Below, piece after piece: positions 1 to 64,000 of a stretch of 64,000 bases of DNA (the stretch's first letter is position 1; each line of letters starts with the position of its first letter). Position numbers and translations under genes: made by a program. Source of the DNA: Salinarchaeum sp. IM2453 (GTDB lineage: Archaea; Halobacteriota; Halobacteria; Halobacteriales; Salinarchaeaceae); NCBI RefSeq assembly GCF_019693215.1, contig NZ_CP081183.1, positions 871,226-935,225 of the forward strand. The letters are read 5' to 3'. The notes below the pieces were generated by a model. That model saw nothing but the letters and a program-made list of their open reading frames with translations. It was not told the DNA's origin and ran no database searches.

Positions 1-493
1 TGTCTCCGTTTTTTGTAACAATAGCAGCTTTGTAGTGATCGAGAAGGCCACGCAGTTCGTTGAGTGTTGCATCGGGAGAAACAGTTGGGAAGCTTTCTGT
101 CATGTGCTCGCTCACAGGATCATCTCGAGCGTGTTCATCAACATCCACAAGTTCGCTCTGACTAATTGAGCCAACTGGGATTCCTTCGCGAAGAACAGGA
201 AGTTGAGAGAAAGCTTCTTCATTCATTTTCTGAACAGCGGTGCTTACAGGATCATCAGGTACGACATGAACGACATCTGTGTGCATAAGATCCTCCGCTC
301 TAACGACGCCTCCTTCTGCTTCTTCAAGGGCATTGACTATCTTACGAAGTGTTGATAACCGAGGATCAACATCTCCACCTTCAATACGAGCAATTAGCGG
401 CTGGGAAACTTCCGCAGCATCGGCGAGCTCACTCTGAGTTAATCCAAGATCAACCCGTCGCTCGCGTAGGTCAGCCGGTGTAGGTAAGTCCAT
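1..493 (-). CDS. XRE-type HTH / CBS-domain transcriptional regulator (3' end cut by window)
   Basis: Reading the minus strand from an ATG at 493 gives an N-terminal helix-turn-helix of the Cro/C1 type (residues about 5-60, with GLTQSELADAAEVSQPLIAR) followed by a CBS-domain pair (first unit VVHVVPDDPVSTAVQKM, second beginning around HMTESFPTVSPDATL). The protein runs off the left edge, so length and C-terminus are unknown. CBS pairs usually bind adenine nucleotides or SAM, so a ligand-sensing DNA-binding protein is inferred. The family is common in haloarchaea; no target is visible here. It is transcribed in the same direction as the che genes but separated by about 180 bp holding a repeat. 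Confidence 0.85.
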   Translation of the reverse strand, partial: MDLPTPADLRERRVDLGLTQSELADAAEVSQPLIARIEGGDVDPRLSTLRKIVNALEEAEGGVVRAEDLMHTDVVHVVPDDPVSTAVQKMNEEAFSQLPVLREGIPVGSISQSELVDVDEHARDDPVSEHMTESFPTVSPDATLNELRGLLDHYKAAIVTKNGD

Positions 494-599
494 ATATACA
501 ATTACTATTAGTTATAATTAAAGATTATGGTACAGAATACCACAAAACAGACAGGCAGAAGTATCGGATCAATGTACTCTCAGAGCTCCACTTGACTAG

Positions 600-657
600 T
601 AAACTACTTCTGCTTACTCACTTCCGTCGTGCACTCCTTGAGGACGGGGACGTAGCC
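600..657 (+). repeat. orphan IS200/IS605-type end, type A
   Basis: Begins with the sequence GTAAACTAC and carries the block ACTCCTTGAGGACGGGGA then CGTAGCC. The same arrangement recurs at 11726, 21576, 29797 (reverse, decayed) and 59551 (reverse). No transposase gene is attached. By its GTGAAC-like start it resembles the right ends of haloarchaeal IS200/IS605 (IS1341 type) elements; this is inference from similarity inside the window. Confidence 0.55.
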
Positions 658-676
658 TATGGAAGTTAGAGAAATA

Positions 677-1174
677 TTATTTCGGAGTCTGTCCAACCTG
701 ATATTCTTCAATAGCTTCCTCGACGCGAGAGACGACTAATTCGGGCGAAATAATAATTGTATATTCATCATCGGAAGAGTCAGGATCAGAAACGACAGCT
801 TCCATCCACGTTTGTTGTTCTGGAGGATCGATTGCGTGTTCCGAGTTTATTTCCGAAACACGTTGTACGTCATCGACAATCCAGCCAATGTTTCCTTGTT
901 GATCGTTAAATTGCTCTGTATCAAAGATAATAATCAGTTTTGTATCGGTCCCTTCGTTGTCAATATCAAGTACATCAGTTGGATCAAGAACGGTAGTGAC
1001 TCTACCACGAAGATCAATAAGTCCTTTAACGCAGTCAGGAGTGTTCGGCATGCGGGTAATCGTCTCTCTTTCTACAATTTCTTCGGTATAGGAGACATCG
1101 AAGGCGTACCTTTCATCTCCAAGCGTAATTTCGATGTATTTTTGATCGGTATCAATTGAGGTTGGTGTGCTCAT
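677..1174 (-). CDS. cheW: chemotaxis adaptor CheW
   Basis: 165 residues forming a single CheW domain, close to the usual family length. The diagnostic stretch TRMPNTPDCVKGLIDLRGRV, which in CheW proteins leads into the kinase/receptor contact region, is at about residues 41-60. CheW links transducer cytoplasmic tips to the CheA kinase. It lies downstream of cheA on the same strand with about 75 bp between them, so it is probably in the cheB-cheA-cheW transcript. No transducer, cheR, cheY, cheC or cheD is visible here. Confidence 0.95.
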   Translation of the reverse strand: MSTPTSIDTDQKYIEITLGDERYAFDVSYTEEIVERETITRMPNTPDCVKGLIDLRGRVTTVLDPTDVLDIDNEGTDTKLIIIFDTEQFNDQQGNIGWIVDDVQRVSEINSEHAIDPPEQQTWMEAVVSDPDSSDDEYTIIISPELVVSRVEEAIEEYQVGQTPK

Positions 1175-1248
1175 ATTATCGTTAATGTGTGTTTGATGTA
1201 TGATGGTTGGATATCAATACACAAAAGCGTTCAACGGCTAAGAGAGTA

Positions 1249-3174
1249 TCAGAGTGTACCAGCGTCAATCAAGTACATGATTTCTCCATCGCCGAGTATT
1301 GCAGTTCCACTCAATCCCGGTGTTCCGCTAAGCAATCCTTCAAGCGGCTTGACAACGACAGTTTGTTGTGCACGAACGTCATCGCAGGTAAGTGCGACTC
1401 TTCGCTCGTCACGGTCAACACGGATGACCTTTTCACCAGCGCCAGCATTTGGAACGTCAAAGTTGTCAGATAATTCAATCACGCGATAAATATCATCTTC
1501 ATACTCCATGATAAGATTATTATCAAGGGTCGACAAGGAGTCGCGTGTCGTAATTTCATCAACGTGTTTTATTGGGATACCATATTCTTCGTCACCAACC
1601 TGTAGAATCAACACTTCAACAATGGCCATAGTGACCGGAAGTTCAAGCGTAACGGTAGTCCCCTTTCCAAGTTCACTCTCTACATTGATTGAGCCATCAA
1701 GCTTAGAGATGGTCTGATACACAACATCCATACCGACACCACGTCCGCTAACATCAGTAACTTCGTCTGAAGTAGAAAATCCGGGATGGAAGACCAAATC
1801 ATATAGTTCAGATTCGGACATCCGTTCAAGTTCATCCGCAGTGCGGACGCCCTGCTCAATTGCGGTTTCCTTAATATCTTCGACATCAAGTCCGGCGCCG
1901 TCGTCATCAATTTCAATTATAACATGATCACGCTCTCGTCTTGCTCGGAGTTCCACGTTCCCCTCTGGCGGTTTTCCAGCATCTTTACGCTCTTCTGGCG
2001 GTTCAATTCCGTGATCAACCGCATTCCGAAGTAAGTGCGTGAGCGGGTCGCCAAGTTCAGACAGTATAGACCGGTCAATTTCAACGTCTCGACCAGAGAT
2101 TGTGAATTGAATTTCTTTATTTTGATCTCGAGCAAGGTCGCGAACGAGCCGAGGAAACTTGCCAACGACCGTATCAAATGGAACAAGCCGCATATCAATG
2201 ACTGTATCTTGGAGTGTCTCGGTTGTTTTTCCGAGTTCTTCTACATTCTCCTCAATACTTGCAATATCTTTGTTCTCAACGGCCCGCTCAAGCCTAACAT
2301 GACCTGTTACGAATTGTTCAACAAGACGATAGAGATGATCAAGTTGATCTACATCGACACGAACGCTTTCGATTTCACTGACAGCAGCGGAAGGCTCAGA
2401 TCGATCAGTCGTCATTGATTGGTCCAGGTTGGTAGTTGACTCTGAAGAATCCGGATCTGGATCTTGTTGATCAAGCTTGTTTATGTCAATATTATCGACA
2501 GATGAGTTCGACTCAAGTTCATCAACGAGATCATCGGGAGCAGACACATCTACAACAGCAGCAAATGTATCTTCGAACTCGCCATCTTCAATGGCATCCC
2601 TACGAGGATCAGTATCAAGGAGAATGGATTCTTCTTCAATTGTTTCAAGAACAAGCATTGCGTCAACACCTTTGATTTCTCCGGGATCAAGAGTGATCGT
2701 TAGTTCATGTGCGTGGTGATCAACCTGGTTAGCATCAATCGTATACGCGCTAAGTGATGAAGCAGATGACGAATCTGGTTTTTTTTGCTCAGTATCAGAT
2801 TGATCAATCTCTGTCCGAAGATCGTTAATGAGTGAATTGGGATCGATTTGCGTTTCTCCAGTGTCACCGATCTGGTCTACAGCAGTTTCAATTTGATCAA
2901 CACCTGCAAAAATGAGATCCATTCGTTCAGAGGTAACTGCAATATTGCCAGCACGGATTTCATCAAGAAGATCTTCGATTGCATGTGCAAGATCACTTGC
3001 AGCATCAAACCCCATCGCTGCAAAGTTACCTTTGAGAGTATGTGCTGTTCGGAATATCTCTTCCATCGCAGACTCATCATCCGGATCGGACTCCAACGCA
3101 AGCAGCGAGTTGTTCAGTTGTGTGATCTGTTCATCTGCTTCTTGCAAGAACGCATCAAGGTATTCATCATTCAT
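1249..3174 (-). CDS. cheA: chemotaxis histidine kinase CheA
   Basis: 641 residues. The N-terminal HPt domain has the phospho-accepting His45 in FRTAHTLKGNFAAMGF. A middle region (about 145-210) looks like a P2-type domain. Then come the dimerisation helices and the HATPase domain, with the N box GDPLTHLLRNAVDHGIE, the G1 box DDDGAGLD and the G2 region GRGVGMDVV. A C-terminal CheW-like domain ends the protein. An acidic linker (about 230-270) fits a halophile. The start ATG overlaps the cheB stop (ATGA), so translation is probably coupled. CheA phosphorylates CheB and CheY in response to receptor signals. Confidence 0.96.
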   Translation of the reverse strand: MNDEYLDAFLQEADEQITQLNNSLLALESDPDDESAMEEIFRTAHTLKGNFAAMGFDAASDLAHAIEDLLDEIRAGNIAVTSERMDLIFAGVDQIETAVDQIGDTGETQIDPNSLINDLRTEIDQSDTEQKKPDSSSASSLSAYTIDANQVDHHAHELTITLDPGEIKGVDAMLVLETIEEESILLDTDPRRDAIEDGEFEDTFAAVVDVSAPDDLVDELESNSSVDNIDINKLDQQDPDPDSSESTTNLDQSMTTDRSEPSAAVSEIESVRVDVDQLDHLYRLVEQFVTGHVRLERAVENKDIASIEENVEELGKTTETLQDTVIDMRLVPFDTVVGKFPRLVRDLARDQNKEIQFTISGRDVEIDRSILSELGDPLTHLLRNAVDHGIEPPEERKDAGKPPEGNVELRARRERDHVIIEIDDDGAGLDVEDIKETAIEQGVRTADELERMSESELYDLVFHPGFSTSDEVTDVSGRGVGMDVVYQTISKLDGSINVESELGKGTTVTLELPVTMAIVEVLILQVGDEEYGIPIKHVDEITTRDSLSTLDNNLIMEYEDDIYRVIELSDNFDVPNAGAGEKVIRVDRDERRVALTCDDVRAQQTVVVKPLEGLLSGTPGLSGTAILGDGEIMYLIDAGTL

Positions 3175-4226
3175 GATGTATCTGAGGTGCTGATTGCCTC
3201 AAGGATTGTCTCCGGTATCGATTGGTCTGGTTTGACAAAGTCAACACACCCTGTCTCGATCGCGTGGCGAGGCATACTATCAACAGCAGAGGTTGATTTG
3301 TCCTGTGCAATTGTTGTTGCACCAACTTGCTTCAGTGCTTCAATGCCTGCAGCTCCGTCTTTGCCCATTCCGGTGAGGATAACACCAACAAGAGAGTCAG
3401 TGATCGTATCTGCAGCACTCTTCATCATTGGATCAACAGCTGGACGACTACTGTGGACAGGTGGGTCATCAGAAAGGCGTAATCGTAATCGACCCCTTGC
3501 ATAAGAGTCTACAACCAAGTGCCGATCTCCGGGAGCGACGACCGCTTCTCCACCGCCTATTCGGAGACCATCTTCTCCTTCAACAACATCAAAGTCACAG
3601 GCACTGTCAAGCCGCCGAGCAAACCGGCTAGTAAATGAAGCAGGCATATGTTGAACGATCAAGATTCGAAGGTCAGTATTGCCAGGTAACGAAGAGAGGA
3701 TGTGTTCGACAACCTGTGGGCCTCCCGTGGAGGACCCCATTAAAAGAGTAGGATAATTTACATAAGTTCTGTTCTTGGCAGGCTCAGGCGTCTCATGTTC
3801 TACTGATCGCTGCGAAACCTCTGCAGCAGCGACAGAGCGGACAAGAGATGCTAATTTTTCTTCGTGATTTGATAGTCGAGTAGATACTTCCCCACCAGGT
3901 TTTGGATAGAAATCTATAGCACCTTTTTCCAAGGCATCAAATGTCGTTTGAGCACCCTCTTCGGTGTGTGCACTGAGCATTAAGATAGGGGTTGGATTCT
4001 CATTCATAATTACATCAACGGCCTCAATACCACCCATCTCCGGCATTTCGACATCCATTGTGACAACATCTGGGCTAAGTTCCGCCACTTTTTGAACGGC
4101 TTCAGCACCATTACGAGCAGTGTCAACGACATTGATGTCCTGTTTTTCGAGGATGTCACTAACGACAGTGCGGACAAAATGAGAATCATCAACGACAAGG
4201 GCTCGAATCGGCTTACGGCTGGGCAT
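3171..4226 (-). CDS. cheB: protein-glutamate methylesterase CheB
   Basis: 351 residues. The receiver domain has acidic pocket residues in VVDDS and phospho-acceptor Asp58 in TMDVEMPEM. The methylesterase domain has a catalytic Ser in GSSTGG (about 166), His193 in QHMPASF and Asp290 in GMGKDG. CheB demethylates transducers and gives adaptation. I chose the ATG at 4226 over the in-frame TTG at 4241: a TATA-like GTTATC lies about 28 nt upstream of 4226, which fits leaderless initiation, and the receiver domain begins right after it. First gene of the cheB-cheA-cheW run. Confidence 0.93.
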   Translation of the reverse strand: MPSRKPIRALVVDDSHFVRTVVSDILEKQDINVVDTARNGAEAVQKVAELSPDVVTMDVEMPEMGGIEAVDVIMNENPTPILMLSAHTEEGAQTTFDALEKGAIDFYPKPGGEVSTRLSNHEEKLASLVRSVAAAEVSQRSVEHETPEPAKNRTYVNYPTLLMGSSTGGPQVVEHILSSLPGNTDLRILIVQHMPASFTSRFARRLDSACDFDVVEGEDGLRIGGGEAVVAPGDRHLVVDSYARGRLRLRLSDDPPVHSSRPAVDPMMKSAADTITDSLVGVILTGMGKDGAAGIEALKQVGATTIAQDKSTSAVDSMPRHAIETGCVDFVKPDQSIPETILEAISTSDTS

Positions 4227-4443
4227 TCTTCGACGTGTCAACGAGGGACATCTGATAACGATCCATGGAGGGCGGGGTCATATTTGAATAAACGACACTA
4301 AAAGGCAAAACTATTCCGACTGATGTGAAGTACCCCACGCACGGTGGCCCTGGTACTCGCGCTGCTATTCCTTATAGAGGTCATGCCCATTGCAGTTGCT
4401 ACTTGAAGAATCAGTCAGTCGGGTCAGAGAAAGACCGCGTTAC

Positions 4444-4815
4444 TTAGCTATCAGAATCTTCGTCTTCTTCATCTTCCATCTCAATAGTTTCAACCACCGA
4501 AAGCGGAACATCTCGAAGCGCACCGCCGACTTCACTTTTCGCGATACGCTCTGCATGCTCCTGTGTATCAGCATTGAAAACCTTCATTTCAAGACCAAGA
4601 CCAACTAATGCAGTATCTGCCGCGATGAATGCGGAGTCAAACGGTTCACCACACGCTGGACAATCTGTTCGTCCGACATCAACTTCGACATAATCCATGT
4701 CCTTGTCGTTAAGCCGTTTACCAGCCTCACTTACCGCGACACCGATAGCGTCGTCAACCGATTCAACATCTCGAACCAGCCATGCTGCCTCCATCGCAAC
4801 GAGATAGTTGCTCAT
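4444..4815 (-). CDS. DUF555 / UPF0212 family protein
   Basis: 123 residues, with the characteristic opening [16 protein letters not shown] and a [12 protein letters not shown] stretch whose two cysteines could bind metal. The C-terminus is a run of Asp/Glu. The family is widespread and conserved in archaea but has no established function. It is transcribed toward cheB from its own promoter region, about 220 bp away, so a functional link to chemotaxis is not implied. Family assignment is confident; role is unknown. Confidence 0.85.
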
Positions 4816-5255
4816 GCATATCTATGGGATTCCCGAGGTTACTCATTGTTACGAAACAGAACGGGATTGCGGTAAGTAGTACCAAGATATATACAAAGCA
4901 TCATTTGAACATCAATATCTATGATTGGCTCATACTTTTGTAACTCAGTAGTTCACAGTGAACTCACCGGGGTCAAGCCCCGGGGCAGTCGCCTCGACCG
5001 CCTGTACACAGGACAGCTCAGTATTAGCAACTGCCACAGGAATATTACAGCGCACGTACACACGAAAGAGTAGAATAATATAAATATTATTTTCAGATAT
5101 ACATTGTATAATACTGTCATTATATGAACACAAATCCAGATGATTGAGTTTATTATGAATGTCAATACTGGCAAATATCGGTAAATAAGAGCGTTTCAGC
5201 GCGGTATATAGCGTAGAGCTTAAATATAGGAGATACATTCAAAACCTTACATTCA
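4816..5255. other. gene-free stretch with one orphan IS end
   Basis: About 440 bases without a convincing gene. It is AT-rich except for the GC-rich hairpin at 4958-5008 listed separately. Open frames on the minus strand here overlap the hairpin and have no family resemblance or sensible start. The last 40 bases hold the TATA-like CTTAAATATAGG (about 5219-5230) that probably serves the small gene beginning at 5256. Confidence 0.5.
4958..5008 (+). repeat. orphan tnpB-type right end, type E
   Basis: Starts GTGAACTCACC, then has the perfect hairpin CCGGGG-TCAAG-CCCCGG, then a segment ending GACCGCCTGTAC. This is the layout found directly downstream of the tnpB gene at 41004-41110. No tnpB remains here. 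In IS200/IS605 elements this region encodes the 3' scaffold of the guide (omega/reRNA), so the copy could be a dead end or a small RNA remnant. Confidence 0.6.
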
Positions 5256-5432
5256 ATGATAGAACGGGCCTACCGTCTGGGACTGTTCACACTCCTGCAG
5301 GCAAGTATCGTCGTTGGAATTGCGCTAATGCCAATAGCACTAGCACTATCACGGCTGGGAATAACACTTCCAATCAACCGAGCAATTGAGTTGCTGGATG
5401 AAGCACACGAAGACGCAAAAGACGCATACTAG
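5256..5432 (+). CDS. small single-pass membrane protein, unknown function
   Basis: 58 codons from ATG 5256 to TAG 5430-5432. Residues about 8-32 are a hydrophobic segment (LGLFTLLQASIVVGIALMPI) and the tail is hydrophilic, with ELLDEAHEDAKD. A TATA-like box about 27-30 nt upstream of the ATG fits a leaderless transcript. Topology suggests one membrane helix with a short acidic cytoplasmic or extracellular tail. It sits convergent to metK. I do not recognise the family; the promoter position and codon use are the reasons for calling it. Confidence 0.55.
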   Translation: MIERAYRLGLFTLLQASIVVGIALMPIALALSRLGITLPINRAIELLDEAHEDAKDAY

Positions 5433-5554
5433 CAGGGACATCACAAACTCTTTTTGGATAGTACTGAAATAGTTCAAGAAACTTATAGCAGAAAGCAAAT
5501 ACGTCGTTAATAGGAGAGCAGAAGAACTAAACTGGAGAGACTATCTGTGTGTTT

Positions 5555-6760
5555 TTAGAAGGTGGAGAGTTCACCGTTGATGACCTGCTCGGTGACTGAG
5601 GTGACACCAGCAAGTTGTTGATTCACAATTTCGATGATATCGTTCTCAAGCTCTTCGATAGAAGTTCCTTCTTCAGTGACAACATGAACATCAGCAACAT
5701 GTGGATCATCTATTGGTCGACCGATCTGTGAGAGCAACCGAACACGGAGATCGCGAATGCCCTCTACATCGGCAACTACGGCGCGTGCAATCTCGGTTGA
5801 CAGGAGATTGTAGATTTTTCCGATATGGTTGACTGGGTTTTTCCCAGACGAAGCTTCCATTGACATCGATCGATTAGGAGTAATGAGACCACTTACACGA
5901 TTGCCTCGTCCAACGGAACCATCATCTCCGTGTTCCGCTGAAGTGCCACTGACAGTGAGATATATCGATTCCTCCTCGTAATTGTCAGCGGTATTAACGT
6001 GGACGGAAACACTCCGATCAGTGTGTTCTTCTGCAACCTGCTCAGCAAAGTCCTGTATATCATCAACAACTGACTTGTACTCTTCAAGATTTGATATGTA
6101 CTCATCGACAATTGCCGCAGCAATTGTAACATCAATGTGATCGCCTTCGCGCTTACCCATTACTTTAACATCCGGTCCAAGAGCTGGGTTTTTGTTTGCA
6201 AATTCGTTATTAAGTCGCTGCTCAGTCTGAAGCACAATTTGCTCGGTTTCGGAGAGTGGAGCATGGCCGACACCAAAGCTGGTGTCGTTAGCCATTGGAA
6301 TTGACCCACCCTCATCACCAAAGACCTGCTGAAGATCGCCACTACCTTCGCCAAACCGAACATCAATTACTACGTCCTTGCCGACATCAAGCCGCGGAAT
6401 ATTTTCATTGAGATATTCCCTAGCAGCCGAGAGTGCAATTGACTCTGCTGGAATCTTGGTACCGTTGTACTCTTGAGTGGCTCGTCCGACAACGAGTAAA
6501 TAAATCGGGGAGTGAATTTCTCCACCGTTGAAAGCAGGAACCGACTCGCCGGCAACTAATTGCGTTTCATCAGTATTGAAATGAAGAACTTGTCCAACTC
6601 GGTCCAGATACGCTTGCGAAAGTGCACGAGAGACTGCTTCAGCAACGCCGTCACAGATTGAGTCTGGATGACCGATTCCCTTACGCTCTACAATTTCAAT
6701 TTCTTGATCTTCAACCGCTCGACGATCAATTGACTCAACACGAATGTTCCGATCAGTCAT
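5555..6760 (-). CDS. metK: archaeal S-adenosylmethionine synthetase
   Basis: 401 residues, matching the archaeal-type methionine adenosyltransferase (AdoMet synthetase, MAT) rather than the bacterial MetK fold family. Visible hallmarks are ERKGIGHPDSICDGVAEA near the N-terminus, FGEGSGDLQQVFG, and GKNPVNHIGKIYN near the C-terminal third. It makes SAM from ATP and methionine. The open frame extends upstream to 6868, but ATG 6760 is preferred: the conserved sequence starts there and a TTATAG box lies 27 nt upstream. nikR lies about 76 bp upstream in the same direction. Confidence 0.95.
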   Translation of the reverse strand: MTDRNIRVESIDRRAVEDQEIEIVERKGIGHPDSICDGVAEAVSRALSQAYLDRVGQVLHFNTDETQLVAGESVPAFNGGEIHSPIYLLVVGRATQEYNGTKIPAESIALSAAREYLNENIPRLDVGKDVVIDVRFGEGSGDLQQVFGDEGGSIPMANDTSFGVGHAPLSETEQIVLQTEQRLNNEFANKNPALGPDVKVMGKREGDHIDVTIAAAIVDEYISNLEEYKSVVDDIQDFAEQVAEEHTDRSVSVHVNTADNYEEESIYLTVSGTSAEHGDDGSVGRGNRVSGLITPNRSMSMEASSGKNPVNHIGKIYNLLSTEIARAVVADVEGIRDLRVRLLSQIGRPIDDPHVADVHVVTEEGTSIEELENDIIEIVNQQLAGVTSVTEQVINGELSTF

Positions 6761-6836
6761 TATCGAAGAATATTGCTGCACTGGTTCTATAACTTGCGAA
6801 AAGTTGTTCACCCAAGGATATGCTTCCAAGTTATAT

Positions 6837-7253
6837 TCATGCTGAGTCAGCAACCACAGCTGCTTCAACGTGGAGGACTCCTGAAAGAGAACGCAGACGA
6901 GTAGTTAAGTCTTGAATGGCATTTCCTGGACCGTCAATGGCGATCGTTTCCATGCAGATATTGGATGTGAGGTGGATATGCTGCACAGCAATAATATGCT
7001 CATTCATTTCATGTTGGATCGTAGTAAGTTGATCATCAAGGTCAGTTTCGTGGTGATCATATAAAATAACGATTGCGCCACGCTGAGGTTGGTTGAGAGC
7101 CCTTTCTTTTTGATATTGTTGAAGAAATGATCGCATTGCATCCCGAACTGCCTCTGATCGAGTGTCATACTCCCAACCATCAGTTACCTCATCAAATGAG
7201 GAAAGAAGCGATTCAGGGACGGTAATACTAATTCGTTCAAGATTATCAGACAT
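6837..7253 (-). CDS. nikR: NikR-type nickel-responsive regulator
   Basis: 138 residues: an N-terminal ribbon-helix-helix (ISITVPESLLSSFDEV with the TRSEAVRDAMR helix) and a C-terminal ACT-like metal domain. The four nickel ligands of NikR are present with correct spacing: His81, His92, His94 and Cys100 (in QHIHLTSNICMETI). NikR binds Ni(II) and then DNA, usually repressing nickel import. It is divergent from a lipoprotein substrate-binding protein at 7364, a natural target. No clear palindrome was found in the 110-bp interval. Confidence 0.92.
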   Translation of the reverse strand: MSDNLERISITVPESLLSSFDEVTDGWEYDTRSEAVRDAMRSFLQQYQKERALNQPQRGAIVILYDHHETDLDDQLTTIQHEMNEHIIAVQHIHLTSNICMETIAIDGPGNAIQDLTTRLRSLSGVLHVEAAVVADSA

Positions 7254-7363
7254 ACCAAAAAGAAGAGCAAGCGGGAATAAAAGGATATGAGTTCGAGAGA
7301 GAGATATTACGTTGGTTCCAAAAAATAATACTGCTTAAAACCCGGAGAACATGTAGAATCTGT

Positions 7364-8425
7364 ATGGTCACACGAAGGGCAGTTTTAGGATCTGCAACCG
7401 CAGGTATTGGACTATTTAGCGGCTGTACCAACATCCTTGGCGAAATTGACGGGGGTGAAAAAACAGTTGTCGATATGGCAAACCGAGAGATATCAGTACC
7501 AAATAATGTAGAGAGTCTTGTTGGTGTAGGACCGGGAGGATTACGATTACTGAGCCACTTGGAGCTGACAGATCGGGTATCTGCTGTTGAAACTGCCGAA
7601 AAGGAACAATATGAGGGAGAAATCCCATATAATATTGCAAATGAAAATGAGTTTCAGTCAAAACCACCTGTCGGGTCGCGGGGGGGAGATGTAGAGTATA
7701 TCGTACAGTCAGATCCAGATGTCATTGTCGCAACAACAACAGAGAATGCAAAAACGATTCAACAGCAGACAGAAATACCGACGGTATATGTGGACCAAGG
7801 TGAGTTCACTGGAGAAAATCCACTAATATACACGGCATGGGAAATAATAGGAAAAATCACAGGAAAATCTGACCGGGCAACAGAATTGATTGAGTATGTA
7901 GATCAAATAAGAGATGACTTGAACCACCGAGTTGAAGAAGAAAATGATCACTCTGATGTATATATAGGAGCAGTTAGCCATCGAGGAGCAAGAGGGATTC
8001 AAGCAACAGAGATACCACATCCAGTATTTGAAATGATAAATGCGAGTACCGCAGTGTCGGTCGAAAGCCAGGGGAAAATCGACATTGACAGAGAGGTGAT
8101 CATTGACGCAGATCCAGAGTTTATGTTCTTTGATCGATCAAACGCTGAGAACATCCAAGATGACCTAGACGATGGAGCATATGATAGCATAACAGCAATC
8201 GAGCAAGGTCAATGGTACTGGATTCATCCTGAATATCACTATCAGTATAATCTCTCGACAATATTGTCAAATGCCTATTTTATCGGAAAGAAACTGTACC
8301 CGGATGCATTTACAGATGTAGAAATAGCTGAGAAAGGAGATGAGATATATAGGAAAATGCTTGGAGCCAAAGTTCTAGAATCACTGGAAGCAACAGTCGG
8401 CAGGTACGGAGAGATACGTCTGTAG
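7364..8425 (+). CDS. ABC-type metal/cobalamin-family substrate-binding lipoprotein
   Basis: 353 residues. The N-terminus has twin arginines (VTRRAVLGS) and a lipobox ending in Cys20 (FSGC), so a Tat-exported lipoprotein is likely. The rest matches the type III periplasmic-binding fold used for cobalamin, iron-siderophore or free metals: VESLVGVGPGGLRLLSHL, then SDPDVIVATT and ADPEFMFFD. A CTTAAAAC box 25-30 nt before the ATG suggests a leaderless transcript. No permease or ATPase follows. Being divergent from nikR makes nickel (or cobalt) a reasonable guess for the ligand, but that is inference from position. Confidence 0.75.
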   Translation: MVTRRAVLGSATAGIGLFSGCTNILGEIDGGEKTVVDMANREISVPNNVESLVGVGPGGLRLLSHLELTDRVSAVETAEKEQYEGEIPYNIANENEFQSKPPVGSRGGDVEYIVQSDPDVIVATTTENAKTIQQQTEIPTVYVDQGEFTGENPLIYTAWEIIGKITGKSDRATELIEYVDQIRDDLNHRVEEENDHSDVYIGAVSHRGARGIQATEIPHPVFEMINASTAVSVESQGKIDIDREVIIDADPEFMFFDRSNAENIQDDLDDGAYDSITAIEQGQWYWIHPEYHYQYNLSTILSNAYFIGKKLYPDAFTDVEIAEKGDEIYRKMLGAKVLESLEATVGRYGEIRL

Positions 8426-8580
8426 TTTCCAGGTGATGGATTGGCATCTCTACGCATTTTTAGAGGCACCATTATATCGGCAGTTCACGACCTTATGGAG
8501 AAAAGAAGATAGAACAACTAATTGGAAATGGTTAGTTTCTAATGATAACGATTAACAAACTACATTATAATTCATAAAGG

Positions 8581-8588
8581 TTTTATAC
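8581..8588 (+). promoter_or_regulatory. TATA-like box driving the leader ORF and lyase gene
   Basis: TTTTATAC lies about 25-30 nt upstream of the ATG at 8612, the standard haloarchaeal distance from TATA to a leaderless start. No AT-rich box is present within 25-35 nt of the downstream lyase ATG at 8755; that interval is GC-rich and hairpin-forming. This argues that the lyase is transcribed from here with a leader of about 140 nt. Confidence 0.5.
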
Positions 8589-8611
8589 AACAGGTTATTC
8601 TATTCGACTGC

Positions 8612-8752
8612 ATGTTGAGCGAACCACAGTTGTGCTGGACGGATTTGACGGGAACTCTGGGTTGTATTATTGGCCTTACGCCCACAACGGTGGTTGGTTC
8701 AAGAACAACCGCAGCCGGACGGTCATCCGGTAACCATCAGAACGTTTCATAA
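8612..8752 (+). CDS. putative 46-residue leader peptide upstream of the lyase gene
   Basis: ATG 8612 to TAA 8750-8752, 46 residues, starting [11 protein letters not shown] and ending GNHQNVS. The stop lies 2 nt before the lyase ATG (TAAACATG), so coupled translation is plausible. The coding span holds two adjacent hairpins: GGTTG...CAACC (about 8691-8709) and CCGGA-CGGTCA-TCCGG (about 8715-8730). The TATA box places transcription start almost at this ATG. The peptide resembles no family I know and has no signal or membrane segment. It could be a regulatory leader, or a non-coding structured leader with an accidental ORF. Confidence 0.4.
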
Positions 8753-8754
8753 AC

Positions 8755-9819
8755 ATGACAGAAGAAAAAGACCGTGAGGACGAGGTTGCAAGCCGAGTCC
8801 GGACCACAGAACCGCACATTCGAGATATTGACAACCAAGCAGCTACCGAACTTCGTGAGTTGCTGAACGATCAAGACTATGTTTTTGCTCCGGGAATCTA
8901 CCATGCGCTTGATGCCCGACTTGCTGAGATGGCAGGCCTTGACGCCGCATACATGTCCGGGTATTCAACAGTCCTTGGACAGTTTGGCTTCCCAGACCTT
9001 GAGATGGTGACGATGGACGAGATGGTTGAGAATGCAAAGCGAATTGTTGAAGCAACAGATCTGCCAGTTGTTGCAGACTGTGACACTGGATACGGTGGCA
9101 CACACAACGTTCGTCGTGCTGTTCGCGAATATGAAAAGGCAGGTGTCGCAGCAGTTCACATTGAGGACCAAACCACACCAAAGCGCTGTGGACACATTGC
9201 TGGAAAGAAGATCATCTCACGCGACGAAGCAGAAGCCCGATTCAGTGCAGCTGTCGATGCAAAGCAGGACGATGATACAATTATCATTGCCCGTACAGAC
9301 GCATATGGATCTGCGAATGGCGACTGGGAGGAACATCTTGAGCGAGGTCGAATGTATGCTGATGCGGGCGTTGACCTTGTTTGGCCGGAAATGCCAGATC
9401 CATCACGTGAAGACGCTGTTGAATATGCAGAGACAATTCACGAGACGCATCCTGATCTCAAGCTAGCATTTAATTACTCATCTAGTTTCGCTTGGAGCGA
9501 AGAAGAAGATCCACTAACATTCGAAGAACTCGGAGATCTCGGGTACAACTACATCTTCATTACACTGTACGCACTGCACTCCGGTGCACATGCTGTCTAT
9601 GAGGATATGGTCAACATCGCAGAAAATGCCGAGCAGGCACAGTTTGACCTCGAAGATCGGTACCTTGGTCATCCGACGGAGAGTCACCACGAACTGTCGT
9701 TCGTTCCACGGTATCAGGATATCGAAGCACAGTTCGATCCAGAAGCACAAGACCGAATGGAAGAATCAGCAGGGTTCAGTGAAGAAGAGACGGATCCATT
9801 GACCTCGAACGACGACTAA
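8755..9819 (+). CDS. aceA: isocitrate lyase / PEP mutase superfamily enzyme (probable isocitrate lyase)
   Basis: 354 residues, TIM-barrel of the ICL/PEPM superfamily. The metal and substrate loops are visible in [11 protein letters not shown] and VHIEDQ. The catalytic KRCGH motif is at 143-147. The short form (about 350 residues) is what haloarchaea use as isocitrate lyase in the glyoxylate cycle, but 2-methylisocitrate lyase has the same signature and cannot be excluded. No malate synthase is adjacent, which weakens the glyoxylate reading. Initiation has no Shine-Dalgarno sequence; it appears to depend on the upstream leader ORF. Confidence 0.75.
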
Positions 9820-9950
9820 TCGGCGGCTAGCGAGAAAGAATCTCAAGTCTATTCTATCATTTGCTTTTGTAGCAGCGTCGAAAATATAGAGACTGTTGGA
9901 CAGTGGAAAAACCAAAAAGAGCTATTTTTGCCCAGTGTTTGTAGATACGT

Positions 9951-11729
9951 ATGGGCCTTGAGGATTTCACGGAGTTTGATGAAGACACGTCAGCACAAGA
10001 AGACACAGTAGATGAATCTACAGGGGAAGTCAGATTTGAGACAACAGATGTTACAACACAAGATAGTTACTCCGGCCTTGGGGTCGTTTCCGTATCAAGA
10101 GGTCTCAAAATTGACGAAACAGGGGATGACACAAATCTTCAAGTGTACATAACAGCCCCAAACCGCTCACGGATTCGAATTGGATCATATGTGTTAGTTC
10201 CATATCCGGATAATGAGCGGCTATTTTGTCGCATCTCGGGGCTGGAATACGCACAAGAGTTCCACAGTGACGATGCTACTGAAATTAACGCGCGGCGGGC
10301 AATGCAGACAGACAATATCGATGAAACGGACTACAAGTTCATGGCTGAACTGGACCCAGTAGCTGTTCTATATGAACAGGATGGTGAACTGAAACGTCGG
10401 ATGACAGATCGTGTTCCAAAACCAAAAACAGTCGTAAGGGAAGCCACAGATAAAGGTGAAATTAAAACAGGGCTTAAGATACCTGATGATGGAATATTTA
10501 TTGGACACTTAGCCGTAGGGGGAGAACGAATCACAACAGCAGCCGAGCCCCCAACAATTGATTACCGGTTGAAGGACAAATATGACGACGGCGATCCATT
10601 GATTTTCCGACACACACTGGTTGCCGGTGGAACTGGATCAGGGAAGACGCACGTCGCAAAGAATATTCTTCGGCAGGTGCTCGATCAAAGTCGTTCATAT
10701 CCATTATCAGACGGCCGCGAGCGTAAGCCAGCAGTAGTGCAATTTGATCCGCAGGACGAGTATGCACAGATGCACGATGATAACGACCAGATTACAAAGG
10801 AAGATCAACGTCGGTGGGAGCGCGAAGATATTGCATATGGTGGGTATGATAACACGATTGCATTCGTTCCGAAAATCAAAGGCACAACCTACGACACAAA
10901 GGGCCATCGTGCAGAGCAGCGTAGATTCACAATCCCGTTTTCTATGGTACGACAAAATCAATGGCTCGTTGCAGGAGGCGACCTAAATAACAATCAGTAC
11001 CAAGCAATACGATTGCTACTAAAGCGGTTCTTTGATCAGTTTGGTAACAGTGGAACATATGCACAGTTCAAACAATTTCTCGAAGATCCGGCGCTACGTG
11101 AGGAGTTGAGTGAGTCCGGAAAAGTACATGAGAGCACATACGATGCCGTTGTTCGCCGGATTCAGGGTTTTGAAAACGTGTTTGATCAAGACGCACAACC
11201 AATTACGGATCAGATTGATGAATTTGTCCGGCAGGGGCGGTTATCAGTAGTTCCGACGTACCACCTAAATGATTCTAGAGCAGCCGAGACAATTGTGCTT
11301 GCAGTTGCGTCATTGCTCGTCGATGAAAAACTATCAAGCAATCCAAGATACGAACAAGTAAAAGACACCCCACTGGTAGTCGGAATGGACGAGGCACATA
11401 ATTATCTGACCGACGCTGATAGCGTTCAAGCCAGAAAGGTAATCAGAAAATTTACCGAAGCAGCAAAGCAAGGGCGAAAAGAGCGGCTCGGGTTATTCTT
11501 GATCACGCAGGATCCTCAGGATATCCACGAAGCAGTGTTCAAACAGATCAACACAACAATAGTGCTAAATCTTGGCGATGAGGATGCAATTAGTAGCGTG
11601 AATATTCCGACTGAACTTGAAGGCAAAGTTCCTTACATGGAACAGGGGCAGATGGTTGTATACTCACCAGACAACTCAGAACCAGTTGAGTTGGTTGGTC
11701 TTCCGAAATGCCTAACACAGCATAAGTGA
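9951..11729 (+). CDS. HerA-like DNA-translocating ATPase
   Basis: 592 residues. An acidic N-terminus precedes a beta-barrel region typical of HerA/FtsK-like ATPases (about 40-190). Walker A is GGTGSGKT at 226-233 and Walker B is in LVVGMDEAHNYL. The late ITQDPQDIHE segment carries the sensor region. HerA proteins pump DNA during end resection with NurA, Mre11 and Rad50, none of which is adjacent; other haloarchaeal paralogues have unclear roles. The ATG is about 25 nt after a CTATTTTT box, fitting leaderless initiation. Its TGA stop is the first part of an orphan IS end. Confidence 0.8.
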   Translation: MGLEDFTEFDEDTSAQEDTVDESTGEVRFETTDVTTQDSYSGLGVVSVSRGLKIDETGDDTNLQVYITAPNRSRIRIGSYVLVPYPDNERLFCRISGLEYAQEFHSDDATEINARRAMQTDNIDETDYKFMAELDPVAVLYEQDGELKRRMTDRVPKPKTVVREATDKGEIKTGLKIPDDGIFIGHLAVGGERITTAAEPPTIDYRLKDKYDDGDPLIFRHTLVAGGTGSGKTHVAKNILRQVLDQSRSYPLSDGRERKPAVVQFDPQDEYAQMHDDNDQITKEDQRRWEREDIAYGGYDNTIAFVPKIKGTTYDTKGHRAEQRRFTIPFSMVRQNQWLVAGGDLNNNQYQAIRLLLKRFFDQFGNSGTYAQFKQFLEDPALREELSESGKVHESTYDAVVRRIQGFENVFDQDAQPITDQIDEFVRQGRLSVVPTYHLNDSRAAETIVLAVASLLVDEKLSSNPRYEQVKDTPLVVGMDEAHNYLTDADSVQARKVIRKFTEAAKQGRKERLGLFLITQDPQDIHEAVFKQINTTIVLNLGDEDAISSVNIPTELEGKVPYMEQGQMVVYSPDNSEPVELVGLPKCLTQHK

Positions 11730-11786
11730 ACTACCCCTGCCTACTCGCCGCCTTCGGCGGCTCCTTGAGGACAGGGATATAGCCTG
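11726..11786 (+). repeat. orphan IS200/IS605-type end, type A, fused to the herA-like stop codon
   Basis: GTGAACTACCCC begins on the last two codons of the upstream gene (AAG TGA). It continues with the hairpin GCCGCC-TTC-GGCGGC and the conserved CTCCTTGAGGACAGGGA block, ending ATAGCC. Same type as 600, 21576 and 59551. It lies between convergent genes and may now act as a 3' end structure. Confidence 0.6.
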
Positions 11787-11874
11787 AGAGAACATATCTG
11801 TAGCACAGTTTGAGAACCTATTTTGCTGAAGGATAGTAGACTGAAGAGATTGGTTTTTGGAGATATGAAAAGTC

Positions 11875-12867
11875 TCAGAAGATCGTTGCCCGTTGATACA
11901 CAGAAATACCGGTATCACTGATCTCATATGGTTTTGTTTCTCTTGAGTGATGGGCGTCACGAATCTTCTGAATTTCAACACCCATCCGTGTCTCCTCAAA
12001 ATTTTTGGGGCGAATATACTGCAGGATAAAAACAGCGTCAGTGAGATACTCCACAATCCCGTATCGAGATACATACGGATTATCATCACTAGCTTCGCTT
12101 GTCATCATCGTTGTGACACCGGCCTCTTTAAGCGCATTGGTGAAATTATAGATTTCATTTCTGCGTTCCGCTCGAGTCTCAAACATCATTTCAAGCAGTG
12201 AAACAGAATCAAGGACTAGTCGACTGGCATCAAAGTCGTTGATGAGACGAGGAAGGTCACTACGGATGCTCTGCAAACTATGTGCCATATCAACTGCATC
12301 AATATCAACAATCGCCAAGCGACCGTCCTTGATATATTCATCGTACGGGAAGCCTTTTTCTGTTGCACTTCGAACGACACGGCGCTTTGATTCCTCAAGG
12401 GTAATGAAGACGCCACGCTCGCCTTGCTGAAGACCTTGATTGAGAAACTGTAATCCAAATGTCGTTTTACCGCTACCAGCAGAGCCAATCGTAGTAATCA
12501 AAGACTGTTCTGGGATGCCCCCGCGGATCATCGCATCAAGTCCATCGATACCAAGTTCTATACGAGGGATTTCCGATTCTGGATCTTCGTCTGCAAATTC
12601 CTCACCATCAGGACTTCCTGGAGGGAGGTCCATCTCATCTGGGGGGGAAGTGGATTCATCTCCCGGGAACTCAACATCGCGGAGTGCACTTGAGAAATCA
12701 TCTTCAAAAAGTGAAGAGTCTTCCTCAGATGGCCCGCCAGAGTCCGGATCAGAGACATCTTCGGTTGGCTGCTCAGTAGTTGCATCAGATTCAGTGACAT
12801 CATCTTCACTGTCAGCACTCTCACGAAGGGCGCGTTCAAACCAATCAGCATCGTCGTTATCTGTCAT
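11875..12867 (-). CDS. RAD55/KaiC-like RecA-superfamily ATPase
   Basis: 330 residues. Residues 1-100 are low-complexity and strongly acidic (Asp/Glu/Ser/Pro-rich). The RecA-like core begins at IPRIELGIDGLDAMIRGG, has Walker A GSAGSGKT at 128-135 and a Walker B region in SRLVLDSVSLL. Such single-domain KaiC/RAD55 proteins in haloarchaea are often linked to signalling or gas-vesicle/light regulation, but many are uncharacterised. It is convergent with the HerA-like gene. DNA repair and signalling are both possible; nothing in the sequence decides. Confidence 0.75.
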   Translation of the reverse strand: MTDNDDADWFERALRESADSEDDVTESDATTEQPTEDVSDPDSGGPSEEDSSLFEDDFSSALRDVEFPGDESTSPPDEMDLPPGSPDGEEFADEDPESEIPRIELGIDGLDAMIRGGIPEQSLITTIGSAGSGKTTFGLQFLNQGLQQGERGVFITLEESKRRVVRSATEKGFPYDEYIKDGRLAIVDIDAVDMAHSLQSIRSDLPRLINDFDASRLVLDSVSLLEMMFETRAERRNEIYNFTNALKEAGVTTMMTSEASDDNPYVSRYGIVEYLTDAVFILQYIRPKNFEETRMGVEIQKIRDAHHSRETKPYEISDTGISVYQRATIF

Positions 12868-13093
12868 TGATAGCTAGCAGACGGATAAAGTGTCTATTTC
12901 TGTGTCAGATTACCACCGGGAATGAATTAAGTGTGTTGCGTCAGTTGTCAGTAGTATATGTCCAGAAGAGATTCCAAAGCAATTCTTTTGTGCTTTCATA
13001 GCGGGGAAAAAGTATCATATTCTAAGAGATGAGAAAACGGAAGCTAAATGTGGGGGTGTAATATTTTTGACTATAGAGATGGTTGATAGGAAT

Positions 13094-13915
13094 ATGCGCG
13101 TAGGGATTGTTGGACAGCGTAATAACGAGAAAGCAGAGCAACTTGTTTCGGAACTCGCCACCGAATTAGAGACGCAGGGAGTTGAAGTATATATTGATCG
13201 TATCACAGCCGAGAATTTAGATAGAGAAGGGGTGTTTCCCCGAGATATGGAGGAATGTGATCTCGCAGTGAGTGTTGGTGGTGATGGGACATTTCTATAT
13301 ACGGTTCGTGCCGTTGAAGGGACACCAATCATTGGAGTAAACTTAGGCGAAGTAGGGTTTTTAAACGCTGTTAGCCCTGAGGATGCAGTAGAAGCGGTTA
13401 GTGAAACGGTACAGCAGCATCAGGAGGGGTCTGCATCAGTACGGGAACTACAGCGGCTAGTCGCGGTGGGAGATGAACAGAAGCTAAAACCAGCGGTCAA
13501 CGAGATAGTTGTCCAAGGTACACGGAGAGGACCAGGCGGCGGTGCTGAAGTTGCAGTTACAGTAAATGGTGAAACATACACTGAGGGATATGCTGACGGG
13601 GTGCTGATCGCAACACCAACCGGGTCGTCGGCATATAACTTGAGTGAGGGTGGGCCTTTGCTGTATCCAACAGTAGATGGGCTCGTGATCACACAGATGT
13701 GCCCACGAAAGGGGAGCAGACCGCTTGTAGTTGATTCAGATGCAGAGATAGAGATTATGATATCAGAGACAGAGGTATGTCATGTCGTAGGTGATGGTCG
13801 GGAGCGCCGGTCATTTGACCCCCCAATGACAGTGGAGATAACTACCGCAGCGGAGCCATTGCGACTTGCAGGGCCAGATATGAGTTTTTTCAATGCTCTT
13901 GGAAAACTTGAGTAG
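13094..13915 (+). CDS. nadK: NAD kinase
   Basis: 273 residues. The family GGDGT motif is in AVSVGGDGTFLY, and the NE pair plus the following strand appear in PAVNEIVVQG. ATPTGSSAYNLSEGGP is the conserved glycine-rich loop. It phosphorylates NAD to NADP using ATP or polyphosphate. The frame is open to a TTG at 13067 and an ATG at 13079, but ATG 13094 (MRVGIVGQ) matches the archaeal family start and lies about 28 nt from the AATATTTTT box. It runs toward mptA, about 60 bp downstream. Confidence 0.92.
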   Translation: MRVGIVGQRNNEKAEQLVSELATELETQGVEVYIDRITAENLDREGVFPRDMEECDLAVSVGGDGTFLYTVRAVEGTPIIGVNLGEVGFLNAVSPEDAVEAVSETVQQHQEGSASVRELQRLVAVGDEQKLKPAVNEIVVQGTRRGPGGGAEVAVTVNGETYTEGYADGVLIATPTGSSAYNLSEGGPLLYPTVDGLVITQMCPRKGSRPLVVDSDAEIEIMISETEVCHVVGDGRERRSFDPPMTVEITTAAEPLRLAGPDMSFFNALGKLE

Positions 13916-13977
13916 AAGCGAACTTTTGCTCAGGTTTCCGAAAGGTCTAATCGGAAGCAAGCCTTTTTCTAGATCAG

Positions 13978-14901
13978 ATGTCAGGAGAACTTCCGGATGT
14001 GCAAGCGACGAGCCCAGATGTGACAGTTGGGCTAAATCAAGTTGGTGTAACAGGCGTTGAAAAAGTTGTAAAAGTAAACGGCTCCGGTGGCACACCACTT
14101 ATTTTAATGGCTGAATTTGAGGTCTTTGTAGATTTACCTTCATGGCGAAAAGGGGCAGATATGAGTCGGAATATGGAGGTTATTGATGAAACACTTGAGG
14201 CAGCAATTGATGAAGAGGTTGAGCGAGTTGAGGATGTATGTGGGAGTGCTGCAGACCGGTTATTAAATAAACACGAGTATACCTCAAAGGCAACCGTTTC
14301 GATGGAAGCAAAGTACATTATGCCAGAAGAGACTCCCGAGAGTAAGCGGGAAACACAATATGCCCTTGATATTATAGCATCTGCAACTGCTACAGAGGGC
14401 GAAACTCGAACCGAAATTGGAGCAAAGGTGACTGGTATGACAGTTTGTCCATGTTCACAAGGGATGTCTGCCGCGCACGCACGAGAGACGCTTGAGGATC
14501 TCGATGTGGACGAGGAGACAATCAACGATTTTCTAAAAGAAGCCCCACAGCCAGGGCATTCACAGCGGGGTCACGCGACCCTGACTGTTGAGTCTTCTGG
14601 AATGCCAGATGTTCATTTGCACAATATTATTCGTATTGCGAGAGACGCGATGAGTGCTCGAATTTACAACCTTGCCAAGCGGCCAGATGAAGATCACATG
14701 ACCCAAGCAGCGCATGCAGATGCCAAGTTTGTCGAAGACTGTGTTCGAGCGATGGCAGATGGAGTTGTAGATGAATTTGCACACTTACCTGATGATGCGG
14801 TGATAACGATGAAACAATCAAATGATGAGTCAATTCATCAGCATAACGCCCACGCAGAACGAGTCGTCGAGATGGGAACATTACGAACAGAAGTCGAATA
14901 A
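13978..14901 (+). CDS. mptA: GTP cyclohydrolase MptA (archaeal FolE2 type)
   Basis: 307 residues, the usual length. Family signatures are [12 protein letters not shown] near the start, [16 protein letters not shown] around the catalytic cysteine, and the His-rich [16 protein letters not shown]. MptA converts GTP to a cyclic dihydroneopterin phosphate, the first step of archaeal pterin synthesis and a route toward tRNA archaeosine. It follows nadK by about 60 bp in the same direction and could be cotranscribed. An orphan IS end lies between it and the convergent F420 reductase. Confidence 0.94.
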
Positions 14902-14945
14902 GCTACATTTTGTACTACTTAATCCATCGTATAAATTCACTGCAA

Positions 14946-14981
14946 TGAGCCGCCTCGGGCCTTGCCCTCGGAGTGGTTCAC
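14946..14981 (-). repeat. orphan tnpB-type right end, type E, next to the F420 reductase stop
   Basis: On the minus strand it starts GTGAACCACTCC and continues with the hairpin CGAGGGCAAGGCCCGAGG (imperfect). Just before it, GTTCAC from the last codons of the upstream gene forms an inverted repeat with the element's GTGAAC across ATAGTAG. The gene's TAG stop lies inside that spacer. Compare the similar fusion at the HerA-like gene. Confidence 0.55.
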
Positions 14982-14984
14982 CTA

Positions 14985-15653
14985 CTATGTGAACTTAACG
15001 CCAACGTCGCTTAGTCCATCGTTGTATCGAGCAAGGTTGATTAAAAGAGGAGTCATTGACTCAACTTCAGCGGCATTATCAATTGGTCCTGCATCAAGCG
15101 CGCGAATTCCTGAGATGGATTCAGCAAGTTCAACAACAGTCTCCTTAGCCTGTGAGTTCTCTCCAACGACTAAAGTGTCAAGTGAAAGGGATTGGTCAAG
15201 ATCAATCAAAGCATGTGCCGAGAGGTTGTGAAATGCGCCAATAACAGGAATCTCGTCAGGGGCAGCTTGGGCCGCAACGGCAGTTACACTGCCTGCACCC
15301 GGTCGATGGTAGTGAAGGCCAGATTCATTTGATTTCATCCCGACTGCTGGAGAAACAATAATAGCGTCATCGGGCAAGTCACCACTGACTGATTCAACAG
15401 TGTCGGAAACGTGGTATGGCGGTACAGCGAGAACAACAATATCTGCAGATTGTACAATGTTTGAGTTAGTACCAGCCTGTAGATTGGCATTAATGTCGTG
15501 TTCAGAAAGTGTATCTTCGTATTCAGCAACAGCATCTTCAGCTCGATCTACATCCCGAGAGCCAATATTGATAGTATAATCAGTATCAGCAGCCCAGCGA
15601 AATGCTAGTCCCTGTCCAATATCGCCAGTTCCACCAAGAATTGCAATTTCCAT
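14985..15653 (-). CDS. npdG: F420H2:NADP oxidoreductase
   Basis: 222 residues. The N-terminal dinucleotide fold has GGTGDIGQGLAFRWA, and NIGSRDVDRAEDAV carries the phosphate-binding Ser/Arg typical of NADP preference. VLAVPPYH and the C-terminal LLINLARYNDGLSDVG are characteristic of Fno/NpdG. The enzyme moves hydride between reduced coenzyme F420 and NADP. In this genome it uses the product of the cofH/cofG/cofC genes found at 35769-38911. Single start at 15653, no longer alternative. Confidence 0.92.
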   Translation of the reverse strand: MEIAILGGTGDIGQGLAFRWAADTDYTINIGSRDVDRAEDAVAEYEDTLSEHDINANLQAGTNSNIVQSADIVVLAVPPYHVSDTVESVSGDLPDDAIIVSPAVGMKSNESGLHYHRPGAGSVTAVAAQAAPDEIPVIGAFHNLSAHALIDLDQSLSLDTLVVGENSQAKETVVELAESISGIRALDAGPIDNAAEVESMTPLLINLARYNDGLSDVGVKFT

Positions 15654-15712
15654 ATGTCATGGGTAGGGCGAGTAAACGAAAAACGTTGTGTCACCGGCGG
15701 AGTTCGACGCAA

Positions 15713-16585
15713 TCACTCTAGAATCGCCGGCAGATCATTAATATTGTCAATAACTGTTTTAGCACCTGCATCTTTGAATGCAGTAATACCATCGCTTCCG
15801 GAGAGACCGCCAGTAAGAACACCAACGCCGATGTATTCACGTTCAGGGTCGGCAGCTGCTGCATTTTCTGCTGTTTGTATATCATCGAGAGTATCACCAG
15901 CAAACACAACAGTCTGTGCATCAAATCGCTCAGCGAGAGTTAATAGTGCATCTGGATCTGGCTTGCTACCATCCCAGTCGTCCATCGTGAACTGTTGGTC
16001 TGGAGAAAGGTCCAAGCCAACCCGTTCAAGCGCGATAGTAGCTTCCTGACGAGGACGGCCAGTCACAACACCAACACTGAACCGGCTTGTTAAATCCGCT
16101 ATTGTGGATTCATCAGCGAGGATGGGCTCATCATTAATGTATCCAGCAGTATGGGCTGCTGGCTTCTTTCCCTCGATTTCAGCGTATAAATCAGCACCAA
16201 GGTACAGCTGCTGAAATACATCGCGTATCTGATCTGGATTCCAAAATGAGAACGCGTACTCAGAGCCACTATCGGAAAGCTCATGCTGAAGCAACTCACG
16301 GACAGCAGAGAGACCTCCACCTCTGCTGGATATTTCGTTGGTATACTCAGTTAGATCAGCTTCATATCCAGTTCGTCGAGCAAGGATATATAACGCTGCT
16401 GCGTCAGTGAGTTCCCAGTCATTGTTAAATCCGCCAGCATTTTTGAACTGCTGTATATCTGATTTAGGGATTGTTTCATCGTAGATGACTTGAAGAGTAT
16501 CGACAATTGCTCGCCGATAGGACTGTGAAACATCGACAAGAACGCCATCAACATCAAGAACAACAGCGTCAGGAGCGATTACCAT
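15713..16585 (-). CDS. HAD-superfamily hydrolase (TIGR01548-like)
   Basis: 290 residues. HAD motif [10 protein letters not shown] has the nucleophile Asp and the acid Asp two residues later. Motif II lies around VVTGRPR, motif III at the SKPDPDALL lysine, and motif IV at [12 protein letters not shown]. The cap region contains [11 protein letters not shown], which with overall length recalls the TIGR01548 group found in haloarchaea and cyanobacteria. A small-molecule phosphatase is expected; the substrate is unknown. It is about 60 bp upstream of the F420 reductase and may share its transcript. Confidence 0.82.
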
Positions 16586-16591
16586 ATCTGG

Positions 16592-17008
16592 TTATACATC
16601 ATCATTGGCTAAGGTATTATTGTCTCGATACTGGAATAGTGTCGTTCCTGGAATCTGGGTGCGAGTAACGGGAACAACAGCAGGATCACTACCAAGGGTG
16701 GTAAAATAGACATCCGCATTGATATCACTGCCTAATTCACAAAGAGGTCGTTGTAACTCCGGAGGACAGCGGAGAAAATAAAGTGCCTCAGCATTCTCAT
16801 AATGTGTGTTGGTGGGATCAGTAAGATCATCACAGACAAACGTAATATCCGGAGGAAGAGATTGAGCGGTGATATCAGTCGCAATAATAGAACAACCACG
16901 TTCGGCTAACTGTTTAGCGACCGCATGCCGCGAGCCAATGCCAACCTCTACAAGGCTCTCATAAGAGGCAAGATATGTAGCAAGTGTATCTGTCTGGTTG
17001 GAGCCCAC
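16592..17008 (-). CDS. UPF0146 family protein
   Basis: 138 residues from a GTG at 17008. The Rossmann-like opening SLVEVGIGSRHAVAKQLAE and the later CDDLTDPTNTHYENAEALYF fit UPF0146, an archaeal family that looks like a reduced SAM-methyltransferase fold without proven activity. A longer open frame reaches 17257 but crosses the divergent gene; the GTG is 25 nt after a TTTATA box on the minus strand, so a leaderless GTG start is preferred. It ends 6 bp before the HAD gene start and is likely cotranscribed with it. Confidence 0.78.
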   Translation of the reverse strand: MGSNQTDTLATYLASYESLVEVGIGSRHAVAKQLAERGCSIIATDITAQSLPPDITFVCDDLTDPTNTHYENAEALYFLRCPPELQRPLCELGSDINADVYFTTLGSDPAVVPVTRTQIPGTTLFQYRDNNTLANDDV

Positions 17009-17011
17009 GCC

Positions 17012-17042
17012 GGGATATTTATATCTACGACAATATAAACTA
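17012..17042. promoter_or_regulatory. compact divergent promoter of UPF0146 and archaemetzincin genes
   Basis: Two TATA-like boxes lie within about 30 bp and face opposite ways. TTTATAT (about 17019-17025) is about 27 nt before ATG 17049 on the plus strand. TTTATA read on the minus strand (about 17035-17041) is 25 nt before GTG 17008. Each promoter overlaps the other gene's control region, so binding at one probably affects the other. Confidence 0.55.
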
Positions 17043-17048
17043 TTGACA

Positions 17049-17570
17049 ATGCTTGTCGATATCGTGCCGGTCGGGGACATTCCTGCACGCGTTAAACGGG
17101 AAGCATCGAGTGCGCTGCAGAGTGTATATGACTGTGATGTCGTTATCAATGAGTCAAAGCCAGTTCCGGAAGGTGCATATGACGAAGCCCGAGGACAATA
17201 TAGAGCAGAAGAATTCATTGAGATGGCCAGCAGGGTAGGCCGAGGAGATAAAAACATTGCAATTACTGTAGAGGATTTGTATTATCGTCGGCGAAACTAC
17301 GTCTTTGGTCTCGCATATCTGGAAGGTAATGGTAGTGTTATTTCGACACACCGGCTACGAACGACATCTGATGGAGGGAAGGCAAATCTTGATGCGGAGG
17401 AAGTATTCGCTAATCGAGTGCGAAAAGAGGTTGTACACGAAATTGGCCATAACATCGGTCTTGAGCACTGTGACAATAACCGGTGTGTGATGAATTTCTC
17501 GGCCACAGCAGTGGATATTGATCAAAAAGAGGAATATCTATGTGGTTCCTGTTCCCGAGAGATTAGCTAA
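17049..17570 (+). CDS. amzA: archaemetzincin family metalloprotease
   Basis: 173 residues. The extended zinc motif HEIGHNIGLEHC is followed by CVMNFS (the Met-turn) and a CxxC pair in YLCGSC, the arrangement that defines archaemetzincins (a structural zinc plus the catalytic zinc). Substrates are unknown in archaea. The open frame begins earlier at a TTG (16998), but ATG 17049 has a TATA box at the right distance and the family start MLVDIVPVG. The stop overlaps the next start (TAATG). Confidence 0.9.
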   Translation: MLVDIVPVGDIPARVKREASSALQSVYDCDVVINESKPVPEGAYDEARGQYRAEEFIEMASRVGRGDKNIAITVEDLYYRRRNYVFGLAYLEGNGSVISTHRLRTTSDGGKANLDAEEVFANRVRKEVVHEIGHNIGLEHCDNNRCVMNFSATAVDIDQKEEYLCGSCSREIS

Positions 17571-18121
17571 TGAGTGGTCATCTTATCGTTGTAGGATACG
17601 ACACATGGACTGATGCAGTAATAGAATTACTTCGTTCCTCGAAGATTTCTTATTCAATATTACTTACTGACAAGGAAGCAGCGGAGAACCTCCGCTCAGA
17701 AGGAGAAGAGGTTGTCTGTGTTTCAGATTTCAACGAGCAGGCATTCAGAGATGCGGGGATCGACAGGGCAGACGCAGTGTTGGTAGCAACACTGGACGAT
17801 CAGCAAAATATACTGGCAGTACTGACAGCGACAGATATTGATGAGACAATGACAGTCGGTACATTCACTAGCAGAGAACGAGATGGGCCAAAGTTGCGAC
17901 GTGCTGGTGCGGATGTGATTGTAAACTTGGGTCAAGCAGTGGCCGAGCTAATTGCAGAGACAGCACTGACAGGAGCTGAGCCTCAACAATTGCTAGAAGA
18001 AATTTTGTCTGAAGAGACAATAGTCGAGCTCGCACAACCAGCGCAGGTAACGGGGGAAGGAACAGAATCTCACGAACAATCAGATGCCGGAATTGAGAAC
18101 GATGCAACAACTAAGAGATAA
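17570..18121 (+). CDS. TrkA-N (RCK) NAD-binding domain protein
   Basis: 183 residues. A single RCK/TrkA-N Rossmann domain (LIVVGYDTWTDAVIELL, then ADAVLVATLDDQQNILAV and AGADVIVNLGQ) covers residues 1-130. The C-terminus is a hydrophilic acidic tail without a TrkA-C domain. The start overlaps the archaemetzincin stop and the K+ channel gene begins 27 bp downstream. By position it is probably a regulatory partner for that channel, which carries its own RCK domain of similar sequence. Confidence 0.85.
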   Translation: MSGHLIVVGYDTWTDAVIELLRSSKISYSILLTDKEAAENLRSEGEEVVCVSDFNEQAFRDAGIDRADAVLVATLDDQQNILAVLTATDIDETMTVGTFTSRERDGPKLRRAGADVIVNLGQAVAELIAETALTGAEPQQLLEEILSEETIVELAQPAQVTGEGTESHEQSDAGIENDATTKR

Positions 18122-18148
18122 AATCAGGGTTTATAACGTCAAGCAATT

Positions 18149-19276
18149 ATGAGTGCCGAGATTAACACGAGTATTAATTCTGCTAGAGGATCACAGTTTG
18201 GAGTAGGCTTAGTATTTGCTGTCGGGGTTGTGGCGGTCATAACAGGTATAGTTCATATTACATATACTCCAATCAGCGGAGTGCTAGAGCCATATATTCC
18301 AGAAGTCATACAGGGCGCCGTTGGATTTACGGGGACAGTTACTGGGTTTATTTTGATGGTCAGCGGCTATAGTTTACACCAGCGATACAGAGTAGGTTAC
18401 TATCTTGCTCTTGTATTTCTCCCAATTGCAACAATACAGGGCATTGTTCAGTCAAGCATCGCGTCGTTACCACTAATAATTCTATCGCTGATTGCACTGG
18501 TAATCGTACATATAAACCGAAGTCGGTTCCAGGAGCAGGTTGATATGACACCAGCGCAGTTGGCAGCCATGGTAGCACTAGCTGGCGTGCAACTGTATGG
18601 AACTGTCGGGACCTATTCGCTTAGAGACCAATTTGATGGGGTAAACTCAGTATTAGATGCATTTTACTTTACAATTGTAACAGCATCGACAGTTGGATAC
18701 GGTGATATAGAAGCATTGACTGCACAGGCACGGTTATTCACAATTTCGGTTCTGGTGCTTGGAACAGCGAGTTTCGCAGTTGCACTTGGTGTACTGCTAG
18801 GACCGATGATTGAGGCACGGCTTGCGGCAAGCTTAGGTCGTGTTCGTGATCGTCAGCTGAGCCAGCTTGAGGACCACATCATTATTTTGGGCTGGAGTGA
18901 ATTAACAAGCCAGCTTATTGAGGAGCTTTCAGAGAAGGTTCATATAGTGGTCATTGCACGAGAGGATTCAGGGGTCCCGGATATACAAAATCAAGAACGA
19001 ACAACGCTAGTTGGTGACCCGACAGAAGAAAACATCCTTGAACGAGCTAGAATTGAACGCGCCAAATCAGTAATTGTCGCAACAACAGATGATTCAAAAG
19101 ATGCGTTTGCGATCCTTACTGCTAGAGAAATCACTGGAGATGCACAAATCATTGCCACAGCAGCGAACTCGGAAAACGTTTCAAAATTAGAACGTGCAGG
19201 AGCCAATGTGGTCTTAGATCCGGCACATGTTGGAGCACAGCTGCTCGTAGATTCTACGCTTCGTAACAACGAGTAA
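18149..19276 (+). CDS. voltage-independent K+ channel with C-terminal RCK domain
   Basis: 375 residues. Several hydrophobic segments (about 20-38, 55-73, 83-100, 107-121) come before the pore unit. The selectivity filter TVGYGD is at 181-186 with flanking TM helices FYFTIVTAS and FTISVLVLGTASFAVALGVL. From 230 on there is an RCK/TrkA-N domain (HIIILGWSELTSQLIEEL, VIVATTDDSKDAFAILTA). The four extra N-terminal helices are more than the minimal two-TM KcsA/MthK plan. Potassium handling is central to salt-in osmoadaptation. Confidence 0.88.
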   Translation: MSAEINTSINSARGSQFGVGLVFAVGVVAVITGIVHITYTPISGVLEPYIPEVIQGAVGFTGTVTGFILMVSGYSLHQRYRVGYYLALVFLPIATIQGIVQSSIASLPLIILSLIALVIVHINRSRFQEQVDMTPAQLAAMVALAGVQLYGTVGTYSLRDQFDGVNSVLDAFYFTIVTASTVGYGDIEALTAQARLFTISVLVLGTASFAVALGVLLGPMIEARLAASLGRVRDRQLSQLEDHIIILGWSELTSQLIEELSEKVHIVVIAREDSGVPDIQNQERTTLVGDPTEENILERARIERAKSVIVATTDDSKDAFAILTAREITGDAQIIATAANSENVSKLERAGANVVLDPAHVGAQLLVDSTLRNNE

Positions 19277-19313
19277 TAGAAGATCTATATAATCGGTCAG
19301 TGGTGGTCAACAG

Positions 19314-21137
19314 CTAAGAGTCAGTTGGGGTGTAGTAGTATTCACCCTCTCGTTTCTGCTGTCGGTCGAGCTGGCTGTCCGGCTTGTTGATTCGAGGACG
19401 GCCAACGCGCTCATCTCGTCGGAAAGTAATTTCGAGGTTCGAAAGGAATTCGTTCATCCCAGACCGCATATTTTGTGGTGTGCCAGCATGACCGGATACC
19501 GCCGGTTCGCCGTCGAATACAAGCAGACGATCAGAGAGAAGATCAATCAGGTATATATCATGGTCGATAACAAGGACAGTCGCATCATTTGATTCTGCAT
19601 ACCGGCGAATTGCGTTCGTTGCTTGGACACGTTGTTCAACATCCAGATGCGCTGAAGGTTCATCGAGTAAGTAAAGGTCAGCATCCTGCGAGAGACAGGC
19701 AGCAATTGCGACACGCTGTCGCTCACCGCCTGAGAGTTCAGTGAGACGCTGTTCCATTATCGGGTCAAGTTGGAGTGGTTTGGCAATTTCAGTATTCCAG
19801 TAGGAGGACCCAAAGTCAGAGGTGATTCCTGACAAGAAAGTGTCAACACGACGGTTTTGATCAATTTCGATATACTGAGGTTTATAGGAGATATCAAGAT
19901 CCGCATCAAGTGATCCACTATCTGGCGTTAATTCACCAGCAAGCATCTTCGCAAACGTTGACTTACCAATGCCATTTGGACCAACAATGCCCAGCACCTC
20001 GTTTTGATAGATCGTTCCTGACTCGACTGTTAGCGAAAACGCGTCTTCACCGTAGCTTTTCTCAACTTGTGGGTACTCAACCAGTTGATCTCCGGTTGTT
20101 GTCGTACGAGGAGCATGCTCTTCGAACTCAATCTGTTCTGAACGAATACGCATGTTCTCATTTTCAAGGTATCCAGCAAGGTACTCGTTGATGCCTTTTT
20201 TCACCGACTTTGGATCGGTGATTACACCGTAAGCGTTCGGGTCACCATATGCGACATGGAGCGTGTCCGCAAGCAGATCAAGGACGGCAAGGTCGTGCTC
20301 AACAACAAGCATTGAGCGATTTGATCCCTCTGCAATATCACGAATCAGACGAGCAGCAGCGATCCGTTGGCCGATGTCGAGGTATGGTGTAATTTCGTCA
20401 AGGAAATAGAAGTCAGCATCTCGAGCGAGACAGGCTGCAATCGCGACACGTTGAAGTTCGCCACCAGAGAGATCTTCGATTGGCTGGTCAATCACGGGGC
20501 CAAGAGAAAGTCGGTCGACAATCGTATCAAGCTGATTCCGCTCATCCGTTCCAGCCAGTAGATCCCGGGTGGTTCCATTAAACTGCTCTGGAATTTGATC
20601 AACGTACTGTGGTTTTTGTGCGACCGTCCGGTCACCTTCCACAGTACCTGTAAGATATTCCTGAAGTTGTGTACCACTATATTCACGGATTACAGTATCC
20701 CATTCAGGTGGAGATTCCCATTCACCTAAGTTAGGCGTGAGTTCACCTGCAAGGATTTGGACGGCAGTTGTTTTACCGATTCCATTAGGACCTAAAATTC
20801 CGGCTACTTGGCCTTCAGCTGGAAGTGGAAGTCCATAAAGTCGGAACGCGTTGTCACCGTATTGGTGAACAGGATCATCGCTGAGTTCTGCTGGGAGGTT
20901 AATGATCTCGATTGCATCAAAGGGACATTTTTCAACACAGATACCGCACGATTCACCAAGACAAATCTCTTCACTGATTCGGATTTGATCAGGACCACCT
21001 TCTTCTGCTTCCTCCCCCCGAATAACAATGCATTCTTTACCTGTCCGGTTTGGTGGACAGTAATTCATACACTCGTAGTTACAGCGATCCGGCTGGCACC
21101 GTTCTAAGTCAACAACAGCGATACTATCGTCGGTCAT
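19314..21137 (-). CDS. ribosome recycling ATPase ABCE1 (Rli1)
   Basis: 607 residues. The N-terminal iron-sulfur region has two cysteine clusters (CQPDRCNYECMNYC and CLGESCGICVEKC). Two ABC ATPase domains follow, with Walker A motifs GPNGIGKTT and GPNGIGKST and signature motifs LSGGELQRVA and LSGGERQRVA. Walker B of the first domain reads FLDEITPYLD rather than DEPSS-type. ABCE1 splits ribosomes after termination. I placed the start at ATG 21137 (MTDDSIAVVDLERC); the frame stays open to 21197 but the added residues overlap the next gene upstream. Confidence 0.94.
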   Translation of the reverse strand: MTDDSIAVVDLERCQPDRCNYECMNYCPPNRTGKECIVIRGEEAEEGGPDQIRISEEICLGESCGICVEKCPFDAIEIINLPAELSDDPVHQYGDNAFRLYGLPLPAEGQVAGILGPNGIGKTTAVQILAGELTPNLGEWESPPEWDTVIREYSGTQLQEYLTGTVEGDRTVAQKPQYVDQIPEQFNGTTRDLLAGTDERNQLDTIVDRLSLGPVIDQPIEDLSGGELQRVAIAACLARDADFYFLDEITPYLDIGQRIAAARLIRDIAEGSNRSMLVVEHDLAVLDLLADTLHVAYGDPNAYGVITDPKSVKKGINEYLAGYLENENMRIRSEQIEFEEHAPRTTTTGDQLVEYPQVEKSYGEDAFSLTVESGTIYQNEVLGIVGPNGIGKSTFAKMLAGELTPDSGSLDADLDISYKPQYIEIDQNRRVDTFLSGITSDFGSSYWNTEIAKPLQLDPIMEQRLTELSGGERQRVAIAACLSQDADLYLLDEPSAHLDVEQRVQATNAIRRYAESNDATVLVIDHDIYLIDLLSDRLLVFDGEPAVSGHAGTPQNMRSGMNEFLSNLEITFRRDERVGRPRINKPDSQLDRQQKREGEYYYTPTDS

Positions 21138-21139
21138 AG

Positions 21140-21469
21140 TTAGAGGATGGTTGCTCCAGTTGTCAGTAAGATGCCCCACGTGATAAACCACAGGCAAAAC
21201 GTCATGAACACAACATAGAGGGCATCACGGCCGCCACCCCAGTCGTCGTAGAGATATTGGAAGAAAAGCATCTGCGCTCCGATTGCCGCGGCTAGGATAA
21301 GGAGTGCAGTCGTGTCAGAGGCAGCAGCATTGAGTGCATCTGCATCATAGGTTCCGTCAAATGCGACAGCATGCGAACCGATGCCAGCAAGGATTCCAAG
21401 CAACGTCGTAACTGCTGTGATAACTATTGCTCGGAAATGCTGCTGATCGACGTCATCAGCAAATGCCAT
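21140..21469 (-). CDS. small three-helix membrane protein, possibly EMC6-like
   Basis: 109 residues with hydrophobic segments at about 13-31, 52-72 and 85-107. It sits immediately upstream of ABCE1 (2 bp gap), so the two are likely cotranscribed. Length, the three-helix plan and the short charged loop YDDWGGGRDA recall archaeal proteins annotated as EMC6-like, but I cannot confirm this without a profile search. If right, it would belong to the membrane insertase family and fit a translation-linked operon. Confidence 0.6.
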   Translation of the reverse strand: MAFADDVDQQHFRAIVITAVTTLLGILAGIGSHAVAFDGTYDADALNAAASDTTALLILAAAIGAQMLFFQYLYDDWGGGRDALYVVFMTFCLWFITWGILLTTGATIL

Positions 21470-21960
21470 ATTGTAACTCCAAGACCACCGATTAAAAGCC
21501 GTTCGTTTGCGGTTCGACTAAAAACAGAAAACGGTTACATGAAAGAAGATAATAACTCTCTGGAAAATTTTGTATAAGCTACCCGCCTGACTTGCTTCCG
21601 TTGGCCGCTTCTTGAGAACGGGGGCATAGCGTCGTCACCGCACCGCTAAGACCACGACAGGTTGTAACGCATTTGTATACTACTAGTAGCATATTTCTAA
21701 ATATAATTTCAGATACATTTCTAAGTCTTGAACAAGAATATAAGACTAAATTTGCGATAAGGATAGACCGGCAGACAAACAAAATACAAATGTTCAAATA
21801 ATATCTAGATAATACCAATAGTATATATGTTGTCTACTATAGGACAAAGATTCTAAGGAGATGCCTCAAAAAAGTAAAAATATATCAGGAGTAGAGCCGC
21901 TAAGACTGCCATGGAACTCGGTATCAACCTTTATACGGGTGGGAAACGTGTTATATTTCA
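21470..21960. other. AT-rich intergenic region with one orphan IS end
   Basis: About 490 bases with no gene I can support. It contains the type A end at 21576-21630, a following GTCACCGCACCGCTAAG segment that also occurs near 49970, and then a strongly AT-rich tract (about 21670-21880). CTTTATAC near 21930 is the probable promoter of the MarR-type gene at 21961. Confidence 0.5.
21576..21630 (+). repeat. orphan IS200/IS605-type end, type A (diverged)
   Basis: AAGCTACCCGCCTGACT, then CCGTTGG and the block GCTTCTTGAGAACGGGGG followed by CATAGC. It matches the type A ends at 600, 11726 and 59551 with substitutions. No transposase is attached. Confidence 0.5.
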
Positions 21961-22242
21961 ATGGCAGGGACTGACGAAGATAGTCTCGCGGACCTCCCAC
22001 CAAGTGCGAAGCTTGTCTACAAAGTGCTTGAATATGACGGACCAATGACACAAAAGCAGATTGTAGAAGAGTCAATGCTGTCAGCACGGACGGTTCGGTA
22101 CGCACTTGAACGACTTGAGGAGATTGGCATCGTGAGTGAAGATGTGTATTTTGCAGATGCACGACAGAACTTATACCGAATAACTGAAGAGTCTCCATCA
22201 GACCCGGAGCAAGGGACTGACGCCGGAGCATACGCAGAGTAA
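21961..22242 (+). CDS. small winged-helix (MarR-like) transcription regulator
   Basis: 93 residues. The winged-helix core is visible: PPSAKLVYKVLEYDGPMTQK, recognition helix LSARTVRYALERLEEIG, and a wing in VYFADARQNLYRI. The C-terminal 20 residues are acidic and unstructured. A TTTATA box lies about 28 nt before the ATG, so it is probably leaderless. Such small haloarchaeal HTH proteins are abundant; the target is unknown. It stands alone between an intergenic repeat and the convergent BtuF-like gene. Confidence 0.8.
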   Translation: MAGTDEDSLADLPPSAKLVYKVLEYDGPMTQKQIVEESMLSARTVRYALERLEEIGIVSEDVYFADARQNLYRITEESPSDPEQGTDAGAYAE

Positions 22243-22307
22243 GGTGTCTACTGATCTTTCAGGTCAGTAAGTGTTTTGATGGAAATAGTTGCCAAAGATG
22301 AAGAGCG

Positions 22308-23174
22308 CTAAGATTGGATAACAGTACTAATTGATCGAACCACTTCACTGGGGGGTGCATTGAACCGATCGGGATGGATAAGACCAGCAAAGTACCGTGC
22401 AGTCTCAATTAGACGGGGGCCAGGCCGGTTAACATAGTGGTTGCCGTCCATGAAGTATATCTCATTATTTCTGACTGCGGTTAATTCAGACCACTCTGGC
22501 ATAGTCTGTAGTGTATATAATTGCTTGCAAGACTCATCAATCGAATAATTACATGGAGCGACGATAATTATATCTGGGTCAACTGACCGAAGTAAATTCC
22601 ATTCGTCTTTTTCTTCTATTTCAGGTGGCTGTGACATATCATCGTATATACCCCCACCAATCTCCACGAGTTCGGGAACCCATCCTCGTGCAATCATTGT
22701 AGGTTCAATCCAATCAAGAACAAGAACCGTTGGACGTTCAGCAAGTGACTGTGTCCTTGTTTTTAGCGAATCAAGGCGAGTCCGCAGCTTATCAACATAT
22801 GATTGTGCTTCCGACCGACGATTGACCGCAACGCCGATGTTCTGTATATTATCAAACAGATCCTCAGTTCCTGTCGTGTGAGTGGAAACAATCGACGAAT
22901 CAAGGTTCATTTCCTCGATCTTTTTTTCGACTGCGAGGGAATCAATCGCGCATTCACCACATAGTGACTGAGTGAGGATTACGTCCGGGTTAATATCTTG
23001 AAGCAGGGACTCTCGGAGAGAGTACTGCTCTCCGTCAAATTCTGTAATAACAGGCTGGCCTTTTACAGCAGGAGGATAATCGCATGTATGGGAGACAGCT
23101 TCTGGAATTACTCCCAATTGAGTGGAGATTTCTGTCGTCGCTGGAAGGAGTGAGACAACCGTTGGAGTGTCCAT
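22308..23174 (-). CDS. BtuF-like cobalamin-binding protein, no signal peptide
   Basis: 288 residues of the helical-backbone substrate-binding fold: VVSLLPATTEISTQLGV, INPDVILTQ, and the C-terminal NNEIYFMDGNHYVNRPGPR typical of BtuF-type proteins annotated as cobalamin-binding. There is no signal peptide, twin arginine or lipobox, so it should stay in the cytoplasm, unlike the lipoprotein at 7364. It has a CGEC cysteine pair. The gene ends up 2 bp from the M32 carboxypeptidase gene and is likely last in an M20-M32-BtuF-like transcript. The ligand is not certain. Confidence 0.75.
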   Translation of the reverse strand: MDTPTVVSLLPATTEISTQLGVIPEAVSHTCDYPPAVKGQPVITEFDGEQYSLRESLLQDINPDVILTQSLCGECAIDSLAVEKKIEEMNLDSSIVSTHTTGTEDLFDNIQNIGVAVNRRSEAQSYVDKLRTRLDSLKTRTQSLAERPTVLVLDWIEPTMIARGWVPELVEIGGGIYDDMSQPPEIEEKDEWNLLRSVDPDIIIVAPCNYSIDESCKQLYTLQTMPEWSELTAVRNNEIYFMDGNHYVNRPGPRLIETARYFAGLIHPDRFNAPPSEVVRSISTVIQS

Positions 23175-23176
23175 TA

Positions 23177-24664
23177 TCAGATATTATAGATTTGAGAATA
23201 TTTGTCTTCTGCATACGTGCAGAAATATTCCGCAGTAAGTGGCTCTCCAGTTGCATGTTCAATCAACTCGTCTGTTCGATACCGACAACCATGTTGATGG
23301 ATAGTCTCCTGGAGCCAGTCAGTAATCTGATCAAATGACTGGGCACGAACGAGAGAAGAAACATCAAGTTCGGACCTAATCGTATGATTAATCTGTGCTG
23401 CTAGTACGCTACCAAGGGAGTACGTTGGGAAATACCCGAACGATCCGTGGCTCCAGTGAATGTCTTGGAGACATCCTTCGGCGTCGGATTCCGGCCGAAC
23501 ACCAAGATATTGTTCATATTTCTCGTTCCATACCGCTGGAACATCTTCAACAGAAAGGTCACCAGAAATAAGATCTCGCTCAATCTCGTATCGGATAATG
23601 ATATGAAGGTGGTATGTTAGCTCATCTGCTTCAACTCGGATTAAGTTATCTGGATCGACCTTATTGGCTGCTTCATACGCTTCCTGTAGTGGAACCTCAG
23701 CGAGTTGTGGAAAATGTTCAGATAAGATTGGTAGAAGTTGCTCCCAAAAGGGTTTTGACCGACCGATATGGTTTTCCCAGAACCGGGATTGGGATTCGTG
23801 TACTGAGAGGTCTCGTGATTCACCAAGCGGAGTTCCGTACTTATCTTGGGGGAGGCCTTGGGTGTACCTAGCGTGTCCGAATTCGTGGATTGTACTAGTA
23901 AGCGAGTCAAGTGGGTCCTCTTCGTTAAATCGAGTCGTTATTCTAGCATCGAATTGTGTCCCAGACGAAAACGGATGAGGTGCAGTATCCAGCCGACCGC
24001 GGGTCCAGTCATATCCTAGCAGATCAAGTACGTCTTCAGCAACACTGTGTTGTATGTCTGAATCGTATGATCCAGTAAATGGATCAGCAATCTTTGTATC
24101 TGCGTCAGCAATATCATCAATCAGTGGAACAAGTTGGTCTCTAAGCTCAGTGAGAATTGTATCAGCTGTTTTCAGATCCAGATATGGTTCATATTCCTCA
24201 AAAAGCACAGCGTACGGATCACGATTGGGATCAATGTGCTCCGCATATTCTCGTTTAAGTTCAACCAGTTGCTCTAGAACGGGTGCAAACTCATCAAATG
24301 AGTCAGTCTCTTTTGCTTTTTTCCATGCAGGATGTGCTTCGCTTGTTACTTCTGATATCTTCTCGACAAGGTCTGTTGGTACCCGGTTAGCTCGTTCATA
24401 CTCACGGCGAACTTCGCGAACTACTGCCTGTCTATCATCTGGAAGGGATGCATCATCCAGCTTGTCGAGCCATTCGTCCATTGGATCCTCCGTGAGTAAT
24501 TCATGCTGTACAGCAGAAAGTGCAGAAAGTTGCTGTGATCTTGCAGGTGTGCCACCTTTTGGCATCATTACTTCCTGATCCCACCGGACAATGCCCGCAG
24601 CATTCGAGATATTTGTCATTCGTCGAATTCGGTTTTCAAATTGTGTATATAAATCGTCTGGCAT
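23177..24664 (-). CDS. metallocarboxypeptidase, M32 family
   Basis: 495 residues, the normal length for Taq-type carboxypeptidases. The zinc motif HEFGHA is in TSTIHEFGHARYTQGLP; the third ligand region appears downstream in ESQSRFWENHIGRS. The N-terminus RRMTNISNAAGIVRWDQEVMMP is typical. It removes C-terminal amino acids from peptides in the cytoplasm. The frame is open to 24751, but ATG 24664 starts the conserved region and lies 8 bp after the M20 gene stop. Confidence 0.92.
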   Translation of the reverse strand: MPDDLYTQFENRIRRMTNISNAAGIVRWDQEVMMPKGGTPARSQQLSALSAVQHELLTEDPMDEWLDKLDDASLPDDRQAVVREVRREYERANRVPTDLVEKISEVTSEAHPAWKKAKETDSFDEFAPVLEQLVELKREYAEHIDPNRDPYAVLFEEYEPYLDLKTADTILTELRDQLVPLIDDIADADTKIADPFTGSYDSDIQHSVAEDVLDLLGYDWTRGRLDTAPHPFSSGTQFDARITTRFNEEDPLDSLTSTIHEFGHARYTQGLPQDKYGTPLGESRDLSVHESQSRFWENHIGRSKPFWEQLLPILSEHFPQLAEVPLQEAYEAANKVDPDNLIRVEADELTYHLHIIIRYEIERDLISGDLSVEDVPAVWNEKYEQYLGVRPESDAEGCLQDIHWSHGSFGYFPTYSLGSVLAAQINHTIRSELDVSSLVRAQSFDQITDWLQETIHQHGCRYRTDELIEHATGEPLTAEYFCTYAEDKYSQIYNI

Positions 24665-24672
24665 GGATATGG

Positions 24673-25791
24673 CTATACATCGGAGAAGGATGAATTGTCT
24701 GATGTCCAAGATCCAAAATTTTCGAAAGCTCGTTGATATATTCGACGACACTGATGTAGTGCCGAAAGAGAAACACTTTCAGTATCAGTATGTGCTTCAC
24801 CCTGTTCTGCTGGTCCACAGACAACACAGGTTGTGCCTGCTTGATTAAGTCGACCAGCATCGGTCGTATGGGGTTTTGTAACTAGTTTTGAATCTGTTGT
24901 TTGGCTTTTTACAGCGGTGTCTTGCATAAACTCGGCAAACGCTGGGTCATCACATCGCATTGCAGGGAGATGTTGTTCACACTGTATCTCAATATTATCT
25001 GATCTAATTATCGATTGAAGATCCGTTAACTGTTCTGGAGCCGTTCGTTCATCAACCGTGATTGTGCAGGAATCTGGAATAGTATTTGAGGCAGTTCCAC
25101 CAGAAATCATTGTTGCAGCAATACTACCTGAAAGTGTTTTACCATACACAGTAATTCGGGGAGGATCAATATTGCGGATATCTTGTATGGCATCAGCAGC
25201 TCGATAGATTGCATTTGCTCCTGTTTCTGGAACACTGGCATGGGTTCGAGTTCCGGTTGTGATAATTGATAGTTCACGACGTCCACGGTGTGCAATTACG
25301 ATATCAATTCCAGCAGGTGTTTCGTATTCGGCTGATCCTTCTCCAATGATCGCATATTCTGGTTGATAGCCCGAATCAATCGCATGCTTTGCACCAATTC
25401 CGCCCCGTTCTTCACCGACAAAGCTTGTAAATTGTATAGAGGTATCAGGGTCAGCATTACGAAATCCGATCATTGCTGCTGCGAGTGCCCCGGTCATATC
25501 TGCCGTCCCTCGGCCGTATAGACGGTCACCCCGTCGTTTGACCACATACTCCTTATGATGTTGCTGCCGGGAAGCAGGCGGGACAACATCATGGTGACCA
25601 ACAAATGCGAGTGTAGGGGACCCATTGCCCTTTGTTGCAATTATATTGCCGCCGTTTGGGGCATCATCACGACGAACATCGGCATTGGTATGATTTAATA
25701 GCCATTGTTCAATCTGTATACCCAGTTCGGTCTCATCATCGTGGCTCGGGGTTTGAACTAGTTGACGGGTCAGTTGTTCGATCTCATCCAT
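24673..25791 (-). CDS. M20 family metallopeptidase (ArgE/DapE-like)
   Basis: 372 residues. Metal-site signatures are FVGHHDVVPP (first His plus Asp), YGRGTADMTGALAA (bridging Asp), EERGGIGAKHA (Glu pair) and EAHTDTESV near the C-terminus. M20 enzymes cleave N-acyl amino acids or small peptides; ArgE, DapE and LysK activities share these motifs, and no biosynthetic partner is adjacent. It heads a minus-strand set with M32 and the BtuF-like gene, which suggests peptide turnover. Confidence 0.85.
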   Translation of the reverse strand: MDEIEQLTRQLVQTPSHDDETELGIQIEQWLLNHTNADVRRDDAPNGGNIIATKGNGSPTLAFVGHHDVVPPASRQQHHKEYVVKRRGDRLYGRGTADMTGALAAAMIGFRNADPDTSIQFTSFVGEERGGIGAKHAIDSGYQPEYAIIGEGSAEYETPAGIDIVIAHRGRRELSIITTGTRTHASVPETGANAIYRAADAIQDIRNIDPPRITVYGKTLSGSIAATMISGGTASNTIPDSCTITVDERTAPEQLTDLQSIIRSDNIEIQCEQHLPAMRCDDPAFAEFMQDTAVKSQTTDSKLVTKPHTTDAGRLNQAGTTCVVCGPAEQGEAHTDTESVSLSALHQCRRIYQRAFENFGSWTSDNSSFSDV

Positions 25792-25869
25792 CGTTTGTTC
25801 ATTACTGTCTTGGCTGATATGTCCTACTGGTTAGACATGCTTTTTATTCGACGAGACCCATATTAAACT

Positions 25870-27711
25870 ATGAACGTTGTTCCGGATACGAGCGTGGTCG
25901 TTGACGGCCGTGTTTCCGAGCGGATTGAAGCGGGGGGATTTGTTGATGCAACAATCTCGATTCCCGAGGCCGTAGTAGCAGAACTTGAATCCCAAGCGAA
26001 CGAGGGGCAAGACAGTGGCTGGAACGGACTGGAAGAGCTTCAACGTCTTGCCGAATTAGATGACGAAGGGAAGATCAAAGTTGACTACATCGGTGATCGT
26101 CCTGACGCTGGTGAGCGTGGTCACGCTAGTGAAGGTGAGATTGATGCGCTTATTCGCTCTCTTGCTGCAGATCTTGATGCCGTTTTCTTTACTAGTGATG
26201 TTGTACAAGCAGAGGTTGCTCGGTCTAAGGGCTTGGCTGTCGAATATGTTGCACCACGGACTGAGACTGTCGAGCACCTTGCAATAGAGGAGTTTTTCAA
26301 TGAAGAGACAATGAGTGTTCATCTTCGAGCAGGCACCCAGCCTCGTGCGAAACGGGGTACCATTGGAGAGATGTCATATGAGGTAATCGACGAAGACCCG
26401 ATTACAGCCGAAGAGCTCCGAGAACTTTCACAAGAAATTCGAAATGCCGCCAGGCAGTCGGATGAAGGGTTTATTGAGCTCTCAGAGCCAGGAATGGACA
26501 TCATCCAGTTCCGAGAATATCGAATTGCGATTGCAGAGCCTCCGTTTTCCGATGGACTTGAGATCACAGCGGTACGGCCAATCGCACAGACAACACTGGA
26601 TGATTACGAGCAGGCAGAAGAGCTTAAAGATCGATTCTTAGAACGTCAGCGTGGGGTACTCATCTCTGGATCACCTGGAGCCGGGAAATCGACGTTTGCA
26701 CAAGCCGCTGCTGAGTTTCTAGCTGACAACGATTACGTAGTCAAAACAATGGAAAAGCCACGAGATTTGCAGGTTGGAGACGAGATTACGCAGTATACTG
26801 AGCTTGGAGGTGAAATGGAACGGACGGCTGATTCGTTGCTAATGGTCCGGCCTGACTATACCATCTACGACGAAGTTCGAAAAACTGAGGACTTTGAAGT
26901 CTTTGCAGATATGCGTCTTGCCGGTGTTGGAATGATCGGGGTTGTGCACGCAACACGTGCAATTGATGCATTACAACGGTTAGTTGGACGCGTCGAGTTG
27001 GGTATGATTCCACAAATCGTAGATACAGTAGTGTATATTGAAGCTGGAGAGATTGATACGGTGTACGACGTATACACCGAAGTAAAAGTTCCACACGGAT
27101 TGAAAGAAGAGGATCTTGCACGGCCAGTCATTGTGATTGAGAATTTCACGACAAACGAGCCAGAATATGAGATTTATACATTTAACCGACAGGTTGTTAC
27201 TGTTCCACTCAAAGAGGGCGAAAATCAACAGTCAGAGCAGGGTGTCGAGCAAATTGCACGACAGGAAATTGAGCGAGAGATTAGGTCAGTCGCCAACGAC
27301 TACGTTGATGTAGAAATTCAGGATTCAAATCGAGCAACAGTGTACGTATCAGAAAATGATATCTCACAGGTTATTGGAAGAGGAGGTGGCAGAATTTCCG
27401 ACATTGAGGACCGTCTGGGTATAGAAATTGACGTTCGGACGCATGAAGAGCAACCTCAGCCATCAACGAGTCAGCAACCAACATCTGGCGAAGGGATTGT
27501 TGTAACGCCCGAGGTGACATCACGACATGTCGTTATTTCAGTCGAAGGGCATGCAGGTGAAACGGTTGAAGTTCGTGCAGACGGTGAATACCTATTTACC
27601 GCAACAGTATCTCGTGGAGGAGATATACAAGTATCTCGAGGGAGTGCTATTGCCGATGAACTTGAAAAAGCAATTGATCACCGTCGACAGGTAACTGTCC
27701 ATCCATCTTAA
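25870..27711 (+). CDS. PIN-KH ATPase (PINc/VapC-type domain fused to PilT-like ATPase)
   Basis: 613 residues. The N-terminal PIN nuclease domain starts VVPDTSVVVDGRVSE and has acidic residues in EGEIDALIRSLAADLDAVFFTSD. The central secretion-type ATPase has Walker A GSPGAGKST and the region RPDYTIYDEVRKTEDF. A KH-like domain follows (VIGRGGGRISDIEDRLG, about 515-535) and a C-terminal beta domain. This architecture is conserved across archaea and is thought to act on RNA; its substrate is not established. It stands alone, divergent from the M20 gene. Confidence 0.9.
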   Translation: MNVVPDTSVVVDGRVSERIEAGGFVDATISIPEAVVAELESQANEGQDSGWNGLEELQRLAELDDEGKIKVDYIGDRPDAGERGHASEGEIDALIRSLAADLDAVFFTSDVVQAEVARSKGLAVEYVAPRTETVEHLAIEEFFNEETMSVHLRAGTQPRAKRGTIGEMSYEVIDEDPITAEELRELSQEIRNAARQSDEGFIELSEPGMDIIQFREYRIAIAEPPFSDGLEITAVRPIAQTTLDDYEQAEELKDRFLERQRGVLISGSPGAGKSTFAQAAAEFLADNDYVVKTMEKPRDLQVGDEITQYTELGGEMERTADSLLMVRPDYTIYDEVRKTEDFEVFADMRLAGVGMIGVVHATRAIDALQRLVGRVELGMIPQIVDTVVYIEAGEIDTVYDVYTEVKVPHGLKEEDLARPVIVIENFTTNEPEYEIYTFNRQVVTVPLKEGENQQSEQGVEQIARQEIEREIRSVANDYVDVEIQDSNRATVYVSENDISQVIGRGGGRISDIEDRLGIEIDVRTHEEQPQPSTSQQPTSGEGIVVTPEVTSRHVVISVEGHAGETVEVRADGEYLFTATVSRGGDIQVSRGSAIADELEKAIDHRRQVTVHPS

Positions 27712-27817
27712 CAACGACCGATATATTCAAATTCGACGTATTCAGACCGAGGTTCCACAGCTTATAATTTGAGACGGCTGGCTGCCTTTTTATACTTATA
27801 GGACAGACATTTATGTG

Positions 27818-28267
27818 ATGGTTGACATCGAATCGTTCATCAAGCCGTCTGAAAGATCCTTGCGGTGGCTTGCGTTATTTGTTGCATACGTGCTCGTGTT
27901 TTTGTTTGCGATCGGCATCATTGATCTATTAATTGAGATGTATAGCGTGTTTGCGTCAGGGGATTTCACTGACCCAATAGCGATTATTGAGTTGATAGAG
28001 ATTGTCCTCTTGCTTCTGATCATTCTGGAAGTGCATCGAACACTTATTGCAATCGTGCGGGAAGAGCCAGTAGTACGAATTATTATTGGTGTGGCCATTA
28101 TCGCGATTGCTCGGCAGGTCATTAGTTTCCGTGTCGAGGATTTTGCAACAGCGAATGAAGCACTTGTTTCCGCAGCAGCATTAATCGGACTGCTCATCGT
28201 ATTGATTGGCGGATATTTCATGGTTCGCTATCTCGAAGTATCTTCGCCGCACGAAAGAGAACGGTAG
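27818..28267 (+). CDS. PsiE-like membrane protein
   Basis: 149 residues with four hydrophobic segments (about 17-39, 57-77, 88-105, 118-139) and the basic N-terminus IKPSERSLRW. The pattern, including the LEVHRTLIAIVREEPVVRIIIGV stretch between helices two and three, matches the phosphate-starvation-inducible PsiE family. The function is not known even in bacteria. I prefer ATG 27818 to the GTG one codon earlier because a TTTTTATA box is about 27 nt upstream. No Pho-type motif was seen here. Confidence 0.7.
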   Translation: MVDIESFIKPSERSLRWLALFVAYVLVFLFAIGIIDLLIEMYSVFASGDFTDPIAIIELIEIVLLLLIILEVHRTLIAIVREEPVVRIIIGVAIIAIARQVISFRVEDFATANEALVSAAALIGLLIVLIGGYFMVRYLEVSSPHERER

Positions 28268-28305
28268 TACGGGTTCTGCCCAAAACAGGCAACACATTAA
28301 TTAGA

Positions 28306-28725
28306 TTATTCTTCAATTTCCTGTGACCATTCATCACCAGCACGAAGAATGAAGATCACAAATGCGACAATGAATGTAAGCAACGCGACAACTGGGCTCA
28401 AGATTATTGATGCTGTCGTAACCTGGAGCAGCAACCCAGTCACAACAATGCCAACAATTCCGCCGCCAAGTGTACTAAACGCATAGTCCCAGAACATCTC
28501 AGACCCTTCTCGTTTAGCATAATATCCAGAAGAGTCGAATCCTTTCATCATAAGAGCAATAATCGTCAGCATTGTAGGCATCGCAACAGCAATACCGAAG
28601 GACTGGGCAAATCGGTTGGCATCAGTTTCTGTGGCAGCACCGGTCAATACAATCGTAATCACCACTGCTGCAAGAAACCCAGCGACGATAATCGCACCAG
28701 CAACAGCGAGTGGATTATTCCTCAT
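28306..28725 (-). CDS. four-helix membrane protein, unknown function
   Basis: 139 residues with hydrophobic segments at about 6-29, 42-61, 80-101 and 104-127, ending in an acidic tail DEWSQEIEE. The segment KGFDSSGYYAKREGSEMF between helices two and three is hydrophilic and could be a conserved loop. I do not recognise the family beyond a typical haloarchaeal membrane protein. It is convergent with the PsiE-like gene and stands alone. Confidence 0.65.
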   Translation of the reverse strand: MRNNPLAVAGAIIVAGFLAAVVITIVLTGAATETDANRFAQSFGIAVAMPTMLTIIALMMKGFDSSGYYAKREGSEMFWDYAFSTLGGGIVGIVVTGLLLQVTTASIILSPVVALLTFIVAFVIFILRAGDEWSQEIEE

Positions 28726-28851
28726 ATGTGGTTTCTTGCTTAGCAGTTACATAAGCGACCCGAAACAGTCTGCACTACGAGTTGGTATACACGTTCAATT
28801 GGAAACTACAGACTACAAATCGGCCTACTTGAGTTAGAACCTGAGATGTGA

Positions 28852-29301
28852 TTACTGATCGGGGAGTTCTTTAACGATTGTGATCGGGATACGTGTGAGC
28901 CGGGCAACACGCTCACTAACACTACCGAGTAATCGTCGGTACTCTCCAGATTGTTGTTTCGATCCAAGCACAGCAAGTTCAATGTCATTGTTATCAATGT
29001 ATTCAACAATAGCTTCATGCGGAATTCCGTCGCGGATAGCAGTCTCAACATTAACATCAGCAGACTGAGCCTGTTCTTTAACGCTAGCGAGAGCTTCTTC
29101 GCCCTCTTCTCGAAGCGTTTGTTCTACGCCTTCAGATTCATGAACAAATTCATCACCGGTGTAGGCACCATAGATACTTTCGTCAACGACATATAGAAGA
29201 TGCAAATCAGCATCATACCGCTTAGCAGCGTCAATGGCGTGTTCAATCGCATTTCGTGTATTGTCTGTTCCATCCGTTGGAAGCAAAATCCGATCGTACA
29301 T
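28852..29301 (-). CDS. universal stress protein (UspA family)
   Basis: 149 residues, one Usp domain. MYDRILLPTDGTDNTRNAIEHA opens the nucleotide-binding fold; the ATP-type loop appears late as LGSVSERVARLTRIPITIV, although the preceding residues are GSKQQSGEYRRLL rather than the canonical GxGGxxx(S/T). Haloarchaea carry many paralogues; a second is at 56777. Role in general stress is known only broadly. It stands alone. Confidence 0.9.
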   Translation of the reverse strand: MYDRILLPTDGTDNTRNAIEHAIDAAKRYDADLHLLYVVDESIYGAYTGDEFVHESEGVEQTLREEGEEALASVKEQAQSADVNVETAIRDGIPHEAIVEYIDNNDIELAVLGSKQQSGEYRRLLGSVSERVARLTRIPITIVKELPDQ

Positions 29302-29352
29302 AGTAGATAATTACTCTCCACAGTTATAATTCCACACGTTGAGAAAGGGGGC

Positions 29353-29609
29353 ATGATTCCAGAGAAAACTCCTCGGGGAGAACGTGTGTGACGGCCTCCA
29401 GCTCGAAGATATACGGAATTAGGTGCGAGACGATCACACAGGAAGACGGACAAGTCGTTGACCTATAGGACCTAGATCACCCGCATCTCAAAGACGGCGA
29501 GACGTTCATCCTTGATCTTATGACACTGTTCGTTCTCCGGTCGGAGCAATGGCAGACGAACAATAATCGGCAAGGATTCCGAAGTTTTCCGGACGGTCAA
29601 ACTGAATAA
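29353..29609 (+). pseudogene. decayed small gene, family unrecognised
   Basis: A readable frame starts at ATG 29353 (IPEKTPRGERV) and stops after 13 codons. A different frame continues from 29391 (SSKIYGIRCETITQEDG), has an in-frame TAG at 29466-29468, then reads DLDHPHLKDGETFILDL and LRSEQWQTNNNRQGF before TAA 29607-29609. Composition is protein-like, so one frameshift and one stop mutation in a former gene of about 85 codons is the best reading. The parent family is unknown. It sits between a Usp gene and tRNA-Leu, a common place for insertion debris. Confidence 0.4.
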
Positions 29610-29684
29610 AGTGGATCATAATGCCAACAACTGTTAATGCGAATCCGTAACCCACTTAGATAAGACGGCTATATTTTAATGTGA

Positions 29685-29769
29685 GCGAGGGTAGCCGAGC
29701 CAGGTCAAAGGCGGTGGGCTTAAGACCCGCTCCCGTAGGGGTCCGAGGGTTCGAATCCCTCCCCTCGCA
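29685..29769 (+). tRNA. tRNA-Leu (anticodon UAA)
   Basis: Acceptor GCGAGGG pairs with CCCTCGC, discriminator A at 29769. The D arm is GCCGAGCC...GGC, the anticodon stem GTGGG/CCCGC has loop CTTAAGA with anticodon TAA at 29721-29723. A long variable arm (CTCCCGTAGGGGTC) and T arm GAGGG-TTCGAAT-CCCTC complete a type II tRNA. CCA is not encoded, as usual in archaea. No intron. Confidence 0.96.
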
Positions 29770-29796
29770 TATATCCAATTTTACTAAGTTAACTTT

Positions 29797-29857
29797 TGCA
29801 GGCAAAGTCTCAACCTCACGGAGCGACTGAGGAGAACGACTATTAAGAATGGTTCAC
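29797..29857 (-). repeat. decayed orphan IS end, type A, reverse orientation
   Basis: TTTTGCAGGCAAAGTC, then CCTCACGGAGCGACTGAGG, ending about GGTTCAC. It matches the better preserved copy at 59551 (TTTTGCAGGCTACGTC, CCTCAAGGAGCGACC) including the flanking TTAACTTTTGC. It lies just downstream of tRNA-Leu. Confidence 0.45.
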
Positions 29858-29952
29858 AGAAGGATCAAGGCGGATGTCACGGGGCCTGACCCGAAGCCAT
29901 TGACTGTTCCAGCAGTGCGGTTGAAGTTTATGCAGCAGTAATAGAGATTACT

Positions 29953-30462
29953 GTGAGTCAAATTGAAGATCGTCTTCGGAATGCACTCAGCCGGCATGAT
30001 AAATTTCGTAGTCAGAACTCCGGATACGAGTACACAGGGACAGCATTCGATGTAACAGCCATAGTTCGGGATGGCGAATGTCAAGTCCGAGTGGTGCTTC
30101 CAGAGCTTGACACGGTAGTTCAGAATGAAACAGTGCCAGATGTTGTTAGATCTGGGTGGAGAGACACGCTTGATCGTCGACTGAAAGATGGACCGAAAGC
30201 AGCTGGACTCCAAGGGGATATTGAGTACACGTTAGAGGAAAAAGATACAGTAGTAATAGCTAGATATACATTTACACCAAAATCGCCGGGGGTAATCGGA
30301 GAAGAAGTAAGTGCAATCGCAACGTTTGTCGAAGGAACATATGTACAAGGGATTATTCCAGGATACGAGTATGATGAGCCAGTTACTGGACTAATACAGC
30401 AGGCAGGAGAGCAAGCCGGAAGTGACGAAATTGATCCAGAAAAAGGAGGAATGCCGCTTTGA
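29953..30462 (+). CDS. DUF5813-like haloarchaeal protein
   Basis: 169 residues from a GTG. The sequence has no membrane segment or known catalytic motif. Conserved-looking features are the opening IEDRLRNALSRHDKF, a beta-rich middle (VRDGECQVRVVLPELDTVV) and the end GYEYDEPVTGLIQQAGEQ. Length and this opening recall DUF5813, a haloarchaea-specific family of unknown function; I am not certain of the number. It is convergent with tmk. Confidence 0.6.
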   Translation: MSQIEDRLRNALSRHDKFRSQNSGYEYTGTAFDVTAIVRDGECQVRVVLPELDTVVQNETVPDVVRSGWRDTLDRRLKDGPKAAGLQGDIEYTLEEKDTVVIARYTFTPKSPGVIGEEVSAIATFVEGTYVQGIIPGYEYDEPVTGLIQQAGEQAGSDEIDPEKGGMPL

Positions 30463-30532
30463 GCCCTTCTTCCTTCAAAGTACTTCGGAGCACTTGATTC
30501 ATTTTAGAGGCAGAAGAAGGAAGATCAGTTTA

Positions 30533-31111
30533 TCAACTGAAGCTCTCAATGGCGTTGATGCTTTCAGAAAGAACTGACTCTGGTGACTGTGTCGCGTCAA
30601 TCACAGCAAATCGGTCGGGATCTTTGTTGATCACCTGCTGATAGTTATCATAGACGGATTGAAGGAATTGTATTTGTTCGAATTTATTTGCCTGATCACT
30701 TCGTTGAACAGCTACTTCTGGAGGGAGATCAAGATAGATTGTCAGATCAGGAACACGAGTAAACGGCTCATGTATCGTCTTGATGTATTCAAGAGGCGAA
30801 GAAAGTTGATCAGAAAGTGTGGCTGCCTGATATGCATATCGTGAGTCAGCGTATCGGTCAGAGATGACCAACTTTCCTTCTTCCAAGGCAGGTTCAATAA
30901 CAGAAGCTAGATGGTCGGCATGATCAGCAGTGTATAGAAACAACTCTGCAAGCGAATCAGCGTTATCAGCCGAGATCGACTTCCTAACTGCATCTCCATA
31001 CCAAGAGTTTGTCGGCTCACGGGTAAAAACAGCATCTGGGAACTCTGATTGAAGTTGTTTGCACAGGGTGGTTTTGCCGCTGCCATCAATTCCTTCGAGT
31101 GTCACGAGCAT
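30533..31111 (-). CDS. tmk: thymidylate kinase
   Basis: 192 residues, typical length. The P-loop is [10 protein letters not shown] at residues 6-15, TREPT marks the DRX/TREP region, and [12 protein letters not shown] is the lid-proximal DRY motif. It phosphorylates dTMP to dTDP in dTTP synthesis. The start is fixed by the P-loop six residues in. About 600 bp of gene-free, partly degenerate sequence lies upstream. Confidence 0.94.
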
Positions 31112-31722
31112 TATCGTAGTCTCAAGCGGGGAGTTACCTACATTTGTCGTTCAGGTCGGAACAGGCGACAGTCAAAGAGAATGAGTTAATAACGGAGCGT
31201 GTGCAGGCGGCATAACGGGTGTTGGTAATACGATTTCTTTATTCAGCCGCACCGCTGTATTTTTCTCACCCGATTCATCCTCATTCTATTGTTCTATTGG
31301 TGGCAGTTAGTCGTTACTTCTCTGATTCCTGATACTGTTCGCGAGGGGCTTCAGCCGCAGTTCTCCGAAGCCGTATCCGGAGTGGGACCCGATTCGTTGG
31401 AGGCCGTTCTTCGCGGTCTCGACCGGACGGTCGTCGAGGTACTTCACAACCTGCAAAGACGGCGGGTATGCGACGGCGAGCGAGTTGATCTGAAGGTCAG
31501 CTTGACTGTCTTCTTATGTGTGTACGGACGGCGGTATTCCTCTTGTTCTGAGCCCTTCTGATACCGACCAGGGCTTGGAAGCACTACTGAATAGAATAGG
31601 CGTGTTTTCAACGACTGATAAGGCGACTGTTCTAGGGCTTGACCCGGGTAAGTTCACTGTTCGATAGTGTCTCAGAAGTTATCCGCTAAAATTGAAGCCA
31701 ATTCTAACGGTTGGCCGTGGGA
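31112..31722. other. degenerate region with raised GC and an IS-end remnant
   Basis: About 610 bases between tmk and the DoxX gene. From about 31330 to 31520 the GC content is clearly above its neighbours, and an open frame (31289-31561) reads PDTVREGLQPQFSEAVSG and LEAVLRGLDRTVVEVLHNLQ, which looks protein-like but matches nothing I know and lacks a sound start. CAGCCGCACCGCTG at about 31244 recalls segments near 21640 and 49970, and a type E end lies at 31631. Probably debris of one or more insertions. Confidence 0.45.
31631..31660 (-). repeat. truncated orphan tnpB-type right end, type E
   Basis: On the minus strand it reads GTGAACTTACCCGGGTCAAG then CCCTAG, matching the first 25-30 bases of the type E end at 4958. 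The distal part is missing. It marks the right side of the degenerate block 31289-31660. Confidence 0.5.
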
Positions 31723-32127
31723 TTATTCTCTTTGGGATTGATAAGCACGATGCAAAAACGCAATAGCACCACCAAGCATAGCAAGATTACCGAAGAACGC
31801 AAGACGATCACCTTTCGGGCCATCCTCAGCGTTCCAGAAATCATGCATAGTGGGAGTAACTGTCAGTAAAAATGCAACAGCGGCACCAGTTGCAAGTCGA
31901 GGAAGTCGCCAGAGAGCAATGCCCAAACCAGCAAATACCATCATGCCAGATGCAAATGGGGCAAAAAGTTCGGGAACCGGAACACCTTCTGAGCGAGCAT
32001 ATTCCACAGTATCATCCATGTCACGGAAGTCTTCAGATGCTTGGAAAGCTAGACCTGCTCCAAATAAGACCCGACCAAGCCGATAAAGATGTCCGGTGGT
32101 TGTTTCAGTGTCTGTTTGTTCTTCCAT
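31723..32127 (-). CDS. DoxX-like membrane protein
   Basis: 134 residues. Four hydrophobic segments with the DoxX-type opening LYRLGRVLFGAGLAFQASEDF, then the FAPFASGMMVFAGLGIALW helix and VTPTMHDFWN, followed by FFGNLAMLGGAIAFL. The arrangement TMHDFWN near helix three is typical for DoxX/SURF4-like proteins. Roles range from quinone-linked oxidoreductase subunits to unknown. It is divergent from the HTH gene at 32287. Confidence 0.78.
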   Translation of the reverse strand: MEEQTDTETTTGHLYRLGRVLFGAGLAFQASEDFRDMDDTVEYARSEGVPVPELFAPFASGMMVFAGLGIALWRLPRLATGAAVAFLLTVTPTMHDFWNAEDGPKGDRLAFFGNLAMLGGAIAFLHRAYQSQRE

Positions 32128-32286
32128 AATCGTTTTTCTAATCGAATACTGATAAGCAAGATGGTTAGATTTACCAGATGTATTGAACCGATGCGAGGGT
32201 AATACAGCGCAGGAGGTCTGGGTGGTTACACAGCATAGCTATCGAGAGAAATCGTTCTAACCTTCAGATAGTCAAATAATAACAAA

Positions 32287-32700
32287 ATGAACAACAACAA
32301 TCCACGTAACCAGGATAACACTGGTGTGCAAGACCGGAGAGTACTCCAAGTCCAAGTTTCTCTCACGAGAGACCTCGATAGGGAGACGATCTTACCTGAA
32401 AGAGAACGGGCAGAAAACGCTGACAACTCTATTGTTTTTGAGACAACAGATAAACTGCGAGAGGTCCTTACGCCACCGAGAATGGAGATTGTTTATGCGT
32501 TAGTTGAAGCCGATCAACCAATATACATCAAAACATTAGCAGAGAACCTTGATCGGAGCATAGGATCAGTACGTAATGACATTGAGTTGCTTTCAGACCG
32601 GGAAGTAATCCGTGTTGTGAAAGATGATGGAATATACAAACCATACCTCCCATATGATAAAGTTCAAGTCGATATCGACTTTCCTGTTGTGAAGGCATAA
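32287..32700 (+). CDS. HVO_A0114-type winged-helix DNA-binding protein
   Basis: 137 residues. A disordered N-terminus leads to EVLTPPRMEIVYALVEADQP, then an HTH with recognition helix LDRSIGSVRNDIELLSDREV and wing VIRVVKDDGIYKPYLPYDKV. The PPRMEI stretch and C-terminal PVV are typical of a haloarchaeal putative DNA-binding family that often accompanies mobile or toxin-antitoxin regions. No partner gene is adjacent; the next 300 bp hold IS debris. A TATA-like TCAAATAATAAC lies 12-20 nt before the ATG. Confidence 0.7.
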   Translation: MNNNNPRNQDNTGVQDRRVLQVQVSLTRDLDRETILPERERAENADNSIVFETTDKLREVLTPPRMEIVYALVEADQPIYIKTLAENLDRSIGSVRNDIELLSDREVIRVVKDDGIYKPYLPYDKVQVDIDFPVVKA

Positions 32701-32883
32701 TACTAAGAGTTTATTCAGACCACAGGAAGTGTCTATGAAGCCATCAACTACCGAGCCTACTCGGTTCTATCGGTCGTTCCGTGAAGACAAGCGTAGCACT
32801 CATACCACACCGCTAACGAAACCCCTTTTGACTCCCTCCAACGGTTGAATCCAGAGAATTCCTCTATGGGAAATCTAGCCAAT

Positions 32884-32931
32884 TGACATCCTCCCGGCGC
32901 TGAAGCGCGAGGCGTTCGCCTCGAAACTTCC
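32884..32931 (+). repeat. orphan IS end, type F
   Basis: TTGACATCCTCCC, then the hairpin GGCGC-TGAA-GCGC(G), then GAGGCGTTCGCCTCG forming a second hairpin (GAGGCG/CGCCTC). The TTGAC-TCCTC...CTGAAG layout is that of haloarchaeal IS200/IS605-type ends. Related pieces are at 49669, 49934 and 50195. It lies in a 300-base gene-free stretch (32701-33002) otherwise empty. Confidence 0.5.
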
Positions 32932-33002
32932 GTAAAATAGATGTTATCGAGTAAAGGATCGAGACACACATTGATCATGATGGAAAAGTCGTACTATACT
33001 TT

Positions 33003-33434
33003 ATGAAGGGGACATATGCGTTGCTGATCAGGTTGCCGGAAAGGACGACTGTAAAAATAGGAGCACTTGGAGAGATAACGTTCAATGATGGTTGGTACGT
33101 ATACTCAGGAAGTGCATTTGGACCAGGAGGATTTTCTCGAATTGATCGTCATAAGGAGCTAGCGAACGGTAACAAAAACACCCGTCACTGGCACATCGAC
33201 TACTTTCTCGGAGACACAGAGGCTATAATTACTACGGTGTTTAGAACCCCAGAAAAAGATATTGAGTGTAACGTTGCACAGGGTCTACCTGGAACGCGAG
33301 TAGCAGAATTTGGTGCGTCAGACTGCAATTGTGCGTCACATATGATCCATCATACGAAAAGAGAAAGACTGGCCAGTGTATTGCGTAAGGCGCACGAGAC
33401 AGTTCAAAAAGAGGCGAACGTTAATCAGCGATAA
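33003..33434 (+). CDS. GIY-YIG nuclease-like protein (DUF123)
   Basis: 143 residues. The opening GTYALLIRLPERTTVKIG and GWYVYSGSAFGPGGFSRIDRH give the degenerate GIY-YIG core seen in DUF123 proteins. RHWHIDYF carries conserved histidines, and the C-terminal CNVAQGLPG...GASDCNC...H has the cysteine pattern of the family, possibly a metal site. DUF123 is related to the nuclease tail of some endonuclease III/V proteins. Nuclease activity is inferred, not shown. Its 3' end overlaps carA by 14 bp tail to tail. Confidence 0.85.
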   Translation: MKGTYALLIRLPERTTVKIGALGEITFNDGWYVYSGSAFGPGGFSRIDRHKELANGNKNTRHWHIDYFLGDTEAIITTVFRTPEKDIECNVAQGLPGTRVAEFGASDCNCASHMIHHTKRERLASVLRKAHETVQKEANVNQR

Positions 33435-34494
33435 CTGGGGATTTGTCTTCAGTTACCATTTCTAAAACTTCATCGAAGAAGTCCAGAGAATCATTTGGTC
33501 CTGGATTGGCTTCTGGATGATACTGACGGGTAATAATGTCGTATTCAGCACTGTCCAAGCCCTCTGACGTTCCGTCATTAACGTTAAGCTGAGTGACAGA
33601 AAGGATCTCTCCAGGATCAGAGACGGCATAACCGTGATTTTGTGTAGTCATAACGACTCGATCAGTTCGAAGGTCACGAACCGGTTGGTTTACACCACGA
33701 TGGCCAAAGTCCATCTTTGTTGTGTCGCCACCAAGTGCATTAGCGACAACCTGTTGTCCGAGACAGATACCAGCAATCGGCATTTCCCCAAGGAACTGTT
33801 CGACGAGGGACTCAGCTGTCTCGAAATTCTCTGGATCACCAGGTCCATTCGAGACGAAAAGGAGATCAGGATCTACGGCCGAAATATCGGCAGCTGTGGC
33901 ATCATGTGGGAACATTTCGACAGTCGCATCTCGTTCAACAAGTGAATCGATGATTGATCCTTTCGCTCCACAGTCAATAAAGCCAACAGTAGGTCCGGAT
34001 CCTGATTCGTTGTGTGTTACATGTTGTTCGATACTGACCTTTGATCCGATATCAGTGTGCTCGCTCATTTCTTTGCAAGCATCTAGCTGCTCAAGTGCAT
34101 CCTCTTCGGTTACATCCTCACCAACGGCAATACCACACTGCATTGCTCCCTCCTCTCGGATATCAATCACGAGGTCTCTGGTGTCAAGCTGATCGACAGC
34201 AGGGACGCCTTCATCAGAGAGCCATTCAACGATTTCATCCGTAAGCTCTCTGGCAATAACACCAGATGGATGCACCCGATCAGATTCAAAGCGACTCTCT
34301 CGAACCCCGTAGTTACCGATCAGAGGATACGAAAAGGTTAGGATCTGCTCTTCATATGATGGATCTGTCAGACTTTCCTCGTAGCCAGTATATGCAGTCG
34401 TGAAAACAAGCTCTCCCGGAGTCGTTCCAGGAACACGGCCACGCCCTTCTATAACATGGCCGCCTTCGACTGCCACGTACGCCTTGTACATCAT
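33421..34494 (-). CDS. carA: carbamoyl-phosphate synthase small subunit
   Basis: 357 residues. The N-terminal CarA domain starts KAYVAVEGGHVIEGRG and has VFTTAYTGYEESLTDPSY. The class I glutaminase domain has the nucleophile elbow GICLGQQ (Cys) and HPEANPGP (His-Glu). It supplies ammonia from glutamine to CarB for arginine and pyrimidine synthesis. carB is not in the neighbourhood. The open frame reaches 34779, overlapping the divergent gene; the paired ATGs at 34494/34491 are the sensible starts, with a TTTTAT box upstream of 34494. Confidence 0.93.
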   Translation of the reverse strand: MMYKAYVAVEGGHVIEGRGRVPGTTPGELVFTTAYTGYEESLTDPSYEEQILTFSYPLIGNYGVRESRFESDRVHPSGVIARELTDEIVEWLSDEGVPAVDQLDTRDLVIDIREEGAMQCGIAVGEDVTEEDALEQLDACKEMSEHTDIGSKVSIEQHVTHNESGSGPTVGFIDCGAKGSIIDSLVERDATVEMFPHDATAADISAVDPDLLFVSNGPGDPENFETAESLVEQFLGEMPIAGICLGQQVVANALGGDTTKMDFGHRGVNQPVRDLRTDRVVMTTQNHGYAVSDPGEILSVTQLNVNDGTSEGLDSAEYDIITRQYHPEANPGPNDSLDFFDEVLEMVTEDKSPVIAD

Positions 34495-34664
34495 CAGACT
34501 GGAAGGTTTATCCGGGGATAAAACTTGTCTTCTTCGCATGCTCAAACGACGGTCATAAACTTTGGAACAACACAAAAAGCAGATTATTTGCGGTAGTTTT
34601 CGCAACACAAAGGTAGGTATGCAGGTTTCGAAGGGAGTTTGTGGATAGGTCCCAATATGTAGAT

Positions 34665-35216
34665 ATGGAACATGAAAATATGCGTGAGAACGTTGTTGCG
34701 GTGGATGAAGACGATAACCCAACAGGAACGGTAAATCGATTAGAGGCACATACTGGAGATGGTATTCGTCATCGGGCATTTACCACGCTTATTTTCGACA
34801 AATCAGGCCGAATTCTTCTTGCACAGCGTAGTCCAGAAAAGCGGTTATGGGATGATCACTGGGATGGTACAGTCGCATCACATCCGGTAGAAGGCCAATC
34901 ACAGAAAGAAGCAACACGACAGCGACTGGCCGAAGAATTGGGCATTACAGAAGAGCAGTATGACAATGTGCGCATCACGGATGTATTCGAATATAAGCGG
35001 TATTTTGAAAATCAAGGAGTAGAGCACGAGGTGTGCACAGTTCTAAAAGTTACACTAGATGACACAACGATTGATCCTGATCCAGAGGAGGTTGCTGGGG
35101 TACTATGGGCACCGTATAAACGACTCTATGAGAATCCAAAGTGGTATCGGCAACTTGATTTATGCCCGTGGTTTGAGATTGCTGTTCGACGTGATACGCA
35201 AGACAGCGTCGAGTGA
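34665..35216 (+). CDS. idi: isopentenyl-diphosphate delta-isomerase, type 1
   Basis: 183 residues, Nudix fold. RHRAFTTLIFDKSGRILLAQRS is the family strand-loop, HWDGTVASHPVEGQS carries the active Cys-equivalent region (here the TVASHP stretch), and ATRQRLAEELG is the Nudix helix. It interconverts IPP and DMAPP for archaeal lipid synthesis. The frame is open from GTG 34641; ATG 34665 and ATG 34680 are alternatives. I chose 34665 because it leaves the usual short lead before VVAVDEDDN; promoter position does not decide. Confidence 0.86.
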   Translation: MEHENMRENVVAVDEDDNPTGTVNRLEAHTGDGIRHRAFTTLIFDKSGRILLAQRSPEKRLWDDHWDGTVASHPVEGQSQKEATRQRLAEELGITEEQYDNVRITDVFEYKRYFENQGVEHEVCTVLKVTLDDTTIDPDPEEVAGVLWAPYKRLYENPKWYRQLDLCPWFEIAVRRDTQDSVE

Positions 35217-35250
35217 CGGTATATCCAAACATTGAAACGATTATTGGGTA

Positions 35251-35637
35251 TTACAGAGGATCCTCACTGAGATACACATTATAAGCCAACAAAACTAACA
35301 GCAGGCTGAGAAATACTGAAAATATTGCTATTAGAATATCAACACTGGATGTGCTGCCAGCAATTACTGAAGGGAGATATAGCAGAGGCAAAATGGGGAC
35401 AAGAAGTAGGTATGTGAGGCTAGCAAGGATAGACCAAGAGATTGTGTGTGATCCAATTGGAAATGTTTGGTTAGTACTAACAGCTATTGCAGAAATTCCT
35501 GATCCAAGAAGAAAGATACCAGCAGTAAAAGTTGTCATCGTAGTATAGTAGCCAGCGACGATTCCCGCACTGCCGAACACCACTCCAAAGATTCCCCACC
35601 ACAGAAAATATCGCTGGCGCATATCGATAAGTATCAT
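35251..35637 (-). CDS. four-helix membrane protein, unknown function
   Basis: 128 residues: hydrophobic segments at about 10-30, 35-52, 66-90 and 99-120 with very short loops and a C-terminal NVYLSEDPL. No motif beyond membrane topology. ATG 35637 is about 23 nt after a GATAAAC box; an inner ATG at 35622 is also possible. It is convergent with idi and divergent from cofH. No family recognised. Confidence 0.6.
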   Translation of the reverse strand: MILIDMRQRYFLWWGIFGVVFGSAGIVAGYYTTMTTFTAGIFLLGSGISAIAVSTNQTFPIGSHTISWSILASLTYLLLVPILPLLYLPSVIAGSTSSVDILIAIFSVFLSLLLVLLAYNVYLSEDPL

Positions 35638-35768
35638 GTGGAAGCGTTTGTCTGTTTATCATTTGACCTCAAGATAATTGCTGCCACTATCAAGGGAAAT
35701 ATAAATGAAATTGAGGAACGTTGCCGGTTTCTTGCTGGTTTTAATCCCCTAACACTTTCGTTGTGCCA

Positions 35769-37118
35769 ATGGCAGATGGCTTCAGGCTTGGTGTTACTGT
35801 GCCGGAACTCGATGTTGATATTGAATATGATCATGTTCCCATCACCGACCAATCATTTGAAAATGCATTAGAGCGGGCAAAAAACAAGGAGCGGCTCTCT
35901 GTTGCAGATGGTATTGAGCTAATCACAACAGGGACAGAAAAACCGGGGATTGATCCAGAGCGAAAAGCTCAGGTTATCGATATTGCCAATCAGCGTCGTG
36001 CGGAAATTGTAGGGGATGAAGTGACATTTGTTGCGAATCTGAATAACAATATAACAACAGTATGTGATGCTGGATGTCTGTTTTGTAACTTTAGTACCCC
36101 CTCCTGTGAATACCGGAATGCAGATAATCCTGCCGGATATACTCGCACGCCAGCGGAATCAAGAGAGCTAGTTGATACAGCACTTGATCGAGGGATTTCA
36201 GAAGTGACCGTTGCGTCTGGGCTGCATCCATCCTTGGCACTAGATGGAGAGCACAAAGAGATTCTACGTAACACTGACGAGTTAGTCCGATATGAGCCGC
36301 CTAAATCGTATCCGGACGATCCAGGAACATACACAGAGCAAATTGACGCAATATCATTCGATGGACTGCATGTTCATGGTATAACACCTGAGGAAGCAAC
36401 GCACGCATCACGAGGAACAGATTGGGAGTATGTTGATGTATATCGACGATTAGCTGACGCCGGATTAGACTCGGTTCCAGGGACAGCAGCGGAAATTCTC
36501 GTGGACGAAGTCAGGGACGTTATTTGTTCAAACAAAGTTTCAGCAGACGATTGGATGCATGCTATGGAAGCAGCGGCAACAGCTGGTCTTGAGATCACAG
36601 CAACGATACTCTACGGTCACATTGAGAACGCTGCTCATCGAGTTCTGCATTTACAGAAGATTCGTCGGTTGCAGGAACGAACCGGGTCAATTCGTGAGTT
36701 CATACCGTTATCTTTCGTTCATCATAACACCCCGTTATACGAGCAGGGATATCTTTCAGAAGGTGCAACACCGGCTGAGGATGAGCTAATGGTCGCAGTC
36801 TCGCGATTGTTCTTGGATAATATTGATCATATTCAGGCATCATGGGTAAAGCATGGTGACGGCCGATCATTGAATCTTCTAACCTGTGGAGCCGACGACT
36901 ACATGGGAACTTTGCTGTCTGAGGAGATTACCAAGCGCGCTGGAGGAGACCACGGAGAGTATCGTACATTCAAGGATTATGTTGACATGATCACTTCGAT
37001 TGGTCGTATTCCGGTTGAGCGATCAACCGATTATCGGACACGAAGACGAATTGATCCAGATGACCCGCCATTTGGACCGACAATTGGTCCGCGGGCGGAT
37101 GGGTCTCCAATATTGTAA
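35769..37118 (+). CDS. cofH: FO synthase subunit 2 (CofH), radical SAM
   Basis: 449 residues. The radical SAM cluster motif is CDAGCLFCNFS (CxxxCxxC). The region FDGLHVHGITPEEATHASRG and FIPLSFVHHNTPLY are CofH features. With CofG it joins an aminoribityl-uracil and tyrosine into FO, the deazaflavin core of F420. The middle carries extra sequence (SLALDGEHKEIL, PPKSYPDDPG) compared with shorter homologues. ATG 35769 is 27 nt after a TTTTAA box; the GTG at 35763 fits less well. It is convergent with cofG (1 bp between stops). Confidence 0.93.
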   Translation: MADGFRLGVTVPELDVDIEYDHVPITDQSFENALERAKNKERLSVADGIELITTGTEKPGIDPERKAQVIDIANQRRAEIVGDEVTFVANLNNNITTVCDAGCLFCNFSTPSCEYRNADNPAGYTRTPAESRELVDTALDRGISEVTVASGLHPSLALDGEHKEILRNTDELVRYEPPKSYPDDPGTYTEQIDAISFDGLHVHGITPEEATHASRGTDWEYVDVYRRLADAGLDSVPGTAAEILVDEVRDVICSNKVSADDWMHAMEAAATAGLEITATILYGHIENAAHRVLHLQKIRRLQERTGSIREFIPLSFVHHNTPLYEQGYLSEGATPAEDELMVAVSRLFLDNIDHIQASWVKHGDGRSLNLLTCGADDYMGTLLSEEITKRAGGDHGEYRTFKDYVDMITSIGRIPVERSTDYRTRRRIDPDDPPFGPTIGPRADGSPIL

Positions 37119-38246
37119 TTAGACAGTTTCTGGGATATAGGAGTCAAGAGGCCGTAGATCTTTAATTTGCGTGAGAATCTGATCTGAAAGCCAAGAAGCA
37201 GTAGAGTCGGAATCAAGCAACCGAGATGTCTGTAATTCAGTTGGAAGGAATCGGTCACGAACGGGAAATCGTTCAAGAAGAGGCACCTGAGCTGATTGAG
37301 CTAACGATCTAAGACTTTCAAGTTCAGGCCATTCGTGATCAGGATTAACGTAATCATCTGTAATTGGCGAAATACCGCCTAAATCATCAACGCCACAGTC
37401 AAGGACAGATTCAATATCGGTGAGGTTTGGCGGGACTTGAATTGAGACATCTTGTGGAAGAGCTACACGTGCCATAGCCGTAGTTCTTCGAACGATGTCA
37501 ACGGAAGGGCTCGGCTGTTGCCAACGGTTGTTAGGAACTACTGGCTGAATTAGAACCTCCTGAATATGGCCATGGCGGCGGTGTAACTCTGCAATAGCCA
37601 GAAGACTGACTGCTCGCTCGCGCCATGATTCACCAATACCAAGCAACAATCCAGTGGTAAATGGAATTTGTAGTCGGCCAGCAGCGTCAATAGTGTGTAG
37701 CCGCTGTGCAGGAGATTTTGATCGATGTCCGCTGTGAGCTGTTACATCGGCTGTTGTTTCGAGCATTGCACCCATGCTGGCGATGGTTGGTTTAAGTGCC
37801 TGCATCTCTGCTGCTGTTTGATCTCCTGGGTTTACATGAGGCAATAGCCCATACTCCAGTGCCATTTTACACGCGTCTATCAGATAGTCGTGAAATGAAT
37901 TATATCCCCATTCGTCCAACTGGGAAAATATCTTAGTGTATCGATCATCTGGACGGTCACCAAATGTAAAGAGAGCCTCTGTACAGTTTGCCTGTGTAGC
38001 CGTTTCAAGCTGAGATCGTAGTTCGGAAGGAGAGAGAATTGACGCGTTGCCAGGAGCATCAAAGAACGTACAGTAACCACAAGAATACCGGCAGGCGGTA
38101 GTAAGTGGCAAGAAGATATTTTTTGCAAAGGTCAATTGATCTGCAGCTGATACATCGTCTGGGCGCACCTCAAGAAGACCCTGGATATCTGACTCAGCGA
38201 TGGGTAGATCGTCAACATGAAGACAAGAGGCGCCCGGACGTGACAT
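37119..38246 (-). CDS. cofG: FO synthase subunit 1 (CofG), radical SAM
   Basis: 375 residues. The radical SAM motif is CRYSCGYCTF (CxxxCxxC), followed by EALFTFGDRPDDRY and GLLPHVNPGD. GISPITDDYVNPDHEWP near the C-terminus is typical of CofG. It works with CofH in FO formation. ATG 38246 (MSRPGASC) is chosen; the frame extends to a TTG at 38297. It lies 60 bp after cofC on the same strand, so a cofC-cofG transcript is likely, head-on with cofH. Confidence 0.92.
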   Translation of the reverse strand: MSRPGASCLHVDDLPIAESDIQGLLEVRPDDVSAADQLTFAKNIFLPLTTACRYSCGYCTFFDAPGNASILSPSELRSQLETATQANCTEALFTFGDRPDDRYTKIFSQLDEWGYNSFHDYLIDACKMALEYGLLPHVNPGDQTAAEMQALKPTIASMGAMLETTADVTAHSGHRSKSPAQRLHTIDAAGRLQIPFTTGLLLGIGESWRERAVSLLAIAELHRRHGHIQEVLIQPVVPNNRWQQPSPSVDIVRRTTAMARVALPQDVSIQVPPNLTDIESVLDCGVDDLGGISPITDDYVNPDHEWPELESLRSLAQSAQVPLLERFPVRDRFLPTELQTSRLLDSDSTASWLSDQILTQIKDLRPLDSYIPETV

Positions 38247-38305
38247 GATGCTTGAATAGGGAATGATCACCAAATGGTCTTTCGGTTGCTGGATCAATCA
38301 GCTGA

Positions 38306-38911
38306 TTAGCGATGGATTGAGACGCCTTGTGATCGCTGAAGTGCAAAGCCATGATCTTGTAACCACTGCGCAGCAGCCCCGTCAGTATGGAGAAGAACCT
38401 CAATAAGGTCGTCACGTTCATCAATATCTGTTGAGAGTCGAAACGAGTCGACCTCAGTGTATGTAGATCCAGTCTGTTCAGCCGCCAGTCGATGGTCGAC
38501 GATAGAGGCTTCGTGGTAGTCTACTCGAAAGTCAGATTCCCGGGTGAGGAAAGCATTTGTTCCACCACGACGGCCCGGGACGAGGACGATATCTGCCGTT
38601 GACTCAAAAATTCGATTAATTGCGGCTGGTGTTGCAAGTCCAAGGTCAGCCATAATAACAGCCACTGGACCAGATGTTTGTTCTAAAGCTGAGTTTACTG
38701 CAAGTGTCAGTGGACGGTCATCAACAGTGACTGGCCACTGACTATCGATCGGAGATGTAGAAAGAATTTCAGGTGTATGGCCGGTTGAAGCAATAGCGTC
38801 AGTAACATCTGTCAGTAAAGCACGAGCAAAGGCTTGACATTCACCTGAAGAAAGAAAGGGCCGCAATCGAGTCTTTGGATCATGCGAATCAAAGGGGACA
38901 AGCAGACGCAT
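38306..38911 (-). CDS. cofC: 2-phospho-L-lactate guanylyltransferase
   Basis: 201 residues, the usual size. The nucleotidyltransferase opening MRLLVPFDSHDPKTRLRPFL provides the signature loop, VAVIMADLGLATPAAI is the Asp-containing core and VLVPGRRGGTNAFL the family hallmark. CofC activates phospholactate (or phosphoenolpyruvate in some organisms) with GTP before transfer to FO. First gene of the minus-strand cofC-cofG pair. Confidence 0.93.
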   Translation of the reverse strand: MRLLVPFDSHDPKTRLRPFLSSGECQAFARALLTDVTDAIASTGHTPEILSTSPIDSQWPVTVDDRPLTLAVNSALEQTSGPVAVIMADLGLATPAAINRIFESTADIVLVPGRRGGTNAFLTRESDFRVDYHEASIVDHRLAAEQTGSTYTEVDSFRLSTDIDERDDLIEVLLHTDGAAAQWLQDHGFALQRSQGVSIHR

Positions 38912-39089
38912 CGATACGGTTCGTACAGGCTACCAAGTGGTAGAGACAAAAGTAGCCTTCTATAGAGAGATAGGGTTCTCAACTGTTAGCGAATATGGTA
39001 TGATTCAGTACGATATAACCTAAAAGAGTAGTCTCTAATTCTACTCCCCAATAGAAAGTTTAACAAGATACTATGACGATACATTGTAT

Positions 39090-39236
39090 ATGGCAGAGTT
39101 CACTGTTGAAGGCGAGGAACTGATCGAAAAAGAGGCGACAGCGACTGGTAACAGCGCACACGTCTACGTTCCAAAAGAGTGGCAAGGCTGCACACTCAAA
39201 ATCATTCGCGTTGATGATCTTGAGACTGAAACATGA
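39090..39236 (+). CDS. DUF2080 family transposon-associated protein
   Basis: 48 residues, ATG 39090 to TGA 39234-39236. The text matches DUF2080: EGEELIEKEATATGNSAHVY and VPKEWQGCTLKIIRVDD, a small AbrB-like swapped-hairpin protein. It overlaps the tnpB start (ACATGA). This pairing is standard for haloarchaeal IS1341-type elements; by analogy it may bind the element's own DNA or limit tnpB expression, which is not proven. Too short to be found by most gene callers. Confidence 0.88.
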   Translation: MAEFTVEGEELIEKEATATGNSAHVYVPKEWQGCTLKIIRVDDLETET

Positions 39237-40963
39237 CACAGCTCACCGAACAGTTCCATCTTCCCGAAGAGTACCACGAAGCGTGTGACCGTCTCACCAC
39301 ACTCGTCCAGCAACACACACACCGATTACTCGCTGACGAATACTGGAGTGACGAGCATCTTGACGCCATCAGTGACCACACCGGCCAGTCCTACACCTAC
39401 ATCCGCGACGACGACACCGACGCCTTCGAAGACGTTGAAGAGTACGTCTACAGTCGATTCAAGCGGTGCGTCTATCACCGCGTCACGCACGTTCTTGACG
39501 CTCACACCGACGAGTTTCAGGCATTTCAGTTCGTGACCGACACGGGTGCCGAGCGCAAGATCCGACGCATCGGCTGGCACAGACTCCGCACACGACTGTA
39601 CGACGAGGAGTCGCCGTACATCGAGTGGCGCGTGCTGGAATCTGTTGTTGACCAGCTCAACACTTACTACGACGCACATGGACGCTTCCCCGAGACGTAC
39701 ACGGAACTGGTCAAAACGCCCGAACCAAACGGCACACTACCCTACGCACCTGATAAGGGTGATTACCACATCCACGAACTAGCAGTCGAAGACGGAGACC
39801 TTCGTGTTGTATTGAACGCACCAGACTCGCTCTCGCCGGAGAGCTACCACGACTGGACAAAACACGAACTCCGCTTTCCGATTCATTCCCGGTTTCGAGA
39901 TATGCTTGATACGGGAGAACTGAAAGCCCCAACATTGCACGCTTCCGAGTATGGCTACACGCTCGACGTGCCTATTGCCGTGTCCGAACAGGACACTGAG
40001 ACAGTTGCCGACCGCGTGCTGGCGGTCGACCTCGGGGTCAAAAAACAAGCCACGGCGGTCGTTCTCGACAGCGGTGACGAGACACACGAGCAAGTGACGC
40101 AGCCACAGTTCATCGACCATCCAAACAAAGACAAACTGTTTCGGATGAAAGCCGACGCGGAAGGCATCAACGACCGGCTGGCAGAACTCCGCAGACAGGG
40201 CAAAGCACACACCGAACGCTTTGATCACTTGCTTAGTGAGTACCGCCAGACGCGGCGAAAAGAACGCCGCTTTCGTGAGCACATTCAACACGACGTGGCC
40301 AACCAGCTAGTATGGCTCGCTGTCAAGAATGGCTGTGAAACCATCGTGTTCGAGTCCCTCGGCCAGATCGACGCACCACAGACGAGTGGGGCTATCGCAT
40401 GGTCGATTTCCTCGTGGGCACGGGGAGAACTGCTCGATCACGTCGAGTACAAGGCCGGGTTGCTCGGAATCGACGTGACGGCGGTGAATCCGTGGGGAAC
40501 GAGTCGGTTCTGTCCTCGGTGTGGTAAACGTGGTCGAACTGTGAACGCGCCCAACGACCACACAGAGTGTCGTCACGGTGGACATTTCTACTGCCCGAAT
40601 TGTGGCTACGAGTGCGATCGGGACGTGGTTGGAGCGGTGAATGTCGGGCGGAAACACCTCTCTGACAGCAAGATGGAGAAGGCAAACCCTGCTGAGTATA
40701 GCTCGGCGGGGAATCACGCCAGTTTTCCATCACCCTCAGAGGGTGCCCGTTCTGCTGGCGTTCAGTCCGCGACCGACAACCAGGATCAGGCGAGCGGTCG
40801 TCAGCCCCGCCTCGCTCAGCACTGTGCCCGGTCACTCACTGCGAACCCGGGTGAGGGAGATATGGGTGGACTGCAGCAAAATCACGGTCGTAATACCGGG
40901 CAGCAGGTGCCCAGCGGGAGTATCACACAGTACGTCCTCGCCAGTACCACCGAATATGGTTGA
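39233..40963 (+). CDS. tnpB: TnpB, RNA-guided nuclease of an IS200/IS605 (IS1341-type) element
   Basis: 576 residues. The RuvC-like triad is visible: Asp266 in AVDLGVKKQ, Glu374 in IVFESLGQ and Asp464 in CDRDVVGAVN. The zinc ribbon CPRC...CPNC is at 427-457. Unlike compact TnpBs (about 400 residues), it has a longer N-terminal part and a roughly 100-residue low-complexity tail after Asp464 whose DNA probably doubles as guide-RNA scaffold. Codon use and GC are clearly higher than in flanking genes, a sign of recent arrival. All catalytic residues are intact. No tnpA is present, so it cannot transpose alone. Confidence 0.93.
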   Translation: MTQLTEQFHLPEEYHEACDRLTTLVQQHTHRLLADEYWSDEHLDAISDHTGQSYTYIRDDDTDAFEDVEEYVYSRFKRCVYHRVTHVLDAHTDEFQAFQFVTDTGAERKIRRIGWHRLRTRLYDEESPYIEWRVLESVVDQLNTYYDAHGRFPETYTELVKTPEPNGTLPYAPDKGDYHIHELAVEDGDLRVVLNAPDSLSPESYHDWTKHELRFPIHSRFRDMLDTGELKAPTLHASEYGYTLDVPIAVSEQDTETVADRVLAVDLGVKKQATAVVLDSGDETHEQVTQPQFIDHPNKDKLFRMKADAEGINDRLAELRRQGKAHTERFDHLLSEYRQTRRKERRFREHIQHDVANQLVWLAVKNGCETIVFESLGQIDAPQTSGAIAWSISSWARGELLDHVEYKAGLLGIDVTAVNPWGTSRFCPRCGKRGRTVNAPNDHTECRHGGHFYCPNCGYECDRDVVGAVNVGRKHLSDSKMEKANPAEYSSAGNHASFPSPSEGARSAGVQSATDNQDQASGRQPRLAQHCARSLTANPGEGDMGGLQQNHGRNTGQQVPSGSITQYVLASTTEYG

Positions 40964-41003
40964 ATACTCCTAAATACTACTGAAAATCAGAACGGTCAGC
41001 GCA

Positions 41004-41110
41004 GTGAAGTACCTCAGGGTCAAGTCGTTCGAGAATCAGAGATCCTCGTGATCACGAAAACCGGAGGATTTTCGACGACCCCAAGGCACTCTGCCTGCTA
41101 TCTCTGTAGA
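41004..41110 (+). repeat. tnpB right end / guide-RNA scaffold region
   Basis: Begins GTGAAGTACC. CCTCAGGGTC (41012-41021) pairs 8 of 10 with GACCCCAAGG (41077-41086). The loop between them is about 55 nt and contains an additional imperfect hairpin (ATCCTCG...CGGAGGAT). It ends GGCACTCTGCCTGC then CTGTAG. Orphan ends at 4958, 14946, 31631, 45474 and 59628 share this layout but have a short TCAA-type loop, so this copy carries an insertion in the hairpin loop. Confidence 0.6.
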
Positions 41111-41410
41111 CACGTTCCCAAGAGAGATTATAAAAGAATTAGCAATAAACTCACAGACGTAGCGGTTGGAGGAGGCGCCATCTCTGGCATATAGATCACT
41201 TCTCCAAAATCAATATAGCGAGCATTCGAAACAAACCTAATAAAATGACCGTATATTTGTATCTCAATATGCAGTGATTTCATATCCACAAGCCACCAAT
41301 ATACGTCGCATATGTCCTCTAACGGCACATTAGCAATATTAATTGATAGCATCTATTTGCGACCTAAAGACAAGTTTATATAGAAGGGCTATCATAGTTA
41401 CAGTTAGATT
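41111..41410. other. AT-rich upstream region of the thermosome gene
   Basis: About 300 bases with no gene. It is AT-rich after the GC-rich transposon end and contains no hairpin I could identify with confidence. The TATA box of the thermosome gene is listed separately. Confidence 0.4.
41375..41382 (+). promoter_or_regulatory. TATA box of the thermosome gene
   Basis: TTTATATA, preceded by ACAAG, lies 29-36 nt before ATG 41411. That places transcription start within a few bases of the ATG. It is among the best TATA matches in the window, fitting a strong promoter. Heat-responsive haloarchaeal cct promoters have a similar core, but no dedicated heat element can be identified by eye. Confidence 0.6.
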
Positions 41411-43072
41411 ATGAGTCAGCGAATGCAGGGACAGCCGATGGTCATTATGTCAGAGGATTCGGAGCGAGTTAAAGATGAAGATGCCCAAAGCCGCAACATT
41501 GCTGCCGCGCAGGCAGTTGCCGAGTCAGTACGCTCTACTCTTGGGCCAAAAGGAATGGACAAAATGCTGGTATCGTCGATGGGCGACGTAACGGTCACAA
41601 ATGACGGAGTGACCATCCTTGACGAGATGGACATTAACGATCCGACAGCCGAGATGATTGTTGAAGTTGCTGAAACACAAGAAGACGAAGCTGGTGACGG
41701 AACAACAACTGCCGTCGCAATTGCCGGTGAACTTCTCCAGAACGCAGAAGACCTTTTAGAGCAGGACATTCATCCATCCACAGTTATCAAAGGATTCCAC
41801 TTAGCCTCAGAGCAGGCACGGCAAGAAGTCGATGAGATTGCAACTGAGATTGATACAGATGATGAAGAGATTCTTCGATCAGTAGCAGAAACGTCGATGA
41901 CTGGGAAAGGTGCAGAGCTAAACAAAGAACATCTTTCCAATCTTATTGTTAGTGCAGTACGACAAATTACGGTTGAGGGAGACAACGGTGAGCCTGTCGT
42001 TGATCTTGAGTACCTAAAGATGGAAACACAGACAGGTGGGGCTGTTGAAGACTCCGAAATGCTCGAAGGGGCAATTATCGACAAGGACCCAGTCCATGAC
42101 AACATGCCTCGATCGGTCGCCGACGCTGATGTCATGCTCCTGAGCCAAGCGATTGAAGTCGAAGAAACAGATGTTGATACAGAGGTTAGTGTTGCAGATC
42201 CAGATCAACTTCAGCAATTCCTTGATCGTGAAGAAGAACAACTCAAAGAGAAGGTGCAGCAGATTGTCGAAACTGGTGCTGATGTTGTCTTCTGTCAGAA
42301 AGGGATTGATGATCTCGCCCAGCACTATCTTGCTAAAGAAGGTATCCTCGCGGCACGCCGCGTAAAGAAGTCTGATATAGAATTCCTCTCTGAGGTGCTT
42401 GGTGCAAATATTGTATCAGATCTTTCGGAGGCCTCAAGTGACGATCTAGGTTATGGTGATGTCAGCCGGGATGAAGATAATGACACATTCCACGTAACAG
42501 GTGATAACGCACACGGCGTTACGCTCCTGCTACGAGCATCAACTGACCATGTTGTAGACGAAATTGAGCGAGGGGTTAGCGATGCACTAGATGTCGTTGC
42601 ATCTACCGTTGCAGATGGACGGGTTGTTGCTGGTGGAGGCGCAATTGAAGTTGAGCTCGCAAAGCGACTCCGCGACTACGCCGATAGTGTCGAAGGCCGA
42701 GAGCAATTGGCAGTTGAATCATTCGCTGATGCTGTAGAGCTTGTTCCGCGCGTCCTTTCCGAGAATTCTGGCCTCGATCCAATCGACATGCTCGTTGATC
42801 TTCGAGCTGCACACAGCGAAGGGCAGGTCAGAGCCGGAATAGATATTGAGAACAACGACGTAACAGATACACTTGAAGCCGGAGTCGTCGAACCGGCACA
42901 CGCAAAGAAGCAGGCAATCTCATCTGCAACTGAAGCCGCAAACCTTGTGCTCAAAATCGACGACATCATCTCAGCTGGCGATCTAACGACAGAAGGCGAC
43001 GAGGACGAAGGAGACATGCCAGCCGGTGGTGGCATGGGCGGTATGGGTGGCGGTATGGGCGGCATGATGTAA
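41411..43072 (+). CDS. thermosome (group II chaperonin) subunit
   Basis: 553 residues. Hallmarks: [16 protein letters not shown] near the N-terminus, the ATPase motif [16 protein letters not shown], and [15 protein letters not shown] late in the protein. The C-terminus is a Gly-Met repeat tail ([14 protein letters not shown]) as in CCT/thermosome subunits, which lines the cavity. It folds proteins with ATP in a double ring. Haloarchaea usually have two or three paralogues and I cannot tell which this is. Confidence 0.96.
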
Positions 43073-43302
43073 ACGCCATCCCAGGATTAAACAAACTTTG
43101 AACACAGCAGACAAGTTCTATTCTATCTGACCAGATCTCCAGTTGAAATAGAGGGGTTGTTAATTTACTTTTACTAAAAAAGCCAAACGGTGCGGCAAGA
43201 GAAACAGGCTAAGTGTCTCTGGCTTGCTCCCAAAGTGCTTCACACAGACTTCATGAGAGATGATACCAGACACTTTTTCGGATTGAGTGTATAGTACAAT
43301 AC

Positions 43303-43683
43303 ATGCCAGAGGGACAAAATACGCCCAAAATCAAACGTGCAGACGAGCTCTCATATGACGCAGTTTCGAAAGCTGATGGTGTAAACAAAGCGGTGATTTT
43401 TGATGAATCTGATGGTGCCACTAACTTCCGTATGCGTCGGTACCAGTTAAGCCCGGATGCAACGGTTCCAAAGCATACCAACAGCGTTGAACATGAGATT
43501 CATGTACTTGATGGCGAATTAGTTGTTGGGCTTATGGAGAATGAAACTGTAGTCACTTCTGGTGACTCAGTACTGATTCCAGATGAAACTGTGCATTGGT
43601 TTCGGAATGAAACGAATCAAGAGACGGCATTCCTCTGTATGGTTCCAGCCGAGGACGCGTCATTGCAATTAGTTGACGAATGA
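43303..43683 (+). CDS. cupin-domain protein
   Basis: 126 residues, one conserved beta-barrel. FRMRRYQLSPDATVPKHTNS gives the first cupin motif (with His and the later EHEIHVLDG glutamate/histidine) and LIPDETVHWFRNE the second, with the metal-binding His. Small stand-alone cupins may be isomerases, dioxygenases or sensors; nothing here decides. It is convergent with nadE, with 0 bp between the ends of the two genes (stop at 43681-43683, nadE stop at 43684). Confidence 0.85.
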   Translation: MPEGQNTPKIKRADELSYDAVSKADGVNKAVIFDESDGATNFRMRRYQLSPDATVPKHTNSVEHEIHVLDGELVVGLMENETVVTSGDSVLIPDETVHWFRNETNQETAFLCMVPAEDASLQLVDE

Positions 43684-45369
43684 TTAGCTTGAATCTAAGT
43701 TCTTAGTTAGTGGTCTAAACGATGCCGCAATTGGATACCGCCAGTCGCGGTTGAATGCTTGTTTTGTGACCCGCAATGCTGGTGGTGTTTGCCAGCGTTT
43801 GAATTCTGAGCGCACGATTCGTTGGATGACATCTTGTGTATGAGACTTGTCCCTTACGTGTGCCTGAGACGGTACTGGATCCTCGATGTATCTCTGCAAG
43901 ATCGGGTCGAGTACATCGTACGGGGGAAGATCATCTCGGTCACTTTGATCTTCAGCCAATTCGGCTGTAGGGGGTTTCTCAAACACGGATTTCGGGATAA
44001 CGGGACTTGTGCTTTTGTCTGGAGGATTATGATTAACTTGTTCTGCTAAGTCATATACCATGTGCTTATAACAGTCGCCAAGAGGGGCTAATGCCCCGAC
44101 TGTATCGCCATACAGCGTACAATATCCGACTGCTCCCTCGCTTTTGTTGTCAGGAGTCAGTACTAGTGCGTTAAGTTCATTTGCAAATCCCATCAAGATA
44201 GCCCCTCGAACGCGTGCTTGGATATTTTCAAAAGCAACATCAGTAAACGCATGATTGAGGTGTGTTTGCAACTCCGTTTGAATCGCGTTTATTATTGATT
44301 TGATTGGTAACACGTCGAACTCAATTCCCAGTCGTGACGCAACAGTTCGGGCGTCAGTGATACTCTGTTCACTGGTAATTTCGCTGGGCATTGATATTCC
44401 ATATACATGGTCAGCACCAAGTGCATCTACGGCAAGTGCCGTTGTAACGGAGGAATCAATTCCGCCTGACATGCCGATAACTGCCTGTGAAAAGCCAGTT
44501 TTCGCAAAGTAATCACGAATGCCGAGTCGTAATGCAGACCGGATCTGCTGGTTGGAAAAATTGAGAGATGACACCTGTGATCGAGAATTATTTGAAAGTT
44601 CGACAACAGCTTTTGCTGGTTCAAATCCGGGAAGCTGAGCGTGTAGTTGTCCCTGCCTGTCTATCAAAAAGGAATGGCCATCATAGACCAAGTCATCATT
44701 GCCACCGACCTGATTCGCAAGGACAATTGGACAGTCTGCATTCACTGCGTGTTGTTCAAACTGCTCATATCTTTTCTGAGGTTTGTTAACGCTAAACGGA
44801 CTCGCGGAGATGTTAACAATAAGATCTGGGGACTCTGCAGCGACGTCTGCAATTGGATTCGTACGGTACTGTTGTCGGCCGGCAACAGTCATGTCGTGCC
44901 ATGCATCCTCACAGACACTGAGCCCGAGATCTATTCCATTTACTGATACTACAGCTGGTTCAGAACCAGCAATAAAGTACCTATCTTCATCAAATACCCC
45001 ATATGTAGGAAGTAGTCGCTTGGCGTATCTCGTTTTCACTGCACCATTAGACAAGACAGTTGCTGTATTTTGTAACGGGGATTTAGGATCATCCGTAGCC
45101 GGAGCAGCAGCACCGAGAATAATTGGAGGGCCAGCAGATGTTTGTGCCGCTAAAGCATCGAGAGCAGAGTTCTGTGCGGTAAGAAATTCCGAGCGAAACA
45201 ATAAATCACGAGGTGGATAACCTAATATCGCCAATTCAGGCATTACAACAATATCAGCACCCGCTTCTTGCAGTCCATCGTATGCAGTTTGAAGTTGGTC
45301 ATAGTTGCCATCGACATCACCAACGGTTGGGTTATGCTGTACAATTCCTACACGAATACCTGCACACAT
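43684..45369 (-). CDS. nadE: glutamine-dependent NAD+ synthetase
   Basis: 561 residues with two domains. The N-terminal nitrilase-type amidase has the Glu-Lys-Cys triad in VMPELAILGYP, RYAKRLLPTYGVF and GLSVCEDAW. The C-terminal synthetase has the P-loop-like SGGIDSS and the later LTPDNKSEGAVGYCTLYGD. It makes NAD from deamido-NAD using glutamine nitrogen. The start is set at ATG 45369 (MCAGIRVGIVQHN); the frame is open to an ATG at 45402. A single-domain ammonia-dependent NadE is the more usual archaeal type. Confidence 0.92.
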   Translation of the reverse strand: MCAGIRVGIVQHNPTVGDVDGNYDQLQTAYDGLQEAGADIVVMPELAILGYPPRDLLFRSEFLTAQNSALDALAAQTSAGPPIILGAAAPATDDPKSPLQNTATVLSNGAVKTRYAKRLLPTYGVFDEDRYFIAGSEPAVVSVNGIDLGLSVCEDAWHDMTVAGRQQYRTNPIADVAAESPDLIVNISASPFSVNKPQKRYEQFEQHAVNADCPIVLANQVGGNDDLVYDGHSFLIDRQGQLHAQLPGFEPAKAVVELSNNSRSQVSSLNFSNQQIRSALRLGIRDYFAKTGFSQAVIGMSGGIDSSVTTALAVDALGADHVYGISMPSEITSEQSITDARTVASRLGIEFDVLPIKSIINAIQTELQTHLNHAFTDVAFENIQARVRGAILMGFANELNALVLTPDNKSEGAVGYCTLYGDTVGALAPLGDCYKHMVYDLAEQVNHNPPDKSTSPVIPKSVFEKPPTAELAEDQSDRDDLPPYDVLDPILQRYIEDPVPSQAHVRDKSHTQDVIQRIVRSEFKRWQTPPALRVTKQAFNRDWRYPIAASFRPLTKNLDSS

Positions 45370-45473
45370 TTTCAATATAGATAGGGATTTAACTGATATC
45401 ATTTAGAAGAAACCGGGGGTTTTGATACGAACCGTTAAGAACAGTACCATTGAGTAGTTTATCTGTAGAGAAA

Positions 45474-45515
45474 GCAGGCAGAGTACCCCGGGACTTGATC
45501 CCGAGCAGTTCACAA
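45474..45515 (-). repeat. orphan tnpB-type right end, type E
   Basis: On the minus strand: GTGAACTGCTCGGGATCAAG then TCCCGGGGTACTCTGCCTGC. The hairpin CGGGA-TCAAG-TCCCG is perfect for 5 bp, and the tail ACTCTGCCTGC is identical to the end of the tnpB right end at 41110. It lies in the intergenic stretch between nadE and the orphan gene at 45657. Confidence 0.6.
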
Positions 45516-45609
45516 GACAAAAGCAAGTTCAAGAAGGTTTCTATCTGCTGAAGGCCGAAAATACATCAAGTATTTCCAGAGTGGATCTAAGCCTGCTGCA
45601 TGGACATGT

Positions 45610-45629
45610 AACAGTTACCGAGAACTGTT
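45610..45629. promoter_or_regulatory. perfect inverted repeat next to TATA box, possible operator
   Basis: AACAGTT-ACCGAG-AACTGTT is a perfect 7-bp inverted repeat with a 6-nt spacer. Its right arm runs into TTATTA (about 45628-45633), which is placed 25-30 nt before GTG 45657 and therefore probably the TATA box. A protein bound here would sit on the BRE/TATA position of the next gene, as haloarchaeal repressors do. Confidence 0.45.
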
Positions 45630-45656
45630 ATTAGTATCGAATGCCTATGATATGTC

Positions 45657-46061
45657 GTGAATCGAGACGACGGCACTGCAGAAATTCCGGTATATGATGG
45701 GCAACAAGCAGTTGAGAAAGCATACGCACAAGCGGAACATAATAAGCAGCCGTTTTTTGGAATTGAGCAATATGAAGAAGGGTACGCTGTAACCTATGAT
45801 TTACTTCCAGCTGGTAAGCAACTTGCTCCTACAGCACGGAAGGAGTTACAGGTGCAACTCACAAACGAGATAGAAACAATCGTTGCTAATGAGAGCCTGA
45901 GCACAATTGAAGTGAGTAAGTCAATCAGTGAGTCACTAGGGAACATTTCATTTCTTGCATCTGAAGAGAGTGCCAAGCAGGTAGCACAGGTCATTAAGCC
46001 AATTGTACTTGATGAAGCAAACTGGACGAAGCATTCGGACGGAAACGAACTTCGTCGGTAA
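45657..46061 (+). CDS. conserved-looking hypothetical protein
   Basis: 134 residues from GTG 45657. No membrane segment. The N-terminal half (VEKAYAQAEHNKQPFFGIEQ) is followed by a region rich in Glu/Gln helices, VQLTNEIETIVANESLSTIE, and FLASEESAKQVAQVIKPIVL. Codon use and acidic composition match the neighbourhood, so it is probably real. I recognise no family. The inverted repeat at its promoter suggests tight control. Confidence 0.6.
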   Translation: MNRDDGTAEIPVYDGQQAVEKAYAQAEHNKQPFFGIEQYEEGYAVTYDLLPAGKQLAPTARKELQVQLTNEIETIVANESLSTIEVSKSISESLGNISFLASEESAKQVAQVIKPIVLDEANWTKHSDGNELRR

Positions 46062-46301
46062 AGGCCACACTGCCGATGAGATCTGTGGAAACCAAAATAC
46101 TATGATTGGATGACAGCGTGTCTGGAATATTTGAATGACAGAGAGAACGGATAAAGCGGCCAAATAGTTCATTATACTCTTGTCATTATTACATATTAAG
46201 ATAGTATCATAACCAGAGATAACTAATTAGTAGCATACAAAGACTGTAATTATTGGTGCAAACCGGCAAAATTTTTCTATATTGATTCGTATTAAATTAT
46301 A

Positions 46302-46441
46302 GGGCGCGTAGTTCAGCCTGGAAGAACGGCCGTGTAATGGGTCAATATTATTGTGATCGTGAGTCCGCGCGGCACAATCACAATCCCAATGCTCATCTGA
46401 CTCACCACGGACAGCCCGGGGTTCAAATCCTCGCGTGCCCA
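46302..46441 (+). tRNA. tRNA-like gene with a large anticodon-region insert, isotype unresolved
   Basis: The acceptor GGGCGCG pairs with CGTGCCC (one G-U), discriminator A at 46441. A D arm GTTC-AGCCTGGAA-GAAC and T arm CGGGG-TTCAAAT-CCTCG are intact. The body is 140 nt, about 65 nt more than a type I tRNA, and the extra lies in the anticodon arm. Reading the 5' half straight gives anticodon AAT, which archaea do not use; no splice choice I tried gives a normal loop. The insert holds two overlapping complementary pairs (ATTGTGAT/ATCACAAT and GTGAGTC/GACTCAC). It is an intron-bearing tRNA, a decayed one, or a tRNA-derived RNA. Confidence 0.5.
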
Positions 46442-46599
46442 CTCTTCTATTACACAATAACCTGAGATCTGTATCAAACAGTCTTGAGTAAATGACATTT
46501 AGATAAATATAGACGGAACAGTTGAGATGTAATTGTCCGGTTTGACAGGAACTTTGCCAAGTAGGTTGTTACTACGTAGTTAGCAAACTCGTGCTGAAT

Positions 46600-46620
46600 G
46601 ATCTATATAGACATATATAC
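46600..46620. promoter_or_regulatory. motif shared by both halves of the pst locus (pstS side)
   Basis: GAT followed by CTATATAGACATATATAC, about 96-116 nt upstream of pstS. The copy at 53735-53755 upstream of pstB and the P-type ATPase differs at 2 of 21 positions. Candidate phosphate-control site. A second weaker CTCTATATACATACC follows about 25 nt later. Confidence 0.5.
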
Positions 46621-46715
46621 TGGTATAGTGTAATCCAGTTGCCTCTATATACATACCACGTCAAATATATAAATATTATAATAATACTTGTACAGTATCA
46701 GCGTTGTACTAGTTG

Positions 46716-47708
46716 ATGGCAGCAGAAGATACTCCAAGAGGAGGAATCTCACGACGAAACGCACTAACTGCGCTTAGTGGAATCGGGGTTATTTCCCTTG
46801 CAGGGTGTACTGATATATTCGGGGATGATACGATTGAAGCGTCTGGGTCGAACACAGTCCGACCGTTAACAGAAACTGTTGCAGAGAGCTTTGAAGACGA
46901 CTACGATGAAGATATATCGATTAATGTAGAGGGACCTGGAACTGGAGCTGGATTTGAGTCCTTTACACAAGGAGAAACAGACATTCAAAATGCAAGTCGG
47001 GCCGCTACTGACGAAGAACTTGATGATGCAGATGATAACGATGTCGAGTTTACTCGATTCCAAGTCGGACAAGACGCATTATCAGTGTACATCAATGACG
47101 AGAATGAGTTCCTTGATCCAGATGAAGACAATTTTATTACAATCTCTGAGTTGGGAGACATCTATGAGTTTGAGTCGGAAGTAGAACAGTGGAGTGATGT
47201 GCGTGATGAATGGCCGGACGAGGAAATAGATATTTGGGGGCGTGACAGTGATTCAGGCACATTCGATTATTTCACTGAGGCAGTAACTGGTGAAGCAGGT
47301 AACGTCCGTACTGATTATAATGATCGTACCGAAACACTGGCAGTTGTTGAAGGCGTTGAAGATAGTGAGTTTGCCATTGGGTTTGGTGGATACGCATTTC
47401 TTGAAGAAGGTGATGTTATGGGAGCTGCGGTCAGGTATGAAGAAGAACATGACGAAGGCGAAGCGTATCCCCCGGAACCAGAAGCTATTGAAGCAGGGGA
47501 TTATCAGCCACTTACACGACCACTGTTCATTTTTGTAAATCACGATCTATTTGAAGAGGAACACGGACGGGATTTCATTCGGTATTATTTCGATAACGTC
47601 GATGAAATTGCTCCAGAAGTGGATTTCTTCCCGGCACCAGAAGACGTATTGGAAGAGAATCACGACAAGATGGACGATATTCTGGACGATCTAGGAATTG
47701 ATGAGTAA
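46716..47708 (+). CDS. pstS: phosphate ABC transporter substrate-binding lipoprotein
   Basis: 330 residues from ATG 46716. The signal ISRRNALTALSGIGVISLAGC has the Tat twin arginine and a lipobox ending in Cys, so it is exported folded and lipid-anchored. The PstS fold follows: IEASGSNTVRPLTETVAESF, EGPGTGAGFESFTQGETDI and WGRDSDSGTFDYFTEAV, all phosphate-contact regions. It delivers phosphate to PstCA. A TTG one codon earlier is possible. It opens the pstSCA run and its AT-rich promoter region carries the motif at 46600. Confidence 0.93.
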   Translation: MAAEDTPRGGISRRNALTALSGIGVISLAGCTDIFGDDTIEASGSNTVRPLTETVAESFEDDYDEDISINVEGPGTGAGFESFTQGETDIQNASRAATDEELDDADDNDVEFTRFQVGQDALSVYINDENEFLDPDEDNFITISELGDIYEFESEVEQWSDVRDEWPDEEIDIWGRDSDSGTFDYFTEAVTGEAGNVRTDYNDRTETLAVVEGVEDSEFAIGFGGYAFLEEGDVMGAAVRYEEEHDEGEAYPPEPEAIEAGDYQPLTRPLFIFVNHDLFEEEHGRDFIRYYFDNVDEIAPEVDFFPAPEDVLEENHDKMDDILDDLGIDE

Positions 47709-47719
47709 TAAAGCAGACC

Positions 47720-48724
47720 ATGAGTGAGCAAAATCAGTTGGAGGTTCAGGCAACTGAAACAGCGGTTAAAAGTGCCAAACGGACAAGCCAGATTATTCGC
47801 TGGGCACTGTTTGGTTGTATGTTGATTACGGTACTTACTACGCTGGCAATTTTTGGTCTCCTTATAAACGAGTCAGCGCATTTCTTTTTCAACCGTTCAC
47901 TGGTTGGGATCATTACAGCGGTGTTTACTGGTGGTGAGATTATACAGCGTGTATCATTTGTTGAATTTTTCACAGACACAGAATGGCGACCGTCACACGC
48001 AGTTGATCCCAGATTTGGTCTTCTCCCGTTAGCAGCAGGAACGCTTCTGGTAACATTTGGTGCAGCAATGGTATCGATTCCAATCGGGACACTGACTGCC
48101 CTATATGTTTCCGAATATGCTAGTGCAAGGACAAAGGCATATCTCAAGCCAACACTTGAGATTCTCGCTGGTATCCCTACGATTGTATACGGATTTTTTG
48201 CCATCTCATTTGTGACACCGGTGGTAATTCGACCACTGGCGGATATTCTCGGGTATGAGGCGGGTATTGTCAACGCCGCGTCAGCAAGCATCGTTGTCGG
48301 GATCATGACTATCCCGATGGTTGCTTCAATCAGCGAGGATGCAATGGACGCTGTACCCGACAGTCTCCGAGATGGAGCATATGCACTGGGGGCGACCAAA
48401 TACCAAGTATCAACACGAATTGTACTTCCTGCATCTATTTCTGGTATTTTTGCGTCCTATATTCTTGCCATTTCTCGCGCAATTGGAGAAACAATGGCTG
48501 TCACTCTCGCCGCCGGGCGAAACCCACAGATAACGCTGAATTTCTTCGATGAAATTCAGACAATTACTGCATACATGGTTAATGCAGCACGGGGAACAGC
48601 CGTTGTCGGGAGTGTTGAGTATCAAAGTCTGTTTGCTGCTGGTCTTATTCTCTTTCTTATCACATTAGCGATGAACACGCTCAATGACTACATGAAACAT
48701 CGGTTCCGGGAGGTGTACAAATAA
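47720..48724 (+). CDS. pstC: phosphate ABC transporter permease PstC
   Basis: 334 residues with six or so TM segments. The permease core has the EAA-like loop MDAVPDSLRDGAYALGATKYQ and the family sequence IPIGTLTALYVSEYAS. It starts 12 bp after pstS and its stop overlaps the pstA start (TAATG), so it is translationally coupled. It forms the membrane channel with PstA. Confidence 0.93.
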   Translation: MSEQNQLEVQATETAVKSAKRTSQIIRWALFGCMLITVLTTLAIFGLLINESAHFFFNRSLVGIITAVFTGGEIIQRVSFVEFFTDTEWRPSHAVDPRFGLLPLAAGTLLVTFGAAMVSIPIGTLTALYVSEYASARTKAYLKPTLEILAGIPTIVYGFFAISFVTPVVIRPLADILGYEAGIVNAASASIVVGIMTIPMVASISEDAMDAVPDSLRDGAYALGATKYQVSTRIVLPASISGIFASYILAISRAIGETMAVTLAAGRNPQITLNFFDEIQTITAYMVNAARGTAVVGSVEYQSLFAAGLILFLITLAMNTLNDYMKHRFREVYK

Positions 48725-49635
48725 TGGCGGAACAAGACACGCAAGCGCTTTCCACACAGTCAAAGAGCCGGAAAGTGCAGGTTGAACATCTTAAAAGCCG
48801 TCTGTTCAAAGTTGTCTGTTTGGGTGCTGCACTTGTTGGATTTGCAGCACTGACATTGTTACTTGCAGATATTATCTGGGAAGCATACGTTGCAGTTACC
48901 GATTTTGGGATTGATATCATTCAGTTTCTTATCAGTCCAGGATCAACGGACCCTACAAGTGCTGGGATATTAGCTGCCGTTATTGGATCGCTTTGGTTGA
49001 TGATCCTCACAGCGCTTTTCACCTTTGGCATCGGGGTTGGAGCAGCAATCTACCTTGAAGAGTTTGCACCGGAAAATCGGTGGAAACGTGTTATAGAAAT
49101 AAATCTCGCTAATCTCGCTGGGGTCCCGTCTGTTGTTTATGGTCTCGTTATACTTGGACTGATGATTCATGTACTAGGTTTCGATGCGATTATTATTGTT
49201 GGTGCTATCGCACTCTCGTTGACTGTTATGCCAATTGTTATTGTATCAGCACAGGAGGCGCTTCGAGCAGTCCCAGACAGCATGCGAGAGGCGTCAGATG
49301 CAACAGGGGCGACCCAATGGCAAACAGTACGAAATGTTGTATTACCAGCAGCAATGCCGGGAATTCTCACAGGAATGATCCTCGGGCTAGCGGACGCATG
49401 GGGACAGACAGCACCAATAATTATGGTTGGAACGCTGGTTGGAGCTCGTCACGTTCCATGGACACCGTTTGATCGAAACGTTGCGCTTACAGCAACGATT
49501 TTTGAGTGGTCATTTAGTTTTGAACCAGGATTTCGAGCGATTGCAGCACTTGGTATTGTTATTTTGTTAATTATCCTATTGGCGATGAATGGTATTGCTA
49601 TTTACCTTCGTCACCGATACGAAACTGCTGTGTAA
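48724..49635 (+). CDS. pstA: phosphate ABC transporter permease PstA
   Basis: 303 residues, six predicted TM segments. The EAA loop is LRAVPDSMREASDATGATQW and the region GVGAAIYLEEFAPENRWKRV precedes it. It is the last gene of the + strand unit. In a normal pst operon pstB would follow directly; here it is on the opposite strand 3 kb away. Confidence 0.93.
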   Translation: MAEQDTQALSTQSKSRKVQVEHLKSRLFKVVCLGAALVGFAALTLLLADIIWEAYVAVTDFGIDIIQFLISPGSTDPTSAGILAAVIGSLWLMILTALFTFGIGVGAAIYLEEFAPENRWKRVIEINLANLAGVPSVVYGLVILGLMIHVLGFDAIIIVGAIALSLTVMPIVIVSAQEALRAVPDSMREASDATGATQWQTVRNVVLPAAMPGILTGMILGLADAWGQTAPIIMVGTLVGARHVPWTPFDRNVALTATIFEWSFSFEPGFRAIAALGIVILLIILLAMNGIAIYLRHRYETAV

Positions 49636-49668
49636 TCTGTATCAATCGGATTCAGAATGTTGCTTCCT

Positions 49669-49698
49669 GATTGACTTCCTCTAGAACTGAAGTCCTGT
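49669..49698 (+). repeat. orphan IS end, type F (partial)
   Basis: GATTGACTTCCTCTAGAACT followed by GAAGTCCTG. The TTGACTTCCTC...CTGAAG layout matches 32884. A related sequence in the same region, GGACTGAAGTCGGGGAATTCC, is at 49939. Confidence 0.45.
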
Positions 49699-49933
49699 CT
49701 TTTACCCATAAGTTCACGAGGCTCAAACGGACGTTTCAGACGCGTTCGACCCCGATCTGTGCTCGAGCGATCGAGATGAGAAGTGGTTGAGGGCAGTAAT
49801 ATCGGCGGTAGGGGGTGACTAAATGCGGATAAACAAGATCGGCAAAATCGTTCTATGAGGGAGTCACATCCGTAGAGATCGGTATTTTCAGCCGAGTTCA
49901 TCGATCCCGACAGCGACGTGAGTTGTGGGTAAG

Positions 49934-49976
49934 AGACAGGACTGAAGTCGGGGAATTCCCACGGCACCGCACCGCT
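49934..49976 (+). repeat. orphan IS end, type F (partial)
   Basis: GACAGGACTGAAGTCGGGGA, then ATTCCCACGGCACCGCACCGC. GACTGAAGTC forms a small hairpin, and CTGAAG followed by the GGGGAATTCC box is a common ending of haloarchaeal IS200/IS605-type elements. Confidence 0.45.
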
Positions 49977-50194
49977 TGGTTGAGAGATTGTGGTTTGCGA
50001 CCGACGAGCGTTGGCTGAGCCAAGCGGCCGTTACTCCTATCCGCTGGTGGGGGCGTGGTTCTACCCCGGTGACTCAGAGATACCGTTATTTTAGGTCGGC
50101 ATGCGCTAATTGTTGGTAAATCTATGTACATGCTTGTATTCCGTTGAATCTCCAGCCGTGGCTACGAGCGTGAAGAAATTCCCGGTTGTCGGCT

Positions 50195-50232
50195 TCATCC
50201 ACACCCCTGAAGGGGAGGGCGTTCGCCTCGCT
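50195..50232 (+). repeat. orphan IS end, type F (partial)
   Basis: CATCCACACCCCTGAAGGGG then AGGGCGTTCGCCTCG. The hairpin CCCC-TGAA-GGGG and the GCGTTCGCCTCG tail match the end at 32884. It lies 14 bp from the phosphoesterase stop codon. Confidence 0.5.
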
Positions 50233-50245
50233 GCCGCTGTAATAG

Positions 50246-51025
50246 CTAAACTGACTTGCCAGACCAAAGTGCGTTTGCATAGCAATCGGGAAGACCTGAT
50301 TGTTTAATGTCTGTTACGACGTCTGATATGTCATATTGCACGCGACGGTGATCCACAGACAGGCCTGATCCGTGTACTTTCAGATGAACGTAGCATGCCC
50401 TAGAATCGCCATCCTTTGGCTTGCCTATGCTACCAACATTAATTATATGTCGTCCATCAGACAGTTGCTTGTGATATGGGATATGTGTGTGCCCACAGAC
50501 AAGAACATCCGAATCGATAAGATTCAGTAAGCGCTTGAATGTTGACTCAGGTCGGTCAGCATACAGGTACTCGTTAATTCGCCGGGGGCTTCCATGAACA
50601 AGCGTGATTTTGGTTCCACCGACTACTAGAGTACGTTGCTGGGCCAATCTTTTGAGATAGCCTCGATTAGTATCAGAGATTACATTATTCGTCCATGTTA
50701 TTGACGTTCGTCCGTGCTGACGAGCTTCTGTAGAGTTGTATGCACAACCACATTCATCGCTATCCATCCCAACTCCATAGTCGTAATTTCCCTGAATCGT
50801 AGGAATATCATGGTCTCTGATGAAGTTGACTACTTCGTTTGGATGTGGACCGTACCCGACGAGATCTCCGACACAATAGCTATGAGAATTAAGGCCCTCT
50901 GTAACAATCTCATCATATACACTAGTCAATGCTGGCATATTGCCATGAATATCCCCAAAGAGAGCGATCCCTCGTGAGTCAATGCGTATTTGTTGATTCT
51001 CTACACGGTCTTGATCAATATTCAT
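50246..51025 (-). CDS. calcineurin-like metallophosphoesterase
   Basis: 259 residues. The phosphoesterase signature blocks are GDIHGNMPAL (metal Asp and His), VGDLVGYGPHPN, IQGNYDY (GNH-type block with Asn, here followed by Tyr-Asp), and LVCGHTHIPYH (GHTH). It hydrolyses phosphomonoesters or diesters with two metals. It is last in a minus-strand set starting with pstB, about 20 bp after the PhoU-like gene, so phosphate starvation control is likely; release of phosphate from organic esters would fit. Confidence 0.88.
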   Translation of the reverse strand: MNIDQDRVENQQIRIDSRGIALFGDIHGNMPALTSVYDEIVTEGLNSHSYCVGDLVGYGPHPNEVVNFIRDHDIPTIQGNYDYGVGMDSDECGCAYNSTEARQHGRTSITWTNNVISDTNRGYLKRLAQQRTLVVGGTKITLVHGSPRRINEYLYADRPESTFKRLLNLIDSDVLVCGHTHIPYHKQLSDGRHIINVGSIGKPKDGDSRACYVHLKVHGSGLSVDHRRVQYDISDVVTDIKQSGLPDCYANALWSGKSV

Positions 51026-51045
51026 GATTGGTTAGTTATGTGGGA

Positions 51046-52056
51046 CTATCGTTCCTTGGCATGGCGCATACGAAATTGCAAGCCTGCGTCAGCAATGTTT
51101 GCGCCATATTCTGCTGTTCGAACAATACTATCAAGTACGGTTGCTAATAGGTAGCTGTCCGTGATATCTTTTTCATATAGATCGCGATCAAGTGACTCTG
51201 CGTCCGCAGTTACGCTGTTAGCATCAGAGATTACGTCGCCGAGTTCAACATCTGAATCCTCATCAAGGACTCCAGAGACTGCCATATCAACAATGTGCCG
51301 GGAGCGAGTGCTGAGTGTATCGAGTTGTTCGGCGACATCTTCTGGAGGCGGGTCTGACATACGATCAGCAACGGCGGCAATTTTCTCTGCGTGGTCTCCA
51401 ATACGTTCGATTTGTCTGGCTACTGTATAGTAGTCGAACATCGACAATCGATCAGTTTCTGCAGCAACGCTCATATCGCAAAGTGTCTGTTGGAATTCAC
51501 GACAGACCAATCGAAAAAGACGATCAATATCGTCGTCCTGTCGTCTAATATGTCGTGGTTCCTCGGAGTTATTGGTAAGTACTGCGGTGGTCGCAGCGTT
51601 ATGCATGGAAACAGCAGTTAGTTTCATTTGAGTTAACGTTTGTTGAACTGAAATATTATCTGTATCCAGCATTGTTCGCGCAACCATTATCTCTTCAGTC
51701 TCTTCGTGAATTTCAATTCCAACAAGACCCGTAATTGTATTTCGTATTTTGCGTTTTTCACCATGGTCACATGAACCGCTAATCGTGATCTCTTCAGCAC
51801 CAGAGACATAGGCAGCAACAATACGACGGGCAATATCATCGCCTCCACGATTGTGTGTATCGATTACGACGTGGTCTTGATTTTGTACGCTATTCTCGTT
51901 CGTAATAACCAGTTGATCTTGTGCAGTGTACAGGTTGACCATTGATCCAGGACTAATGTCCTGCGTTGCTGCCCAATCTTTAGGTAATGAGACAGTATAT
52001 GTTGATCCACCTGTTAACTGTACTTTCCGTGTTTCTGGGTCATTTTGTTTTGACAT
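51046..52056 (-). CDS. PhoU-like regulator with N-terminal AbrB/SpoVT domain
   Basis: 336 residues. The first 45 residues form a swapped-hairpin AbrB-type DNA-binding domain (VQLTGGSTYTVSLPKDWA). From about 115 on is a PhoU-type helical bundle: DNISVQQTLTQMKLTAVSMH, ARQIERIGDHAEKIA and a second repeat ending ADAGLQFRM. This fusion is common in haloarchaea and could couple phosphate-transport state directly to transcription. It follows phoU by 4 bp. Confidence 0.88.
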   Translation of the reverse strand: MSKQNDPETRKVQLTGGSTYTVSLPKDWAATQDISPGSMVNLYTAQDQLVITNENSVQNQDHVVIDTHNRGGDDIARRIVAAYVSGAEEITISGSCDHGEKRKIRNTITGLVGIEIHEETEEIMVARTMLDTDNISVQQTLTQMKLTAVSMHNAATTAVLTNNSEEPRHIRRQDDDIDRLFRLVCREFQQTLCDMSVAAETDRLSMFDYYTVARQIERIGDHAEKIAAVADRMSDPPPEDVAEQLDTLSTRSRHIVDMAVSGVLDEDSDVELGDVISDANSVTADAESLDRDLYEKDITDSYLLATVLDSIVRTAEYGANIADAGLQFRMRHAKER

Positions 52057-52060
52057 GGTG

Positions 52061-52750
52061 TCAGTAGATTAATCCAGCATCCTGTTGTTCCATATAAAGC
52101 GTTCTAGCGCAGATATTGACTGCATGGTCACCAACTCGTTCAATGTCTCGAACAGCAAGTAATGCATTTGAGATTTCATCAAGAGCCTGCTTTTGTGTCT
52201 GTACAGGCCGCTCTTGAAGATCACTGTTGATGAGACTACGTATTATCCGATCACTAGCAGCTCGACAGTCTTGGTCAAGTTGCTCATCACGAGCGGCGAT
52301 ATTCCAAGTTGACGTTGCATCGCGTCCATCGTATGCGGCAACTGCATCCATCAGCAATTCTTGTGCTGTTTCCGCGATGTACAGGAGATCATCGATTGAA
52401 ATCGGCTGTAAGAGATCCATCTCTTTCCAAGCGGTGGCATACTTAGCCAAGTTTGTGGCAATGTCTCCTACTCTTTCTAAATCAGTGATAATCTTGAATG
52501 AGGAAGCAACAAACCGAAGATCGCTTGCAACGGGCTGCTGTAAAGCAAAAAGGTCGATGCATGTCTGCTCAAGATCAAGATAACGTTCATTTATTTCATG
52601 ATCCGCATCAATGATTGCTCTTGCGTCCTGCCGATTTCCAGAGGTAAATAAGTTCAAAGCTTGAATATATCGATCATTGACTTCATCAGCCATCAAGACG
52701 ACATCCTCGCGCAGGTCGTCTAGCTGCTGTTGATATGAATCTCGAGGCAT
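52061..52750 (-). CDS. phoU: phosphate-signalling regulator PhoU
   Basis: 229 residues, two PhoU helical repeats: LFALQQPVASDLRFVASSFK with the ERVGDIATNLAKYA metal motif, and ALDEISNALLAVRDIERVGD with HAVNICARTLY. PhoU restrains PstSCAB uptake and signals phosphate sufficiency. It is 2 bp downstream of pstB and 4 bp before the AbrB-PhoU gene, so all are one transcript. Confidence 0.93.
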   Translation of the reverse strand: MPRDSYQQQLDDLREDVVLMADEVNDRYIQALNLFTSGNRQDARAIIDADHEINERYLDLEQTCIDLFALQQPVASDLRFVASSFKIITDLERVGDIATNLAKYATAWKEMDLLQPISIDDLLYIAETAQELLMDAVAAYDGRDATSTWNIAARDEQLDQDCRAASDRIIRSLINSDLQERPVQTQKQALDEISNALLAVRDIERVGDHAVNICARTLYMEQQDAGLIY

Positions 52751-52752
52751 TG

Positions 52753-53625
52753 TTATCCAAATTTCCCGGTGATATAGTCTTCAACTCGGGGATCATCTGG
52801 ATTCTCAAAGATGGTTGCTGTATCAGCAAACTCAGCTAACTCACCACCGGTCAGGAAAACCGCTGTTTTATCGGAAGTACGGGCCGCCTGCTGCATGTTG
52901 TGTGTAATAATAACAACGGTATATTCCTCAGCCAATTGCTCAATGAGGTCTTCAATCTCAGCAGTCGCGACCGGATCAAGAGCACTGGCTGGCTCATCCA
53001 TTAATAGTAGCTCGGGATCTGGGGCAATTGCACGAGCAATACATAGCCGTTGTTGCTGGCCACCAGACAGCTCAAGCCCAGACTCGTCAAGTTGGTCTTT
53101 CACCTCATCCCAGAGGGCAGCATCCCGAAGTGCCTGTTCAACAACTTCATCAAGATCAACATCATCTGCCTTCCCTTGAATTCGGAGTCCATAGGCAACG
53201 TTGTCGTATATTGATTTAGGAAACGGGTTGGGTTTCTGAAAGACCTGTCCGACTTTCCGACGTAGCACAACAGGATCAACATCAGAGTCGTATATGTTGG
53301 TGTCTTTAAAATACACATCACCTTCTGTACGTGCGCTATCAATCCGGTCATTCATACGGTTAAAACAGCGAATAAATGTCGATTTACCGCAGCCTGAAGG
53401 ACCAATAATAGCGGTGACTTGCTTTTCTGGAATCTGGATTGATACGTCGTCAATTGCTTTCTGGTCACCGTAGTATACGCTGAGGTCTTCAGTTCTAACA
53501 ACAGTGGTGTCAGTCTGTGTATGCTGTGCTGACGACTCGACATCTATGTCCATCGAAATTAGTGTATCTTCTTGATTATCAGTGATCGTTGTGGAAGAAT
53601 CAGAGGCAGGCGTTTTTTGGGACAT
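52753..53625 (-). CDS. pstB: phosphate ABC transporter ATPase PstB
   Basis: 290 residues. Walker A is GPSGCGKST, the signature [14 protein letters not shown] and Walker [13 protein letters not shown]. The PstB-specific [22 protein letters not shown] is present. The N-terminal 45 residues are an extra acidic, Ser/Thr-rich extension. It powers PstCA. It is transcribed away from the P-type ATPase gene and starts the pstB-phoU-phoU2-phosphoesterase unit, opposite in direction to pstSCA. Confidence 0.94.
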
Positions 53626-53675
53626 GGTATCACAAAAAGCCGGAGCATAACTGTGACGGCTTCAACTGGATAATG

Positions 53676-53689
53676 TATGTAGCTACATA
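53676..53689. promoter_or_regulatory. 14-bp perfect palindrome upstream of pstB
   Basis: TATGTAGCTACATA, 51-64 nt upstream of the pstB ATG. A shorter palindrome, ACTACGTAGT, occurs at 46571-46580 upstream of pstS, 20 bp from the shared motif there. It may be an operator site, perhaps for phosphate control. Confidence 0.4.
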
Positions 53690-53734
53690 AGGTAATTACT
53701 ATTAGTTATATATTGATCGCTATTGTACTCTATT

Positions 53735-53755
53735 GAGCTATATAGAGATATATAC
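53735..53755. promoter_or_regulatory. motif shared by both halves of the pst locus (pstB side)
   Basis: GAG followed by CTATATAGAGATATATAC, about 110 nt upstream of pstB and 67 nt upstream of the P-type ATPase gene, which is divergent. It matches the copy at 46600 in 19 of 21 positions. The core CTATATAG is itself a palindrome, so orientation does not tell which gene it serves. Confidence 0.5.
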
Positions 53756-53821
53756 GACTATTTTGATTGTACCAAAATTCCCTACGGCAGAGGTATATTA
53801 TAAATATATACTATTTTTTAG

Positions 53822-56626
53822 ATGCAATTTTGGGTATATCAGAGTATTACAAACCATTTTGATCTCTCGGTCATAGTTGTCAGTGTGGGATCGACATCCG
53901 ATACTGCTGTTGAAGGTATTCCTGATAGTTCATCTGATGTATCGCACGAGCATGCTAGCTCGGTCTCTGACGTACTTGCTGCCTATGATACAGACGAATC
54001 TGGGCTGTCGTCAGATGAGGTAACAGAGCGGCTTGAGACATATGGAGAAAACAAAATCGAACGGCAGGAGGCTCCATCCGCTCTAGAAATTTTACTCGAT
54101 CAGTTTCGAGATTACCTCGTCTATATCTTATTTGTTGCACTGGTGTTGTCGTTAGGAGTTGGGGCAATACCAGGTGAGTCTCCTCGATATGGAGAGGCAG
54201 TCATTATATCGCTGATTCTGGTTGGAAATGGATTGTTCGGGTTTTTCCAAGACTACCGAGCTGAACAGTCAATCGCTGAGTTACAGAAAATGTCAATGCC
54301 GTCGGTAACGGTTCTGCGAGATGGGTCAAAAGTTGAGGTGGATGCTACGGAACTAGTCCCAGGAGACATAGTCTTCCTTGAGCAAGGGGACGCTATTCCT
54401 GCTGATGCCCGGGTGATTAAATCGGATTCACTTGCCACAATCGAAGCCCCATTGACTGGAGAAAGTACACAGGTGCGAAAGTCAACTGAGACAGTTGCTC
54501 CAGAGACACCTGTCGCGGAACGACAGAATATGATCTTCAAAGGAACAGATGCTGCCCGTGGACAAGGCGTAGCTGTTGTAACGCAAACTGGAATGGATAC
54601 CCAGCTTGGAGATATCGCAGACGAACTCCAAACTACAGAGGATGAACGAACGCCGTTTCAGAAAGAAGTAGATGATCTTGGGCGTCGACTTGGAATTTTA
54701 ATTTCAGGATTTGTCGTCGTTCTCGCCTTTATTCAAGGCGTGGTTACAGGAACAGATTGGTTTACACTTGCACTTCTCGCCATTGGATTGGTGGTGGCCG
54801 CCATTCCAGAAGCACTGCCAGTAATTGTTACATTTGCACTTGCACTTGGATCTCGTCGGATGCTTGATCAAAATGCACTCGTCCGGCGGCTGCCGGTGGT
54901 CGAGGCACTTGGGTCTGTTAACTACATAATCACAGACAAAACAGGGACGTTAACGCAGGGAGAAATGACAGTCACACGTCTTTTTGCCGCTGGTTCAGAT
55001 CATAAATTCAGCGAGTTACAGGAGCACTCTGATCTATCGGATACCGACAATCCTGTCGCCGATGTCCTTCGTTGTGGTGTATACTGTAATAATGCTGAGC
55101 AAACTGAGGATGGGTACACTGGAGGTCCAACGGAAGTTGCATTGCTTCGTGCAGGACATCAAGTAAATATTTCGGCAAGAGACGAAAGGACACGGCTTAT
55201 TCCGTTTGACTCGGATCGAAAGCGAATGACGACCATTATTGACGACGATACCGCGTATATGAAAGGAGCACCAGAGATGGTTCTTGAACGCTGTGATCGT
55301 CTTCGAACAGAGAATGGGGTTGAAGAGCTTACTGATGCTGACAGAGAGCAAATTGAGCAACAAAGTTCAACATATGCAAACGATGCACTTCGTGTATTAG
55401 CATTTGCTAGAAAGCAGGTCGAAGATCCAGATGCAAACGAGGAGGACATTGAGTCGGGGATGATTCTTCTTGGGATACAGGCAATGATTGATCCGCCGCG
55501 TGAGGAGGTTAAAGAAGCGGTCGCCGACTGTAGAAACGCAGGAATTCAGGTTGTGATGGCAACAGGAGACGATAAACAGACAGCTCGTGCCATCGGCCGT
55601 AATCTTGGTTTTGATGATTCAAAAGTGTACACTGGCAGCGAAATCGAACAAATAGGGGAGGATAAACTTCGTGATGTTGTGCGAGACACTGAAATATTTG
55701 CACGTGTTTCACCATCGCACAAAGTTCAGATTCTCCGAATCTTACAGGACCTAGGTTATAATGTGGCAATGACAGGAGACGGGGTCAATGACGCACCAGC
55801 ATTGAAGAGTTCAGATGTAGGTATTGCGATGGGTATTCAAGGTACAGATGTAGCAAAAAAGAGCAGTGATATTATTTTACAGGACGACAATTTCGTCACA
55901 ATTCGAAATGCCGTCAGAGAAGGTAGAACAATATATGATAACATCCAGAAGGTGACAAATTATCTGCTTTCAACGAATGCTGCTGAGGTGCTGTTTGTAT
56001 TTATCGGGGCACTTATCGGCAGTTTATTTTTTCAAGAAGAGTTCTCAGCAACTGAAGGTGTCGTGCTAACCGCAGTGATGATTCTATGGGTGAATTTTAT
56101 TACTGACGGTCCACCAGCAATTGCACTTGCTGCTGATAAGACGATGCCAGACGTTATGAATCGGCCGCCAAGAGAGCCTGACGAATCAATCATCGATAAA
56201 ACAATTCTTGGGATGACTGCTGGGACTGGAATTATTGCATCAGCGGCATTCTTGCCATTGTTTTTCTTCTATGTCGGGGCTGATCCAGCAGAGTTTATTC
56301 TCGCCCAAACAGTGTTGTTCACAGCTCTTGCAATGTTTGAAATTGCAATGGTACAAGTTGTCCGTCGAGAATATAATCTTTCGATAGTTTCAAATCGATG
56401 GCTAATACTGGCTGTTGGAGTTGCATTCGTTTTCCAACTGCTGATCCTGTATACACCACTTGCTGATTTGTTTGATGTTGTTGCTATTGGAATTGAACCA
56501 TGGATATTGATTGGTGCTGCGTTAGTTGTATTCCTGGTTTTGATTATTGGATATCAAAGGCTTGTACTTCGACGATTTGGCCGCCGTGATGAGTTTGAAT
56601 CGGTAACGACAACTGAATCAGACTGA
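53822..56626 (+). CDS. P-type cation-transporting ATPase (type II)
   Basis: 934 residues. The phosphorylation site Asp372 is in TDKTGTLTQG, TGES is at about 212, and TGDGVNDAPALK near the hinge. PEALP (329-333) in TM4 is the ion-binding signature of type II calcium or sodium/potassium-type pumps. Ten or so TM segments are spread as usual, four at the C-terminus. The cation is uncertain. The first 45 residues are a hydrophilic Ser-rich extension and a later start is possible. It shares a promoter region with pstB. Confidence 0.9.
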   Translation: MQFWVYQSITNHFDLSVIVVSVGSTSDTAVEGIPDSSSDVSHEHASSVSDVLAAYDTDESGLSSDEVTERLETYGENKIERQEAPSALEILLDQFRDYLVYILFVALVLSLGVGAIPGESPRYGEAVIISLILVGNGLFGFFQDYRAEQSIAELQKMSMPSVTVLRDGSKVEVDATELVPGDIVFLEQGDAIPADARVIKSDSLATIEAPLTGESTQVRKSTETVAPETPVAERQNMIFKGTDAARGQGVAVVTQTGMDTQLGDIADELQTTEDERTPFQKEVDDLGRRLGILISGFVVVLAFIQGVVTGTDWFTLALLAIGLVVAAIPEALPVIVTFALALGSRRMLDQNALVRRLPVVEALGSVNYIITDKTGTLTQGEMTVTRLFAAGSDHKFSELQEHSDLSDTDNPVADVLRCGVYCNNAEQTEDGYTGGPTEVALLRAGHQVNISARDERTRLIPFDSDRKRMTTIIDDDTAYMKGAPEMVLERCDRLRTENGVEELTDADREQIEQQSSTYANDALRVLAFARKQVEDPDANEEDIESGMILLGIQAMIDPPREEVKEAVADCRNAGIQVVMATGDDKQTARAIGRNLGFDDSKVYTGSEIEQIGEDKLRDVVRDTEIFARVSPSHKVQILRILQDLGYNVAMTGDGVNDAPALKSSDVGIAMGIQGTDVAKKSSDIILQDDNFVTIRNAVREGRTIYDNIQKVTNYLLSTNAAEVLFVFIGALIGSLFFQEEFSATEGVVLTAVMILWVNFITDGPPAIALAADKTMPDVMNRPPREPDESIIDKTILGMTAGTGIIASAAFLPLFFFYVGADPAEFILAQTVLFTALAMFEIAMVQVVRREYNLSIVSNRWLILAVGVAFVFQLLILYTPLADLFDVVAIGIEPWILIGAALVVFLVLIIGYQRLVLRRFGRRDEFESVTTTESD

Positions 56627-56776
56627 CCAGTGTTGATTACACAGTTTCCAGTCAACTACACGCAGATTGTTTGTATGATATTTCGTTAATTCTGAGATTT
56701 ATTGATAGTCTGTAACATCAAATACTGTTTTCTGAAGACGTGAGTTTGAGAGATCAATTCGTCTTTTTTCTCGCCG

Positions 56777-57211
56777 TTAGGGAGTTTCCGAATCTTGTCT
56801 CATCGTTATTACAGGGACAGGAGCATTTCGCACGACTCGTTCAGCTACGCTCCCGATCATGGCACGGTCAAGTCCAGTTCGTCCGCTTGTACCCATAACG
56901 ATCAAGTCACAATTATTATTCTCAGCATACGAGGTAATAGCAGCGGCTGGAGAGCCTTCCGTGACTTGGGTAATAGCTTCTCCTGAGACTCGTTCTTGTG
57001 CGGTCTTTAGTGCTTGTTTACCCTCTGTGTGCATTTGATCGGTAAGATCCTCAAGTGCAGCCTCCATTGGCAACCCACCAAAGGACCCCGTATCGACTAC
57101 ATAAAGCAGATGAATAACTGCCCCATGCTGCTGTGCAAGTTGATCGGCATACGCAACAACAGTATCCATAACTGGCGATCCGTCAGTCGGAACCAAGATC
57201 GCATCGTGCAT
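56777..57211 (-). CDS. universal stress protein (UspA family)
   Basis: 144 residues. It opens HDAILVPTDGSPVMDTVVAY and has the ATP-type loop VMGTSGRTGLDRAMIGS, closer to the canonical ATP-binding G-x2-G-x9-G(S/T) than the paralogue at 28852. It stands alone, convergent with the P-type ATPase gene. Confidence 0.92.
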   Translation of the reverse strand: MHDAILVPTDGSPVMDTVVAYADQLAQQHGAVIHLLYVVDTGSFGGLPMEAALEDLTDQMHTEGKQALKTAQERVSGEAITQVTEGSPAAAITSYAENNNCDLIVMGTSGRTGLDRAMIGSVAERVVRNAPVPVITMRQDSETP

Positions 57212-57360
57212 ATGATAACTTATTGGCTGCGCCTACAAGTCTCTTTGCTACCATATAACATGTACTAAGGTGGATTGTAAAATCAGTACAACATTTTACT
57301 GTAACGAGAGTTTGCTGCTGCTGCCTCGTTGTTTATGTTGGTGGACCACTATATTGTAGT

Positions 57361-58236
57361 ATGCGCATTCTTCTTATTGGTGGTTCTGGATTCATTGGAA
57401 CTGCATTAGCAACGGAGCTACAGGGCCGAAATCATGATGTAACCGTATTTTCACGTTCACCAGATGACGCGATACTTCCTGAAGGTATTGAAACCATCGC
57501 TGGTGACGCAACCGATCAAAAAGCGGTTATTGATGCAGCAGAGAACCACAATGTACTGGTTAATCTCGTTGCACTGTCTCCATTGTTTGAGCCTCCAGGA
57601 GACCTAACACACAAGAAGGTGCACGTCGGTGCGACTAATTCGACGATTAAGGCGGCAGAAAAACACAATATCAGCCAGATCATACAATTAAGTGCACTTG
57701 GTGCCGATCCACACGGAGAAACGGCCTACATCCAAGCGAAAGGCCGATCAGAAGAACTGATCAAACAAAGCTCTGCTGACTGGACGATTTTTCGGCCGTC
57801 AATTGTATTTGGTGATGGAGGTGAATTTATTCCGTTTATTAAGAAAGTATCTCCAGGTCCAATCAAACCGCTTCCCGGCGGCGGTAAAACAAGATTCCAA
57901 CCAATCTGGGTTGGTGACCTGACTAAGATGATTGCTGACGCAATAGAGGAATCCAAACACAAAAACGAGATATATGAGATTGGTGGACCAGAAGTTCTTT
58001 CCCTCGCTGAAATTACAAAGAGAGTAGCTAAAGCGGATGGAAAAAAAGCAACAATCGTCCCGGTTCCGATGTCATTGGCTAATATAGGACTATCAGCTCT
58101 GGATCCGATTCCGTTCTTTCCGATGGGGGCAGATCAAGCAAAGGCGCTTGCAAAGGATAACATAACAGAGCATAATGACATCGACGCATTTGGCCGAGAA
58201 AAAGAAGATCTGCTCACAATTACAGAGTATCTCTGA
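57361..58236 (+). CDS. NDUFA9-like atypical SDR / complex I-associated family protein
   Basis: 291 residues. The Rossmann dinucleotide site is IGGSGFIGTALATELQ. No canonical Tyr-x3-Lys pair is clear; the equivalent region reads AYIQAKGRSEELIKQ. ADWTIFRPSIVFGDGGEFI is the NDUFA9/atypical-SDR hallmark. Haloarchaeal proteins of this type are annotated as complex I NDUFA9 family though there is no complex I gene here. A binding or reductase role with NAD(P)H is likely. ATG 57361 begins exactly at the Rossmann strand. Confidence 0.85.
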   Translation: MRILLIGGSGFIGTALATELQGRNHDVTVFSRSPDDAILPEGIETIAGDATDQKAVIDAAENHNVLVNLVALSPLFEPPGDLTHKKVHVGATNSTIKAAEKHNISQIIQLSALGADPHGETAYIQAKGRSEELIKQSSADWTIFRPSIVFGDGGEFIPFIKKVSPGPIKPLPGGGKTRFQPIWVGDLTKMIADAIEESKHKNEIYEIGGPEVLSLAEITKRVAKADGKKATIVPVPMSLANIGLSALDPIPFFPMGADQAKALAKDNITEHNDIDAFGREKEDLLTITEYL

Positions 58237-58285
58237 GTTCATAAACGGATATAAGCGGATTCAGAGTAGTGAAGTTGAATAAAAG

Positions 58286-58369
58286 CGCCAGGACTGGGAT
58301 TTGAACCCAGAATCCCGTGAGGGAACACGCTTTCCAGGCGTGCGCCTTACCAGATTCGGCCATCCTGGC
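58286..58369 (-). tRNA. tRNA-Ser (anticodon GGA)
   Basis: On the minus strand the acceptor GCCAGGA pairs with TCCTGGC, discriminator G. The anticodon stem CACGC/GCGTG has loop CTGGAAA with GGA at 58333-58335. A long variable arm (TTCCCTCACGGGATT) makes it type II. T arm CTGGG-TTCAAAT-CCCAG. No intron, no encoded CCA. Confidence 0.96.
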
Positions 58370-58516
58370 CTGTTTGTGTATAGTAGGGGAATTGGGTTAA
58401 AATCTTCTGATTATCAATGGCCAGCGGTGAGACGGAATGGTAATAATTATCAAAAGACATGCCAGTAACAAGATAAGGATCATAACTTCTCCGCTCAGAA
58501 GTTGCTTTGAGTTACT

Positions 58517-58894
58517 TCACCGAGCCGCAATAGCCTCTATTTCGACACCGACGCCCTTTGGAAGGTTTGCTACTTCAACGGCACTCCGTGCTGGAGCTTC
58601 CTCATCGAAGAAGGAGCTGTAGGTTTCGTTCATGCTGTCGAATGAGTCAATATCATCGAGGTAAACAGTTACTTTCAGAGCATTATCCATTCCTGATCCC
58701 GCTTCCTCAAGAACAGCTTTGATGTTTGAGAGTGCTTGCTCTGTTTGTACATCAATTGGTTCGTCATCAAGTAGTTCACCGTCAGCAGTCATTGGGAGCT
58801 GTCCAGCGGTAAAAACCAAGTTTTCAGTTATCGTTGCCTGATTGTATGCGCCTACTGCTTCTGGCGCGTTATCCGTATGAACAATATCCTTCAT
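58517..58894 (-). CDS. ridA: RidA family protein
   Basis: 125 residues: VHTDNAPEAVGAYNQATITE opens the family, then FTAGQLPMTADG and VYLDDIDSFDSMNETY, with the PARSAVEVANLPKGVGVEIEA end. The catalytic arginine (in PARS) is present. RidA hydrolyses reactive enamine/imine intermediates from PLP enzymes. ATG 58894 (MKDIVHTD) is preferred; an ATG at 58909 and an open frame to 58975 exist. A TTTAAG box lies about 29 nt upstream of 58894. Confidence 0.9.
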   Translation of the reverse strand: MKDIVHTDNAPEAVGAYNQATITENLVFTAGQLPMTADGELLDDEPIDVQTEQALSNIKAVLEEAGSGMDNALKVTVYLDDIDSFDSMNETYSSFFDEEAPARSAVEVANLPKGVGVEIEAIAAR

Positions 58895-59087
58895 ACGCTC
58901 TGGAATCATCCTGATACCTCTTAAATCTACTCCCAACGAATGGTATTGCAGGAAAACAAGATCACGAAGAAACATTATTTATCGGAGGATATCAGAAGGA
59001 TAATACCGTACAAGGCTGCATTTATTGAGAATCATTCACATCCAGAATAGTAAGTTCTAACAAAGAGTACACAGAATAAAGGGATTG

Positions 59088-59477
59088 ATGCCGACAGTAG
59101 AATACCTCAACTACGAAGTGATTGACGACAACGACTGGGATCTGTACGATGAAGAAAACTTCGAGAAAGCAGCCGAAGAGGGCTTAGGAGACGATGACTA
59201 CGGTGAGTTTGAAGTTTCACCTGGCGAATACATCCTTGAAGCCGCTGAGGCACAAGGTCTTACCTGGCCGTTCTCATGTCGCGCCGGTGCATGTGCAAAC
59301 TGTGCAACAATTGTAGTCGATGGCGAGGTAAACATGGACATGCAGCAGATTCTCAGTGATGAAGAGGTTAACGACAAAAACGTCCGTCTATCTTGTGTTG
59401 CAACCGCAGAAAGCGACGACGTCAAAATCGTCTGTAACGCTAAGCACCTCGACTACCTGCAGGATCGCGTCATATAA
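59088..59477 (+). CDS. haloarchaeal [2Fe-2S] ferredoxin
   Basis: 129 residues. The plant-type cluster motif is CRAGACANC with the fourth cysteine in RLSCVA. Residues 10-45 form the extra acidic domain ([19 protein letters not shown]) that halophilic ferredoxins insert near the N-terminus. It carries electrons to partners such as 2-oxoacid oxidoreductases. ATG 59088 is chosen over a TTG at 59085; the family starts [11 protein letters not shown]. Confidence 0.94.
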
Positions 59478-59550
59478 CGCGCCTGCCGGCTGTTTTCTCG
59501 TAAGTGATAACAGCTAACAACTAGATGTATGTGAATAATATTTAACTTTT

Positions 59551-59614
59551 GCAGGCTACGTCCCCGTCCTCAAGGAGCGACCAACGGGAGCGAGTAGGGC
59601 GGAGTAAGTTCACA
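59551..59614 (-). repeat. orphan IS200/IS605-type end, type A
   Basis: On the minus strand: GTGTGAACTTACTCCGCCCT, then CCCGTTGG and the block GCTCCTTGAGGACGGGGA, ending CGTAGCC. It points left. About 15 bp from its start a type E end (59628) points right, so two ends lie head to head. Confidence 0.6.
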
Positions 59615-59627
59615 CTGCGATGAGTTG

Positions 59628-59683
59628 CACGTAAACGGCCTCGAGGTCAACCCCCGAGGCACTCGGCCTGCTCCGCCTGTAGA
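59628..59683 (+). repeat. orphan tnpB-type right end, type E
   Basis: GTAAACGGCCTCGAGGTCAA then CCCCCGAGG GCAC-type tail CACTCGGCCTGC and TCCGCCTGTAG. The hairpin CCTCG-aGGTCAACCC-CCGAGG is near perfect. The tail ...GGCACTC.GCCTGC...CTGTAG matches the end of the tnpB element at 41077-41110. Confidence 0.6.
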
Positions 59684-59749
59684 TTATGAGACAACTGCAG
59701 TGTCAAAGAATTCGGAATCACTAAGCATATTCCAGACACGTTTATAACC

Positions 59750-60706
59750 GTGATTGAACTCGGACCAATTGCAGCTCGCTGGACAGACTTGCTCCGGCTA
59801 GTTGTTCTCCCAGTACTGGTCTGGGCGGCTATAAAAGATATTAGAATTCGTCGCGTTCCTGATCAGATTTGGTTGCCAATTGCAGGTCTCGGGATATTGG
59901 TTTTACTAGCCGACACAGTGCACTATTGGGGCCAAGGGATAGTCTGGACGCAGTTTTTAGTTGGGACAGTGGTTTCTATCGGACTCATTATCCCACTCGC
60001 GTACGGGTTCTGGTTAATCGGAGGATTTGGTGGAGCCGATGCAAAAGGACTGATGGTCTTAGCAGTGTTGTTTCCAGTATTTCCAAGATATGAGATTGGA
60101 GAAGCAGTATATCCTATTGTAACAACAGACATTGGAGCATTTGGGTTGACAATACTGACAAATGCAGTATTAATCGGGGCAGTATATCCCGTGGCGTTGG
60201 TTGTACAGAATGCTCTTAACGGCGACTTCGAGAGACGAATGGCAATTGGCCGTCAAGAGGATTGGGATTCGTTATCAAATTCGCATGGACAACTACTGGA
60301 GAGCGCAGAAGGTCCGGTTCGAAGAGGACTTGATCTTGACGCATTGCGGATGTATCTCCGGTGGCGAGGCGTTTCATTAGAGGACATTCGAAACCGATCG
60401 GAGGAACTACGAGATCCAGAAACCATCCCTGATAATCCAAACCCGCCAACAGATGGGGCAATTGCTGATGGAGGAGATTACGATGACCCGTGGGGAGCCG
60501 AGCAATTTCTCGATTCAATTAAAGGGAATGCATACGGAACAGATCCGGAGACATTGCGGCAAGGATTAGATGTAATTGTACAAAAAGACCGTATTTGGGT
60601 ATCACCGGGAATGCCGTTTTTTGTTCCAATAATCGTCGGATTGATCGTGGCATTGACATATGGTGATATCTTGTATGGGATCGCAGAGTTATCTGGAATT
60701 CTATAG
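59750..60706 (+). CDS. prepilin/prearchaellin peptidase (A24 family)
   Basis: 318 residues with several TM segments. First catalytic Asp: AIKDIRIRRVPDQIW. Second: GGFGGADAKG (the GxGD-like motif). A large hydrophilic domain (about 155-270), rich in Asp/Glu/Pro, interrupts the membrane part. It processes type III signal peptides of pilin-like proteins, e.g. adhesive pili or archaella; neither is in this window. GTG start at 59750. Confidence 0.86.
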   Translation: MIELGPIAARWTDLLRLVVLPVLVWAAIKDIRIRRVPDQIWLPIAGLGILVLLADTVHYWGQGIVWTQFLVGTVVSIGLIIPLAYGFWLIGGFGGADAKGLMVLAVLFPVFPRYEIGEAVYPIVTTDIGAFGLTILTNAVLIGAVYPVALVVQNALNGDFERRMAIGRQEDWDSLSNSHGQLLESAEGPVRRGLDLDALRMYLRWRGVSLEDIRNRSEELRDPETIPDNPNPPTDGAIADGGDYDDPWGAEQFLDSIKGNAYGTDPETLRQGLDVIVQKDRIWVSPGMPFFVPIIVGLIVALTYGDILYGIAELSGIL

Positions 60707-60826
60707 TTGAGACGACTCCGGAATGATTCCCTAGCGAGAACACTATATTAGGTAGAGTAAACGGTCATCTTGAAAGTCAAATCGTCTGTGACGGGAGGAC
60801 TCTACAAAAGAAATTGGACAAAATCC

Positions 60827-61228
60827 ATGTCTACTGAGAATGTAGCTAATAGTATGGAGAATACATTTGACCCCAATCTTGATTTCGGAGAGACTGGTCG
60901 AATACCAGCCATCGCACAAGATGCAGAAACGAAGGAGATACTTATGCTAGCATTTGTAACGCCGGAAGCAGTTGCGAGGACAAAGGAAACAGGACGTGCG
61001 CACTATTACTCACGTAGTAGAGAAGAGATCTGGGAAAAAGGTGCAACCAGTGGCCACACACAGAATGTACAAGAAATTCGTGTTGATTGTGACGGAGATG
61101 CAATTCTATATTTAGTTGATCAGAAAGGGGGAGCGTGTCACACAGGATATCAATCTTGTTTTTATCGTACAATTGATGGCGAGGTAGTTGGGGAGAAAGT
61201 CTTTGATCCAGAGGAAGTTTATGAGTGA
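60827..61228 (+). CDS. hisI: phosphoribosyl-AMP cyclohydrolase
   Basis: 133 residues. [18 protein letters not shown] and [20 protein letters not shown] are family blocks, with [20 protein letters not shown] giving metal-binding Asp residues and Cys, and YQSCFYR a second Cys. Third step of histidine synthesis. ATG 60827 and ATG 60854 are both possible; the frame extends to TTG 60770, which is 25 nt after a CTATATTA box, so an N-terminal leader or a longer protein cannot be excluded. Its stop lies inside the next gene. Confidence 0.9.
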
Positions 61229-62360
61229 GACACCAGAGTCTGCCTTAGCAGAGCTGGAACAAGCAGTAACAGAATATATAGAAGCCACACAAGCGGTCAA
61301 TGAGTATGGAGAGGAGCAGCTGAGAACGGTTGAAGAGCGATATGAAACGGTCAGAAAGTTACTGTTAAAATATCGTGATGAAGCGACCGATACAGGCATA
61401 AGGGAGTACGTTAGTTATGCTGAGTTCAAAACAAAATTTGAGTCATTTGTCTCGAACCTAGATGATGATTTTCCCAGACGACAGGCATTTGAAAGGGCAT
61501 TTGACACGATTGATAAGCGACGATTAAGCGAGAATGACTTTGAGCAAGCACATGAGCATCTAAAACCTGTGAAGCAGCTTGCAGCACGATTAGAGCAACG
61601 TGAAACCACCCGTAACAAACTTATTGAGGCAAGAAACAGGGTAGAGGGGCAGATCACTGAAACGCAGGAAGAAATCAGTAGACTTGAGCAAAAAATTGAG
61701 CTTGGGGAGGCTGATTTTGATGCTCCAATTGAACAGCTCAAAGGTCCAATCGAGATATACAATTCAGCGGTTACGGAGGCATTCACTGAGATACGGCGTA
61801 ATCAGCCAGTAGAAAAGCTTCTTCGAGTGGTTGAACGAACTCGGTATTATCCACTTGTGCCATTTAAGTTGCCTCCTAAGGATTTACGATCTTATTTAAG
61901 AAAGCCTGAAATACGGGAGTTGTCGGTGTCAAAATTGCTTGAATATGCTGATTATTCAAATTCGAAGTTATCACATTATGTTACAGATCCTCGGGAATTT
62001 AAGCGACATATTGCAACAAATCGAACATATCTAAAAGGATTAAATGCAGACCCTGCATTGCTTGACTGGCCGCCAGACGAAGCCGATAAGTTGGCATTTC
62101 GAGTCCGTGAACTTCGGTCAGCACTTGGATCACTCTTATCAGAAGAAGCAATTGCTGCATTGCGGGAAATCAAAGAAATGACGGCTAATCGGTCTGAGTA
62201 TGATCGAATCCGAAACGCAGCTAAGGCTACCTTTGAATTAGATGAGGAGGACCGGCGACAACTCAAAGATGGGACGATCCAACAAGAATTGCAACGGCAG
62301 CGTGATTTATTACAGGACCTCAAGGCAGAACTTGAATCGGCTCCGGATCCTTCAAATTGA
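61221..62360 (+). CDS. haloarchaeal coiled-coil protein (DUF7118-like)
   Basis: 379 residues, starting [19 protein letters not shown] and overlapping the hisI stop by 8 nt. Long heptad-type helices cover about 5-60 and 115-180 ([20 protein letters not shown]). A more ordered middle, [20 protein letters not shown], follows. Charged helix at the C-terminus. I recall such a family in haloarchaea under a DUF number but cannot confirm it. Probably cotranscribed with hisI, though without a clear functional link. Confidence 0.65.
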
Positions 62361-62430
62361 TATTCCATCGTGACTGATCTTCGTAACCGATTCACAATCC
62401 CCCAAGGTATGGGCTTCTGTCCTGACGATG

Positions 62431-63786
62431 TCATGCATCAGCCTGCATAACAGCGGTTACAGAGTCAAGTAGTTGATTTGCTCGCTGTTCAGTTTGTGCT
62501 TCAGCATAGGCACGAATAAGCGGCTCAGTACCACTCGGACGAACAAGCACCCATGAGTCGCCAAAATCAACGCGATGTCCATCTTTCATATCAAGGTCTC
62601 CGTCTTGTGCACGAGCCCATTCTTTGGCGCGTTGCAACATTTGCTCACGATCACTGTCGTCAGAATATGTAAGATTGCGTCGAACTGTTGCGTAGCCACT
62701 GTATCGTTCTGCAATCTCACTTGCAGGAGTTTCTGTGATAAGTTCTAAGAACCGGGCAGCAGTATAGGCACCATCACGTGCTGTCCGATATGGAGGATAC
62801 ATGACACCACCATTTCCTTCGCCAGCAATAGGCACGGAAACACCACTAGACCGGAGTTCACGTATGCGTTGGACGAGATGTGTTGCACCAATTGGAGTAA
62901 GTTCAAGCGATGCTCCAACATCAGAGACAGCGTCAACAACCCGCTGAGAGACGTTTACTGCTGAAACTATTGTGTCATCAGAAGAGAGTTCAGCAGCAGC
63001 AAGGGCCGCAAGGGAAGTACTACCATCAATTGGCGACCCTGTTTCATCAACAAACACAGCTCGGTCAGCATCACCGTCATGAGCAATACCAATATCAGCG
63101 TCTGTTTGTTTTACAAGACGACAAAGGTCACTTAAATGAGCTGGTACTGGTTCCGGTTCCCGACCAGGAAATCGGCCGTCTGGATGTGCATTGACAGTAA
63201 TTACATTGCAATCAAGAGCACGAAGTAAGTTCGGACTGGTGAGGCAACCAGCTCCGTGGCCAGGGTCTAAAGCAACTGTTAGATCAGCAGCAGCAATACG
63301 TTCTGCATTGACAGAATTGCATACAGCATGGATGTATTTATCAGTAATAGAATTGACAGTACGACATTGTCCTATGTGCTTCCAAGATACAGTATCAAAT
63401 GCTTCTTCGATAAGCACTTGCTCAATTTGTTCAAGTTGATTGATTGGAAGGCCGATGCCATCTGAGCCGATGAGTTTAATTCCATTAAATTGCGGTGGGT
63501 TATGTGAGGCGGTGACAATTACGACTGGAATACCTTGATCTTCAGCGTACTGTTGGGCTGCCGGTGTAGGTACCGTGCCGAGCCGGTCAACATCAATACC
63601 AATACTAGCCAGACCGCTGGTAGCTGCGTCAGTAAGCATCGAACCAGACGTGCGTGTGTCATGAGCAATAGCAACGCGAGACGTATCCCAGACGGTGCCA
63701 GCCGCCTGTGCAATTTGCATTACAAAGTCCGGAGTCATGCCCTCATTTACAACACCGCGCACCCCGCTTGACCCGAAAACGTCCAT
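62431..63786 (-). CDS. glmM: phosphoglucosamine mutase / phosphohexomutase
   Basis: 451 residues. Active-site serine loop VTASHNPPQFNG, metal loop DGDADR in IAHDGDADRAVFVDETG, sugar-binding EGNGGVMYP and phosphate-binding RPSGTEPLIRAY. It interconverts hexosamine or hexose 6- and 1-phosphates for glycan and nucleotide-sugar synthesis. GlmM and PMM/PGM share these motifs, so the substrate is inferred. ATG 63786 (MDVFGSSGVRG) is the family start; the open frame runs to 63855. Confidence 0.88.
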   Translation of the reverse strand: MDVFGSSGVRGVVNEGMTPDFVMQIAQAAGTVWDTSRVAIAHDTRTSGSMLTDAATSGLASIGIDVDRLGTVPTPAAQQYAEDQGIPVVIVTASHNPPQFNGIKLIGSDGIGLPINQLEQIEQVLIEEAFDTVSWKHIGQCRTVNSITDKYIHAVCNSVNAERIAAADLTVALDPGHGAGCLTSPNLLRALDCNVITVNAHPDGRFPGREPEPVPAHLSDLCRLVKQTDADIGIAHDGDADRAVFVDETGSPIDGSTSLAALAAAELSSDDTIVSAVNVSQRVVDAVSDVGASLELTPIGATHLVQRIRELRSSGVSVPIAGEGNGGVMYPPYRTARDGAYTAARFLELITETPASEIAERYSGYATVRRNLTYSDDSDREQMLQRAKEWARAQDGDLDMKDGHRVDFGDSWVLVRPSGTEPLIRAYAEAQTEQRANQLLDSVTAVMQADA

Positions 63787-63867
63787 GGATAATGATTCTG
63801 GATGCGGGCACATATCCGTTCCGACAGCATCGAAAGGGGATTTAGCCCCCAACACATTGCATTAGAT

Positions 63868-64000
63868 ATGATCATCAGCGGATCCGTATCACAGTCGCTC
63901 GCCAGTCGGCTGGCGACAGAGCTAGACCGGCCACTGGCAGTAGTCGAGTATGATCGATTTCCGGACGGAGAATTGTACGTGAAAATCGATGATGCGGTCT
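63868..64000 (+). CDS. prs: ribose-phosphate pyrophosphokinase, N-terminus only
   Basis: The plus strand from ATG 63868 reads MIISGSVSQSLASRLATEL, then YDRFPDGELYVKIDDAV, until the window ends. This matches PRPP synthetase (archaeal class): the FPDGE motif is characteristic. It makes PRPP for nucleotide, histidine and tryptophan synthesis. The divergent spacing from glmM is about 80 bp. Confidence 0.88.
   Translation, partial: MIISGSVSQSLASRLATELDRPLAVVEYDRFPDGELYVKIDDAV

Follow-up and report, generated by a model that had tools for sequence, protein, structure and literature searches.

What is encoded by a gene with the acceptor, D and T arms of a tRNA and, where the anticodon loop should be, a long segment in which no sensible anticodon can be read? 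The locus lies in the 64,000-nucleotide stretch of DNA that was analysed (the window), which is positions 871226-935225 of a single-contig 2.66-Mb genome (GC 47% over 1.29 Mb). The original prediction proposed either a tRNA containing unusual introns, one or two in number, or a tRNA-derived regulatory RNA, with decay of a pseudogene as the case against both. From comparison with its relatives, we consider it probable that 46302-46441 encodes a conserved small RNA of the haloarchaea which is tRNA-Ala-like and non-decoding, and of which this genome has two copies. The gene was missed by ARAGORN run without introns and by the Rfam tRNA model at its gathering score; each copy resembles a broken tRNA, and the RNA family has been overlooked for this reason. 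Its parts, all on the plus strand, are as follows.

46268-46283, plus strand: predicted A/T-rich, TATA-like promoter element, -34 to -19 from the first base (A/T peak in 31 non-redundant members)
46302-46441, plus strand: whole tRNA-like RNA gene, copy 1 of 2 (from sequence, second copy and family)
46302-46308, plus strand: acceptor stem, 5' strand (read from sequence; covaries in the family)
46311-46327, plus strand: D arm, stem GTTC/GAAC, with A14, G15 and G18G19 invariant
46329-46333, plus strand: anticodon-position stem (stem 1), 5' strand GCCGT (covariation)
46334-46406, plus strand: 73-nt segment replacing the 7-nt anticodon loop
46339-46344, plus strand: stem 2, 5' strand GGGTCA (sequence reading and predicted fold; analogous helix in relatives)
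46350-46361, plus strand: stem 3, 5' strand ATTGTGATCGTG (covariation)
46362-46364, plus strand: conserved AGU preceding the loop octamer (AGU in 21 of 23 members)
46365-46372, plus strand: self-complementary apical octamer CCGCGCGG
46373-46384, plus strand: stem 3, 3' strand CACAATCACAAT (covariation)
46398-46403, plus strand: stem 2, 3' strand TGACTC (sequence reading and predicted fold)
46407-46411, plus strand: anticodon-position stem (stem 1), 3' strand ACGGA (covariation)
46417-46433, plus strand: T arm, CGGGG, loop TTCAAAT, CCTCG (C48 just 5' of the arm, opposite G15)
46434-46441, plus strand: acceptor stem, 3' strand, and discriminator A73 (pair 3:70 is G:C; CCA not encoded)

The element is 140 nt long, its tRNA-type acceptor, D and T arms enclosing an oversized anticodon region. 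The coordinates and intact arms that were first proposed for it are right on our reading of the sequence, the excess in the anticodon region is present at about 66 nt, and the straight reading of the anticodon as AAU holds. The acceptor stem has 7 bp, including one G-U, followed by A73, and the tertiary core of the cloverleaf (U8, A14, G15:C48, G18G19 and the T loop) is kept both in this copy and in the family. The anticodon arm had been thought to be replaced as a whole; its loop is indeed replaced, but homologues reveal that the stem is present as GCCGT/ACGGA, with a mismatch at the first pair that is common to the sister copy and an extension of one G-C. Of the two mutually exclusive pairings proposed within the insert, ATTGTGAT/ATCACAAT is part of a covarying stem, whereas GTGAGTC/GACTCAC is unsupported, since GTGAGTC lies in the apical hairpin and GACTC pairs with GGGTC. 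Folding of copy 1 as a single sequence was unremarkable (z -1.1), and as such the support for the structure is comparative.

A DNA search found the second copy within this genome, at G000:C1:2209750-2209890 on the minus strand (85% identity, E 9e-42). The two copies differ by compensating changes, and their similarity is limited to the gene and about 36 nt upstream of it. Relatives in other genomes have the body and the core of the insert in common, and 35 related records were found across the haloarchaea. Of 394 genomes of the order, 23 had the family by a covariance model followed by a gapped pattern, and a reversed control pattern matched none; these counts are lower bounds, as only D arms with GTTC fit the pattern and few candidates in each genome were scored by the model search. 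That about 6% of genomes carry the RNA by the pattern used implies that its function is dispensable. Further carriers came to light when 84,980 species were scanned: Halovenus salina (plasmids unnamed1, 2 and 3), Halovenus rubra, Halobellus salinus, Halonotius pteroides (two copies), Natronococcus, Natrarchaeobius, Halorutilus, Halosimplex pelagicum, Haloquadratum, Haladaptatus and several MAGs. Cultured carriers include Halovenus salina, Halonotius pteroides and Halorutilus salinus. Matches outside the haloarchaea resembled ordinary tRNAs with introns or fortuitous combinations of tRNA parts. The exact loop had no match in viral contigs, the body pattern had 32 matches there, none with the family body and insert on inspection, and phage records gave no match to the family.

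Within the family, a smaller subfamily (Haloquadratum, G115 and G261; members at L232:4396-4531, L233:1390-1525, L153:1489-1624 and L152:1494-1628) has the same tRNA body with another apical module, GACGGUCG-hairpin-...-CGUC, and no palindromic loop. A Haladaptatus member (L145:1494-1621) keeps the body with an insert that falls outside both subfamilies, and a few more members keep the body and differ in the apical part.

Across the 35 records U8, A14, G15 and G18G19 are invariant, G15 stands opposite C48 in 34 and the T loop is TTCRANT in all, an invariance of the core that was in part imposed by the search pattern; the seven seeds that BLAST had recovered beforehand, however, do not vary at U8, A14, G15 or G18G19 either. 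Stem 1 (27-31/39-43) is paired in 99 of 115 cells compared with 76.8 +/- 3.3 when shuffled, and the 8 pairs of stem 3 nearest the loop, aligned across members by distance from the loop alone, are paired in 172 of 184 cells compared with 144.2 +/- 3.5; the shuffle dealt 3' strands to other members and ignores relatedness, so these figures are not probabilities. Between stems 1 and 3, sequences and folds compared by eye have an asymmetric internal loop, a second helix and a larger internal loop. In 31 non-redundant upstream regions, A/T content peaks between -31 and -28 relative to the first base (0.76 compared with 0.47; nominal binomial p 1e-10, for a position chosen after inspection), which is the site where an archaeal TATA box would set initiation close to the 5' end. 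In this genome, ordinary tRNA genes also have raised A/T at -29 to -27. From this signal, the tRNA-like RNA is likely to be expressed from a TATA promoter of its own.

If the locus were a tRNA pseudogene, or a tRNA that an insertion had disrupted and that is now in decay, it would have no readable anticodon, as is the case here, and a patchy distribution in which some copies are plasmid-borne would be consistent with this. However, compensatory changes in stems 1 and 3 go beyond those of shuffled partners and are found both across relatives and between the two copies of this genome, the tertiary bases and the loop are invariant, and one architecture is maintained across many families with its promoter signal kept. 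Decay is accordingly the reading that we regard as extremely improbable.

A functional tRNA from which unusual introns are removed to give a decoding molecule has other evidence in its favour. The acceptor, D and T arms and the anticodon stem are intact, ARAGORN in intron mode calls a Glu-CUC tRNA at 46302-46441, and some isoacceptors, including Pro-GGG and a third CAU tRNA, were not found in the genome. The archaeal splicing endonuclease requires a bulge-helix-bulge motif. Archaeal tRNA introns have it at their splice sites (PMC4090602), and we scanned for it as a 4-bp helix between two 3-nt bulges. It was at the canonical place, with outer and inner helices of 10-15 bp, in six of six haloarchaeal intron-bearing controls (Trp, Met and four Lys); a tRNA-Trp(CCA) with a canonical large intron, elsewhere in this genome, was used as a control. 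In contrast, no family member had the motif at the equivalent place or with similar strength, the scan giving nothing or scattered matches with a flanking helix of 7 bp or less. No anticodon is conserved in the family: the 7-nt loop is replaced, the would-be triplets vary between members and between both copies, and intron mode implies Glu-CUC for copy 1 and His-AUG for its sister, so that no anticodon here is meaningful. U33 is not kept, and the supposed intron holds the most conserved part of the RNA. Splicing at an unusual motif gains something from two tRNA-Ala genes with inserts, in Nanohaloarchaea SG9 and a related contig, which were also weak or nil in the scan. On balance we think an intron-bearing tRNA unlikely, and the variable anticodons, loss of U33 and lack of a bulge-helix-bulge speak against that half of the original prediction, while its proposal of a tRNA-derived RNA agrees with the tRNA-Ala-like body and the conserved, covarying, non-decoding arm.

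The SG9 gene (L216, match 6810-6931) is tRNA-Ala-like, with an apparent anticodon CGC, G3:U70, a long anticodon-loop insert and a D arm nearly identical to that of the haloarchaeal family. The tRNA inventory of the present genome comprises 40 tRNAs and tRNA-Trp (loci L001-L041), with only two CAU tRNAs; Pro-GGG, Pro-CGG, Arg-CCG, Gly-CCC and a third CAU tRNA were not found among these or in an intron-tolerant scan of 1.29 Mb, about half of the genome. Genes missing from this inventory may be intron-bearing or atypical in sequence. That either copy rescues a missing isotype seems doubtful: there is no usable anticodon in copy 1 or 2, and carriers cannot be told from non-carriers by their number of Pro-type D arms. 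Two further features once suggested for the insert are not conserved: the alternative anticodon stem GTCCG/CGGAC does not recur in the sister copy, which has GTTCG, and the box-D-like CTGA is CTGG there. Copy 1 has no RTGATGA, and C/D boxes are not common to the relatives.

The body is nearest to tRNA-Ala in five of six members tested, A73 is kept in nearly all records, and G3:U70 is found in 5 of 35, with G:C at 3:70 here and in most records. We infer that the ancestor was a tRNA-Ala which lost decoding and, in most lineages, alanine identity. The five records with G3:U70 could be charged with alanine; in most members the body is probably uncharged, because G3:U70 is lost. The family thus has in common with archaeal tRNA-Ala a similar body sequence (in most members tested), A73 and an AGGCC-type variable region, but it has no anticodon loop, has lost G3:U70 in 30 of 35 records and is 110-150 nt long. 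With the haloarchaeal intron-containing pre-tRNAs for Trp, Met and Lys it has in common a tRNA body and a long insert in the anticodon loop, and differs from them in having no bulge-helix-bulge, no conserved anticodon and its most conserved stretch inside the insert.

Similar arrangements are known outside the archaea. Bacterial tmRNA likewise has an alanine-type tRNA body and a long helical arm in place of the anticodon arm; in the family, unlike tmRNA, the D stem is intact and G3:U70 is mostly lost. A tmRNA-type tag frame common to both copies was not found on reading the sequences, since copy 2 has a stop codon in the frame that copy 1 leaves open, and tmRNA is not known from archaea. YrlA, a bacterial Y RNA with a tRNA-like domain (PMC7790460), is also non-decoding with a tRNA-like fold, but the two ends of the family's RNA sit in the acceptor stem as in tRNA. 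A TROVE/Ro60/Rsr protein is absent from this genome and occurs in 2 of 22 carriers compared with 2 of 16 other genomes, and a Ro/TROVE partner was rejected given this lack of association with carriage. The tRNA-Other of Bacillus cereus (PMC3399842) is similarly a tRNA-like gene recruited to a role outside translation, but is a single pseudo-tRNA within longer transcripts, with no conserved rebuilt arm described. The Rfam tRNA model, with the insert skipped, scored above gathering for the bodies of copy 2 and eight homologues, and no Rfam 15 family other than tRNA matched the element at relaxed thresholds. No account of such haloarchaeal RNAs was found in the open-access literature searched, which leaves out most subscription journals. 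The family is without an Rfam entry of its own and is set apart from tmRNA, YrlA and tRNA-Other by the features tested.

Comparison of these genes shows that the core of the tRNA L-shape is kept, and that the anticodon loop has become a rod-like arm which in the main subfamily is capped by AGU and CCGCGCGG. This tip is AGU followed by CCGCGCGG in 19 of 23 non-redundant loop-bearing members, with UCGCGCGA in three (copy 2 of this genome, a Natrialbaceae MAG and Halosimplex) and CCGCGCGCGG in one (G179). The octamer is self-complementary in all 23, its outermost pair changing on both sides together, and a loop-loop duplex is strong in silico (-16.7 kcal/mol). The HIV-1 dimerisation site is a self-complementary kissing loop, a GC-only palindrome atop a stem with purines before it; the comparison is an analogy of mechanism with no homology, the family's palindrome being 8 nt long and carried by a tRNA body. 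No antisense target for the loop emerged in this genome, where AGTCCGCGCGG occurs exactly once and near matches do not exceed the control.

The same RNA might instead form its loop intramolecularly, as a protein-binding hairpin with an AGU bulge, a CC/GG pair and a GCGC tetraloop, and not dimerise. Single-strand folding forms precisely this structure, CCGCGCGCGG in G179 would form CCG/CGG with a CGCG tetraloop, and the 2-bp CC/GG explains the covariation of the loop as well as dimerisation does. However, a 2-bp stem is weak and self-complementarity is kept over the full 8 nt, neither of which is decisive; we give the intramolecular hairpin a substantial chance, short of an even one.

The genomic context raises one more possibility, that the gene is an element which regulates the phosphate-uptake (pst) operon downstream of it. 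A pstS-type gene lies about 272 nt downstream in the same orientation, with pst permease genes after it, and the unrelated sRNA132 of Haloferax acts on a phosphate transporter operon (PMC6560208). In contrast, neither copy 2 nor any other mapped locus has a pst neighbour, and sRNA132 is described as Haloferax-only (PMC6560208), which makes a pst element very unlikely. The pst genes are themselves split between 46713-49635 and 52061-53625, with pstS and two permease genes on the plus strand, pstB, PhoU and a second regulator-like gene on the minus strand, and a metallophosphatase-like gene in between.

Neighbouring genes differ between loci, and there is no consistent gene partner. In several lineages a 334-aa coiled-coil protein (L214:468-1472, L205:3631-4650 and L269:35625-36644) or an XPB-helicase/DUF790 pair lies less than 5 kb from the RNA. 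The 334-aa protein has no Pfam match and is often multi-copy in haloarchaeal genomes, and SWIM genes are also near. In 20 regions around relatives of this protein in other genomes we found only ordinary tRNA-sized matches and no tRNA-like gene, and the protein is therefore not an obligate partner. Three plasmids of Halovenus salina have copies, and an integrase-like gene is close to the RNA in Halobellus salinus. TnpB-type genes were also observed: in the window, 39233-40963 encodes a 576-aa TnpB-type protein (Cas12f1-like TNB domain) with a long C-terminal extension past the domain, and no sot RNA reached the Rfam gathering score in these 64 kb. In G148, an Rfam sot2652 RNA (a sense overlapping transcript, IS-associated; L097:1659-1847) directly adjoins the tRNA-like gene, with a TnpB-like gene alongside.

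How might such an RNA act? The tRNA body would supply a stable fold and defined ends, the latter trimmed as in a tRNA by RNase P and tRNase Z. Most likely, the apical loop would pair with a second copy of itself as a kissing homodimer, or would dock a protein or another RNA, and the tRNA body would serve outside translation as a decoy or scaffold for tRNA-binding proteins. We tentatively suggest, as a possibility with the odds against it, that a tRNA-Ala became a dedicated, uncharged structural RNA whose kissing homodimer has tRNA bodies at both ends, with which it either ties up ribosomes or enzymes that bind tRNA or diverts toxins that cut tRNA by acting as their decoy, and whose gene is spread in part by plasmids. 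The family would represent an archaeal tRNA gene turned into a non-decoding RNA, in which the anticodon loop has been rebuilt and the elbow, acceptor and anticodon stem are still constrained.
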